DNA of 44,178 nt from Thalassobaculaceae bacterium (GTDB taxonomy: Bacteria > Pseudomonadota > Alphaproteobacteria > Thalassobaculales > Thalassobaculaceae): assembly GCA_029212785.1 (NCBI GenBank), contig JARGOG010000035.1:1-44178 (forward strand). Reading direction: 5' to 3'. The notes under the pieces are model-generated. The model was not told the DNA's origin. It worked only from the letters and a program-made list of their open reading frames with translations, and did not search any database. Positions 1 through 44,178 of the stretch are shown here, in pieces. Every line of letters begins with the position of its first letter. The stretch's first letter is position 1. The position numbers and the translations under genes are program-made.

Positions 1-65
1 CCGGTGCCACCGGGCATGGCGCGCCGGAGATCGTCTGCTCGCTCCAGGGGCCGCCGGAGAACTAG
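1..65 (+). CDS. C-terminal end of an unidentified protein (partial)
   Basis: An open frame enters from the left edge and stops at TAG 63-65; the visible end reads ...SLQGPPEN. Composition is balanced and unlike the Arg/Pro-rich shadow frames around it. It is too short to assign a family. The next 87 bases (66-152), up to the stop of the convergent DMT gene, hold nothing I recognise. Confidence 0.35.
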   Translation, partial: GATGHGAPEIVCSLQGPPEN

Positions 66-152
66 CGCCGACAACCGTCCCCGTTGTGGTCGTCCCGGCC
101 TCTGCCCCGGCCCTGAGCCAGTCTCCAGGCACAATAGGGTCGCGGCGGCGGC

Positions 153-1058
153 CTAGCGTTTCAGCCGGCCCGAGAGCTGCATCGCGACGATGCCGCCGAG
201 CACCAGGGCCGCGCCGACCCCCTGGGCACCGGTCAGCGCCTCGCCGAACAGCAGATAGGCGGCGACGATGGAAGTCACCGGCTGCAGGTTGTTGAGGATC
301 GAGCTGGTCTCGACACCGATCTTCGGAATCGAGGCAAAATACAGCGGGATCGAGCAGCCCTGGAGCAGGATCACGCCGAGCGCCCCGACCCAGCCGGCGG
401 TGGTTACCGGCGCGGTCAGCCCGGTCGTCGCCGGCACCAGGATGCTCAGCGCGACCGCGGCCACCAGCGCCATGTGGAACATGATCACCAGCGGGTCGCG
501 CCCGCCCATCACCCGGCCGATCCAGGTGACGTTGACCGCGCAGGCGATGCCCGCCGACAGGCCGAGCAGCAGGCCGCGCGGATCGAGGTGATGAAATCCT
601 TCTCCCAGCATGACGGCGAGCCCGGCAAAGGCGACCAGGAAGGCGGCGAAGCGCAGCAGACCGGGCCAGCGCCGGTCGAGCAGGGCGGTGAACACGCTGA
701 CCAGGGGTGGATAGACGAAGAACAGCAGCGCCGCCACGCCGACCGGAATGAACTTCACGGCGCCGATATTGCCGAAGAACATATGGGCCAGAAGCAACCC
801 GAGGCCGAGGCAGTTCAGCCAGGCTCGGCGATCGATCGCGAGCGCGCGGCCCGAGGCGAGGCACCAGCCGCCAACCAGGGCGACGACGAACCAGGCCCGG
901 ACCATGGCCACGGATTGCCCGTTCGTTCCGCCTTCGAAGGCGATGCGGGCGACGGCGATGGCAAGCCCGAGACCGACCGTGGCCGCCAGGGCCAGCGCGA
1001 ACCCGACGTAGCGGGTGCGCCGGGCCTCCGCGTCAGCTGCGGTCCCAGAAGGCGCCAT
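153..1058 (-). CDS. EamA/DMT-family transporter
   Basis: A 301-residue inner-membrane protein of the drug/metabolite (EamA) superfamily, with about ten hydrophobic segments in two repeats. These proteins usually export amino acids, metabolites or drugs; the substrate cannot be read here. I use the ATG at 1058 (MAPSGTAADAEARR), which leaves a short charged N-terminus before the first membrane segment. A longer frame to 1136 would run deep into the epimerase gene and add a non-membrane, shadow-like extension. With this start the gene overlaps the epimerase stop by 26 bases, so the two are probably co-transcribed and translationally coupled. Confidence 0.85.
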   Translation of the reverse strand: MAPSGTAADAEARRTRYVGFALALAATVGLGLAIAVARIAFEGGTNGQSVAMVRAWFVVALVGGWCLASGRALAIDRRAWLNCLGLGLLLAHMFFGNIGAVKFIPVGVAALLFFVYPPLVSVFTALLDRRWPGLLRFAAFLVAFAGLAVMLGEGFHHLDPRGLLLGLSAGIACAVNVTWIGRVMGGRDPLVIMFHMALVAAVALSILVPATTGLTAPVTTAGWVGALGVILLQGCSIPLYFASIPKIGVETSSILNNLQPVTSIVAAYLLFGEALTGAQGVGAALVLGGIVAMQLSGRLKR

Positions 1059-2043
1059 GGGCGCGGATCCAGGAAATGAAGTCGGCCATGGTCTCGCCGA
1101 GATCGTCGGGCAGCCGATGGCCCGCCTCGTTGGCAAGCCGGTCCGGCTTCATGGCGAAGCGATCCTGGTCGCCCCAGAGGTTGACCGTCGCCGTCTCGTC
1201 GGGCTCCGCCAGGCGGAAAGAGAAGCCGGGGAACGCATCGGCGAGGTGGGCGCACATGTCCATCACGCTGATCTGGCGGGCCGAGGTGACGTTGAACAGG
1301 TCGCTCTTCAACCTCTCCGTCGGAGCAGCCATCAGCGCCTGGAGCGCGCCGGCGACATGACGGGAATAGGTCCAGTCGAGACGGTCGCGCCGATCGAAGA
1401 TCGCGGTGCCGCCTTGGCGGGCCAGCAGGGCTGCCTGCATCGGCGCCGAGAGCGTGTCGCGGGCGCCGGAATCGATCTCCCAGGCGCCGTAGATGGTCGA
1501 CAGCCGCACCGAGCGGGTATCGAGGTCGGTCAGCTCGGCATAGCGGCGGACCAGCCGCTCGGAGCCGAACTTGGTCATGCCGTATATCTTGAACGGTTCC
1601 TCGCGGGTGCCGTACTCGTCGAGCGGGCCGTCCCAGCCGGTATCGCCGAAGGCGCCGGTGCCGTAGGCGGCGCCGGAAGAGATGTTGATCAGGCGCCGCG
1701 CACCACCCTTCCAGGCCGCCTTGAGGGCATGGGCGAGACCGACCAGATTGACCTCGATCACGCTCTCCGGCGCCTCGCGTTCACGCTCCGGACCGGAGGT
1801 GACGGCGGCACCGTAGAATACCTCGGTGATCTTGTGATCGCCGATCGCCTGGGCGATGGGGTCCGCCTGACGGATGTCGCCCTGGACCAGGGTGTAGCTG
1901 CCGGGCAGGGCGTCGAGGCGGGCTTTGGCGACGGGGTGCAGCGGGTTGCGGTCGAACAGCACGATTTCGGCCCCGTCCTCGAGATAGCGCTCGGCGACGG
2001 CAAGGCCGATGAACCCGCACCCACCGGCGATCAGGGTGGTCAT
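1033..2043 (-). CDS. NAD(P)-dependent epimerase/dehydratase (extended SDR)
   Basis: A 336-residue extended short-chain dehydrogenase. The Rossmann motif GGCGFIG lies at residues 7-13, an acidic residue (D31) after beta-2 favours NAD, the catalytic Ser is in ISSGAAYG (about 122-123), and the YxxxK pair is Y154/K158. Family members act on nucleotide sugars or other hydroxy substrates; the substrate is not evident. It is upstream of and overlaps the DMT transporter, which hints at a joint role, but this is inference. Upstream lies the multi-hairpin element at 2083-2168. Confidence 0.85.
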   Translation of the reverse strand: MTTLIAGGCGFIGLAVAERYLEDGAEIVLFDRNPLHPVAKARLDALPGSYTLVQGDIRQADPIAQAIGDHKITEVFYGAAVTSGPEREREAPESVIEVNLVGLAHALKAAWKGGARRLINISSGAAYGTGAFGDTGWDGPLDEYGTREEPFKIYGMTKFGSERLVRRYAELTDLDTRSVRLSTIYGAWEIDSGARDTLSAPMQAALLARQGGTAIFDRRDRLDWTYSRHVAGALQALMAAPTERLKSDLFNVTSARQISVMDMCAHLADAFPGFSFRLAEPDETATVNLWGDQDRFAMKPDRLANEAGHRLPDDLGETMADFISWIRAHGAFWDRS

Positions 2044-2082
2044 GGCGTATCTCCGGTTTCCGAAAAGGCCCCAGCCACCCTA

Positions 2083-2168
2083 CCCCGTCATCCTGACGAA
2101 AGTCAGGATCCACGACTGGCCTCATTGTGCCGAGGGGTGGGTCCTGAAGCAGGTTCAGGACGACGGGG
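2083..2168. repeat. Multi-hairpin extragenic palindromic element (REP-like)
   Basis: An 86-bp imperfect palindrome between two genes. The outer arms CCCCGTC (2083-2089) and GACGGGG (2162-2168) pair. Inside are a perfect 8-bp hairpin, ATCCTGAC-GAAA-GTCAGGAT (2090-2109), and a second, GTCCTGAA-GCAGG-TTCAGGAC (2141-2161). The stretch between them can pair weakly (CCTC with GAGG). The result is a cloverleaf-like fold on either strand. Dispersed elements of this type are common in alphaproteobacterial intergenic DNA. Palindromes at 36695-36736 and 44087-44156 may be related. Confidence 0.7.
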
Positions 2169-2194
2169 AAGAGCTGAGTTGTATGCGTCTGCGA

Positions 2195-2731
2195 CTACTT
2201 CACGTCCGCCTGAACCTTCATCGAGACGATGCTGTCCGGGTTGCGCGGCGGCTCGCCGCGGGCGATGGCGTCGACATGTTCCATGCCCTCGCTGACCTCG
2301 CCCCAGACCGTGTACTGGCCATTCAGGAACGAACAGTCGTTGAAGCAGATGAAGAACTGGCTGTTGGCGCTGTTCGGGTTCTGGCTCCGGGCCATGCCGA
2401 TCGTGCCTCGGCCGTAGTTCGTCTGGGAGAATTCGGCCCTCAGGTCCGGCTTGTCGGAACCACCGCGTCCGGTGCCGGTCGGGTCACCGGTCTGCGCCAT
2501 GAAGCCTTCAATCACGCGGTGGAAGACCACCCCGTCATAGAAGCCCTCCCGGGTGAGTTCCTTGATGCGCTCGACATGGTTGGGTGCCAGGTCCGGGCGC
2601 AGGTCGATGACCACGGGCCCGTCCTTCAGCTCCATGATCAGTGTGTTCTCGGGCGAGGCGGCATCGGCCCCATTGGTGTCGGTCGTCATGATCGCTCCGA
2701 TAATGCTTGCGGCGAACGCCAGGCGGCGCAT
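2195..2731 (-). CDS. Cyclophilin-type peptidyl-prolyl cis-trans isomerase
   Basis: A 178-residue single-domain cyclophilin that isomerises X-Pro bonds during folding. Family motifs are present: FHRVI with the catalytic Arg (F70-H71-R72), GF(x)2QTGDPTGTGRGG from about 76, SQFFI (124-128) and a Trp at 143 in the cyclosporin-binding position. The first 24 residues contain a short hydrophobic stretch (LAFAASIIGAIM) and an ADA|A-like cleavage site, so the long form may be periplasmic. An internal ATG at 2689 (MTTDTNG...) has its own GGAG five bases upstream and would give a cytoplasmic form. The long start at 2731 has AGGAG at good spacing. Confidence 0.9.
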   Translation of the reverse strand: MRRLAFAASIIGAIMTTDTNGADAASPENTLIMELKDGPVVIDLRPDLAPNHVERIKELTREGFYDGVVFHRVIEGFMAQTGDPTGTGRGGSDKPDLRAEFSQTNYGRGTIGMARSQNPNSANSQFFICFNDCSFLNGQYTVWGEVSEGMEHVDAIARGEPPRNPDSIVSMKVQADVK

Positions 2732-2909
2732 CGACGTCTCCTTCGGCTAAGGGTGATTCGGATCATCTCCCCACTCGCCCCGCACCTTACAAGAGCCGGC
2801 CGCTCAGGCAAGCGTTGCCGCCCGCGACGGCTGTTGGCGGCGGGTAACAGGCGGGCACCTAACGTGCCATGATGGTGAAAATACGAAAAGAATACCGTCC
2901 AGGGGAGGA

Positions 2910-2921
2910 GGCCGTACGGCC
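2910..2921. promoter_or_regulatory. 12-bp palindrome between Shine-Dalgarno and start codon
   Basis: GGCCGTACGGCC is a perfect palindrome directly between GGGGAGGAG (2902-2910) and the ATG at 2924. The Shine-Dalgarno to AUG distance (13) is longer than usual. Either this is a repressor site, or a small mRNA hairpin shortens the effective spacing. Confidence 0.4.
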
Positions 2922-2923
2922 AT

Positions 2924-4456
2924 ATGGCGAGCGCCGCCACATCCGCGTTGCCCGACGCCGAAGGCACGACCTTTGCGCAACGCGCCGTCATCCTGGTATC
3001 GCTCACCTTCGTGACGATGCTCTACACGATGACGGTGATGATCGCGAATGTCGCCCTGCCGAAGATGCAGGGGACCTTCGCCGCCACCACCGACCAGATC
3101 GCCCTGGTCGTCACCTTCAATATCGTCGCGACCGCGGTGATGACGCCGGCGTCGGGCTGGCTCGCGTCCCGCTTCGGCAGACGATCGCTGATGTTCTGGT
3201 GCGCGGTCGGTTTCACCGCGGCTTCGTTCCTGTGCGGCGTGGCTCAGAGCCTGGAGGAGCTGGTGCTGTTCCGCATCCTGCAAGGCGGATTCGGCGCGCC
3301 GCTGGTGCCGTTGGCCCAGGCCACGATCCTCGACACATTCCCGCGCCACCAGCACGGCACCGCGACGGCGGTGTTCTCCATGGGCGTCGTGTTCGGTCCG
3401 ATCATCGGCCCGACGGTCGGCGGGTTCCTCGCCGAGGAACTCGGCTGGCGCTGGGTATTCTTCCTGCTGGTGCCGTTCGGACTGATCGCCATCACCACGA
3501 TTCTGGCAGTGATCCGGGATCAGCGACGATCCAGCATATTGCGGCTCGACTGGTTCGGCTTCCTCACTCTGGCGATCGCCATCGCCGCGTTCCAGTTCAT
3601 GCTGGACCGGGGGCAGCGGCTGGACTGGTTCGAGTCGCCGGAGATCGTGATCGAGGCGATCGTGGCGGCCCTCGCCTTCTATCTGTTCCTCGCCCATGTG
3701 ACGACGGCGGAGAAACCGTTCCTGAACCTCGCCATGTTCCGCGACCGCAACTACGCGCTGGGCTGCATGATCATGCTGCTGTTCGGCATGGTGCTGTGGA
3801 CGCCGATGGTGCTGTTCCCGCCGATGATGGCGAACATCCAGGGCTATCCGGAGGCGGAGATTGGCGGGTTTATGGCCCTGCGCGGGCTCGGCACGCTGGT
3901 CGCGTCGGTGGTGATGGCCTTCATCAACCGGCTGTTCGACCCGCGCCTGCTGCTGACCATCGGCTTCGTGATGCAGGGGGTGGCGGCCGCGTATATGGGC
4001 GGGTTCGACATCAACCTCGCGCCCTTCGCCCTGGCCTGGACCAGCCTGCTCGCCGGGTTCGGGGTCGGCTTCATTTGGGTGCCGCTTACGCTGATCACCT
4101 TCCGCAGCCTGGACAAGGCTTTCATGAACGAGGCGACGGCGATCTTCCACCTGATCCGCAATGTCGGGTCGTCGATCTTCATCTCGGTGACGATCGCGCT
4201 GGTGATCCGCACGACCGCGGCCGGATATACCGAGCTGGTGCCGTTCGTGTCGATCTTCGCCGACGCCACGTCGCTGTTCAGCCTGCGCGGCGACTGGCCG
4301 ATCGACAGCGCCAAGGCGCTAGCCGGACTCGGCGCCGAAATGAGCCGTCAGGCATCGATGTTGGGCTATATCAACGCCTTCTACCTCTACGCCGCCACCT
4401 GCTTCGCCATCATCCCGTTCGTTTTCATGGTGAAGTACCGGCGGGCGGAGGCGTGA
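2924..4456 (+). CDS. MFS efflux transporter, DHA2 (EmrB/QacA) family
   Basis: A 510-residue, 14-segment drug:proton antiporter type. The DHA2 hallmarks are visible: the N-terminal helix ending TVMIANVALPKMQG, the loop motif GWLASRFGRR (motif A), the LFRILQGGFGAPLVPLAQA region with its Arg, and GPTVGGFLAEELGWRWVFF (motif C followed by the WRWxF signature). It begins at ATG 2924 after an SD-like purine tract and is divergent from the cyclophilin gene. EmrB-type pumps usually work with an HlyD/EmrA adaptor, and none is adjacent. The nearest candidate is the pumpless adaptor at 10409-11563, but the two are not co-transcribed. Substrate unknown. Confidence 0.88.
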   Translation: MASAATSALPDAEGTTFAQRAVILVSLTFVTMLYTMTVMIANVALPKMQGTFAATTDQIALVVTFNIVATAVMTPASGWLASRFGRRSLMFWCAVGFTAASFLCGVAQSLEELVLFRILQGGFGAPLVPLAQATILDTFPRHQHGTATAVFSMGVVFGPIIGPTVGGFLAEELGWRWVFFLLVPFGLIAITTILAVIRDQRRSSILRLDWFGFLTLAIAIAAFQFMLDRGQRLDWFESPEIVIEAIVAALAFYLFLAHVTTAEKPFLNLAMFRDRNYALGCMIMLLFGMVLWTPMVLFPPMMANIQGYPEAEIGGFMALRGLGTLVASVVMAFINRLFDPRLLLTIGFVMQGVAAAYMGGFDINLAPFALAWTSLLAGFGVGFIWVPLTLITFRSLDKAFMNEATAIFHLIRNVGSSIFISVTIALVIRTTAAGYTELVPFVSIFADATSLFSLRGDWPIDSAKALAGLGAEMSRQASMLGYINAFYLYAATCFAIIPFVFMVKYRRAEA

Positions 4457-4457
4457 G

Positions 4458-4479
4458 GCGGGGCCGGCGTCAGCCCCGC
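4458..4479. terminator. Hairpin between convergent genes
   Basis: GCGGGGC-N8-GCCCCGC lies in the 13-bp gap between the MFS and pheT stops and overlaps the end of pheT. It has no T-run, so it may be a bidirectional terminator or simply a chance GC-rich stem. Confidence 0.35.
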
Positions 4480-6869
4480 AGCACCCCGTCGGTGGCTTTC
4501 TGAACGGCGGCGACGATCTTGGCGGAGACCGCCTCGATCTGCTCGTCGGTCAGGGTGGCGTCGCGCGGCTGCAGGATAACCTCCACCGCGATCGACTTCG
4601 CGCCCTCGGCCAGACCGGGGCCGGTGTATTCGTCGAACACATGCACGCCGTCGATCAGCGCCTTGTCGGCACCGGCGGCGGCCCGGGCCACCTTGTCGGC
4701 CGGCACGTCGCCCGCCACCACGAAGGCGAAGTCGCGGGCGACCTGCTGGAACGGGATGCGCTCCAGCAGCGGGCGTTGCGATCCCTTGCGTTTCGGCATC
4801 GGCACGGCATCCAGCAGCACCTCGAACGCCACCGCCGGGCCCTTGAGGTCGAAGGCGGCGAGGATGCGCGGGTGCAGTTCGCCAAAGCGAGCCATCACCT
4901 TCGGCCCCAGGCGCAGACAGCCGGAGCGGCCCGGGTGGTACCAGTCCGGCGCGTCGGTGGACACCTGCAGGTTGGCGGTCGGCGCTTCCAGCATTTCCAT
5001 CAGCGCCAGGGCATCGGCCTTGGCGTCGAACACGTCGACCCCACGGTCGGCCTTGCGCCAGTCGCGCGGTCCGGTGCGCCCGACCCGCAGGCCGACGGCG
5101 GCCTGGGACTGATCCTCCGGCCGGTCGCCCGCATATTCCGGACCGACTTCGAACAGGGCGATATCCGGGTAACCGACATTGGCGTTGCGCGATGCCGCGG
5201 CCAGCAGGTTCGGTAGGATCGACGGGCGCATCACGTCGAGATCGGCGCTGATCGGATTGACCAGATGCAGCGCCGCCGCGCCGCCGCCGAACAGCGTCGC
5301 ATGCTTGGCCGGCACGAACGAGAAGGTCACCGCCTCCATCATGCCGCGGCCGGCGAGCGCGCGCTTGGCCAGGCGGCGGCGGTTCTGCTCCGCCGTCAAG
5401 GCCGGGTGGCCGACCACGGCGTCGCGCTCCATGGAGACCGGCGCGATCTTGTCGTAGCCGTTGACCCGCACGACTTCCTCGACCAGATCGGCTTCGCCCT
5501 CGACATCGCCGCGCCACGGCGGCGGGGTGACGCTCATGGTCTCGCCCGACCCCTCGACCTCGAAGCCGAGCGTGGTGAGGATGCGCTTCGCCTCGGCTTC
5601 ATCAACCTCGACGCCGCACAGCGCCTTGATGCGGGAATGACGCAGCGGCAGTTTGCGCCGCCAGCCGGGCTCGGCGCCGGTGACCACCACGGCGCTGGCC
5701 TCGCCGCCGCAGATCTCCAGCACCAGTTTGGCCGCGAGTTCCGCTCCCCACCAGGGACCGGTCTGGTCGAGCCCGCGCTCGAAGCGGTAGCGGGCGTCGG
5801 ACAGCACGCCGAGCTTGCGGCCGGTGGATGCCACCGACGTTTCGTCGAAGATCGCGACTTCCAGGAACATCTCGGACGTGTCGTCGTCCACGCCGGTGCG
5901 CTCGCCGCCCATGATGCCGGCCAGGTCGTCGACGCCGTTGGCATCGCCGATCACCAGCATGCCGGCCTCGAACGTGTATTCCCGGCCGTTCAGGGCGTGG
6001 TAGCTCTCGCCGTCCCTGGCGAGGCGGATCGTCGGGTTGCCGTGCAGCTTCTTGGCGTCGTAGGCGTGCAGCGGGCGGCCGACATCCAGCATCATGTAGT
6101 TGGTGATGTCGACCAGCGCCGAGATCGGGCGCAGACCGACGGCGCGCAGGCGGTCCTGCATCCATGCCGGCGACGGGCCGTTCTTCACGCCGCGGAAATA
6201 GCGGCCGCTGACCGCCGGGCAGAGATGCGCCTGATCCGACGGCAGGTCGACGTCGAACCGCAGCGGGCTCTCGAAGGTGCCTTTCACCGGCTCGGTGTCG
6301 AGCGGCTTCAGGGTGCCGATGCCCGAGGCGGCGAGATCGCGTGCGATCCCCCGCACGCCGAGGCAGTCGGCCCGGTCCGGGGTGATGGCGATGTCGATGA
6401 TCGGGTCGTCGAGTCCGGCATAGGCGGCATAGGCCTGGCCGACCGGTGCGTCGGCGGGCAGGTCGATGATGCCGTCATGGTCGTCGCTCAGCCCTAGCTC
6501 GCGCTCCGACAGCAGCATGCCGTTGCTGTCCTCGCCGCGGATCTTGCCGGGCTTCAGCAGCAGGTCGGTGCCTGGGACATAGCTGCCCGGAGGGGCGAAC
6601 ACGCCCTTCATGCCGGTGCGGGCGTTCGGCGCGCCGCAGACGACCTGGACAATTCCGTCGCCGGCATCGACCTTGCAGACCCGCAGGCGGTCGGCGTTCG
6701 GATGCTGCACCGCCTCGACCACATGGGCGACGCGGAACGGCGCGAAGGCGGCCGCACGGTCCTCCACCTCCTCCAGTTCGAGGCCGAGCATGGTGAGCCG
6801 GTCGGTGATCTCCTGGAGCGGCGCGTCGGTATCCAGGTGATCCTTCAGCCAGGACAGGGTGAACTTCAT
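4470..6869 (-). CDS. pheT: Phenylalanine--tRNA ligase beta subunit
   Basis: A 799-residue beta chain of the cytoplasmic (alpha-beta)2 PheRS, the usual bacterial length. Domains in order: the N-terminal start MKFTLSWLKDHLDTDAPL; an EMAP/OB-fold tRNA-binding domain (about 40-150, with HPNADRLRVCKVDAG); the B3/B4 editing domain (about 200-380); the B5 domain (about 400-475); a class-II-like core; and a C-terminal anticodon-binding FDX-ACB domain (about 700-799, with FPFQQVARDFAFVV-like sequence). It starts 3 bases after the pheS stop, so it is translated as an operon with pheS. Confidence 0.98.
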   Translation of the reverse strand: MKFTLSWLKDHLDTDAPLQEITDRLTMLGLELEEVEDRAAAFAPFRVAHVVEAVQHPNADRLRVCKVDAGDGIVQVVCGAPNARTGMKGVFAPPGSYVPGTDLLLKPGKIRGEDSNGMLLSERELGLSDDHDGIIDLPADAPVGQAYAAYAGLDDPIIDIAITPDRADCLGVRGIARDLAASGIGTLKPLDTEPVKGTFESPLRFDVDLPSDQAHLCPAVSGRYFRGVKNGPSPAWMQDRLRAVGLRPISALVDITNYMMLDVGRPLHAYDAKKLHGNPTIRLARDGESYHALNGREYTFEAGMLVIGDANGVDDLAGIMGGERTGVDDDTSEMFLEVAIFDETSVASTGRKLGVLSDARYRFERGLDQTGPWWGAELAAKLVLEICGGEASAVVVTGAEPGWRRKLPLRHSRIKALCGVEVDEAEAKRILTTLGFEVEGSGETMSVTPPPWRGDVEGEADLVEEVVRVNGYDKIAPVSMERDAVVGHPALTAEQNRRRLAKRALAGRGMMEAVTFSFVPAKHATLFGGGAAALHLVNPISADLDVMRPSILPNLLAAASRNANVGYPDIALFEVGPEYAGDRPEDQSQAAVGLRVGRTGPRDWRKADRGVDVFDAKADALALMEMLEAPTANLQVSTDAPDWYHPGRSGCLRLGPKVMARFGELHPRILAAFDLKGPAVAFEVLLDAVPMPKRKGSQRPLLERIPFQQVARDFAFVVAGDVPADKVARAAAGADKALIDGVHVFDEYTGPGLAEGAKSIAVEVILQPRDATLTDEQIEAVSAKIVAAVQKATDGVLRG

Positions 6870-6872
6870 GGC

Positions 6873-7943
6873 TCAGAGCCCTCCGGCGATGGTCGGCTGG
6901 GCCAACGGCACGAAACCGTAGTGGCGCATCCAGCGCAGGTCGCTGTCATAGAAAGGACGCAGGTCGGGAATGCCGTATTTCAGCATGGCGATGCGCTCGA
7001 TCCCCATGCCGAAGGCGAAGCCCTGGTACTCGGTCGGATCGATGCCGGCGTAGCGCAGCACGTTCGGGTGGACCATGCCGGAGCCGAGGATCTCCAGCCA
7101 GTCGCCGTGATTGCCGATCTTCAGTTCGCCGCCGGCCCGCGAGCAGCCGATATCGACCTCGGCCGACGGTTCCGTGAACGGGAAATAGGACGGGCGGAAC
7201 CGCAACGGCAGGTCGTCGATGCCGAAGAAAGCGCGGCAGAAATCCGTGAGGCATCCCTTGAGGTGGCCCATATGGCTGATCTTGTCGATCACCAGACCCT
7301 CGACCTGATGGAACATCGGCGAGTGGGTGGCGTCGTGATCGGAGCGGAAGGTGCGGCCCGGCACGATGATGCGGATCGGCGGGGTCTGCTTCTCCATGGT
7401 GCGGATCTGCACCGGGCTGGTGTGGGTGCGCAGCACCTTGCGGTCGCCGGCCTCGTCCGGGGTCAGATAGAAGGTGTCGTGGTCCTGGCGGGCCGGATGG
7501 TCCGGCGGAAAGTTGAGCGCCTCGAAATTGTAGTAGTCGCTCTCGATATCCGGCCCTTCGGCGACGACGAATCCCATCTCGGCGAAGATCGCCGTCAGCT
7601 CGTCGATGGTCTGGGTGATCGGGTGAATGCGGCCCTGCATCTCCGGGCGAACCGGTAGCGAGACATCGACCCGCTCGTCCAGCAGGCGCGCATCCAGCGC
7701 GGCGGTGGAGAGATCGGCCTTGCGGGCGTCCAGCGCCGCGGCCACCGCGTCCTTGACCCGGTTCAGCGCCTGGCCGGTCTCCTTGCGGGTCTCTGGATCG
7801 AGCCCGCCCAAGGTTTTCATTTCGGCGGTGATCCGGCCCTTCTTGCCAAGCGCGGTGATCCGCACCTGGTCCAGCGCTTCGAGATCTCCCGCGCGCGCCA
7901 CCTCGGCCAGCAGTTCGGCCTCTAATGCTTCGACGTTTGCCAT
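6873..7943 (-). CDS. pheS: Phenylalanine--tRNA ligase alpha subunit
   Basis: A 356-residue catalytic alpha chain. It has an N-terminal coiled-coil tRNA-binding arm (about 1-85, with ALGKKGRIT and [12 protein letters not shown]) and the class II core. Motif 2 is [10 protein letters not shown]...[13 protein letters not shown], followed by [10 protein letters not shown]. Motif 3 is [18 protein letters not shown] near the C-terminus. It charges tRNA-Phe together with PheT. The 176-bp gap from rplT contains a terminator-like hairpin (8061-8090), so pheST expression may depend on read-through or on its own promoter. Confidence 0.98.
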
Positions 7944-8060
7944 CTATCTGTGCCTGTTTCCCGGTCAGGTGCGCGCCGTTTTAGCCGGTCGCTTACGCTT
8001 TTGCGAGCCCTGCCGCCGACATTCCACGAAGGGCGCGCGGACCAACGAAGCGGACAAACG

Positions 8061-8090
8061 AAAAGGGCCGATCGTTCGACCGGCCCTTTT
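8061..8090. terminator. Rho-independent terminator or attenuator between rplT and pheS
   Basis: AAAAGGGCCG-N10-CGGCCCTTTT is a perfect 10-bp stem with a 10-base loop. Read on the minus strand (the direction of the operon), the stem ends in TTTT followed by CGTTTG. It lies 30 bp past the rplT stop and 117 bp before the pheS start. I see no Phe-rich leader peptide, so classical pheST attenuation is not supported. Confidence 0.75.
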
Positions 8091-8119
8091 GTGTTCTCGG
8101 ATCCGCTTGGGGAAGGGGG

Positions 8120-8479
8120 TCAGCCCTTCAGCGCGGCTTCGGCCTGATCGACGATGTTCTTGAACGCGTCGGGCTCGTGAATCGCCAGATCGGACAGAAC
8201 CTTGCGGTCCAGCTCGATGCCGGCGAGCTTCAGCCCGTTCATAAATCGCGAATAGGTCAAGCCATAGAGACGCACGCCGGCGTTGATGCGCTGGATCCAC
8301 AGCGCGCGGAAATCGCGCTTGCGGGTCCGACGATCCCGATAGGCGTACTGCTGGCCCTTCTCGACCGCCTGGACGGCGACCCGGAAGACGTTCTTGCGAC
8401 GGCCATAGTAGCCTTTGGCGGCGTCAGTGACTTTCTTGTGGCGGGCATGCGCTGTCGTGCCCCGCTTAACTCGTGCCAT
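8120..8479 (-). CDS. rplT: 50S ribosomal protein L20
   Basis: A 119-residue L20 with the conserved start [16 protein letters not shown], the [18 protein letters not shown] core, [20 protein letters not shown], and the C-terminal [14 protein letters not shown] segment. It binds 23S rRNA early in 50S assembly, and in several bacteria it represses its own operon through the leader. It lies 12 bases after rpmI in the same transcript. infC, which often precedes these genes, is not in the window. Confidence 0.98.
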
Positions 8480-8491
8480 AAATCCGCTCCC

Positions 8492-8689
8492 TTAACCGTA
8501 AGGCATGAACCGCTTGACGATCTTCTGATCGGCCTCGGCCATCACAAAAGACCCGCGGGCCTGACGCTTCATTTTCTGGGAACGGCGGCGCAGCATGTGG
8601 CGCTTGTACGCGGCGTTGCCCTTGATCTTTCCGGACCCCGTCACGCGAAAGCGGCCTTTCACGCTGCTTTTCGTCTTCATCTTGGGCAT
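8492..8689 (-). CDS. rpmI: 50S ribosomal protein L35
   Basis: A 65-residue basic protein of standard length, starting MPKMKTKSSVKGRFRVTGSGK and ending with the KRFMPYG tail. A Shine-Dalgarno AAAGGAG sits seven bases before ATG 8689. It is the first gene of the rpmI-rplT unit here. The 171-bp upstream gap carries a plausible sigma-70 promoter and a short inverted repeat. Confidence 0.98.
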   Translation of the reverse strand: MPKMKTKSSVKGRFRVTGSGKIKGNAAYKRHMLRRRSQKMKRQARGSFVMAEADQKIVKRFMPYG

Positions 8690-8769
8690 TTTGTCGCTCC
8701 TTTATTCTCGACGTTGTCGACTTCTCGTCGGCCGGGCAGCCCTTTTCGCCCAGACGCGACGGCCCTGCC

Positions 8770-8783
8770 CCGACCAGGGTCGG
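8770..8783. promoter_or_regulatory. Inverted repeat in the rpmI leader
   Basis: CCGACC-AG-GGTCGG lies in the 5' leader of rpmI-rplT, downstream of the predicted promoter. It could be part of an L20-type autoregulatory leader or a plain stem. No known leader motif was recognised. Confidence 0.3.
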
Positions 8784-8797
8784 AGAGGGAAGGCGGG

Positions 8798-8826
8798 GAA
8801 ATACAGGAAAGTCCCGCAGGGGGCAA
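8798..8826 (-). promoter_or_regulatory. Putative sigma-70 promoter of rpmI-rplT
   Basis: On the minus strand, TTGCCC (8826-8821) and TATTTC (8803-8798) are separated by exactly 17 bases, about 110 bp before rpmI. Each hexamer matches the consensus at four of six positions. Confidence 0.4.
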
Positions 8827-8860
8827 GCGGAGTCCGTGAAATATCCTGCGTGCCGAGTTT

Positions 8861-10321
8861 CTAGGCCGTCCGCATGCCCCAGCGCAGGTATGGACGCTTC
8901 GCCCCGGCCACATTGGCGGTGACGATCTTCTGGGCATAGCCGCCGGTGCCGGCCTCGTGCACCTGCTCGACCACCTCCGGTGCCGGGTCGCCGACGGCGA
9001 AGGCCTCTTCAATGGCGCGACCGGCCATCAGCGGATGCGGCGGCAGACCGAGAGTCTTCAATACCGTGGGCGAGATATCGATGGTGCCGCTCGGGGTCTC
9101 GATCTCCACCCCCTTGCGGAACGCGTCGCCGCCGAGGAACAGGCAGTGGTTCAGTTCCTTCAGGTGCAGACCGCCATGCAGGCCGCCGCCGAGCGGAATG
9201 TCGGGATTGTCGGCCAGGATCACGCCGGGCAGGCCGCCCTCGCTGTCCCGGTCCCAGGCGCGCAGCGTGAAGGCGACATCGGCGGCGCGGCGATGGTTCC
9301 AGTTCACCACGGAAAGCGGCAGGGTGCCGTCGCTGCCGGTGCTTCGGCGGGTCATGATCGGGCCGCACCAATCCTGGGCCTGCAGGGTCTCGACCAGGCG
9401 TTTCACCAGGGCCGGGTCACGGTCGCGCACGGCGATATGGGCCGAGTAGCCGGGTTTCAGCGCGTAGTCGACATCGGGGCCAAGCGCCTTGCCGACCTTC
9501 AGGCCTTCGGCCGCCAGCGCGTCGGCGACGCTGATCTGACCCTCGACGGTCACGTGGCCGTGGTCCGACATGGCGATGATGTTCCAGCCGGCATTGCGGC
9601 CTTCCGCGCGCCACCAGTCGAGCACCCGGCCAAAGGCGGCATCGACCCCGCCGATCGCATTCTGGGACTCGCCGCCGGCAAGGCCGCGATAGTGATAGGT
9701 CAGGTCGGGCTCGTTCAGCCACAGAACGCAGGCATCGGGCGCGTGGTCGGGGATGACGTGCTCGAGCAGCACCTGCACCGCCCAGTCGGCGACGCCGGTA
9801 TTCGGGAATGCCTGTTCCGGCACCGCACCGAAGCGTTGGACGACCTTGGGGTACTCGGCGGCCGGGGTGGAGATCGCATCGCCCCAGATCGACAGGACCG
9901 GCTGGCCAAGCTCGGCGGCACGCCCGGCCAGCAGGCGGGCGTTGCCGACCTTGCCGGTGGTGACGGCGGCGAACTTGCGCCCGGTCCCCCACAGGATTTC
10001 GCTCAGATGGGCGGCACCGATCAGCCGGCCGTATGCCTTGTCGGCGGCGCGCATGCGCGCGTCGTCGGAGGTGTCCATGGCGGAGGAGAAGCCGAGGGCC
10101 GGATCGTAGAAGGCGTTCGCCATGATGCCGTGGCCGGCCGGCGGGTGGCCGGTCATCGACGTGGTCACCTGCACCCGGGTCTCGCTCGGAAAGGCGGAGG
10201 CCGTGTTCCGCATCCACACGCCGCTCTTGGCGAAGCCGTGAATGTTCGGGGCCTGGTTCGGGGTGACGTGGTCGGGGCGCAGGCCGTCGAAGACGACGAC
10301 CAGGACTTTCTGCGCGGGCAT
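8861..10321 (-). CDS. Alkaline-phosphatase-superfamily phosphodiesterase/nucleotide pyrophosphatase-like protein
   Basis: A 486-residue protein of the type I phosphodiesterase/nucleotide pyrophosphatase (AP) superfamily. Metal-site signatures: VVVFDGLRPDH at the N-terminus (D12), the nucleophile region FPSETRVQVTT (T48), NEPDLTYHYRG in the middle, MSDHGH, and a late His in GGLHGGLH. No signal peptide is seen, so it is probably cytoplasmic. Family members cleave phosphomono- or phosphodiesters or phosphonates; the substrate is unknown. ATG 10321 has GGAG seven bases upstream. It lies 87 bp downstream of the adaptor gene on the same strand and could be part of the MarR transcript. Confidence 0.8.
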   Translation of the reverse strand: MPAQKVLVVVFDGLRPDHVTPNQAPNIHGFAKSGVWMRNTASAFPSETRVQVTTSMTGHPPAGHGIMANAFYDPALGFSSAMDTSDDARMRAADKAYGRLIGAAHLSEILWGTGRKFAAVTTGKVGNARLLAGRAAELGQPVLSIWGDAISTPAAEYPKVVQRFGAVPEQAFPNTGVADWAVQVLLEHVIPDHAPDACVLWLNEPDLTYHYRGLAGGESQNAIGGVDAAFGRVLDWWRAEGRNAGWNIIAMSDHGHVTVEGQISVADALAAEGLKVGKALGPDVDYALKPGYSAHIAVRDRDPALVKRLVETLQAQDWCGPIMTRRSTGSDGTLPLSVVNWNHRRAADVAFTLRAWDRDSEGGLPGVILADNPDIPLGGGLHGGLHLKELNHCLFLGGDAFRKGVEIETPSGTIDISPTVLKTLGLPPHPLMAGRAIEEAFAVGDPAPEVVEQVHEAGTGGYAQKIVTANVAGAKRPYLRWGMRTA

Positions 10322-10408
10322 ACGGACTCTCCGGGAACGGGCGGAAGGAAACCGAATTCTATTACACCGCGGAGGTGACGATTGGGTGACGCCGCCGGGA
10401 GGCCCGGA

Positions 10409-11563
10409 TTACTGGGGTGTTGTCGTGTCCGGCGTGCGCAGGGCGGCAATCGACTCGCGCACTGTCGTCAGCAACTGGCGCTCGCGTTCGGTGTCGATCG
10501 AGATCGACGCGGTCATGCCGGCGCGCAGGATCGGGCGGCCGTCGACCGGCTCGAGATCGATCCGTACCGGTATCCGCTGGACCACCTTCACCCAGTTGCC
10601 CGACGCGTTCTGGGGGGGCAGTACGGCGAACTCGGCCCCGGTCGCCGGCGCGATCGACGTCAAACGGGCCTTCCAGGTCACGTCCGGATAGGCATCGATG
10701 CCGACCTCGACGATCTGACCCTCGCGGATATGGGTGAGCTGGGTCTCCTTGAGGTTCGCCACGACCCAGGTGTCGTCGGCCTCGATCAGGCCGAAGGCGG
10801 GATCGCCCTCCTCCAGCCATTCGCCGGGCTCCAGGTGAACCTGGGTGACGATGCCGTCGGCCGGCGCGCGGATCTCGGTGTATCCCAGATGCAGTTCGGC
10901 GATCTCGCGCGTGGTCTGGGCCTCGATGTATTTGGGGTGCAGTTCGACGGCCCGCTCCGGATCGCCGCCGAGGGCCGCCAGAACAGTGCGGACCTTCTGC
11001 TCCAGGACACGGACGCGCTGGCGGGCGGAGGCGACCTCGAACTCGGCCTCGTCCAGCTTGGCCGCCGTCGCCACGCCGCGCTTGTTCAACTGGCGTTGGC
11101 GCGCCGCCTCGCGGACATAGTAGCTAACGGTTTCGCGCGCTTCGGCGATTTCCGCCTGCACCTGATGGAACTCGGCCCGGGTCGCCTCGACCTCCTGGCG
11201 GATGGTCATCATGCGGGCCTCGGCCGATTTCAACTCCAGCCAGTGCGGGTCCGGGTCGATGCGGAACAGCACGTCGCCCTGCTTCACCCGTTGGTCGTTG
11301 CGGACGTAGACCTCGCTGACCCGGCCGTCGATATCGGTCGAGATCGCGATGATATGCGCCTTCACATAGGCGTTCTCGGTGGTCACGTAGCGCCCGGTGA
11401 CGGCGTAGAGATACGAGGCGCCGCCCAGCGCCAGAACCGGGACTACAACGAGCAGGACCAGACGCTTGACCCAGCGCCCGCGCCGCCGCCTCGGTCGGGC
11501 GCTGTGGGCGGTGATCGGGCCGTCTTCGGAGGGCACGACGTTCTGACTGGCGTCCTCAGTCAT
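10409..11563 (-). CDS. HlyD/EmrA-type periplasmic adaptor without an adjacent pump
   Basis: A 384-residue membrane-fusion protein. It has an Arg-rich cytoplasmic tail, one membrane segment (about 33-53), a barrel-sandwich half (TTENAYVKAHIIAISTDIDGRV), a coiled-coil hairpin (about 110-210), the second half GYTEIRAPADGIV, and VVANLKETQLTHIREGQ, typical of EmrA. It bridges an inner-membrane MFS pump to an outer-membrane channel. Its ATG overlaps the marR stop by 8 bases, so it is co-expressed with the regulator. No emrB follows; the next gene is the phosphodiesterase-like protein. Either the partner pump is elsewhere (for example 2924-4456) or it was lost. Confidence 0.9.
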   Translation of the reverse strand: MTEDASQNVVPSEDGPITAHSARPRRRRGRWVKRLVLLVVVPVLALGGASYLYAVTGRYVTTENAYVKAHIIAISTDIDGRVSEVYVRNDQRVKQGDVLFRIDPDPHWLELKSAEARMMTIRQEVEATRAEFHQVQAEIAEARETVSYYVREAARQRQLNKRGVATAAKLDEAEFEVASARQRVRVLEQKVRTVLAALGGDPERAVELHPKYIEAQTTREIAELHLGYTEIRAPADGIVTQVHLEPGEWLEEGDPAFGLIEADDTWVVANLKETQLTHIREGQIVEVGIDAYPDVTWKARLTSIAPATGAEFAVLPPQNASGNWVKVVQRIPVRIDLEPVDGRPILRAGMTASISIDTERERQLLTTVRESIAALRTPDTTTPQ

Positions 11564-12035
11564 CGGCTGCCTCCGCCTGGGCCGCGGGCCCGGCCAGTTC
11601 GTCGAAGGCGTACAGGTTGGTTTTGATCTTGAGCAACGTATCGATGAAAGTCTCCAACTCCTCGCGGGACAGGCCCTTGATGGCGTCGCTGCGGATGTCG
11701 GCGGCGATGCCGCGCAGTTCGCGCATCAGGCCTTGGACCTTTTCCGTCAGCACCACGCGCTTGATCCGGCGGTCCACGGGATCCGGACGGCGCTCGACCC
11801 AGCCCTTGTCCTCCAGCCGGTCGAGCAGGCGGCCAAGGGTCGCCTTCTCAAGCTCCATGAAGGCGGCGAGTTCGGATTGCGCCATGCCTTCCTTGGCATA
11901 AAGGGCAGTGAGCACCCACCATTGCGACCGGGTCAGTCCCAGTTCTTTGCCGCGGCGGTCGAAGGCCACCCGCATCAGCCGGGCGACATCGTGGACAAGG
12001 AACCCGAAGTTCCGGTGCAGGTCGGTACGCTCCAT
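11556..12035 (-). CDS. MarR-family transcriptional regulator
   Basis: A 159-residue winged-helix regulator. The recognition region is LTRSQWWVLTALYAKEGMAQSELAAFMELEKATLGRLLDRLEDKGWVERRPDPVDRRIKRVVLT, including the wing motif DxRxxxV. It most likely represses itself and the overlapping adaptor gene and is released by a small ligand. I choose ATG 12035 (MERTDLHRNF). The upstream ATG at 12056 falls inside the palindromic operator and the -10 region lies between, so a longer protein is unlikely. There is no Shine-Dalgarno sequence; the promoter geometry suggests a leaderless mRNA. Confidence 0.9.
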   Translation of the reverse strand: MERTDLHRNFGFLVHDVARLMRVAFDRRGKELGLTRSQWWVLTALYAKEGMAQSELAAFMELEKATLGRLLDRLEDKGWVERRPDPVDRRIKRVVLTEKVQGLMRELRGIAADIRSDAIKGLSREELETFIDTLLKIKTNLYAFDELAGPAAQAEAADD

Positions 12036-12042
12036 GGCGACG

Positions 12043-12071
12043 AATATAGTTGTCATGACAACCGTTGCCAA
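12043..12071 (-). promoter_or_regulatory. Predicted marR promoter with operator in the spacer
   Basis: On the minus strand, -35 TTGGCA (12071-12066), a 17-base spacer and -10 TATATT (12048-12043) are each one mismatch from consensus. The spacer carries the perfect palindrome GTTGTCATGACAAC (12049-12062). Seven bases after the -10 comes the ATG at 12035, so transcription should start at or next to the first codon. Confidence 0.7.
12049..12062. promoter_or_regulatory. 14-bp perfect palindrome, probable MarR operator
   Basis: GTTGTCATGACAAC is centred in the promoter spacer of the MarR gene. Binding there would block RNA polymerase and autorepress marR and the adaptor. Its size and position suit a MarR dimer. 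Confidence 0.7.
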
Positions 12072-12167
12072 GCAGATCATAGACCTGCGCGACGAGTACT
12101 CGGGCGTCTATTGGTCGCCATGCCAGAAGTCGCCGAGACACCGCAAAGCACTCATGCCGATCCGTGG

Positions 12168-12196
12168 TTAATTCCCTAGCTTGAAACAGGTATACT
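12168..12196 (+). promoter_or_regulatory. Weak candidate cysE promoter
   Basis: TTAATT, 17 bases, then TATACT, about 75 bp upstream of cysE. The -10 is good (five of six); the -35 is poor (three of six). Confidence 0.3.
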
Positions 12197-12269
12197 GCAT
12201 CACGACGTCAAGGATGAACGGGCGGCCCGGTCGATCGGTAACGTCCGTAACAATGGGAGGAGCAGTAGG

Positions 12270-13085
12270 GTGCCGGATATGTCCTTCTCGCCGCGGCCGG
12301 CATCGCCGGATCTCGACCCGATCTGGTCCTCGCTGCGCGCCGACGCCGAAGAAACCGCGCGAGGCGAGCCGGCGCTGGCCAGCTTCCTCCATGCGACGGT
12401 GCTGGCGCATGACACCCTGGAACACGCGCTCGCGTATCATCTGTCGCAGAAGCTCGGTTCCGACGCGATCTCCGGTCTTTCCCTGCGCCAGACCATCGAT
12501 CAGGCGGTCCATGGCGACGAGACGGTCGGGGCCGCGGTGCGCGCTGATCTGTCGGCGGTGTTCGAACGCGATCCGGCCTGCACCAGCTATCTGGAACCGT
12601 TCCTGTATTTCAAGGGCTTCCAGGCGATCCAGGCCTACCGGGTCGCCCATTGGCTCTGGGGACATCGGCGCCAGGCACTGGCCCTCTATCTCCAAGCTCG
12701 GATTTCCGAGGTCTACGGCGTCGATATCCATCCGGCCGCGCAGATCGGTCGCGGCATCATGATCGACCATGCTACCTCCGTCGTCGTCGGCGAGACGGCG
12801 GTGATCGAGGACGAGGTCTCGATGCTGCATAATGTGACCCTCGGCGGCACCGGCAAGGAGACCGGAGACCGGCATCCGAAGATCCGCCGCGGCGCCTTGC
12901 TCGGCGCGTCGGCCACCATCCTCGGCAACATTGAGGTAGGCGAGTGCTCGCGGGTCGGTGCCGGCAGTGTGGTTCTGAGTGACGTGCCGGCAAATTGCAC
13001 CGTCGCCGGCGTTCCGGCCAAACCGGTGCGGGGCAGCAATTGCGCGCAGCCCGCCCTGTCGATGGATCATCGGTTCGTGAAGTAG
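12270..13085 (+). CDS. cysE: Serine O-acetyltransferase
   Basis: A 271-residue serine acetyltransferase, which makes O-acetylserine from serine and acetyl-CoA, the first step of cysteine synthesis. The N-terminal helical SATase domain (about 15-140) is followed by left-handed beta-helix hexapeptide repeats. Conserved segments are FLYFKGFQAIQAYRVAHWLW, DIHPAAQIGRGIMIDHATSVVVGETA, HNVTLGGTGKETGDRHPKI and GSVVLSDVP. I use the GTG at 12270 because GGAGGAG ends seven bases before it; an in-frame ATG is at 12279. It sits upstream of cysH in the same region, consistent with sulfur assimilation, though the genes between are not cysteine genes. Confidence 0.95.
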   Translation: MPDMSFSPRPASPDLDPIWSSLRADAEETARGEPALASFLHATVLAHDTLEHALAYHLSQKLGSDAISGLSLRQTIDQAVHGDETVGAAVRADLSAVFERDPACTSYLEPFLYFKGFQAIQAYRVAHWLWGHRRQALALYLQARISEVYGVDIHPAAQIGRGIMIDHATSVVVGETAVIEDEVSMLHNVTLGGTGKETGDRHPKIRRGALLGASATILGNIEVGECSRVGAGSVVLSDVPANCTVAGVPAKPVRGSNCAQPALSMDHRFVK

Positions 13086-13159
13086 ACACGTCTCTGCTGC
13101 GCTGCAGCAAATTCAGTGGCTTGTCGACCGCCGCCGGGACTGCTTTGGTTCCAGGCATC

Positions 13160-14782
13160 ATGAATGAAAAAGCCCCCCTCGACCGCTCCGGTCTCGACTA
13201 CGACGTCATCATCATCGGCGCCGGCATTTCCGGCATGTACCAGCTGCATAAGCTGCGCGGCCTCGGCATGAAGGTTCTGGTCCTTGAGGCCGGCACCGGC
13301 GTCGGCGGCACTTGGTACTGGAACCGCTATCCCGGTGCCCGATTCGATTCCGAGAGCTACTCCTATGCCTATTCCTTCGACCAGGAGCTGCTGGACGAAT
13401 GGGACTGGTCGGAGCATTTCGCTGCCCAGCCGGAGACGCTGCGGTACCTGAACCATGTCGCGGACAAGCTCGACCTGCGCCGGGATATCCGGTTCTCGTC
13501 GCGCGTCGCCGCCGCTCATTTCGACGATGCGGGGCAGGCCTGGACGATCACGCTGGAGAGCGGTGAGGCCTATCGCTCCCGCTTCATGGTCACGGCGATC
13601 GGCCCGCTGTCGAGCCCGACTCTGCCGCGGATTCCCGGGATCGAGGAGTTCAAGGGCGAATCCTTCCACACGGGTCTCTGGCCGAAGGATCCGGTCAGCT
13701 TCGAGGGCAAGCGGGTGGCCGTGGTAGGCACCGGGGCGACCGGCGTGCAGACCATCCAGGAAGTGGCGAAGACCGCGAAGACCCTGACCGTTTTCCAGCG
13801 CCGGCCCAATTGGTGCGCGCCGCTGCACAATGCCAAGATCACACCCGAGGAACAGCCGGCGCTGAAGGCGCGCTATCCGGAGATCTTCCAGCGCTGCCGC
13901 GAGACCTTCGCCTGTTTCCTGCACACCCCCGATCCCCGCAACGCCCTGGAGGTTTCCGACGCGGAGCGTACGGCGTTCTGGGAGATGCGCTACAACGAGC
14001 CGGGCTTCGGCATCTGGCAGGGCAACTTCCGCGACGTGATGATCGATCGCACCGCCAACCGCATGCTTTCCGACTTCGTCGCGGGCAAGATCCGCGAGCG
14101 GGTGACGGACCCGGAGACGGCGGAGAAGCTGATCCCGACGGATCACGGCTTCGGCACCCGCCGCGTGCCGCTGGAGACCAAATACTACGAAGTGTACAAC
14201 CAGCCGAACGTGCGCCTGGTCGATGCGATTTCCACCCCAATCGAACGGATCACGCCGGACGGGCTGGAGACATCGGACGAGACGTTCGGGTTCGACATGA
14301 TCATCTATGCCACCGGTTTCGACGCGATCACCGGCAGCTTCGACCGCATCGACATCCGCGGCGCCGAGGGCCAGACGCTGAAGGAACGGTGGGCGGGAGG
14401 ACCGAAGACCTTCCTCGGCATGATGGTCGAAGGCTTCCCCAACATGTTCATGCTCGTCGGTCCGCACACCGCGCTCGGCAACATTCCGCGCAGCATCGAG
14501 TACAATGTCGAATGGGTCGCCGGCCTGCTCGACCATATGCACGGCCGCGATCTGACCTGTGCGGCGGCGACCGCCGAGGCGGTGACCGACTGGACGGAGA
14601 CCGTGCGCCGGGCGGGCGCGGACCTGCTGTCGAACGAGGTCGATTCCTGGATGACCGGGGTGAACCGCAATGCCGGCAAGACGGAGCGCGTCCTGGCGCG
14701 CTACAGCGGCAGTGCCGTCGCCTTTCGCGAACGCTGCGATGCGGTCGCCGCGGATGGATATCGCGAGATCCGCCTCGCCTGA
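13160..14782 (+). CDS. Flavin-containing Baeyer-Villiger-type monooxygenase
   Basis: A 540-residue FAD/NADPH monooxygenase resembling cyclohexanone and related ketone monooxygenases. It has the FAD Rossmann motif GAGISG (20-25), GTWYWNRYPGARFD, the type I Baeyer-Villiger fingerprint FKGESFHTGLWP (164-175), and a second Rossmann motif GTGATG (190-195) for NADPH. MIIYATGFD lies near the C-terminal third. It inserts oxygen next to a carbonyl, giving esters or lactones; the ketone is not predictable. ATG 13160 gives the proper N-terminus just before the FAD motif. The 74-bp gap from cysE allows co-transcription. No esterase or alcohol dehydrogenase partner is nearby. Confidence 0.88.
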   Translation: MNEKAPLDRSGLDYDVIIIGAGISGMYQLHKLRGLGMKVLVLEAGTGVGGTWYWNRYPGARFDSESYSYAYSFDQELLDEWDWSEHFAAQPETLRYLNHVADKLDLRRDIRFSSRVAAAHFDDAGQAWTITLESGEAYRSRFMVTAIGPLSSPTLPRIPGIEEFKGESFHTGLWPKDPVSFEGKRVAVVGTGATGVQTIQEVAKTAKTLTVFQRRPNWCAPLHNAKITPEEQPALKARYPEIFQRCRETFACFLHTPDPRNALEVSDAERTAFWEMRYNEPGFGIWQGNFRDVMIDRTANRMLSDFVAGKIRERVTDPETAEKLIPTDHGFGTRRVPLETKYYEVYNQPNVRLVDAISTPIERITPDGLETSDETFGFDMIIYATGFDAITGSFDRIDIRGAEGQTLKERWAGGPKTFLGMMVEGFPNMFMLVGPHTALGNIPRSIEYNVEWVAGLLDHMHGRDLTCAAATAEAVTDWTETVRRAGADLLSNEVDSWMTGVNRNAGKTERVLARYSGSAVAFRERCDAVAADGYREIRLA

Positions 14783-14879
14783 GGCCGGAACGCACCGGTC
14801 GCCCTGTCCGAGCCTACGGAAAGGATCAGTCGCGTTCATCGAAGCGGCGTGACCGTCCCGTTCTTTCTGTGCGTACCCG

Positions 14880-14891
14880 ATTGAATTCAAT
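14880..14891. promoter_or_regulatory. 12-bp palindrome upstream of the ferredoxin reductase gene
   Basis: ATTGAATTCAAT is a perfect palindrome in the 219-bp gap between the monooxygenase and the reductase, 110 bp before the latter. It is AT-rich in an otherwise GC-rich region. A regulator site is possible; no family is recognised. Confidence 0.3.
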
Positions 14892-15001
14892 GGATTCCGT
14901 CTGCCGGCCGTCTATGTATTTGGGTAGATGATCCCGTGCGGCATCCGCCGCCGACAGGCTCCCGGAACCGATCCCCGGACCCGAAACAGACGAGGCTGCC
15001 C

Positions 15002-15775
15002 ATGAGCGCTTTTCGGACCGAGACCGTGCTGGATGTCCGCCATTGGACCGACACGCTGTTCAGTTTCCGCACCACGCGCGACCCCGCTTTCCGGTTCGAG
15101 AACGGCCAGTTCGCGATGATCGGCTTGGAGATCGACGGCAAACCGCTGGTTCGCGCCTACTCCATGGCGAGCGCGAATTACGAGGAAGATCTGGAGTTCT
15201 TCTCGATCAAAGTGCCGGACGGGCCGTTGACCTCGCGCCTGCAGCACCTGGCGGTCGGCGACAAGGTTCTGATCGGGGCCAAGCCAACCGGCACCCTGTT
15301 GGTCGAGAACCTGCTGCCGGGCAAGGTGCTCTACATGCTGTCGACCGGCACCGGTCTCGCCCCGTTCCTGTCGCTGATCAAGGATCCGGCGGTCTACAAG
15401 AAGTTCGACCGCGTGGTGCTGGCCCATGGCTGCCGCTACGCCTCGGAGCTGGCCTATGGCGACCTGCTGCGCCGCGACCTGAGGGACCATCCCCTGGTCG
15501 GCGAGCAGGTGCAGGAGCGGTTCTCCTATTACCCGACCGTCACCCGCGAGGACCACGATCCGCGCGGCCGGATCAGCGACCTGATGCGCAAGGGCCGTCT
15601 GTTCACGGACCTGCGCCTGGCGCCGCTGCACTCGGACAGCGATCGCCTGATGCTGTGCGGCAGTCCGGCGATGCTGGACGAGATGACCGATTGGGTCGAA
15701 GGCCTCGGCTTTGCCATGGGCAACAATTCCGGCCCCGGCAGCTATGTGATCGAGAAGGCGTTCGTCGAGCGCTGA
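15002..15775 (+). CDS. fpr: Ferredoxin--NADP+ reductase
   Basis: A 257-residue bacterial subclass FNR that shuttles electrons between NADPH and ferredoxin or flavodoxin. The FAD-binding motif RAYSMAS is at 51-57, the NADP pyrophosphate motif LSTGTGLAP near 113-121, the nicotinamide-side LCGSPAM near 219, and the C-terminus VIEKAFVER is family-like. ATG 15002 is the internal start matching family length; an upstream ATG at 14936 would add a Pro/Arg-rich extension. It may supply reductant to biosynthetic or stress pathways, possibly to sulfite reduction given the nearby cysH, but this is inference. Confidence 0.93.
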   Translation: MSAFRTETVLDVRHWTDTLFSFRTTRDPAFRFENGQFAMIGLEIDGKPLVRAYSMASANYEEDLEFFSIKVPDGPLTSRLQHLAVGDKVLIGAKPTGTLLVENLLPGKVLYMLSTGTGLAPFLSLIKDPAVYKKFDRVVLAHGCRYASELAYGDLLRRDLRDHPLVGEQVQERFSYYPTVTREDHDPRGRISDLMRKGRLFTDLRLAPLHSDSDRLMLCGSPAMLDEMTDWVEGLGFAMGNNSGPGSYVIEKAFVER

Positions 15776-15870
15776 CCACCTGACTATCCGGCCTCCGTCC
15801 GAGCGATCGGTCGGGGCCGCCGCGGCGATTTGAAGGGCAGCTTGCGACCGCGTCACCAACCGCTAAAGCG

Positions 15871-15890
15871 CCACGGGGACGTCTCCGTGG
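15871..15890. promoter_or_regulatory. Palindrome/hairpin before cysH
   Basis: CCACGG-G-GACGTC-T-CCGTGG is a 20-bp palindrome with one mismatched pair. In RNA the mismatch is a G-U wobble, so a stable stem can form 14 bases before the cysH Shine-Dalgarno GGAGGTGA (15905-15912). It could be a regulator operator or a translation-affecting hairpin. Confidence 0.4.
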
Positions 15891-15915
15891 GCCCGACACC
15901 TAATGGAGGTGACCC

Positions 15916-16701
15916 ATGCGCCGGCGCCAGGACTCCCATTCCGTTCTCCCGACCGCCCCGATGTCCCGTCCGCCGTTGGCACAAAGCGTGGCGCGGTTGC
16001 GGGCCCGTTACGGCACGCTGCAAGGCGAAGCGTTGATCCGCCCGATCCTGCGTGGCGAGTTTCCCGGACGCTCGGCTTTGACCTCGTCCTTCGGCGCCGA
16101 GGCGGCGGTGCTGCTGCACATGGTGGCGCGGGTCGATCCGGGCACGCCGGTTCTGTTCCTCGACACCGGCAAGCTGTTTGCCGAGACGCTGGCCTATCGC
16201 GACGCGCTGATCGCGCGGCTCGGCCTCACCGACGTGCGGACGATCACGCCGGCCGGCTACGAGGTCGAGACGCTGGATCCGGACGGCGACCTGCACCGAC
16301 GCGCGCCGGACCAGTGCTGCTTCATCCGCAAGGTCGCTCCATTGGATCGGGCGCTCGACGGGTTCGATCTTTGGATCACCGGCCGCAAGGCTTTCCATAG
16401 CGCCGGGCGGGCGGATCTGTCGGCGATCGAGGCGGAGGAGGGGCGGATCAAGATCAATCCGCTGCTCGGCTGGGGGCCGACCGAAATCGACGCCTACATG
16501 GACGCACACGCCCTGCCGCACCATCCTCTATTGGCACAGGGGTATCTTTCGATCGGCTGCGCGCCCTGTACGGACAGGGTCCGCGTCGGCGAGGACCCGC
16601 GCGCCGGGCGGTGGCGGGGCTGCGGCAAGACGGAATGCGGTATCCACGGGTCGCGTCCGGTATCCGGGAGCGACCCATCATCTGGGAGAGAGGGATCATG
16701 A
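15916..16701 (+). CDS. cysH: Adenylylsulfate/phosphoadenylylsulfate reductase
   Basis: A 261-residue assimilatory sulfonucleotide reductase that reduces APS (or PAPS) to sulfite with thioredoxin. It has the PP-loop-type SSFGAEAAVLLHM (about 57-69), LDTGKLFAET and GRKAFHSAGR. It carries the four iron-sulfur Cys as CC (134-135, in QCCFIRK) and CxxC (215/218), plus the catalytic Cys in KTECGIH (C241). The CC...CxxC set indicates a [4Fe-4S] enzyme, so APS is the likely substrate. A strong SD GGAGGTGA precedes ATG 15916. The stop overlaps the DUF2061 start (ATGA). Confidence 0.95.
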   Translation: MRRRQDSHSVLPTAPMSRPPLAQSVARLRARYGTLQGEALIRPILRGEFPGRSALTSSFGAEAAVLLHMVARVDPGTPVLFLDTGKLFAETLAYRDALIARLGLTDVRTITPAGYEVETLDPDGDLHRRAPDQCCFIRKVAPLDRALDGFDLWITGRKAFHSAGRADLSAIEAEEGRIKINPLLGWGPTEIDAYMDAHALPHHPLLAQGYLSIGCAPCTDRVRVGEDPRAGRWRGCGKTECGIHGSRPVSGSDPSSGREGS

Positions 16702-16913
16702 CTGACGGTCCACGCACATCCCGCAAACGCTCACTTGCCAAGACGCTCACCTGGCGGGTGACGGCGACGTTCGACACTTTCCTGATCAGCCTGTTCATCA
16801 CCGGCAGCTTCGCCTGGGCGAGCTCCATCGCCAGCATCGAGGTGGCGACCAAGATGTTCCTGTATTACGGCCACGAACGCCTGTGGTCGCGGTTCGAATG
16901 GGGCGTCGACTGA
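16698..16913 (+). CDS. DUF2061 small membrane protein
   Basis: A 71-residue protein matching DUF2061. It has a basic N-terminus, the motif RSLAKTLTWRVTATFDTF, one or two membrane segments (LISLFITGSFAWASSIASIEVATKMFLYYGHERLW) and a C-terminal W. In many proteobacteria this family lies beside cysH; here its ATG overlaps the cysH stop by four bases (ATGA), so the two are translationally coupled. Function is not established; a role at the membrane in sulfate assimilation is inferred only from linkage. Confidence 0.9.
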   Translation: MTDGPRTSRKRSLAKTLTWRVTATFDTFLISLFITGSFAWASSIASIEVATKMFLYYGHERLWSRFEWGVD

Positions 16914-16923
16914 CGGACCCGGC

Positions 16924-18390
16924 CTAGCCCCAAGGCGTCTCGGCGGCGACGTTGCGGCCGGCGATCCGGCCGAAGCCGAATGCTTCGCCGATATTGCCGG
17001 TGCCCTGGTACAGATTGCTGAAGATCGAGCCGAGTTCCCCGGCGCTATAGAGCCGCGGGATGCGGGTGCCGTCGGGCCGCAGGATCTCCGACCGCTCGTT
17101 GCGCCGCGGCCCGCCCTGGGTGTTGAGCATCGCGGGCGACAGTTCCACCGCGTAGAACGGCGACTTTTCCAAGGGGTTCAGCATCAGGGTCCGGCCAAAA
17201 TCGGTGTCGGCCCCGGCCGCCACCTGGGCGTTCCAGCGGTTGACCGTCTCGTCCAGCGCCAGGCCGTCCAGGCCGAGCAGGCGTGCCAGGCCCTCCAGCG
17301 TGTCGGCCTTGGTGATCCAGCCCTTCTCGATCTCGGCGGAATTGTCGTCGCTCCAGGGGTAGCGGTCCATCATGGCCGTCCAGCCGCGATTCGGTTCCGT
17401 GTTGTAGAGCGGGCCGGACGCCAGCATCGGATGGTCGAAGATCATGAACATCGGACAGGGCAGCGCCATCGGACGCCACACCCCGTTCATCGGCACCTTG
17501 CCGTGGCGGTTCTTGAACTTCTCGTCGGCGAAGCGCCGCCCGTCCGGGCCGACGACGATCATGCCGCCGGGAAACTCCTTGGAGAAATGCAGGGCCTGCA
17601 TCGACAGTGTCGCTGGAAACTCGGGCACTTTCAGCGCCATGGTCGGGCCGGCGAAATTGTTCATATGCCAGAGGTCGGCGCCCACCGTCTGGGCCATGGG
17701 AATGCCGTCGCCCTCGTTGTAGGGCGTGCCCTGGGGGAAGCAGTAGGGTACGCCCGACAGGTAGGTGCGGATCAGTTCCTGATTGTTCTCGAACCCGCCA
17801 CAGGTCAGCACCACGCCCCTGCGCGCCTTGATATGCAGTGGCTTTCCTGCCGTCTCGGCGCGGATTCCCAGGATCTCTCCGGAATGCGGATCCTGGATCA
17901 GGTCGCGGGCCGGTGTGTCGTAGTGGACCCGGATATCGCGCTCCAGCACGAAGCTCTCGAGCCGGTCCCAGGTCTTCCCATAGCCGAGCACCGGGCCGTC
18001 ATGGAACTTGTGCGAGGATTGGGCACCGGGCAGTTCGGGGAACTCGATGCCGGCAGGCGGGTGCTGGTGCTCTTGCGGATCGCCGCCGAGTCCGGCGAGC
18101 CATTCGTTGTTCTGGCCCATCTCCTCGGCCCAGACCTCGATCATCCGCGCCGGCACCGTATAGGGCCCGCACAATGCCGTGAGGTACTGGATCGCCTCCT
18201 CCGTCGAGGAGGTGTTGAGATAGCCCTGGGCGGCGACGCGGGTGTTGCCGCCATGCAGGCCCTTGGGCGCCTTCTCGGCGATCAGGACCTCGGCGCCGAG
18301 ATCATGGGCGGTCACCGCTGCCGCTACGCCGGCGCCGCCGAAGCCGATGACCGCGACGTCGCATTCCTGGTCCCAGGTATCCGGGATCAT
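16924..18390 (-). CDS. FAD-binding flavoprotein of the fumarate reductase/succinate dehydrogenase family
   Basis: A 488-residue flavoprotein with the N-terminal dinucleotide motif VAVIGFGGAGVAAA (13-26), an acidic beta-2 end (EKAPKGLHGGNTRVAAQGYLN), the FrdA/ketosteroid-dehydrogenase fold, and the C-terminal FAD motif LYSAGELGSIFSNLYQGTGNIGEAFGFGRIAG. Family members oxidise or reduce C-C bonds next to carboxylates or ketones (for example tricarballylate or 3-ketosteroid dehydrogenases). It has no signal peptide. It follows the DapA-family gene by 58 bp on the same strand, so both may work on one organic acid. Substrate unknown. Confidence 0.85.
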   Translation of the reverse strand: MIPDTWDQECDVAVIGFGGAGVAAAVTAHDLGAEVLIAEKAPKGLHGGNTRVAAQGYLNTSSTEEAIQYLTALCGPYTVPARMIEVWAEEMGQNNEWLAGLGGDPQEHQHPPAGIEFPELPGAQSSHKFHDGPVLGYGKTWDRLESFVLERDIRVHYDTPARDLIQDPHSGEILGIRAETAGKPLHIKARRGVVLTCGGFENNQELIRTYLSGVPYCFPQGTPYNEGDGIPMAQTVGADLWHMNNFAGPTMALKVPEFPATLSMQALHFSKEFPGGMIVVGPDGRRFADEKFKNRHGKVPMNGVWRPMALPCPMFMIFDHPMLASGPLYNTEPNRGWTAMMDRYPWSDDNSAEIEKGWITKADTLEGLARLLGLDGLALDETVNRWNAQVAAGADTDFGRTLMLNPLEKSPFYAVELSPAMLNTQGGPRRNERSEILRPDGTRIPRLYSAGELGSIFSNLYQGTGNIGEAFGFGRIAGRNVAAETPWG

Positions 18391-18448
18391 GCGTATTCCC
18401 TCCGATTTGGATTGGTCGAGAGTGACAAGACTGGCCGCGGTAGGGCGG

Positions 18449-19348
18449 TCAGATCAGGCTGTTGGATTTCAGGAAGGTCTGAAGTTTGTCCTGCTGGGCG
18501 GCGGTCAGCGGCCAGGCCGAGGGCGGCCGGGTCGGCCCGCAATCCGTGCCGAGCATTTGCAGGGCGGCTTTCACGCCGGTGACGTTGGTGCCGTTCAGCT
18601 CCTCCGCCCGGATATCCTCGAAAGCCCGCATCCCGGCGATCAGCTTGCCGGCGTCATCGTAGTCGCCGCCGGCGAGGGCGGCATGGATCGCTACGGAACG
18701 CTCGGGCCAGACATTGATCAGGCCGGAAGTGAAGCCGCGCGCGCCGACCGCATAGAATGGCGGCGCCCAGACCTCGGCAAGCCCGCCGACCCAGGTGATC
18801 GAGGGGTCGCAGGCGGCCATGGCCTCGGCCAGTTTCATCGGGTTCGGGGTCGCCCATTTCACGCCTTTGACGCCGGGCAGCCCGCAAAGCTCGGCGATGG
18901 CCTTGGTACCGATCGCGTCGTTGCGCAGATAGAGCATGATCGGCAGTCCGTCGGCCGCATCCGACACCGCACGGAGATAGTCGACCACGCCGCGGGGCGC
19001 GACGAACGGGTCCGGCGGCTGGTGGATCATCAGCGCGCTGGCGCCGGCATCGGCGGAGGCCCGGGCCAGGCGGCAGGCGTCGCGGATGCCGCGCCCGACA
19101 CCGGCCAGCAGCGGTGCCCGGTCGCCGATCAGGCCGGCGACCTCGCGCACCATCGTGCAGGCTTCGTCGGTGGTGAGCGCGTAGAACTCGCCGGTGTTGC
19201 CGTTGACCACCGGCATGTGCACGCCGGCGTTCAGCGCCCGGTCGACGATCGGCGCCAGTTTCTCAGGCGCGATGTCACCGCTACCGTCATAGGGCGTGAC
19301 CAGAATGCCGGAGATGCCCGACAGGGCGCGGTCGAGATCGTGCTGCAT
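18449..19348 (-). CDS. DapA-family (dihydrodipicolinate synthase-like) aldolase/dehydratase
   Basis: A 299-residue class I aldolase-fold protein. It has the family NGNTGEF motif (50-55), the catalytic Tyr in PIMLYLRND (Y140), and the Schiff-base Lys in GVKGVKWATP (K164). Functions in this family include 4-hydroxy-tetrahydrodipicolinate synthase, 5-dehydro-4-deoxyglucarate dehydratase and N-acetylneuraminate lyase. Pairing with a flavoprotein argues for a catabolic keto-acid role rather than lysine synthesis. ATG 19348 has GGGGAGGA eight bases upstream; a longer frame to 19402 lacks this. Confidence 0.85.
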   Translation of the reverse strand: MQHDLDRALSGISGILVTPYDGSGDIAPEKLAPIVDRALNAGVHMPVVNGNTGEFYALTTDEACTMVREVAGLIGDRAPLLAGVGRGIRDACRLARASADAGASALMIHQPPDPFVAPRGVVDYLRAVSDAADGLPIMLYLRNDAIGTKAIAELCGLPGVKGVKWATPNPMKLAEAMAACDPSITWVGGLAEVWAPPFYAVGARGFTSGLINVWPERSVAIHAALAGGDYDDAGKLIAGMRAFEDIRAEELNGTNVTGVKAALQMLGTDCGPTRPPSAWPLTAAQQDKLQTFLKSNSLI

Positions 19349-19449
19349 ATCCCCATTCCTCCCCGGGATCCGGATCTGCCCGCGGTTGGTCCCGCGATGC
19401 ATCCCATCAGTATACCCGGCGGTACGGCCTTGCCATCCCCCGGGATGGG

Positions 19450-21033
19450 TCAGCGCGTCGGAGGTCGGGCGGGCCGGCGCAGGAACAGAACGACCGGGAT
19501 CAGACAGGCGAATACGATGGCCAGGGTGGTGAAGTCATGCAGGAAGGCCAGCATCTCGGATTGCTTGTCGACGGTTCGCGCGATCACCGCGATCGCCATC
19601 TCGTGGGCATTCACCGGCGGGGCGCCGTTGGCGATCAGGCCGTTTTCGATCGCCTTTACCCGCTCCAGATATGCGGCATCGAAGGTCGAGACCTGTCCGA
19701 CGAGGTCGCTCCGGTGGCCCTGGGCGCCACGGACCAGCCAGGTCGACAGCAAGGCGATGCCGACGCTGCCGCCGAGGTTGCGCGACAGGTTGATCAGGGC
19801 GGCGGCCTGGTTGTTCTTGCCCGGCGGCACGCCGACATAGGCGAGTGACGAGATCGGGATGAACAGAAACCCGAGGCCGAAGGCCTGCAGCATGCGGGCA
19901 TGGGCGATGGTCCAGAAGTCGGACTCCAGAGTGAACCCGCTCATCAGGATCAGCCCGGAGGCGGAGCAGGTCAGCCCGAAGACGATCAGATACCGCGCAT
20001 CGACCGCGCCGACGAGTCGGCCGACCAGCGGCATCGCCGCCATGATCATGAACCCGCCGGGTGACAGGACCATGCCCGCCTGCATGGCGGTATAGCCGTA
20101 CAGCGACTGCACGAACTGCGGCAGCAGGGCGGTCGAGCCGAGCAGCACGAAGCCGAGCATGAACATCATCCCGTTCGCCACGGCGAAGTTGCGGTCGCGC
20201 AACAGCGACAGATCGACGATCGGATCCGCGCTCTTCAGTTCCCAGTAGACGAAGGCGATGATGCCGACCACCGCGAGACCGGCCATGAGCACGATGAAAC
20301 TGGAGGTGAACCAGTCTTCCTCCTGGCCCTTGTCGAGCAGGATCTGCAGGCAGCCGAGTCCGAGCGCCAGCAAGGCGAAGCCGATATAGTCGATGCGGAT
20401 GCCGACGCTGCGCCGGCGTTTCACCTCGGCCACCGCCTCGGGCGTATCCTCGATCAGCGTCTCGACCAGCAGCCAGAGCACGATCGACACCGGCACGTTG
20501 ACCAGGAAGATCCAGTGCCAGCTGAAATTGTCGGTGATCCAGCCGCCCAGGGTCGGTCCGATCGCCGGCGCGAAGACCACGGAGACGCCGAACATGGCAA
20601 AGGCCATCGCCCGCTGATGCGGCGGGAAGGTATCGGCCAGGATCGCCTGGCTCACCGGCTGCAATCCGCCGCCGGTCAGACCTTGGAGCGTGCGGAACAG
20701 GATCAGCAGTTCCAGTGTCGGCGCCAGTCCGCACAGCAATGAGGCGACGCCGAAGCCGGCAATGCAGGCCATGTAGAACTTCTTGCGGCCGATCACCGTC
20801 GACAGCCAGCCGCTCAGCGGCAGGACAATGGCGTTGGTGACCAGATAGGAGGTCAGAACCCAGGTCGACTGATCGCGCGAGGCCGACAGGCTGCCGGCGA
20901 TATGCGGCAGGGCGACGTTGGCGATCGACAGGTCAAGCACCTCCATGAACGCCGCCATCGCCACCACCGGGGCGATGATCCAGGGATTGATTTTTCGACG
21001 CCCGACGGGCGCGGGCGCTCTGGCGTCGCTCAT
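19450..21033 (-). CDS. emrB: MFS multidrug efflux pump, EmrB/QacA (DHA2) type
   Basis: A 527-residue, 14-helix proton antiporter. Hallmarks are LDLSIANVALPHIAGSL in helix 1, GWLSTVIGRKKFYM (motif A), LFRTLQGLTGGGLQPVSQA, and GPTLGGWITDNFSWHWIFLVNVPVS (motif C plus the W-x-W-I-F signature). The start ATG overlaps the stop of the adaptor gene (ATGA), so this is a coupled EmrA-EmrB pair. It expels hydrophobic compounds in a tripartite complex with an outer-membrane channel, which is not encoded here. The divergent TetR gene and the shared palindrome imply ligand-inducible control. Confidence 0.92.
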   Translation of the reverse strand: MSDARAPAPVGRRKINPWIIAPVVAMAAFMEVLDLSIANVALPHIAGSLSASRDQSTWVLTSYLVTNAIVLPLSGWLSTVIGRKKFYMACIAGFGVASLLCGLAPTLELLILFRTLQGLTGGGLQPVSQAILADTFPPHQRAMAFAMFGVSVVFAPAIGPTLGGWITDNFSWHWIFLVNVPVSIVLWLLVETLIEDTPEAVAEVKRRRSVGIRIDYIGFALLALGLGCLQILLDKGQEEDWFTSSFIVLMAGLAVVGIIAFVYWELKSADPIVDLSLLRDRNFAVANGMMFMLGFVLLGSTALLPQFVQSLYGYTAMQAGMVLSPGGFMIMAAMPLVGRLVGAVDARYLIVFGLTCSASGLILMSGFTLESDFWTIAHARMLQAFGLGFLFIPISSLAYVGVPPGKNNQAAALINLSRNLGGSVGIALLSTWLVRGAQGHRSDLVGQVSTFDAAYLERVKAIENGLIANGAPPVNAHEMAIAVIARTVDKQSEMLAFLHDFTTLAIVFACLIPVVLFLRRPARPPTR

Positions 21034-22244
21034 TCGGTGGAACCGGCGCCGTCGACATGCACGGTCGGGACCACCGACATGCCGAGCGAGAGCGGACGCT
21101 GCGGATCGAGGCCGTCCTCGATGACGATCTTGACCGGGACGCGCTGCACCACCTTCACGTAGTTGCCGGTCGCGTTCTCCGGCGGCAGGAGGCTGAAATA
21201 GGTGCCGGTGCCGCGGCCGATCGTATCGACCCGCCCGCGCAGGACCAGGTCCGGATAGGCATCGACCTCTATTTCGACGCTCTGGCCGACCCGCATGTCG
21301 GTGAGTTGGGTCTCCTTGAAGTTGGCGACGACCCAGGGCTGCCCGAACACCACCGATGCCAGGCTCTGGCCGGTCTGCACGAGCTGGCCGGCAACCACGG
21401 ATTTCTTGGTGACGGTGCCGTCATGGGCGGCAATCACCTTGGTGTGGTCCAGTGCCACATTGGCGGCGCGCAGGGACGCCTCGGCCTCGGTGATCGCGGC
21501 GTAGGCGGCATCGCGTTCGGCCTCGCGGGCGGCGACCTCGCGGCGGGCGGCCTCCACCGTGGCGATGGCGGCTTCGGCCCGACGCACTTCGGCGACGGCG
21601 GCGGCAACGGCGCTGCGGGCGGCGGTGAGCTGGGCCCCGGTCGTGCGCGCCTTGGCGTTGGCGGTCTCGACCCGTTGCTTGGAGGCGAAGTCGGAGCGGC
21701 TGAGCTGCTGATAGCGCTTGGCGTCGGAGGCGGCCTGATCGGACTCGGCTTCGGCGGCGGTGACGTCGGCCCGGCGCTGGGCCAGTTCGCTCTGCGCCAG
21801 ATCCCGGGCCGCCTGCGCCTCGGCGAGGCGGGCGTCGGTGTCGGCATGGGTATAGGCGAGATCGGCATCCGCCCGCGCCGCGTCGGCATGGGCACGCAGC
21901 AGGGCCGCCTCGGCCTCGGCGACCCGGGCCTCCGCATCGGCGGACTCGATCTCCACCAGAATGTCGCCCTGTGTCACCACCGACCCTTCGGCGAAATGCA
22001 CGGCGACGACCCGGCCGGTCACCTCGCTGGCGACAATCTGGGTGTCGCTCTCCACGAACGCGTTGTCGGTGCTCTCCTTGCCGAGCCCGCCCCACCACCA
22101 TGCGGTTCCGGCGACGGTGGCGACGATCAGGACGGTGGCCAGAAAAATCACGCGCCGGCGACGCTTCGACCCGTTCGCTACGGCGGTGTCGGTAACGGGC
22201 CTATTGGCATCCTGCGGTGACTGAGCGTCCACCGGCGACTCCAT
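21030..22244 (-). CDS. emrA: EmrA-type periplasmic adaptor
   Basis: A 404-residue membrane-fusion protein: one membrane anchor (about 35-53), the first lipoyl half (TDNAFVESDTQIVASEVTGRVVAVHFAEG), a long Ala/Glu/Arg-rich coiled coil (about 90-245, richer in Ala than the adaptor at 10409), the second lipoyl half (DHTKVIAAHDGTV), then FGQPWVVANFKETQLTDMRVGQSVEIEVDAYPD. It links EmrB to an outer-membrane tunnel. I start at ATG 22244; an in-frame TTG at 22262 is possible, and neither has a clear Shine-Dalgarno sequence. Confidence 0.9.
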   Translation of the reverse strand: MESPVDAQSPQDANRPVTDTAVANGSKRRRRVIFLATVLIVATVAGTAWWWGGLGKESTDNAFVESDTQIVASEVTGRVVAVHFAEGSVVTQGDILVEIESADAEARVAEAEAALLRAHADAARADADLAYTHADTDARLAEAQAARDLAQSELAQRRADVTAAEAESDQAASDAKRYQQLSRSDFASKQRVETANAKARTTGAQLTAARSAVAAAVAEVRRAEAAIATVEAARREVAAREAERDAAYAAITEAEASLRAANVALDHTKVIAAHDGTVTKKSVVAGQLVQTGQSLASVVFGQPWVVANFKETQLTDMRVGQSVEIEVDAYPDLVLRGRVDTIGRGTGTYFSLLPPENATGNYVKVVQRVPVKIVIEDGLDPQRPLSLGMSVVPTVHVDGAGSTE

Positions 22245-22276
22245 AATTTGATGCGAAATCAATTTACATGCGACTG

Positions 22277-22293
22277 AACTGAACCGTTCAGTT
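22277..22293. promoter_or_regulatory. 17-bp palindromic TetR operator candidate
   Basis: AACTGAAC-C-GTTCAGTT is a perfect palindrome in the 111-bp gap between divergent emrA and tetR. Half-sites of this GAAC/GTTC type are common for TetR-family efflux repressors. Occupancy would shut off both genes. Confidence 0.75.
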
Positions 22294-22355
22294 TTGTGTT
22301 GCGGAGAAATGGAATATCACGTAGGCGACGTCAAGTACCTAGGTTAGGGAAGACC

Positions 22356-23009
22356 ATGCCGAAACGCGCGGGAGACCGGTGCCAAATGCAGAACACCGCC
22401 TGTTCGGTCGAGGATGACGGTCAGGATCCGAAGACCCGGCAGATCCTGAACGCCGCCGCCGCGGCGTTCATGGAGCATGGGTTCGGCCCGGCCTCGGTCG
22501 ATCTGATCGCCCGCAACGCCGGTGTCTCGAAGGCAACGGTCTACACCCGCTTTGCTTCGAAAGAGGCGATGTTCGAGGCGGTGGTCGAGCGCGAGCGCCA
22601 ACGCCGGCACCTCGATGCCGTGCTGACCGAGGGCTTGCCCGACTTCGAGTCCCGCCTGCGCGTCTGGGCGGAGGGGATGGTACAGCTCTTCACCGAACCG
22701 GGCACGGCGAAGGTCTACCGCATGGTGGTCGCCGAAAGCCCGCGCTTTCCGGAGCTCGGCAAGGCGTTTTACCGCTCGGCGCCGCTGGCCACGCGCGAGC
22801 ATCTCGCCCGCGAACTCGAGCGCCATGGCGCGGAGACCGGGCTCGCCATCGACGACCCGATGCAGGCCGCCTCCGACTTTCTCGGCATGCTGCGGGGCGA
22901 TTTGCATCTGCGCACCCTGCTCGAGGTCGGCCATCAACCCGATGCCGAGCGTATCCGCGCCATCGCCGACCACACCGTGAAGGTGTTCCTGCGCGCCTAC
23001 CGGGCCTGA
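22356..23009 (+). CDS. TetR/AcrR-family transcriptional repressor
   Basis: A 217-residue regulator. The N-terminal helix-turn-helix (TRQILNAAAAAFMEHGFGPASVDLIARNAGVSKATVYTRFASKEAMFEAVV) is followed by a C-terminal ligand-binding domain with an AefR/AcrR-like pattern (FLGMLRGDLHLRTLL). I choose ATG 22356 (MPKRAGDRC), preceded by AGGGAAG. A second ATG at 22386 is possible, while the frame's first codon at 22296 lies next to the operator. It is divergent from emrAB, which it presumably represses. Confidence 0.9.
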   Translation: MPKRAGDRCQMQNTACSVEDDGQDPKTRQILNAAAAAFMEHGFGPASVDLIARNAGVSKATVYTRFASKEAMFEAVVERERQRRHLDAVLTEGLPDFESRLRVWAEGMVQLFTEPGTAKVYRMVVAESPRFPELGKAFYRSAPLATREHLARELERHGAETGLAIDDPMQAASDFLGMLRGDLHLRTLLEVGHQPDAERIRAIADHTVKVFLRAYRA

Positions 23010-23016
23010 CTTCGGC

Positions 23017-24414
23017 CTATAGCGCCGCCGGCGCGATGTGGGACGCGACGCCGATCGTCTCGAGATAGGCCGCGACCCGCAGGCAGAGATCCTCGCGCCA
23101 CGGGGCGGCGATCACCTGCACGCCGATCGGCAGGCCGACGCGCGTCACCGGGACTGCGCAGACCGGCAGGCCGATGGCCGAGATCGGCTGGGTGAACATG
23201 CCGATATTCGGGCGCATCAGGACCTCGCGACCACGGATGGTGACTGTCTTACGGCCGATCTGCGGCGCGGGGAACGGGGTCGCCGGGGCGATCAGCACGT
23301 CGACATCGCGGAACACCTTGGCAAACTGCTCGCGATACCAATGCCGAACCTGCTGGGCCCGGGCATACCAGGGCCCCGGAAGCATGGCGCCGGCCAGGAA
23401 CCGGTCCCGGGTGTCCGGGTCGAAATCGTCGAGGCGCGCGCGCAGGTTCTTCAGGTGCAGGGCGGCGCTCTCGACATTGGTGATGATGAAGGCGGCGGCC
23501 CGTCCGGCGGCGACGCCCTCCACCTCGACCTGCGCCGTGGCGTTCAGGGCGGCGGCGACGGCCCTGACGGCGGTGTCCGCCTCGTCCATGCCCTCGGTCG
23601 AAAAATACCCGTCGAGGGTTGCGATCCGCAGCCCGTCGATCCCGGCTTCGAGCTCTCCCGACACCGGCTCTGGCGGGCGGGTCGCGCAGGCATGGTCGCG
23701 GCTGTCGGGACCCTGCATGGCATCGTAGGACACCGCCAGGTCCCGCGCCGACCGGGCGAACGGGCCCAGATGGTCCAGGCTGTCGCAGAACGGAAAACTC
23801 CCCGCCCGATTCAGCCGGCCATAGGTCGGCTTCAGCCCGAATACGCCGCAGAAGGAGGCGGGAACGCGGATCGATCCGTTGGTGTCCGATCCGAGGGTCA
23901 GGGCGGCAAGCCCTGCCGCCGCCGCGGCCCCGCTGCCCGACGAGGACCCTCCGGCCATGCGGTTGGTGTCATGCGGGTTCCGGCAGGCGCCGTCATGGGC
24001 ATTCTCGCCGGTGAAGTCATAGGCGTATTCGCCCATGTTCAGCCCGCCAATCAGCACCGCACCCGCCGCCGTCAGGCGTTGGATCAGGACGCCGTCCTGG
24101 GTCGCGGGAGCCCGATCGCGGTTGATCCTGGAGCCGGCGCGTGTCGGCAGGCCGGTGATGTCGAACAGGTTCTTCACCGCGAAGGGCACGCCGGCCAACG
24201 CGCCGAGCGGCTTGCCGGCCGCCCGATCGGCATCGATCCTGCGGGCCTGGGCCAGCGCCCGACCCGCCGTCACGTCGGTGAAGGCGTTGACCGTCGGGTT
24301 CACGGCGGCGATCCGGTCAAGGGTCGCGCGCATGATGCTCTCGGCGGTGACGGTTCCGGCGGCGACCGCCTCGGCGATCCGCCAGGCCGGGGCGTAGGCG
24401 TCGATCTCCGTCAT
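23017..24414 (-). CDS. AtzE/HpxY-family amidase (1-carboxybiuret hydrolase-like)
   Basis: A 465-residue amidase-signature enzyme with the Ser-Ser-Lys triad at K81 (VPFAVKN), S157 (GGSSSGSG) and S181 (DTNGSIRVP). The segment GENAHDGACRNPHDTNRMAGG is typical of the AtzE/HpxY branch. AtzE hydrolyses 1-carboxybiuret to 1,3-dicarboxyurea in cyanuric-acid breakdown; HpxY acts in oxalurate/urate-derived nitrogen use. Its start is eight bases after the DUF4089 partner, which in AtzEG is needed for a stable complex, like GatC with GatA. It is the last gene of the operon. The exact substrate is inferred from its neighbours. Confidence 0.87.
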   Translation of the reverse strand: MTEIDAYAPAWRIAEAVAAGTVTAESIMRATLDRIAAVNPTVNAFTDVTAGRALAQARRIDADRAAGKPLGALAGVPFAVKNLFDITGLPTRAGSRINRDRAPATQDGVLIQRLTAAGAVLIGGLNMGEYAYDFTGENAHDGACRNPHDTNRMAGGSSSGSGAAAAAGLAALTLGSDTNGSIRVPASFCGVFGLKPTYGRLNRAGSFPFCDSLDHLGPFARSARDLAVSYDAMQGPDSRDHACATRPPEPVSGELEAGIDGLRIATLDGYFSTEGMDEADTAVRAVAAALNATAQVEVEGVAAGRAAAFIITNVESAALHLKNLRARLDDFDPDTRDRFLAGAMLPGPWYARAQQVRHWYREQFAKVFRDVDVLIAPATPFPAPQIGRKTVTIRGREVLMRPNIGMFTQPISAIGLPVCAVPVTRVGLPIGVQVIAAPWREDLCLRVAAYLETIGVASHIAPAAL

Positions 24415-24421
24415 CTCCGCC

Positions 24422-24631
24422 TCACGATTTCAGGGTTGGCGCGGAGTCGTAGACCGGGGCCAGGGCGAGGGTCGCCACCGGCACCGGTGCCGCTTCCAGG
24501 AGTTCGGCCATGTCCCGGGCGATGAGAAGGAACGGGGTCACCGCGGCGATCCGTTCTTCGTCGAGATCCAGGCCCAGCATCGGGGCGGTGGCCCGGATAT
24601 AGGCATCGGGGTCGAAATCGGGTGCGGCCAT
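24422..24631 (-). CDS. AtzG/HpxX-like small subunit (DUF4089)
   Basis: A 69-residue helical protein starting MAAPDFDPDAYIRATAPMLGLDLDEE, with AAVTPFLLIARDMAELLEAAP. This matches the DUF4089 family, whose founding case AtzG is a GatC-like stabilising partner of AtzE. It lies directly before the AtzE-like gene with a strong Shine-Dalgarno AGGAGGA before ATG 24631. Small size and adjacency make the pairing convincing. The 98 bases between it and the upstream AtzH-like gene show no other feature. Confidence 0.88.
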   Translation of the reverse strand: MAAPDFDPDAYIRATAPMLGLDLDEERIAAVTPFLLIARDMAELLEAAPVPVATLALAPVYDSAPTLKS

Positions 24632-24729
24632 GGGTTCCTCCTAATCCGTCCTGGTGTCCTGGGCGGCGTGGGTGATCGCGGTCATTTCACGGCCCTCCGG
24701 TCGCGGATGTCTAGGGTGTCGGGTCCTCT

Positions 24730-25113
24730 TCAGTCGGGTGCCGGCAGCAGGCTCACATGGGCGGCGACGACGCGCCATCCCGCGGGCATGCGCACCCATG
24801 TCTGGCTCTGCCGGCCCCTGCGACCGTTGGAGAGGCGACGATATTCGGTGAAGGCGGTGGCGTGGTCGGTTCCGTAGGTGGTGATCACCGTGCGGGTCAG
24901 CTCGCGGGCGATGTCACTGACGTCGCGGGTGCTGCGGTAACCGGAAATCTCCTGGAAGCCGTAGAGCGCCTCCTGCGGGCCGTAGCGGATGGTCTCGCCC
25001 GACTCCCAGAACAGCTCGTTCAGCACGGCGACGTCGTTGCCCATCAGCGCTGCCTCGTAACGCCGGAACGCCGCCTCCACCTCCGCCTTGATCGTCGGAA
25101 TGTTGATGTCCAT
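24730..25113 (-). CDS. AtzH/HpxZ-like protein (DUF3225, NTF2-like fold)
   Basis: A 127-residue protein with the family start [34 protein letters not shown] and the segments [20 protein letters not shown] and [18 protein letters not shown]. In cyanuric-acid degradation AtzH is a decarboxylating amidohydrolase that turns 1,3-dicarboxyurea into allophanate; HpxZ occurs in oxalurate utilisation clusters. The Shine-Dalgarno AGGAG overlaps the stop of the ATPase gene, so it is translated from the transporter transcript. The AtzH assignment fits the presence of AtzE-, AtzG- and AtzF-like genes in the same operon. Confidence 0.87.
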
Positions 25114-25122
25114 CGCGCACTC

Positions 25123-26778
25123 CTATTCCGCTGCCTTGGAGAGGGACCCACCCGTAGCGGTCAGGGCTTCGATCGCCGCGGGGGGCATCGGCGTGGCGTC
25201 GAGCAGGCTGCGGGTATAGGGGTCGGTCGGCGCGCGCATGATCGATTCCGCCGCCCCTTCCTCGACCATCCTGCCCTTGCGCATGACGATGACCCGGTCG
25301 CACAGCAGGCGGACCACATGCAGGTCATGGCTGACGAACAGGTAGCTGACGCCGAGTCTGGCCCGCAATTCCGCCAGCAGGTTGAGCACGATCGCCTGGA
25401 TCGACCCGTCCAGCGCCGCCGTCGGCTCGTCCAGGATCAGCAGCCGAGGCCGCGAGGCGAGCGCCCGGGCGATGCCGACACGGGCCTTCTGGCCGCCGGA
25501 GAGCTGATGCGGGAAACGATCGAGCAGGGACAGCGGCAGGCCGACTTGAGCGGCCAGTTCCTCCACCCGCCCCGCCGGCTTCTCGTCGGTCAGCCGGCGG
25601 ATGGGATCGGCGATCGCCTGGCGGGCGGTGAAGCGTGGGTTGATGCTGTCGGAGGCGTCCTGAAACACCATCTGCAGGCTGCCGCGCCGCGGATCGCGCG
25701 CGAACTTCGCCGCCGGTGTGTCGGTCAGCGGCTTGCCGTCGAGCAGGATCTCTCCTGAGCTCGGATCGAGCAGCCGCATGATCATGGAGGAGGTCGTCGA
25801 TTTGCCGCAGCCGGACTCGCCGACCAGGCCGAGGGTCTCGCCCTCGCGGATGTCGAAGGAGATGTCGTCCACCGCCACCGACGCGTCCGCGCCATTGCCG
25901 AATACTTTGCGCAGGTTGCTCGCCTCCAGCAGCGGCGGTCCAAGCACCAGGCGCGCCGGCGAGGGAACGGGCGGATCGACCAGATCGCCGATCTGTGCCC
26001 CCGGTCGCGGGGTGGAGCGGATCAGGCGGCGAGTATAGGCGTCCTGCGGATTGGCGAACAACGCCTTGGGGTCGCCGGCCTCGACCACCTCGCCGTCCTT
26101 CATGACGACGATGCGGTCGCAGTACTCCGCCGCCAGGCCGAGGTCGTGGGTGATCAGGATGGAACTCATGCCGCGGCTCTTGGTGAGCTCGGCCAGCAGG
26201 TCCATCACCACCTTCTGGGTGGTCACGTCGAGGCCGGTGGTCGGCTCGTCGGCGATCAGCAGGCGCGGGTCGCAGGCGAGCGCGAGCGCGATCACCACGC
26301 GTTGGCACATGCCACCGGACAGCTCGAACGGATAGGCGTTGTAGCGCTTCTCCGGATCGTCGATCCGCACCGCCTTCAGCGCCGCGATCGCCTTGGCCTT
26401 CGCGGTCGAGCGGGTCGCTTTGGCGTGGCGGCGCAGCACATCCTCGATCTGGTGGCCGACCTTGCGGATCGGGTTCAGGGCGGCGCGCGGGTTTTGGAAC
26501 ACCATGGAGATCTCGCGGCCGCGCATCTCCCGCATTTCCCGGTTGGAGAGCGACGTCAGGTCGATGCCGTCGAAGGTGATCTGGCCGCCGGCGATCCGAC
26601 CGCTGCGCTCCAGGATGCGCATGACCGCGTAGGAGCTGACCGACTTGCCGGAGCCGCTTTCGCCGACGATCCCGAGGGTCTCTCCCTTGGTCAGCGAGAA
26701 GCTGACTCCGCGCACCGCGTTCACCGGTCCGCGCCGGGTCGAGAAGGTGACGTTGAGATCCTGGACGTCGAGAAACAT
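25123..26778 (-). CDS. Fused peptide-type ABC transporter ATPase (DppD-DppF-like)
   Basis: A 551-residue protein with two complete ABC domains. Domain 1 (about 1-270) has Walker A GESGSGKS (39-46), signature LSGGM and Walker B LLIADEP. Domain 2 (about 285-551) has GESGCGKST, LSGGQ and LLILDEP. It powers import with the two permeases just upstream. I start at ATG 26778, which has GGAGGACC upstream; the longer frame to 27318 is permease-gene shadow. Domain order and the oligopeptide/nickel-type sequence suggest import of a small polar compound, here probably a biuret- or urea-like substrate given the neighbours. Confidence 0.93.
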   Translation of the reverse strand: MFLDVQDLNVTFSTRRGPVNAVRGVSFSLTKGETLGIVGESGSGKSVSSYAVMRILERSGRIAGGQITFDGIDLTSLSNREMREMRGREISMVFQNPRAALNPIRKVGHQIEDVLRRHAKATRSTAKAKAIAALKAVRIDDPEKRYNAYPFELSGGMCQRVVIALALACDPRLLIADEPTTGLDVTTQKVVMDLLAELTKSRGMSSILITHDLGLAAEYCDRIVVMKDGEVVEAGDPKALFANPQDAYTRRLIRSTPRPGAQIGDLVDPPVPSPARLVLGPPLLEASNLRKVFGNGADASVAVDDISFDIREGETLGLVGESGCGKSTTSSMIMRLLDPSSGEILLDGKPLTDTPAAKFARDPRRGSLQMVFQDASDSINPRFTARQAIADPIRRLTDEKPAGRVEELAAQVGLPLSLLDRFPHQLSGGQKARVGIARALASRPRLLILDEPTAALDGSIQAIVLNLLAELRARLGVSYLFVSHDLHVVRLLCDRVIVMRKGRMVEEGAAESIMRAPTDPYTRSLLDATPMPPAAIEALTATGGSLSKAAE

Positions 26779-26795
26779 GGTTGCGGTCCTCCGGC

Positions 26796-27680
26796 TCAGG
26801 TTCTTTGTCGGGGATCGAAGATGTCGCGCAATCCGTCGCCGAGCAGGTTGAAGGCGAACACGGCGGTCATCAGGGCGAGGCCGGGGAACACGGCAAGCCA
26901 CCATTCGCCGGAGACGACGAAATTCGCGCCCTCGGCCACCATGATCCCCCACTCCGCGGTCGGCGGACGTACGCCGAGGCCGATGAAGGACAGGCCGGCG
27001 GCGTTGAGGATCGCCCAGCCCATGTTGAGCGAGATCTGCACCATCATCGGCGGCAGGGCGTTCGGAAAGATGTGGAAGGCCAAAACCTGAACGTCGGTGT
27101 TGCCCGATAGCCGGGCGGCCTGGGCGAAGCCGGCATTGCGGCGGATCCGGACCTCGGCGCGGGCGACGCGGGCGTAGAACGGCAGGTTGATGATGGCGGT
27201 GGCGTAGATGATGTTCTCGACCGTGTTGCCCATCGCCGCGACGATGCCCATGGCCAGCACGAACAGCGGGAAGGCCATGATGGTGTCGACGAACCGCCCG
27301 GTCACCGCATCGATCCACCCACCCCAGTAGCCGGCGGCGGACCCGATGGTCGCACCGACCATGAAGGAGAGGGCGACGGCGGTGACCGAGATCAGCAGAT
27401 CGAGCCTTGTGGCGATCAGCACCCGGGAGAACACGTCGCGGCCGAGGTTGTCGGTGCCGAACCAGTGGTCGACCGACGGCGGTTGCAGGGCGCGGGCGGC
27501 GTTCGATTCCAGCGGGTCATAGGGCGCCAGCACGGGTCCAAGCAGAGCGACCAGCACGATCACCGCGAACAGCGCGAAGGCGATCGCGGTGATCGGGTTC
27601 TCGCTCAGCACATAGAGCGCATGGTCTAGGAATCCGCGCTGGGGCTTGGCGGAAGGGGCGTCGGGGGCGGTCGCACTCAC
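26796..27680 (-). CDS. ABC transporter permease (DppC/OppC type)
   Basis: A 294-residue integral membrane protein with the N-terminal OppC-like segment (FLDHALYVLSENPITAIAFALF), GTDNLGRDVFSRVL, and the EAA loop VRIRRNAGFAQAARLSGNTDVQVLAFHIFPN. It starts at GTG 27680, three bases after the stop of the other permease gene, and is followed 17 bases later by the ATPase. It forms the membrane channel with the DppB-type partner. Confidence 0.92.
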   Translation of the reverse strand: MSATAPDAPSAKPQRGFLDHALYVLSENPITAIAFALFAVIVLVALLGPVLAPYDPLESNAARALQPPSVDHWFGTDNLGRDVFSRVLIATRLDLLISVTAVALSFMVGATIGSAAGYWGGWIDAVTGRFVDTIMAFPLFVLAMGIVAAMGNTVENIIYATAIINLPFYARVARAEVRIRRNAGFAQAARLSGNTDVQVLAFHIFPNALPPMMVQISLNMGWAILNAAGLSFIGLGVRPPTAEWGIMVAEGANFVVSGEWWLAVFPGLALMTAVFAFNLLGDGLRDIFDPRQRT

Positions 27681-27683
27681 GGT

Positions 27684-28703
27684 CTAGCCCTCCCGGGTCC
27701 GGGGATCGACCAGCGTGTAGAGAATGTCGATCACGAGGTTGAGCAGGACGAACAGGATCGCCATGGCGAGAACGAACCCCTGGACGGCGGCATAGTCCGA
27801 GACCACCAGGGCCTCGACCGCGTAGGAGCCGATGCCGGGCCAGGAGAACACCTTCTCCACCAGCACGTTGGCGCCCAGCATGAAGGAGAACACCATGCCG
27901 AGCGTGGTGATCACCGGGAGCATGGCGTTCTGGAAGGCATAGCCGAACACCACCTGGCCCTCGCCGAGGCCGGCGGCGCGGGCGGTGCGGATATAGTCCG
28001 ACGACAGCGCCTGCAGCATGGCGGCGCGAGCCATGCGGGCAAGTGGCGCCAAGGTGAAGAGCGCGAGGGTGCTGGCCGGCAGGATGAGCTGGCGCACCGC
28101 GCCCATCGCGGTTTCCACGTCGCCGATCAGCAGCGCGTCGATGATGTAGAACCCGGTCACCTCCGGCGGCGACAGGTAGATGAAGTCGAGCCGGCCGAGC
28201 GGCGAGGGCGCCCAGCCCAGCAGGTAGTAAAAGACATAGACCAGGACGATGCCGGTGAAGAAGGTCGGCAGCGATACGCCGGCGGTCACCAGACCACGGC
28301 AGACATGGTCGATCCAACTGCCCTGGTGCACGGCGGCGGCCACGCCCATCGGCAGCGCGATGGCGCAGGACAGCAGCAGCGCGGTCAGGGTCAGTTCCAG
28401 GGAGGCGGGGAGCCGGCGGGTGAGCTCCTCGACCACCGGCTGACCGGTCGACAGGCTGTTGCCGAGATCGCCGCCGACCAGATCCTGGACATAGTGCAGA
28501 AACTGGACCGGCAGCGGGTGATCCAGGCCCATGGCGGCCCGGATCTCGGCGATGGAGGTTTCGGTGGCGGCGGGGCCCGCGAAATAGGCTGCCGGGTCGC
28601 CGGGCAACATCCGGGTCAGGATGAAGCTGACGATCACGACCCCGACCAGGGCCGGGAGTGCCTGCAGGGTGCGGTACAGCACCAGTTTCGTGCGCGGGCC
28701 CAT
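27684..28703 (-). CDS. ABC transporter permease (DppB/OppB type)
   Basis: A 339-residue permease with the usual N-terminal TLQALPALVGVVIVSFILTRMLPGDPA, six membrane segments, the EAA-loop region SSDYIRTARAAGLGEGQVVFGYAFQNA, and the C-terminus DILYTLVDPRTR. It starts at ATG 28703, five bases after the solute-binding protein stop; a longer frame upstream is shadow of that gene. Confidence 0.93.
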   Translation of the reverse strand: MGPRTKLVLYRTLQALPALVGVVIVSFILTRMLPGDPAAYFAGPAATETSIAEIRAAMGLDHPLPVQFLHYVQDLVGGDLGNSLSTGQPVVEELTRRLPASLELTLTALLLSCAIALPMGVAAAVHQGSWIDHVCRGLVTAGVSLPTFFTGIVLVYVFYYLLGWAPSPLGRLDFIYLSPPEVTGFYIIDALLIGDVETAMGAVRQLILPASTLALFTLAPLARMARAAMLQALSSDYIRTARAAGLGEGQVVFGYAFQNAMLPVITTLGMVFSFMLGANVLVEKVFSWPGIGSYAVEALVVSDYAAVQGFVLAMAILFVLLNLVIDILYTLVDPRTREG

Positions 28704-28708
28704 GACGG

Positions 28709-30313
28709 TTACGTCTTGAAGCCGCGGGCGTCGAGCTGGCGGTGGAACCAGTACTCGTAGCCCGACATGTCGCGGGTGCCGACGTTCAGCGCCGGCTGGA
28801 ACAGGGCGATGCGCGGCACCTCGTCCCAGGCGATCTCGATCATCCGCTTGATCTTCGGCGCATAGTCCGGGTGATCGACCGGCAGGTACAGGGTCTCGCC
28901 GGTCAGCGTCTCGATCTCCTCGTTGCGGTAGTTCGACGAGTTGAACAGATGTCCCTCCAGATAGGCCCAGAAGAAGTAGTAGCAAGGGTAGTTCAGCCAG
29001 CCGCCGAAGGTCTCCAGATGCAGCGGCAGCCGCTTCTCGACCAGCGAGGCGGTGCGCCAGTTGGCGCCCGGGATCTTCTCGATGGTCGCCTTGATGCCGA
29101 TCTTGGCCAGGTTCTCCTGGACCAGCAGGGCGGTCGGCTCCATCCAGTCGGACTGGTCGAGCGCGATCGACAGCGGCACCTCGAAGCCGTCCTTGTATCC
29201 GGCCTCCTCGAGCAGGGCCTTCGCCTTGTCGAGGTCGGTGGAGTATGGGAACGGCTGCGGCCAGGCGATGTCGGAAGGCGTGGCCGACGGCCCGCCCCAC
29301 ATCGGCACGCCGCGTCCGTAGGCGGCGGTCTGGAAGATGTCCTCGTAGGGCACCGACCAGGCGATGGCCTGGCGTACCTTCTTGTCCTTGAACGGCTCGA
29401 AGGAGAGGTTGGGGTTCAGGCAGTAGATCGCGTTCTCGACCGGGGTCGAGGCGATGGTGAGGCCGTCGGTGCCGGACAGTTCCTTGGCGTCCTTGTTCGG
29501 GATGTCGAACGATACCTGGATGTCGCCGCGCTCGAACAGGGCGCGCCGGGTGGCCTGGCTCGGGACTTCGCGCACGATCACCCGTTTCACCGCCGGGACC
29601 GGGCCCGAGGTCCAACCGTCATTGCGCTCGTAGACCAGTTGCTGGCCCGGATCCCAGCGCACCACCTTGAAGGCGCCGGATCCGGCCGGGGTCTTGTGCA
29701 GATATTCCGTGGCCCAGGGATCGTCGGAGGTGATGTGCTCCTTGGCCACCTTGGCGTTGATGATCATCGGCACCGGCACCGCCAGGTCGGGCAGGGTCAG
29801 CTTCGACGGGCGGAGCAGGTTGATCTTGAAGGTGAACTCGTCGACCACCTCGAACTGCTCCGGCTTCTCCAGCGAGCCGGCCTTCATCTGCACGGTCGGG
29901 AAGCCGCCGACGGAAACGGCGCGGTCGAACGACCATTTCACGTCCTCGGCGGTGATCGGCGAGCCGTCCTGGAACTTGCCCTCGGGCCGCAGCTTGAAGG
30001 TGATGGCGCTGCCGTCGGCGGCGAACTCCCAGCTCTCGGCCACCTCGGGCTCGATCACCGAGTAGTCGTAGGACAGGCTGCCGTCCGGCATCGTCTTGGT
30101 GCCGAAGCTGACCAGCCGGTCATAGACGTTCACCGCCACCTGATAGCTCGGCCGGTTGGTGCCGCTGCGGTGGATGTCGAGGCTGTTGATGGTCTGGCCC
30201 ATGGCCACGACCACGACACCGTCGGTGGCGGCGCTCGCCGGCAGCGAGCGGATGAACGGCAGGGCGCCGGCACCGAGGACGGTCGCTCCCTTGAGAAAAT
30301 CTCGTCTGCGCAT
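28709..30313 (-). CDS. ABC transporter substrate-binding protein (family 5)
   Basis: A 534-residue periplasmic binding protein of the DppA/OppA family. The N-terminus MRRRDFLKGATVLGAGALPF is a twin-arginine (Tat) signal with a cleavage site near LPASA, so the protein is probably exported folded. Body motifs include VAESWEFAADGSAITFKLRPEGKFQDGSPITAEDVKWSFDR and DKKVRQAIAWSVPYEDI. The ligand is not deducible from sequence; the neighbours suggest a biuret/ureide-type nitrogen compound. It starts 45 bases after the allophanate hydrolase stop. Confidence 0.93.
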   Translation of the reverse strand: MRRRDFLKGATVLGAGALPFIRSLPASAATDGVVVVAMGQTINSLDIHRSGTNRPSYQVAVNVYDRLVSFGTKTMPDGSLSYDYSVIEPEVAESWEFAADGSAITFKLRPEGKFQDGSPITAEDVKWSFDRAVSVGGFPTVQMKAGSLEKPEQFEVVDEFTFKINLLRPSKLTLPDLAVPVPMIINAKVAKEHITSDDPWATEYLHKTPAGSGAFKVVRWDPGQQLVYERNDGWTSGPVPAVKRVIVREVPSQATRRALFERGDIQVSFDIPNKDAKELSGTDGLTIASTPVENAIYCLNPNLSFEPFKDKKVRQAIAWSVPYEDIFQTAAYGRGVPMWGGPSATPSDIAWPQPFPYSTDLDKAKALLEEAGYKDGFEVPLSIALDQSDWMEPTALLVQENLAKIGIKATIEKIPGANWRTASLVEKRLPLHLETFGGWLNYPCYYFFWAYLEGHLFNSSNYRNEEIETLTGETLYLPVDHPDYAPKIKRMIEIAWDEVPRIALFQPALNVGTRDMSGYEYWFHRQLDARGFKT

Positions 30314-30357
30314 GTGTCTCTCCTTCCAGTTCCAGCTGTCTCTGTTCGCGTCAAGAG

Positions 30358-32172
30358 TCAGGGGTTGCTCCCCTGACGGGCGGTTTCGGCGGCGAGATAG
30401 GCCCGCCATCCGCCGAATTCGGTAATGTCCGCCGCACCCTCCAGGCCGGCGGCCTCGCAGATGAAGCCGTTGACGGTGCTGCCGTCCTCCAGCGTCACCG
30501 TGCCGATACCGAGCGGCGCCGGGATGCCGGCCATGAAGGCGCCGAAGCTGTTGAGCGGCAGGGCCCAGAGTTCCAGGGCGATCGCCCCGCCATCGGCGGC
30601 GCGCACCAGTCCCGGGCGGAACGGTGGGCCGCCGGCGAGCCGGTACAGGCGGTATCCGTCGGCGGTCTTCGCGGCGGACAGGAAGCGGCCACCGAGCTTG
30701 GTCAGCTCGCCGTTCAAAGGCAGCCCGGACATGTGGGCCCCGACGGCGGCGACGACGATCTCGCCGGCGTCGGCCTTCGGGGTGGGTTCTGCGACGACCG
30801 GTAGCGGCCAGTCGGTCGCGCCGAGCGTCACGCCGGCTCCCTGGTGCAGCTTGGACGCCAAGGCGGCGGTCAGGCCGTCCTGCTCGGCGCGGGCCAGCAG
30901 GGTGGTGCTGGCCGGACGGCCGTCGCCGCGCGTTCCCGTCGGCACGGTGATGCCGCAGAGCCCGAGCAGGTTCACGAAATTCGTGTAGGTGCCGAGTTTG
31001 GAGTTGGGACCGATCGGGTCGGCCTCCAGGTCGGCGACGGTGAAGAAGGTCGGAATCGTCGGCACGCAGAGCAGGTCGAGCCCGGCCATCGCCGCCTCGC
31101 AGGTCCGGCGCAGCGCCTCTATCCGATAGAAGCTGTTGAAGGTGTCGGTCGCCGAGAACTTGGCGGCGGCGCCGACGATCTGGCGGATCACCGGATGCAC
31201 GGCCTCGGGATCGCGGTCCATCAGCGGGCCGACCACGGCGTGGCGCTCGGCCACCCACACACCGCCATAGAGCATCTCGGCGACCTGGTAGAACGGTGTG
31301 AAATCGAGCGGGACGATCGCGCCACCGGCCGCTTCGACGGCGAGCAGGGCGGCTTTGAAGGCGTCTTCCTGGGCGGTGTCGCCGAAGAACTCGATCGAGG
31401 CCGGGTCCGGAACGCCGACCCGGAAGGTTGGCGGCAGGGCGCCGAGATCCGGCGTGGCCACGGCTTTCGAAAAGGCATCGGCCGGGTCGTGACCGGCGGC
31501 GGACTGGAAGGCGCGATAGGCGTCCTCCACCGTCAGCGCGAAGACCGAGATGGTGTCGACGGTTCGGCAGGCCGGGACCAGGCCGCCTGCCGAGAGCGAC
31601 CCGACGGTCGGCTTCAGCCCGACGATGTTGTTCAGCGCCGCCGGGACCCGCCCGGACCCGGCGGTATCGGTGCCGAGCGCGAAGCTGACCAGCCCACGGG
31701 CGACAGCCACGGCCGAGCCGGAGCTTGAACCGCCCGGCACGATCTCGGGGTCGATGGCGTTCTTCGGGATCGGGTACGGCGAGCGCACGCCGACAAGACC
31801 GGTGGCGAACTGATCGAGATTGGTCTTGCCGATCAGGATGGCGCCGGCGGCGCGCAACTGCGCCACGGTGAACGCGTCCGCCACCGCTCCGTAGGCGAAG
31901 GCCGGGCAGCCGGCCGTGGTCTGCTCGCCGGCAGCATCAATGTTGTCCTTGATGGCGAACGGCACGCCCCAGAGCGGCTTGGTCGAACGATCGAACGGCC
32001 CGAGCCGGGCCACATCGCCCTGCGCCGTCGCGGCGTCGATCAGGGTGATGAAGATGCCGGGATCGCCCGCCGCGCTGATCCGCCGATAGCACTCGGCGAT
32101 CACGTCGGCCGGCGTCGTGCCCGCCTCATAGGCCGCGTGAAGCGAGGCGATGTCGAAAGGCAGATCCTGCAT
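30358..32172 (-). CDS. atzF: Allophanate hydrolase
   Basis: A 604-residue enzyme that splits allophanate to ammonia and CO2. The N-terminal amidase domain has K75 (VPFAIKDN), S149 (GGSSSGS) and S173 (DTAGSGRVP) as the Ser-Ser-Lys triad. The C-terminal domain (about 465-604) has GAHMSGLPLNGEL and the PFRPGLVR/GNIG-like region typical of AtzF. First gene of the operon. I choose ATG 32172; an in-frame TTG at 32190 is possible. Both have weak Shine-Dalgarno sequences, whereas a strong one serves the short overlapping ORF at 32126-32218. Confidence 0.92.
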   Translation of the reverse strand: MQDLPFDIASLHAAYEAGTTPADVIAECYRRISAAGDPGIFITLIDAATAQGDVARLGPFDRSTKPLWGVPFAIKDNIDAAGEQTTAGCPAFAYGAVADAFTVAQLRAAGAILIGKTNLDQFATGLVGVRSPYPIPKNAIDPEIVPGGSSSGSAVAVARGLVSFALGTDTAGSGRVPAALNNIVGLKPTVGSLSAGGLVPACRTVDTISVFALTVEDAYRAFQSAAGHDPADAFSKAVATPDLGALPPTFRVGVPDPASIEFFGDTAQEDAFKAALLAVEAAGGAIVPLDFTPFYQVAEMLYGGVWVAERHAVVGPLMDRDPEAVHPVIRQIVGAAAKFSATDTFNSFYRIEALRRTCEAAMAGLDLLCVPTIPTFFTVADLEADPIGPNSKLGTYTNFVNLLGLCGITVPTGTRGDGRPASTTLLARAEQDGLTAALASKLHQGAGVTLGATDWPLPVVAEPTPKADAGEIVVAAVGAHMSGLPLNGELTKLGGRFLSAAKTADGYRLYRLAGGPPFRPGLVRAADGGAIALELWALPLNSFGAFMAGIPAPLGIGTVTLEDGSTVNGFICEAAGLEGAADITEFGGWRAYLAAETARQGSNP

Positions 32173-32218
32173 GGCGGCATTCGTTCCCAAGGCGGCGCAT
32201 CCCGGTTTCGGTTGTCAT
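32126..32218 (-). CDS. Possible 30-residue leader ORF overlapping atzF
   Basis: ATG 32218 follows a strong Shine-Dalgarno (GGAGG, five-base spacing) and opens a 30-codon frame (MTTETGMRRLGNECRH...) that stops 47 bases inside atzF in another frame. In the atzF frame, a TGA overlaps this ATG. It could couple translation into atzF, sense a condition, or mark a frameshift in the true atzF N-terminus. No known family. Confidence 0.35.
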   Translation of the reverse strand: MTTETGMRRLGNECRHAGSAFRHRLASRGL

Positions 32219-32380
32219 GGTGCCTCCGGTCGGCTTTTCGCGTTTGCGAACGAGCACCCGCGCAAACCGCCGTTGCAGCTTATCATTCCCCTTAGTCTCT
32301 AGCCGGTGCGCGTGCCCCAACACGCCTTTCGCACCTGCGATAGGAAAAGCGTGCGGGCTTTGAGTGATGTTGTCTTCTGC

Positions 32381-32386
32381 TATGAT
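32381..32386 (+). promoter_or_regulatory. Candidate -10 of the LysR gene
   Basis: TATGAT is one mismatch from consensus; TTGAGT lies upstream with a short 15-base spacer. The predicted start falls just before the palindrome at 32398-32414, which would then lie at the start of the transcript. Confidence 0.35.
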
Positions 32387-32397
32387 TGCATCGATCT

Positions 32398-32414
32398 GCT
32401 GCAAAAAATGCAGC
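32398..32414. promoter_or_regulatory. LysR-type operator (T-N11-A palindrome)
   Basis: GCTGCA-AAAAA-TGCAGC is a perfect 17-bp palindrome containing the LysR box T(32400)-N11-A(32412). It lies between divergent atzF and the LysR gene, 29 bp before the LysR ATG, as expected for an autoregulatory site that also controls the atzF operon. Confidence 0.65.
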
Positions 32415-32442
32415 GGGTAAGTCGATCCAGGAGGAACAGCCA

Positions 32443-33348
32443 ATGCGGCATATGACGACGCTGTTGTATATCGACGCGGTCGCGCGGGCCGGGTCGATCC
32501 GCAAGGCGGCCGAGACCCTGTCGATCACGTCGACAGCGCTGAACCGTCGGCTGCTCGCCATCGAGGAGGATCTCGGTGTGCCGATCTTCGAGCGCCTGGC
32601 CCGCGGCGTGCGGCTCAACAGCGCGGGCGAGCTGCTGATCCACCACATCCGCAATCAGATTTCCGACATGGACCGGGTGCGGTCGCAGATCGCCGATCTG
32701 GCGGGCGAACGGCGCGGCCACATCACCATCGCCTGCAGTCAGGCGCTGCTGCCCTATCTGCCACAACAGATCGCGGCGTATCGGCGTGAGCATCCGGGGG
32801 TGACCTTCGCGGTGTTCCGTCGCGACCGCGAGGCGGCGGAGCAGGCTCTGGTGGATCACACGGCCGACCTCGCCCTGGTGTTCGAGCCGATCCGTCTCGC
32901 CGAGTTCCAGACCCTGCTGACGGTGCGCCAGCATGTGCACGCCATGCTGTCGCGCGACCATCCCCTGGCGGCGCGGCCGGTGGTGCGGCTGCGGGAGTGT
33001 CTCGACTATCCGATCGCGCTGCCGACGAGAGCCTATGGCGTGCGCCATCTGATGGAGGCGGCCCTGGTGGACTCGGCGATGTCGCTCAACCCGGTGGTCG
33101 AATCCGACAGTTTCGAGTTCCTCGGCCACCAGGCCATCGCCGAGGGGATCATCTCTTTCCAGATCCCGATCGGCCTGCCGCCGGGCGGCATCCTGCCGAA
33201 CATGGTGTCACGCCAGATCGATGCCCGCGACGTGCCGAGCGGCCTGATCTACATGGGTCAGCTCCGCGGCCGCACCCTGCCCGTGGCCGCGGCCCGCTTC
33301 GCCGACCTGCTGCAGAAGGATCTGGAAACGAAATACGAGTGCCAATAG
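32443..33348 (+). CDS. LysR-family transcriptional regulator
   Basis: A 301-residue regulator with the N-terminal helix-turn-helix (YIDAVARAGSIRKAAETLSITSTALNRRLLAIEEDLGVPIFERLARGVRLNSAGELL) and a co-inducer domain (RGHITIACSQALLPYLPQQI...). It starts at ATG 32443, with AGGAGGA at seven-base spacing; the longer frame from 32386 would run through the operator palindrome. It is divergent from the atzF-ABC-atzHGE operon and is its likely activator. betC lies 198 bp downstream on the same strand, so a role in choline sulfate control cannot be excluded. Confidence 0.9.
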   Translation: MRHMTTLLYIDAVARAGSIRKAAETLSITSTALNRRLLAIEEDLGVPIFERLARGVRLNSAGELLIHHIRNQISDMDRVRSQIADLAGERRGHITIACSQALLPYLPQQIAAYRREHPGVTFAVFRRDREAAEQALVDHTADLALVFEPIRLAEFQTLLTVRQHVHAMLSRDHPLAARPVVRLRECLDYPIALPTRAYGVRHLMEAALVDSAMSLNPVVESDSFEFLGHQAIAEGIISFQIPIGLPPGGILPNMVSRQIDARDVPSGLIYMGQLRGRTLPVAAARFADLLQKDLETKYECQ

Positions 33349-33454
33349 CCGGTCGCGATCCGCCATCGCCCGTCGCCCCGGTACAAGACCCGGACGCCGG
33401 ATCGTGGTGACTGAGGCAATCCCCGGTTCGGGCGGTGCCGCCGCCACGACCCTT

Positions 33455-33468
33455 CCCGTGCCCACGGG
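33455..33468. promoter_or_regulatory. Inverted repeat upstream of betC
   Basis: CCCGTG-CC-CACGGG is a perfect inverted repeat 78 bp before the betC start, in the gap after the LysR gene. It may be an operator for the betCB unit; no betI gene is in the window. Confidence 0.35.
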
Positions 33469-33546
33469 TATCGGATAGGGACGGGGGCGTCGGCGCAGCG
33501 CTCCGTTGCGTGCCGACCCTGCAACCGACGGACCGGGAAGCAACCC

Positions 33547-35055
33547 ATGGCGCGCCCCAACATCCTCATCCTGATGGTCGACCAGCTGACCGGGACCCTG
33601 TTCCCGGACGGGCCGGTGCCGTGGCTGCATACCCCGAACCTGCGCCGTCTGGCCGCGCGCTCGACCCGCTTCGCCAATGCCTATACAGCCTCGCCGCTCT
33701 GCGCGCCGGGCCGGGCGTCCTTCATGTCGGGGCAGCTTCCCTCGCTGACCGGGGTCTACGACAACGCCGCGGAGTTCTCCTCCGCCATCCCGACCTATGC
33801 CCATCACCTGCGGCGTGCCGGTTATCAGACGTGTCTCAGCGGCAAGATGCATTTCGTCGGTCCGGACCAGCTCCACGGCTTCGAGGAACGGCTGACCACC
33901 GACATCTACCCGGCCGATTTCGGCTGGACCCCGGATTATCGCAAGCCGGGGGAGCGGATCGACTGGTGGTATCACAATCTCGGTTCTGTCACCGGTGCGG
34001 GCGTGGCCGAGATCTCCAACCAGATGGAGTATGACGACGAGGTCGCCTACAACGCGGTGCGCAAGCTCTACGACCTGTCGCGCGGCCATGACGGCCGGCC
34101 CTGGTGCGTGACGGTGAGCTTCACCCATCCGCACGACCCCTATGTCGCCCGGCGCAAGTACTGGGACCTGTACGAGGGTTGCGAGCACCTGCTGCCCACC
34201 GTCCCAACGATGGACTACGAGGACCACGACCCGCATTCCAAGCGGCTGTTCGACGCCAACGACTGGCGCAAGTTCGACATCACCGACGAGAACATCCGCC
34301 GCTCCCGCCGGGCCTATTTCGCCAATATCAGCTATCTGGACGACAAGATCGGCGAGATCCTGGACACGCTGGAGCGCACGCGGCAGGAAGCGATCATCCT
34401 GTTCGTCTCCGACCACGGCGACATGCTGGGCGAGCGCGGGTTGTGGTTCAAGATGAGCTTCCTCGACGGCTCCTCTAGGGTGCCGTTGATGATCTCGGCA
34501 CCGGGCATGGCTCCGGGCCTGATCAGCGCGCCGGCTTCGACCCTGGACGTCACGCCGACCCTGGCCGAGCTCGCTGGCGTGTCGATGGACGAGGTGCTGC
34601 CCTGGACCGAGGGCAAGAGCCTGGTGTCCGTCGCCGGTGGCCTGCCGCGGCCGGGCTCGGTCGCGATGGAATACGCCGCGGAAGGCTCCTACACGCCGCT
34701 GGTGGCCTTGCGCCGGGGACAGTGGAAATACACCCGCTGCACCCTCGACCCGGAGCAACTGTTCGATCTGGAGGCGGACCCGCACGAGCTGACCAATCTG
34801 GCGGGCGATACGGCCCATGCCGATACCCTGGCCGATTTCCGCGCCGAGGCGGACGCCCGCTGGGATCTCGCCCGGTTCGACGCCGAGGTACGCTCCAGCC
34901 AGGCAAGGCGCTGGGTGGTCTACGAGGCGCTGCGCAACGGCGCGTATTATCCCTGGGACCACCAGCCGCTGCTCAAGGCGTCCGAGCGCTTCATGCGCAA
35001 CCACATGGATCTCAATGTGGTCGAAGAGAACCAGCGTTTCCCGCGTGGAGAGTAA
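33547..35055 (+). CDS. betC: Choline-sulfatase
   Basis: A 502-residue cytoplasmic sulfatase that releases choline from choline-O-sulfate. The sulfatase signature C-A-P-G-R (C52-R56, in [17 protein letters not shown]) carries the Cys converted to formylglycine. Metal and sulfate ligands lie in [29 protein letters not shown] and [15 protein letters not shown], all BetC-like. The C-terminal tail ([23 protein letters not shown]) is also typical of choline-sulfatase. It is followed 10 bases later by betB, forming a betCB pair. The choline dehydrogenase betA that would join them is not here. Confidence 0.95.
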
Positions 35056-35065
35056 GGAGCCGGCA

Positions 35066-36526
35066 ATGACCTACGACGCACAGCCCAAGGCCAGCCACTT
35101 CATCGGCGGCGAATACGTGGAGGACACCGCCGGCGATCCGATCGAGGTGGTCTACTCGGCCACCGGCGAGACCATCGCGACGCTGCACGCCGCCACCCCG
35201 GCGATCGTCGAGCGGGCGCTGGCCTCGGCCAAGGCGGCGCAGGCGGAATGGGCGGCGATGAGCGGGACGGAGCGCGGCCGGGTCCTGCGGCGCGCGGCCG
35301 ACATCATCCGGGAGCGCAACCGCGACCTGTCGGTGCTGGAGACGCTCGATACCGGCAAGCCGCTGTCGGAGACCCTGGTGGCGGACGCCAGTTCGGGCGC
35401 CGACGCGCTGGAGTATTTCGGCGGCCTCGCCGGCAGCCTGACCGGCGAGCACGTGCCGTTGGCCGGCGGCGATTTCGTCTACACCATGCGCAAGCCGCTG
35501 GGGGTCTGCGTCGGGATCGGCGCCTGGAACTATCCGACCCAGATCGCCTGCTGGAAGGCCGCCCCGGCGCTCGCCTGCGGCAACACCATGGTGTTCAAGC
35601 CGTCGGAGATGACCCCGCTCTGCACCCTGAAGGTCGCGGAGGTGCTGATGGAAGCGGGCGCGCCGGCGGGGGTGTTCAACGTGGTCCAGGGCATGGGCCC
35701 GGTCGGCGCTGCGCTGGCCACCGACCCTCGGGTTGCCAAGGTCTCGCTTACCGGCTCCGTGCCGACGGGGCGCAAGGTCTATGCCGCGGCGGCGGCAGGC
35801 ATCAAGCATGTCACCATGGAGCTGGGCGGCAAGTCGCCGATCCTGGTGTTCGACGACGCCGACCTGGACGCCGCCGTCAGCGGCGCCATCGTCGGGAACT
35901 TCTATAGCTCCGGCCAGATCTGCTCGAACGGGACCCGCGTCTTCGTGCAGAAGGGCATCAAGGAGGCGTTCCTGGCGCGCCTGACCGACCGACTTGGCGA
36001 CGCGGTGATCGGCGACCCGATGGACGAGACGACCACCTACGGCCCGATGGTCTCCGAACGCCAACTCAAAATCGTGGAAGGCTACATCGCAAACGGGATC
36101 GCGGAGGGCGCGCGGCTGGTCACCGGTGGCAAGCGGATCGACCGCCCCGGCTGGTATCTTGAGCCGACGGTGTTCGCCGACGTGACCGACGGAATGACCA
36201 TCGCCCGGGAGGAGATTTTCGGCCCGGTGATGTCGGTGCTCGACTTCGCTGACGAGGCCGAGGGCATCGCCCGCGCCAACGCCACCGAATTCGGTCTGGC
36301 GGCCGGCGTGTTCACCCGCGACCTCGCCCGCGCCCATCGGGTCGTCGGCCAGCTGGAGGCGGGGAGCCTCTACATCAATGCCTACAACCTGACGCCGGTG
36401 GAAGCGCCGTTCGGCGGAGTGAAGGCATCCGGCGTGGGCCGCGAGAACTCCAAGGAGGCGATCCACCACTATTCCGAGGTGCGCTCGGTCTACGTCGCGG
36501 TGAATGCGCCCGAGGCACCGTATTGA
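35066..36526 (+). CDS. betB: Betaine-aldehyde dehydrogenase
   Basis: A 486-residue NAD(P)-dependent aldehyde dehydrogenase. It has the family-typical N-terminus ([20 protein letters not shown]), [24 protein letters not shown], the catalytic Glu in ELGGKSP (E252), the catalytic Cys in [14 protein letters not shown] (C286), and the C-terminal [22 protein letters not shown]. It oxidises betaine aldehyde to glycine betaine. The internal ATG 35066 follows AAGGAG; the long frame upstream is a shadow of betC. Translated from the same transcript as betC. Confidence 0.95.
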
Positions 36527-36643
36527 CGGGATAACAGCCCCCAAATCTTACTCCCCGGATTGATCCCGGGGTGATCCCGTCATCCGCCCCGACCGTCGGC
36601 GAGCAAGCACTGGCGCCGGGCCTGTCTCACGGGGTTGGAACGC

Positions 36644-36678
36644 GGAAAGGCCCGCGCCGGGTTGGCGCGGGCCTTTCC
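36644..36678. terminator. Strong bidirectional terminator-like hairpin
   Basis: GGAAAGGCCCGCGCC, a five-base loop GGGTT, then GGCGCGGGCCTTTCC: a perfect 15-bp stem in the 294-bp gap between convergent betB and metK. It can stop transcription from either side; T-richness after the stem is modest. Confidence 0.65.
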
Positions 36679-36694
36679 ATCTGTCTCAGCGTCT

Positions 36695-36736
36695 TCCCGG
36701 GCGTGACCCGGGATCCAGACGGCAGCGCGCTGGATC
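36695..36736. repeat. Palindromic extragenic element
   Basis: TCCCGGG-CGTGA-CCCGGGA (36695-36713) overlaps GATCCAG-N11-CTGGATC (36712-36736). The CCCGGGATCCAG string and the nested palindromes resemble dispersed alphaproteobacterial extragenic repeats. The rest of the 36527-36820 gap contains one more short stem (CCCCGG...CCGGGG near 36553) and no gene. Confidence 0.5.
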
Positions 36737-36820
36737 GTTACCAATTGAGCGTCAACACGCCAGCGCGAACCATTCCAGGCCCCGGCCGGGGGAGACGCTT
36801 GAACTGGCTAGAGGAACCCC

Positions 36821-38002
36821 TCAATCCGCCGCTTCGGCGCCGAACGCGCGGGCGAGGTCGTTGGCGATGTCCGTGCGCTCCCAGGCGAAGCCGCCGTCCT
36901 GCTCCGCCGGCCGGCCGAAATGGCCGTAGGCGGAGGTCCGGGCGTAGATCGGCTTCAGCAGACCGAGCTGCTCGCGGATGCCCCGCGGTGTCAGGCGCAC
37001 CCGCTCACGCAGGACGCGGCCCAACCGGTCCTCGTCGACCCGGCCGGTACCCTGGGTGTCGACATAGACGGCGACCGGCTCCGGAACGCCGATGGCGTAG
37101 GCGAGCTGGATCACGCATTTGTCGGCCAGACCCGCGGCGACGACGTTCTTCGCCAGATAACGCGCGGCATAGGCGGCCGAGCGGTCGACCTTGGTCGGAT
37201 CCTTGCCGGAGAACGCGCCGCCACCATGCGGGGCCGCTCCGCCATAGGTGTCGACGATGATCTTGCGCCCGGTCAGGCCGGCATCGCCGTCCGGACCGCC
37301 GATCACGAAGCGCCCGGTCGGGTTCACCAGCAGGCGGTCGTCCGGCAGGTTCCAGCCTTCCGGCAGGGCCTGGGTTACGAACGGCTTCACGATCTCGCGG
37401 ACGGTGTCCTGGTCGATCGCCCCGTCGTGCTGGGTCGACACCACGACGGTGTCGATGCCCGCCGGCTTGCCGTTTTCGTAGCGCAGGGTGACCTGGCTCT
37501 TGCTGTCCGGGCCGAACCGGGGCTCCGTGCCGGACTTCCGGGCCTCGGCCATCAGCCGCAGGATGCGGTGGGCGAACTGGATCGGCGCCGGCATCAGCTC
37601 TTCGGTCTCGTTGCAGGCATAGCCGAACATGATGCCCTGATCGCCGGCACCCTCCTCGGCCTTGTTGCCGGCATCGACGCCGAGCGCGATGTCGGAGGAC
37701 TGGGCGTGCAGCCGGTTGATGATCTCGCAGGTCTTCCAGTGGAAGCCGTCCTGCTCGTAGCCGATGTCCTTGATCGCCGCCCGGGCGATCTCCTCGACCT
37801 GCTTCAGGACGGCGTCCGGGCCGCGCACCTCGCCGGCGATGGTCACGTGGTTGGTGGTCGCCAGGGTCTCGCAGGCGACGCGGGCGTCCTCGTCGGCGGC
37901 CAGGAAGGCGTCGAGCACGGCGTCGGAGATCCGGTCGCAGACCTTGTCCGGATGGCCTTCGGAAACGGATTCGCTGGTGAACAGCCAAGTTCTGTCAGTC
38001 AT
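36821..38002 (-). CDS. metK: S-adenosylmethionine synthetase
   Basis: A 393-residue MetK making SAM from methionine and ATP. Signatures: [21 protein letters not shown] at the N-terminus, [12 protein letters not shown] (the conserved hexapeptide region), and [30 protein letters not shown] 38002 matches family length; the longer frame to 38143 would overlap the methyltransferase gene. It is downstream of the betaine-forming methyltransferase with 91 bp between, which suggests that SAM supply is co-expressed with a heavy SAM consumer. No SAM riboswitch was recognised in the gap. Confidence 0.97.
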
Positions 38003-38038
38003 TGTCTGACGGTCCTCTCTTGCTTCTCGGGAAATGGC

Positions 38039-38075
38039 GCCGGGGCGGGCAGCAGCGTCGGCGCGCCGCCCCGGC
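38039..38075. terminator. GC-rich hairpin between methyltransferase and metK
   Basis: GCCGGGGCGG-N17-CCGCCCCGGC is a perfect 10-bp stem in the gap before metK. It lacks a T-run, so it may attenuate or protect the upstream message rather than terminate. Confidence 0.45.
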
Positions 38076-38093
38076 CTTGATGTGCTGGGCCGG

Positions 38094-39788
38094 TCAGTCC
38101 GGCTTGCGGAAGATCTGGATACCCCAGGCGAGGTGGCCGGCATCGGCGGCCTTCACCCAGTTCTCCAGCCCGACGATCATCTTATCGAGGTATTCGACCG
38201 ACGCGCCGCTGTCGCGCAGGGTGTCGTAGTTCCCGACGAGATCCTCGCGCACCCGGTCGTAATGCGTGCGCAACTGATTGGTCATATCGTTCTGGGCCAC
38301 GGTCTCGAAGCCGAGGGCGGTGGCGGCCTCGCGATAGAACCGCATGGAACCCAGCGAGGTCAGCTGGAGTCGGTCGTAGACCGGCTGCAGCACACCTTCC
38401 GGCACGTCGTCGGCCTGCATCGGGTCGGTGAAGATGAAGTGACCGCCCGGCTTGAGCACCCGGAACACCTCGGCCAGCACCTTGGCGCGCTGGTCGGAGT
38501 GCAGGATCGCGTCCTGGCTCCACACCACGTCGTAGCTGGCTTCCGGCTCGGGAATGTCCTCGAAGACGCCATGGATGACCTTGATCCGGTCGGCCAGCTT
38601 GGCCCGGCGGATCCGGCTCCGATTGGTATCGTTCTGGGTCTCGGAGATGTTGAGGCAGGTTGCCGAATTGCCGAAGCGATTGGCAATCCGCCGCATGGCC
38701 CCGCCGTAACCGGCGCCGATATCGAGGATGCGGGTGTTCTGATCGAGGGCCGGCAGGGAGTCCGCCATCCGATCGACCGTGGCGTCGCTCGCCTCGCGGA
38801 TTACCTTGGTGTCGTCGTATATGCCGACATGCAGGTCCTCGCCGCCCCAGACCATGCTGTAGAACGTGTCCGCGTCATCGCTATCGTAATAGTCTTCGGC
38901 GATATCGCGGACGTCGGCTTCACCGTCCGCGCGGGTCCCGCCGCTCCAGCGAACGACGTGCTGGGTCGACTTCTCGGCCACGTGGATGAAGAAGTCCGGG
39001 TCGTTCTCGGCGTAGGTTTCCTGGAAGTCGCCATAGGTCCGCACCCGCTGGAAACCGGCTTCCGACAGCAGCCGGCGCACGTAGTTCTTGCGGATCGGGC
39101 ACATGTTGAGCGTGTACTGGGACCCGTCCGGAAAGCTGTATTTGAAGCGCGCGAGCCCTTCATCGATGTGATCCGGCTCGGCCGTGACCTTGTCGCCGGC
39201 GTAGTAGTACTTGTGCTTCGTGGTGAAGCCGTGGTCGAGCATGCTGTCGTAGTTGCGCTGGTCGAGGATCAGCATTCCGTCATGTTTCAGCGCGGCGTAG
39301 AACTCGGCAAGCGCGCGGCGCCGGTCGGCTTCGGCGTGCAGGTGGGTGAATGAGTTTCCGAGGCAGATGATCGCGTCGTACTTGCCCTGGATGTCCCGAT
39401 TCAACCAGCGCCAGTCGGCCTGCACGGTTTTCAGGATCAGGCCGCGTGACTGGGCGTTCTGGAACGCCTTTGCCAGCATCGCCGCCGACCCGTCGGCCGA
39501 GGTCACGTTGAAGCCGGACTCCTGAAGACGCACCGAATGGAATCCTGTGCCGCAGGCGACATCCAGGACCGTCTCCTTCCCGCGGGCCCGCAGGACGTCC
39601 ATGAAGAACTGACCTTCGCTCTCCGCCCGGGCGGTCCAGTCGATCAACTCGTCCCACTTCTCCACGAAGGACATGATGTATTCGCCGCGATAGAGATCGG
39701 TGTCGCGGCTTTCGAGCGGGTCCTCGCCATATGCCTGCTCGTCGAGCTCAAGCTCTGTGTTGGCGGTCTGTCGAGCGGATTGCCCCAT
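38094..39788 (-). CDS. Fused glycine/sarcosine and sarcosine/dimethylglycine N-methyltransferase
   Basis: A 564-residue protein carrying two SAM methyltransferase domains. Domain 1 (about 25-275) has motif [15 protein letters not shown] (75-88), then [39 protein letters not shown] and [13 protein letters not shown], closely like glycine sarcosine N-methyltransferase. Domain 2 (about 297-564) begins [25 protein letters not shown], has [14 protein letters not shown] (354-367) and WSQDAILHS, as in sarcosine/dimethylglycine methyltransferase. Together they convert glycine to glycine betaine using three SAM. Most known systems use two separate proteins; fused forms are known (Actinopolyspora). It starts at ATG 39788 with GGAGG five bases upstream. 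Confidence 0.93.
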
Positions 39789-39913
39789 GGTGGCCTCCAG
39801 TGGGTTGTGGCGACCGCGCCTCCCAGGCGAAGTACGGGGGAGCCGATGGCGCCCGTCAGGGCACAGTCGCGGGATCCGGCCACCCAGATCGGATGGCAGA
39901 GCGAGTCCTTGAT

Positions 39914-39930
39914 CCGATCGCGGCGATCGG
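39914..39930. promoter_or_regulatory. 17-bp perfect inverted repeat upstream of the methyltransferase
   Basis: CCGATCGC-G-GCGATCGG lies 126 bp before the methyltransferase start. It is the most symmetric site in this leader and a candidate operator or hairpin. No regulator gene is adjacent. Confidence 0.4.
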
Positions 39931-40366
39931 GTGCGATGACTCCTGGCCACTCACGTTCCGGCCGCGATGGTGTCGGTGACTTGTCGGCGCTTGGCTTTCC
40001 GCACTCTTGATCTTGGCGTGGCCGCGTTCGTTTCGCCGGCCCGCTACAACCGTCCCGCAACCTCAAGCTTCCTTCCGTTAGGACAGCTCCGAGGTGCAGG
40101 TTGGTTGCGGCTTGTTTAATATTCTATTTGCGACATAACAAGCCTGAATACGACAAAATGCGATTTGACAGCCGCTAGGTCGTTGTTCGGGCTCGATAAT
40201 CGACGTCAGAAAATACCCGACATTGTCGATGGTTAAGGACGTTTCGGCGGCGGCGCTTCCCGAAGGGCGACGCGTGGCGGAGCCGTTCCGCAGCGCGGTC
40301 GAACGATTGCGCCTGATCCGGCATCGGCCGGGTCCGCGGGATGCGCCGCGTCGCACCATCTATCTC
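39931..40366. other. Intergenic region without a convincing gene
   Basis: This is most of the 695-bp gap between the divergent methyltransferase and exbB genes. An AT-rich patch (40080-40240) stands out from the GC-rich surroundings and contains an inverted repeat, GCTTGTT-N20-AACAAGC (40110-40143). Frames here have no codon or protein character I trust. The long leader of the methyltransferase could hold an osmotic or metabolite-responsive element, but no known riboswitch motif was seen. Confidence 0.5.
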
Positions 40367-40389
40367 TTGCGAATGCGAGTCGCTCGCAA
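40367..40389. promoter_or_regulatory. Fur-like iron-box candidate upstream of exbB
   Basis: TTGCGA-N11-TCGCAA is an inverted repeat; the left arm TTGCGAATGCGA resembles proteobacterial Fur boxes. It lies 117 bp upstream of exbB, the expected place for iron control of a TonB system. The identity of the regulator is inferred. Confidence 0.5.
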
Positions 40390-40433
40390 TAGAGTTCGCG
40401 CCGTTCAAATCTCCAATCCGAGGGAGTACAGTC

Positions 40434-40490
40434 ATGCGCAGGGCCGATTGCGCGATCAGATACGGGCATAGCGGTGGGCCGACATGCTGA
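40434..40490 (+). CDS. Possible 18-residue leader ORF overlapping exbB
   Basis: ATG 40434 follows GAGGGAG with ideal seven-base spacing and runs 18 codons (MRRADCAIRYGHSGGPTC) to TGA 40488-40490, four bases past the exbB ATG. exbB's own Shine-Dalgarno (GGTGGG) is weaker, so ribosomes finishing this ORF may re-start at exbB. No known family. Confidence 0.4.
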   Translation: MRRADCAIRYGHSGGPTC

Positions 40491-41212
40491 CGTCGGAAGA
40501 CTTCGCGGGCCCGACTGAAATGCTCGCCGCCGGAGGACCGGTGGTTGCGGTGCTGATCGTCATGTCCGTGATCGCACTGGCGATCGTGCTGGTCAAGCTG
40601 TGGCAGTTCCGCGCCGCCCGCCTGGGCGAGCGTAACCGGGTTCAGACCGCTCTGGCGTTGATCCGTGCCGGCCGCCCGCATGATGCGCTGGCCGCGGTGC
40701 GCCGCTCCCGCAACCCGGTGGCGCAAGCCGTCGCACGCGCCATCCTGGGCGGCCAGCGCGGCTTGCCGGAGCACAAGGTCCGCGAGGAGGCGATCCGTTA
40801 CGGCAGCGACGCGCTGGAGGAATTGCGGGGCTATCTGCGGCCGCTTGAAGTGATCGCGTCCCTGGCGCCGCTGCTTGGCTTGTTCGGCACCGTGCTCGGG
40901 ATGATCGGCGCGTTCCAGCAGCTTGAGGCGGCGGGCAATCAGGTCAATCCGGCCGTGCTCTCCGGCGGTATCTGGGAAGCGTTGCTGACCACGGCGGTCG
41001 GCCTCGCGGTTGCGATCCCGGCGGTGGCGGCGCTGAACTGGCTGGAGCGCGTGGTCGAGCGGGTCGCCCACGACATGGACAGCGCCATCACCGGCGTCTT
41101 CACACTGGATCTCTCGACTGCAGTCGGGGAAAGCGACGGCCATGGCTATGAGCGCGGATACGAACACGGACCCGGACAGGGCCGCCTGCGCACCGCCGCG
41201 GCTGGCGAGTAG
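40484..41212 (+). CDS. exbB: ExbB/TolQ-type proton channel protein
   Basis: A 242-residue MotA/TolQ/ExbB inner-membrane protein with three membrane segments: about 18-38, then LRPLEVIASLAPLLGLFGTVLGMIGAF, and EALLTTAVGLAVAIPAVAAL. The Thr of GTVLGM and the Glu/Thr of the last helix are the conserved channel residues. With ExbD it converts proton flow into TonB movement. The C-terminal tail overlaps exbD by 71 bp in another frame. First main gene of the exbB-exbD-exbD-tonB operon. Confidence 0.93.
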   Translation: MLTSEDFAGPTEMLAAGGPVVAVLIVMSVIALAIVLVKLWQFRAARLGERNRVQTALALIRAGRPHDALAAVRRSRNPVAQAVARAILGGQRGLPEHKVREEAIRYGSDALEELRGYLRPLEVIASLAPLLGLFGTVLGMIGAFQQLEAAGNQVNPAVLSGGIWEALLTTAVGLAVAIPAVAALNWLERVVERVAHDMDSAITGVFTLDLSTAVGESDGHGYERGYEHGPGQGRLRTAAAGE

Positions 41213-41597
41213 GGGACGCCGTCCCCGGTCGGTCATCAGCCTCACGCCGCTGATCGACGTGGTGTTCATTCTCCTGGTGTTCTTCATGCTGGCGTCGAGT
41301 TTCCTCGACTGGCGCTCGATCGACCTCGCCCCGCCGGCCTCGGCCGGTGCCGGCGCATCGATGACCGGCGCCATGCTGCTGGAGATCCGGCCCGATGGGC
41401 TGCGACTCAGCGGCCACATGGTCACCGCGACCGAGGCGCAGGAGAAAATCATGGCCCAGGTCCGCGAGAAGCCGGACCAGCGGGTGCTGATCAAGCCGGC
41501 GGACGGTGTCGCTCTGCAGGACACGGTGGACATTCTCGATCGGCTGTCGGCCGCCGGGGTCGCCAACCTGTCCTTCGTGCGCGCGGGCGCACGCTAG
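41142..41597 (+). CDS. exbD: ExbD/TolR-type protein 1 (canonical Asp)
   Basis: A 151-residue single-membrane-segment protein. The segment SLTPLIDVVFILLVFFMLAS carries the essential proton-carrying Asp (D39) in the expected TPLIDVxF context. A periplasmic domain follows (ending SAAGVANLSFVRAG). It starts 71 bp inside exbB; GGGGAAAG is nine bases upstream of ATG 41142. It partners ExbB as the functional ion-channel subunit. Confidence 0.92.
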   Translation: MAMSADTNTDPDRAACAPPRLASRGRRPRSVISLTPLIDVVFILLVFFMLASSFLDWRSIDLAPPASAGAGASMTGAMLLEIRPDGLRLSGHMVTATEAQEKIMAQVREKPDQRVLIKPADGVALQDTVDILDRLSAAGVANLSFVRAGAR

Positions 41598-41607
41598 GAG
41601 CGGCCCC

Positions 41608-42015
41608 ATGCGTCTTGCCCGAAAGCGTCCGCGCAACGAGGACGACCGCATCCTGCCGCTGATCAACGTGGTCTTCCTGCTGCTGATCTTCTTCATGCTG
41701 GCGGGGCGGTTGGCTGCGACCGATCCGTTTCGGATCGATCCGCCGCAATCGGTCAGCGCGGGGCCGGTCACCATCGAGGATCTGCTGGTCCAGGTCGGTG
41801 CCGAGGGACGCCTCGCCTTGAACGGCGAGGAGATGGGCGAGATGGCGCTGGTGGCGGCCGTCTCCGCGCGCGTCGGGGAGGGCACGCCGGGGACGGTTCG
41901 CCTTAAGGCCGATGGTCGTGTCGAGGCGACGCGGGTCGTCGCCATCATGGAACTGCTGCGCGAGGCCGGGATCGACAAGCTGCAACTGCTGACCCTACCG
42001 GCGAGGGACGGGTGA
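41608..42015 (+). CDS. ExbD/TolR-type protein 2 with Asn replacing the channel Asp
   Basis: A 135-residue second ExbD. Its membrane segment ILPLINVVFLLLIFFMLAG aligns with the ExbD helix, but the key Asp is Asn (N20, codon AAC 41665-41667). Such a subunit should be unable to carry protons itself. The periplasmic domain resembles ExbD (RIDPPQSVSAGPVTIEDLLVQVGAEGRLALNGEEM). It begins 10 bp after exbD and its TGA overlaps the tonB ATG (TGATG), so it is made together with the other subunits. A structural or asymmetric partner role is inferred. Confidence 0.9.
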   Translation: MRLARKRPRNEDDRILPLINVVFLLLIFFMLAGRLAATDPFRIDPPQSVSAGPVTIEDLLVQVGAEGRLALNGEEMGEMALVAAVSARVGEGTPGTVRLKADGRVEATRVVAIMELLREAGIDKLQLLTLPARDG

Positions 42016-43091
42016 TGCGGATCCGCCGGCGGCACATGGGACTGGCGATCGGCGCCGCGGTGGCGATCCACGTCGCCGCCGCCGTCGCCATGATCCTCGA
42101 GCCTGAGGACAAGGGCGCCGCGAGCACCGGCACCGGCGGCATCCAGGTGTCGCTGGGCCCGTCCGGCGGCGCGCCAGGCAGTAGCGCGGATGTGGTCACC
42201 GACATGGAGCAGGCGGAGCCGGTCGACCCGACCGCCGCCCCGGTCGCGGAAACCGAGGACACACGTCCCGAGAAGGCCGAGCTCGAGGAGACGCCGCCGG
42301 ATGCGGAGGTCGCCGAGACCGTCCCGGAAAAACCGACGGACCAGCCGCCGCCGGAACCGGTGCAGGTCGAGGCCGCGATCGACCAGGCCGAGACCATGGA
42401 GAAGGTCGACGAGGTCGTCGAGGTGGCGAAGCCGGAAGCCGTCGAGGCGCCGCCGCCGCCCGAACCGGTCAAGGTCGAGCTGGCCAAGGTCGAGCCGGCC
42501 AAGGTCGAGCCGGCCGAGGTCAGGCCGGAGCCGGTGATCGTCGCACGGGTCGCGCCCGAAGTCGTGCCGGTGGAGGCGCCCCCTCTGCCGGTCGCGCGTC
42601 CGCGCCCGCCGGTGCCCGAGAAGCTGGAGATCGCGCCGAAGCCGCTGCCGCAGCAGACCGCCGCCCTTGCCGTCGAGGCACCGACGGCGGAGACGGCACA
42701 GCCCGCTCCGGCCCAGACCAGCGGTGCGGCCGGTCGCAGCGGTGTCGGCCAATCCGCCCAGTCGGGCAGTGCGGAGTCCAGCAGCGGCGGCGGCAGGCCG
42801 GGTGTGTCGGTCGATTACGTCTCGATCCTCCAGGCCTGGCTCGAGGAGCACAAGGAATACCCCCGCCGCGCCCGCAGCCGGCGCCAGGAGGGGGTGGTCT
42901 GGCTGTACTTCGTGATGGACCGCAATGGCCATGTGTTGGAGCACCGCATCGACCGCAGTTCCGGTCACACTCTGCTCGACCGCGAGGTGGAGGAGATGAT
43001 CGAGCGGGCCCAGCCGCTGCCGGCGATGCCCGCGACCATGACCCAGATGCGCCTGGAGCTGGTCGTACCGGTGCAGTTCCAACTGCGCTGA
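42015..43091 (+). CDS. tonB: Energy transducer TonB
   Basis: A 358-residue TonB. It has a basic N-terminus and one membrane anchor (about 8-27), a long Pro/Glu/Val/Lys-rich periplasm-spanning stretch (about 60-230) with KVE/PAKVEPAEV repeats, then a Ser/Gly linker. The C-terminal TonB domain (about 268-358) includes SILQAWLEEHKEYPRRARSRRQEGVVWLYFVMDRNGHVLEHRI and MRLELVVPVQFQLR. It transmits energy to outer-membrane receptors. ATG 42015 overlaps the exbD2 stop; a GTG at 42012 is a less likely start. No TonB-dependent receptor is in the window. Confidence 0.93.
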   Translation: MRIRRRHMGLAIGAAVAIHVAAAVAMILEPEDKGAASTGTGGIQVSLGPSGGAPGSSADVVTDMEQAEPVDPTAAPVAETEDTRPEKAELEETPPDAEVAETVPEKPTDQPPPEPVQVEAAIDQAETMEKVDEVVEVAKPEAVEAPPPPEPVKVELAKVEPAKVEPAEVRPEPVIVARVAPEVVPVEAPPLPVARPRPPVPEKLEIAPKPLPQQTAALAVEAPTAETAQPAPAQTSGAAGRSGVGQSAQSGSAESSSGGGRPGVSVDYVSILQAWLEEHKEYPRRARSRRQEGVVWLYFVMDRNGHVLEHRIDRSSGHTLLDREVEEMIERAQPLPAMPATMTQMRLELVVPVQFQLR

Positions 43092-43185
43092 CTCTTCATC
43101 CGACGACCGCCCGCACCTCCGGATTTGGCCCCGATGCCCAATCCTCTCTATCCTGCCCGCAATCAACGGGGAGAGGAGGCGCGGC

Positions 43186-44070
43186 ATGTCCGGAACCGAT
43201 CACGCGACCAGCTATTTCACCGAGGACACCTCCGTCGAGGCGGTGCTCGCCCGCGCGGCCGCGCCGGACAACCCGCGCCTGGCTGAGGTCATGCGGTCGG
43301 CCGTCACCCATCTGCATGCGGTGGTGAAGGAGGTCGAGCCGACCTATGAGGAGTGGATGGCGGCGATCCGGTTCCTGACCGGCACCGGGCAGATGTGCGA
43401 CGACAAGCGCCAGGAATACATCCTGCTGTCGGACGTGCTCGGCGTGTCCATGCTGGTCGATGCGATCAACACCCGCCGCCCCTCGGGTGCGACCGAGAAC
43501 ACGGTGCTCGGTCCGTTCCACGTCGAGGGTGCGCCCGACTTGGCCATGGGCGAGACGATCTCCCAGGACGGCAAAGGCGAGCCGCTGGTGGTCACCGGCC
43601 GTGTTATGGACGTGGCGGGGCGGCCGGTCGAGGGGGCGGTGATCGACACCTGGCAGACCAGCCATGACGGCTTCTACGACCTCCAGCAGGCCGAACAGCC
43701 GGAGAACAATCTGCGTGGAATCTTCCGCACCGGCGCCGACGGCCGGTTCTCCTATCGCTCGGTCAAGCCGAGCTATTACCCGATCCCCGACGACGGTCCG
43801 GTGGGCCAGCTCCTGCACGGACTGGGGCGCGGCAACATCCGCCCGGCCCACCTGCACTACATCGTCTCCGCCCCCGGCTTCGAGACCGTGACGACCCATA
43901 TCTTCGTGCATGACGATCCGTATCTCGACAGCGACGCGGTGTTCGGCGTCAAGCAGAGCCTGATCCGGGAGTTCGTACGCCACGATGATCCCGCCCGGGC
44001 GGCGGAGTTCGGCGTTGAGGCGCCGTTCTGGACGGTGGAGACGGATTTCGTGCTGACCCCGGCCGGGTAA
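43186..44070 (+). CDS. Intradiol ring-cleavage dioxygenase (hydroxyquinol/catechol 1,2-dioxygenase type)
   Basis: A 294-residue non-heme Fe(III) enzyme. It has an N-terminal helical dimer domain (about 1-105) with LTGTGQMCDDKRQEYILLSDVLGVSMLVD, typical of the catechol/hydroxyquinol branch. The iron ligands are Tyr in DGFYD (Y164), Tyr in PSYYPIPDDGPVG (about 198) and His in RPAHLHYIV (H222, H224). It opens the aromatic ring between the two hydroxyls. Sequence style favours hydroxyquinol 1,2-dioxygenase. No maleylacetate reductase or other aromatic gene is next to it in the window. Its start follows GGGGAGAGGAGG-like purines. Confidence 0.9.
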   Translation: MSGTDHATSYFTEDTSVEAVLARAAAPDNPRLAEVMRSAVTHLHAVVKEVEPTYEEWMAAIRFLTGTGQMCDDKRQEYILLSDVLGVSMLVDAINTRRPSGATENTVLGPFHVEGAPDLAMGETISQDGKGEPLVVTGRVMDVAGRPVEGAVIDTWQTSHDGFYDLQQAEQPENNLRGIFRTGADGRFSYRSVKPSYYPIPDDGPVGQLLHGLGRGNIRPAHLHYIVSAPGFETVTTHIFVHDDPYLDSDAVFGVKQSLIREFVRHDDPARAAEFGVEAPFWTVETDFVLTPAG

Positions 44071-44086
44071 CGTGCGGCGGGGCGAA

Positions 44087-44156
44087 CCTGGATCCCACAG
44101 CATCACCACCGCCTATTCCCAACTCGGCTTCCCGGACGCGCGCAGCGCGATCCAGG
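44087..44156. repeat. Extragenic palindromic element at the right end
   Basis: CCTGGATC (44087-44094) and GATCCAGG (44149-44156) are perfect inverted arms spanning 70 bp. The inner part ends CGCGCAGCGCG, similar to the string beside the element at 36712-36736. It is cut close to the window edge; bases 44157-44178 show nothing further. Confidence 0.45.
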
Positions 44157-44178
44157 ACCCAGGGGCTCCAGGGAATGG

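Follow-up and report, generated by a model that had tools for sequence, protein, structure and literature searches.

Tandem ExbD Genes Pairing Asp with Asn: A Candidate Single-Proton-Site Ton Motor

The window analyzed here, a stretch of 44,178 nucleotides from a Thalassobaculaceae bacterium, contains a compact Ton operon with two adjacent ExbD genes, the first of which retains the Asp that binds protons in this family, while the second encodes Asn at the equivalent position. Such Asp/Asn (D/N) pairs are a widespread and apparently old subfamily and not a feature of one operon, and the explanation that we favor, with a probability of roughly two in three, is an ExbB–ExbD1–ExbD2 motor with one proton site, in which the Asn of ExbD2 would mimic a permanently protonated Asp. 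An asymmetric motor of this type, with one path for protons, had already been suggested by the first-pass annotation and is our best explanation, in which hetero-assembly, rotation and stoichiometry are proposed features.

All four genes of the operon lie on the plus strand, and were assigned from open reading frames and Pfam matches, together with alignments for ExbB and both ExbD proteins and a structural model for ExbD2. The first gene (40484–41212) encodes an ExbB-type pentamer subunit of 242 amino acids, with T136 and T170 at the positions of E. coli T148 and T181, and with an extra Thr, T169. It is followed by ExbD1 (41142–41597, 151 amino acids), with basic residues ahead of a helix, SLTPLIDVVFILLVFFM, that carries Asp39 in the motif SLTPLIDVVF, and by ExbD2 (41608–42015, 135 amino acids), with acidic residues ahead of a helix, RILPLINVVFLLLIFFM, that carries Asn20 (codon AAC, 41665–41667) in the motif ILPLINVVF. 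The last gene (42012–43091) encodes TonB, with an N-terminal hydrophobic stretch that includes a His and a C-terminal TonB_C domain (Pfam, 42849–43085), and starts either at ATG 42015 or at the alternative GTG 42012. D25 of E. coli ExbD aligns onto both D39 of ExbD1 and N20 of ExbD2, and the first-pass description of a TPLIDV helix with D39, followed by an LPLINV helix with an AAC-encoded Asn, is borne out by sequence, Pfam and this alignment. The same holds, from the window coordinates, for the described 71 bp overlap of the ExbB and ExbD1 frames, the 10 bp between ExbD1 and ExbD2, and the TGATG junction shared by the ExbD2 stop and the TonB ATG. Elsewhere in the window, on the minus strand at 36821–39950, an S-adenosylmethionine synthetase-like gene adjoins a gene resembling two joined methyltransferases, which we take to resemble glycine/sarcosine methyltransferase and which possibly belongs to a betaine pathway.

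Both ExbD proteins match PF02472 (ExbD/TolR; 81.2 bits for ExbD2 and 69.6 bits for ExbD1, with a cut-off of 25.4), and the first gene matches PF01618 (MotA_ExbB; 102 bits, cut-off 22.9). Against the NCBIfam ExbD/TolR equivalogs TIGR02803, TIGR02804 and TIGR02801, ExbD1 and ExbD2 score far under the cut-offs (best 51.1 vs 127.3 bits), and their nearest solved chains by sequence are ExbD and TolR entries. AlphaFold models of the single chains, each from an input alignment of 52 rows, place one N-terminal helix and the ExbD periplasmic fold in both proteins, with the helix at residues 34–58 of ExbD1 (mean pLDDT 76.7, pTM 0.50) and at residues 15–36, including N20, of ExbD2 (mean pLDDT 73.1, pTM 0.51; residues 1–10 and 41–53 under 50). 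Six PDB structures match each model at E ≤ 0.001, all of them ExbD or TolR periplasmic domains, with a best value of 2.5e-6 for ExbD2. ExbD2 is an ExbD member by descent and fold that lacks the functional hallmark of the family, the proton-binding Asp, which in the alignment is present in ExbD1 (D39) and absent from ExbD2 (N20). From homology, we infer a 5:2 architecture for the motor of this operon, in which a pentamer would surround a dimer and the assembly would rotate.

A search of 36 same-family genomes with ExbD2 gave some ExbD match in 28, and a motif scan of the returned loci gave a tandem pair in 14 family genomes, including that of the window, with Asp first and Asn second in all 14. 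Plasmids of Leisingera, Phaeobacter and Acuticoccus carry the same Asp-then-Asn pair, which in Leisingera and Phaeobacter, but not in Acuticoccus, adjoins genes for iron-type ABC transporters and TonB-dependent receptors. A scan of one genome per species with two peptide patterns, one containing the Asn and one without it, gave 358 relatives; the best 80 of these, which were kept, come from Alphaproteobacteria (e.g., Thalassobaculum, Tistlia, Roseospira and Rhodospira) and Gammaproteobacteria (Nitrococcus, Thioalkalivibrio, Salinisphaera and Aquisalimonas). A D/N pair is also present in the genome of the type strain of Thalassobaculum litoreum (L042). The Asn subunit directly follows the Asp subunit in 79 of these 80 loci, the first subunit of the 80th being only partly recovered. 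We note that because one pattern held the Asn, this set is biased toward Asn; four loci (L100, L104, L107 and L113) read LPLTN, which lies outside the Asn-containing pattern, and yet have the Asn.

A profile built solely from ExbD1 rows of D/N operons, free of any second-subunit sequence, was used to search 289 alphaproteobacterial genomes, and 70 of the listed loci were read (the 30 best, plus 40 picked from the next ranks and then mostly from adjacent double matches, with some singles). These comprise 45 D/N pairs, one pair with Asn second and an incomplete first subunit, 10 D/D pairs and 14 single Asp-type proteins; both copies of nine of the 10 D/D pairs carry TPMLD[IV][IV]FI[ML]LIFFIVT, the tenth being the locus L144 discussed below. 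A profile of the Asn subunit over 398 Pseudomonadota genomes gave, among its 30 best loci (some of them already in the other sets), 15 D/N pairs, 14 single Asp-type proteins and one D/D pair, again from the genome of L144. Pooled by distinct second-subunit sequence, and leaving out six overlapping context loci of the window's genome (L202–L207), these searches amount to 147 tandem pairs, with 135 D/N, two with Asn second and an incomplete first subunit, 10 D/D, and none in N-then-D order, while all 45 distinct ExbD/TolR proteins that lack a neighboring second copy carry Asp. Scored at the column of Asp25, the collected homologues thus extend the Asn reported for the second ExbD of the window to 137 of the 138 second subunits assigned to this type (135 D/N and the two with incomplete partners, vs L144 with Asp), on the assumption that every Asn subunit falls in the clade defined by the 28 representatives.

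Neither a sequencing error nor a local mutation can account for the 135 distinct D/N pairs, and misalignment is ruled out by a 174-row alignment in which the diagnostic column holds D (106) and N (68) only. Three genomes have two separate D/N pairs each (G365, L135/L148; G243, L139/L147; G348, L132/L157), and a Rhodovibrionaceae MAG (L046) has a third, Asp-type ExbD at 2226–2609, ∼1 kb upstream of its D/N pair.

The Asn codon is AAC in 88 and AAT in 41 of 129 Asn subunits, and as both are used, silent changes do happen while the residue is kept. Helix columns 18–36 of these subunits contain no Asp, Glu, His, Lys or Arg (129 of 129), which rules out a shift of the Asp by one turn, the finding that would have overturned the earlier claim of a missing carboxylate in ExbD2; in the Asp subunits, the Asp is the sole charged or His residue of the same columns (126 sequences). 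No residue other than Asn or Asp occurs at the site among the collected second subunits, a restriction that points to a function of the Asn side chain rather than to simple loss of the Asp. The mean frequency of the most common residue is 0.93 in the helix of the Asp subunit and 0.87 in that of the Asn subunit, compared to 0.46 in each of the periplasmic domains (135 pairs, preselected as D/N, such that the diagnostic column is invariant by design and carries no weight as evidence). Both helices are therefore far more conserved than the periplasmic domains, as expected if both sit in the ExbB pore. In columns 10–17, ahead of the helix, the mean net charge is +2.7 in ExbD1 and −0.1 in ExbD2 (126 pairs, distinct by both subunits), compared to −2.3 and −2.8 in the two subunits of D/D pairs; a basic ExbD1 next to a less basic or acidic ExbD2 would favor unlike pairing, which we take as suggestive only.

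To follow the descent of the Asn subunit, a maximum-likelihood tree was built from 94 sequences (28 D/N pairs, 10 D/D pairs and 18 lone proteins) with the diagnostic column removed; its 132 columns leave many inner forks weak and five D1 rows without a resolved place. All 28 representative Asn subunits, together with the second subunit of L144, lie on one side of a branch with support of 95/84, and 18 of the 20 D/D subunits form a separate group with three lone proteins (100/99), such that nine D/D pairs are a clade apart from the D/N pairs. The Asp/Asn state requires two changes on this tree. L144 lies inside the Asn group, with one Asn row, L138, branching outside it (99/90), and the most parsimonious readings are therefore either one origin of the Asn with a return to Asp in the L144 lineage, which seems likelier, or two origins. 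L144 (also L208; G098:C6:62009-62849) is an operon of the order ExbB-ExbD-ExbD with a TonB-like gene after it, and its second ExbD, although placed in the Asn clade, carries Asp (LIPLIDVSMFLLIFFM) and has basic and not acidic residues ahead of the helix. Judging from its sequence, this locus would be a natural Asp/Asp version of the D/N motor, and the Asp in both of its subunits means that the Asn is not required everywhere.

As would be expected if ExbD2 associates with this ExbB, an ExbB gene lies directly upstream in 124 of the 126 distinct D/N pairs, and all 124 of these ExbB proteins have Thr at the equivalents of E. coli T148 and T181. At the position of T169 in the window (E. coli A180, next to T181), Thr is found in 123 of the 124, whereas all 23 TolQ-type proteins have Ala and nine of 10 D/D operons have Pro; five residues before it, the W164 column holds Trp in 123 of 124 and not in the TolQ set, and the two residues are hallmarks of the ExbB that accompanies D/N pairs. 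Only 76 of the 124 ExbB proteins retain the Glu that corresponds to E176. A TonB_C gene follows directly downstream in 98 of the 119 D/N pairs with 1000 bases to scan, and was not detected there in the other 21. In four Kiloniellaceae-type loci (L060, L063, L068 and L076), the gene after the D/N pair codes for a small, lipoprotein-like product, and no TonB was detected there.

The genome of the window (completeness 100, contamination 1.21) encodes three PF02472 proteins, namely ExbD1, ExbD2 and a TolR on contig C137, where TolQ, TolB and Pal exceed the NCBIfam cut-offs, TolR falls just below (122.9 vs 127.3 bits), and a TolA-like gene is located in between. The PF01618 gene of C137 is ruled out as a second Ton motor by being the TolQ of this Tol-Pal cluster, and those of C49 and C63 are rejected on account of neighboring genes that we take to be flagellar and MotB-like. 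A further MotA/ExbB-family protein (L207, G000:C114:32195-32452) has no PF02472 protein to go with it, and a small single-helix protein is encoded in the same region. The genome has two TonB_C proteins, the second of which, on C107, adjoins an ABC-transporter ATPase, and nine TonB-dependent receptor plug domains, and thus the components of a Ton system are in place, with TonB in the operon itself and the receptors elsewhere in the genome. These nine receptors must depend on the D/N motor for energy if TolQR does not substitute for it, and the motor is probably the main Ton energizer of the organism.

In the motor that we favor, the ExbB pentamer would surround a heterodimer of ExbD1, with its Asp, and ExbD2, with its Asn. 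The Asp of ExbD1 alone would bind and release protons while passing the ring of ExbB Thr residues, and the Asn of ExbD2 would resemble a protonated Asp in shape and hydrogen bonding without ever being charged. With one Asp per shaft, the motor would visit the charged/neutral and neutral/neutral states only, never reaching the doubly charged state, and, if it rotates, would use 5 protons per turn and not 10. In the usual 5:2 model, the two identical Asp residues of the dimer alternate. A review of these motors (PMC9389320) gives 10 ions per turn for a 5:2 motor, terms the D22N variant of C. jejuni MotB protonation-mimetic, and states as not known whether the intermediate of the cycle is doubly protonated or doubly charged. 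The E. coli ExbD D25N variant is described as inactive (PMC11658791), and for this reason the sufficiency of one Asp needs proof, although a single gene supplies both ExbD copies in E. coli, such that the change is present in both. The fuller form of this reading, in which an old and widespread Ton lineage would have a single-carboxylate ExbB5–ExbD1–ExbD2 rotary motor with 5 protons per turn and only a doubly neutral intermediate, is tentative, and we would put it at somewhat below even odds.

A rather unlikely alternative, which overlaps with our best explanation as far as assembly is concerned, is that the heterodimer forms but never completes a turn, the shaft instead being swung or switched between two states by protonation of its one Asp and thereby pulling or releasing TonB. 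One titratable site does correspond to two charge states, and a turn with 5 ions would, according to the review of 5:2 motors, demand an entirely new model (PMC9389320), but all 124 ExbB proteins retain the pore Thr residues found in rotary relatives, which weighs against a motor that has given up rotation. We give a smaller chance to ExbD1 D/D homodimers being the working motor, with ExbD2 as an accessory in idle N/D or N/N complexes that would switch the motor off, reduce proton leak or serve assembly. Such an arrangement would be in line with the inactivity of E. coli D25N (PMC11658791), and the ExbD stoichiometry here is one that we infer; however, a D-type subunit lies directly upstream of the N-type in 79 of 80, 45 of 46 and 15 of 15 loci (the exceptions having an incomplete first subunit), and the ExbD2 helix shows the strong conservation that a helix within the pore should have.

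That the carboxylate is supplied by another protein, e.g., by an acidic residue of ExbB or TonB, is improbable. Several well-conserved acidic ExbB positions in D/N operons are indeed without counterpart in the TolQ set, such as the column of E148 in the window's ExbB (Glu in 98 of 124, vs Ala or Ser in 23 of 23 TolQ proteins). However, what has changed beside the pore Thr is the gain of another Thr (T169) and not of an acid, and the acidic positions, going by the E. coli helix limits, presumably do not fall in the central part of the second or third helix. Finally, decay of a redundant second ExbD on its way to being lost, which a copy without the essential Asp may well resemble in isolation, is rejected as scarcely credible, with Asn in 137 of 138 second subunits, Asp in the other and no further residue seen, AAC and AAT both in use, and one clade that spans Alpha- and Gammaproteobacteria.

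If the single-proton-site motor is correct, a motor of this class can do without a pair of alternating Asp residues, and the proton-to-turn ratio of the class can be changed. Nature seems to have made a "half-wired" motor suited to testing proton use: as a natural Asp/Asn motor could not reach the doubly charged state, it would make open questions of mechanism directly testable, and the heterodimer would have two sides distinguishable in structural work.

The operon resembles the E. coli ExbB-ExbD-TonB system (PDB 6tyi and others) in the ExbD family and periplasmic fold, the Thr pair of ExbB, the TonB partner, and the equivalence of D39 to D25. It differs from it in that one ExbD accompanies ExbB in E. 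coli, whereas the operon here encodes an additional ExbD, which has Asn. Sphingobium SYK-6 also has a Ton operon (tonB1-exbB1-exbD1-exbD2) in which a single exbB is followed by a tandem of exbD genes, and we assume that this pair belongs to the clade of nine D/D pairs; Asp25 is described as conserved in both SYK-6 proteins (PMC8599685), unlike in the second ExbD here. Similarly, Myxococcus combines one TolQ/ExbB with two ExbD/TolR homologues in AglR-AglQ-AglS and in the Oar Ton system (exbB1-exbD1-exbD2). Deletion of either exbD of the latter leads to a similar developmental defect (PMC6434023), the likeness to Oar being one of gene set. AglQ and AglS are both described as carrying the conserved Asp, in contrast to the Asn of ExbD2, and their heterodimer formation is described as unknown (PMC9389320). 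Paired vWA proteins with a TolR-like helix have been proposed to act as heterologous pairs in one TolQ-like pentamer, but these are said to keep the Asp in each monomer (PMC12204202) and are without the ExbD fold. Among the titles and abstract openings listed by searches of an open-access library, none concerned an Asn-type ExbD or a D/N motor. V-type ATPase rotor rings include subunits without the carboxylate, and there, too, duplication was followed by loss of an ion-binding carboxylate, altering the number of ions per turn, although fold and machine are unrelated and the likeness is an analogy only. We rate as known tandem ExbD proteins that keep the Asp in both copies, and as new an ExbB/ExbD-family motor in which one ExbD lacks it.
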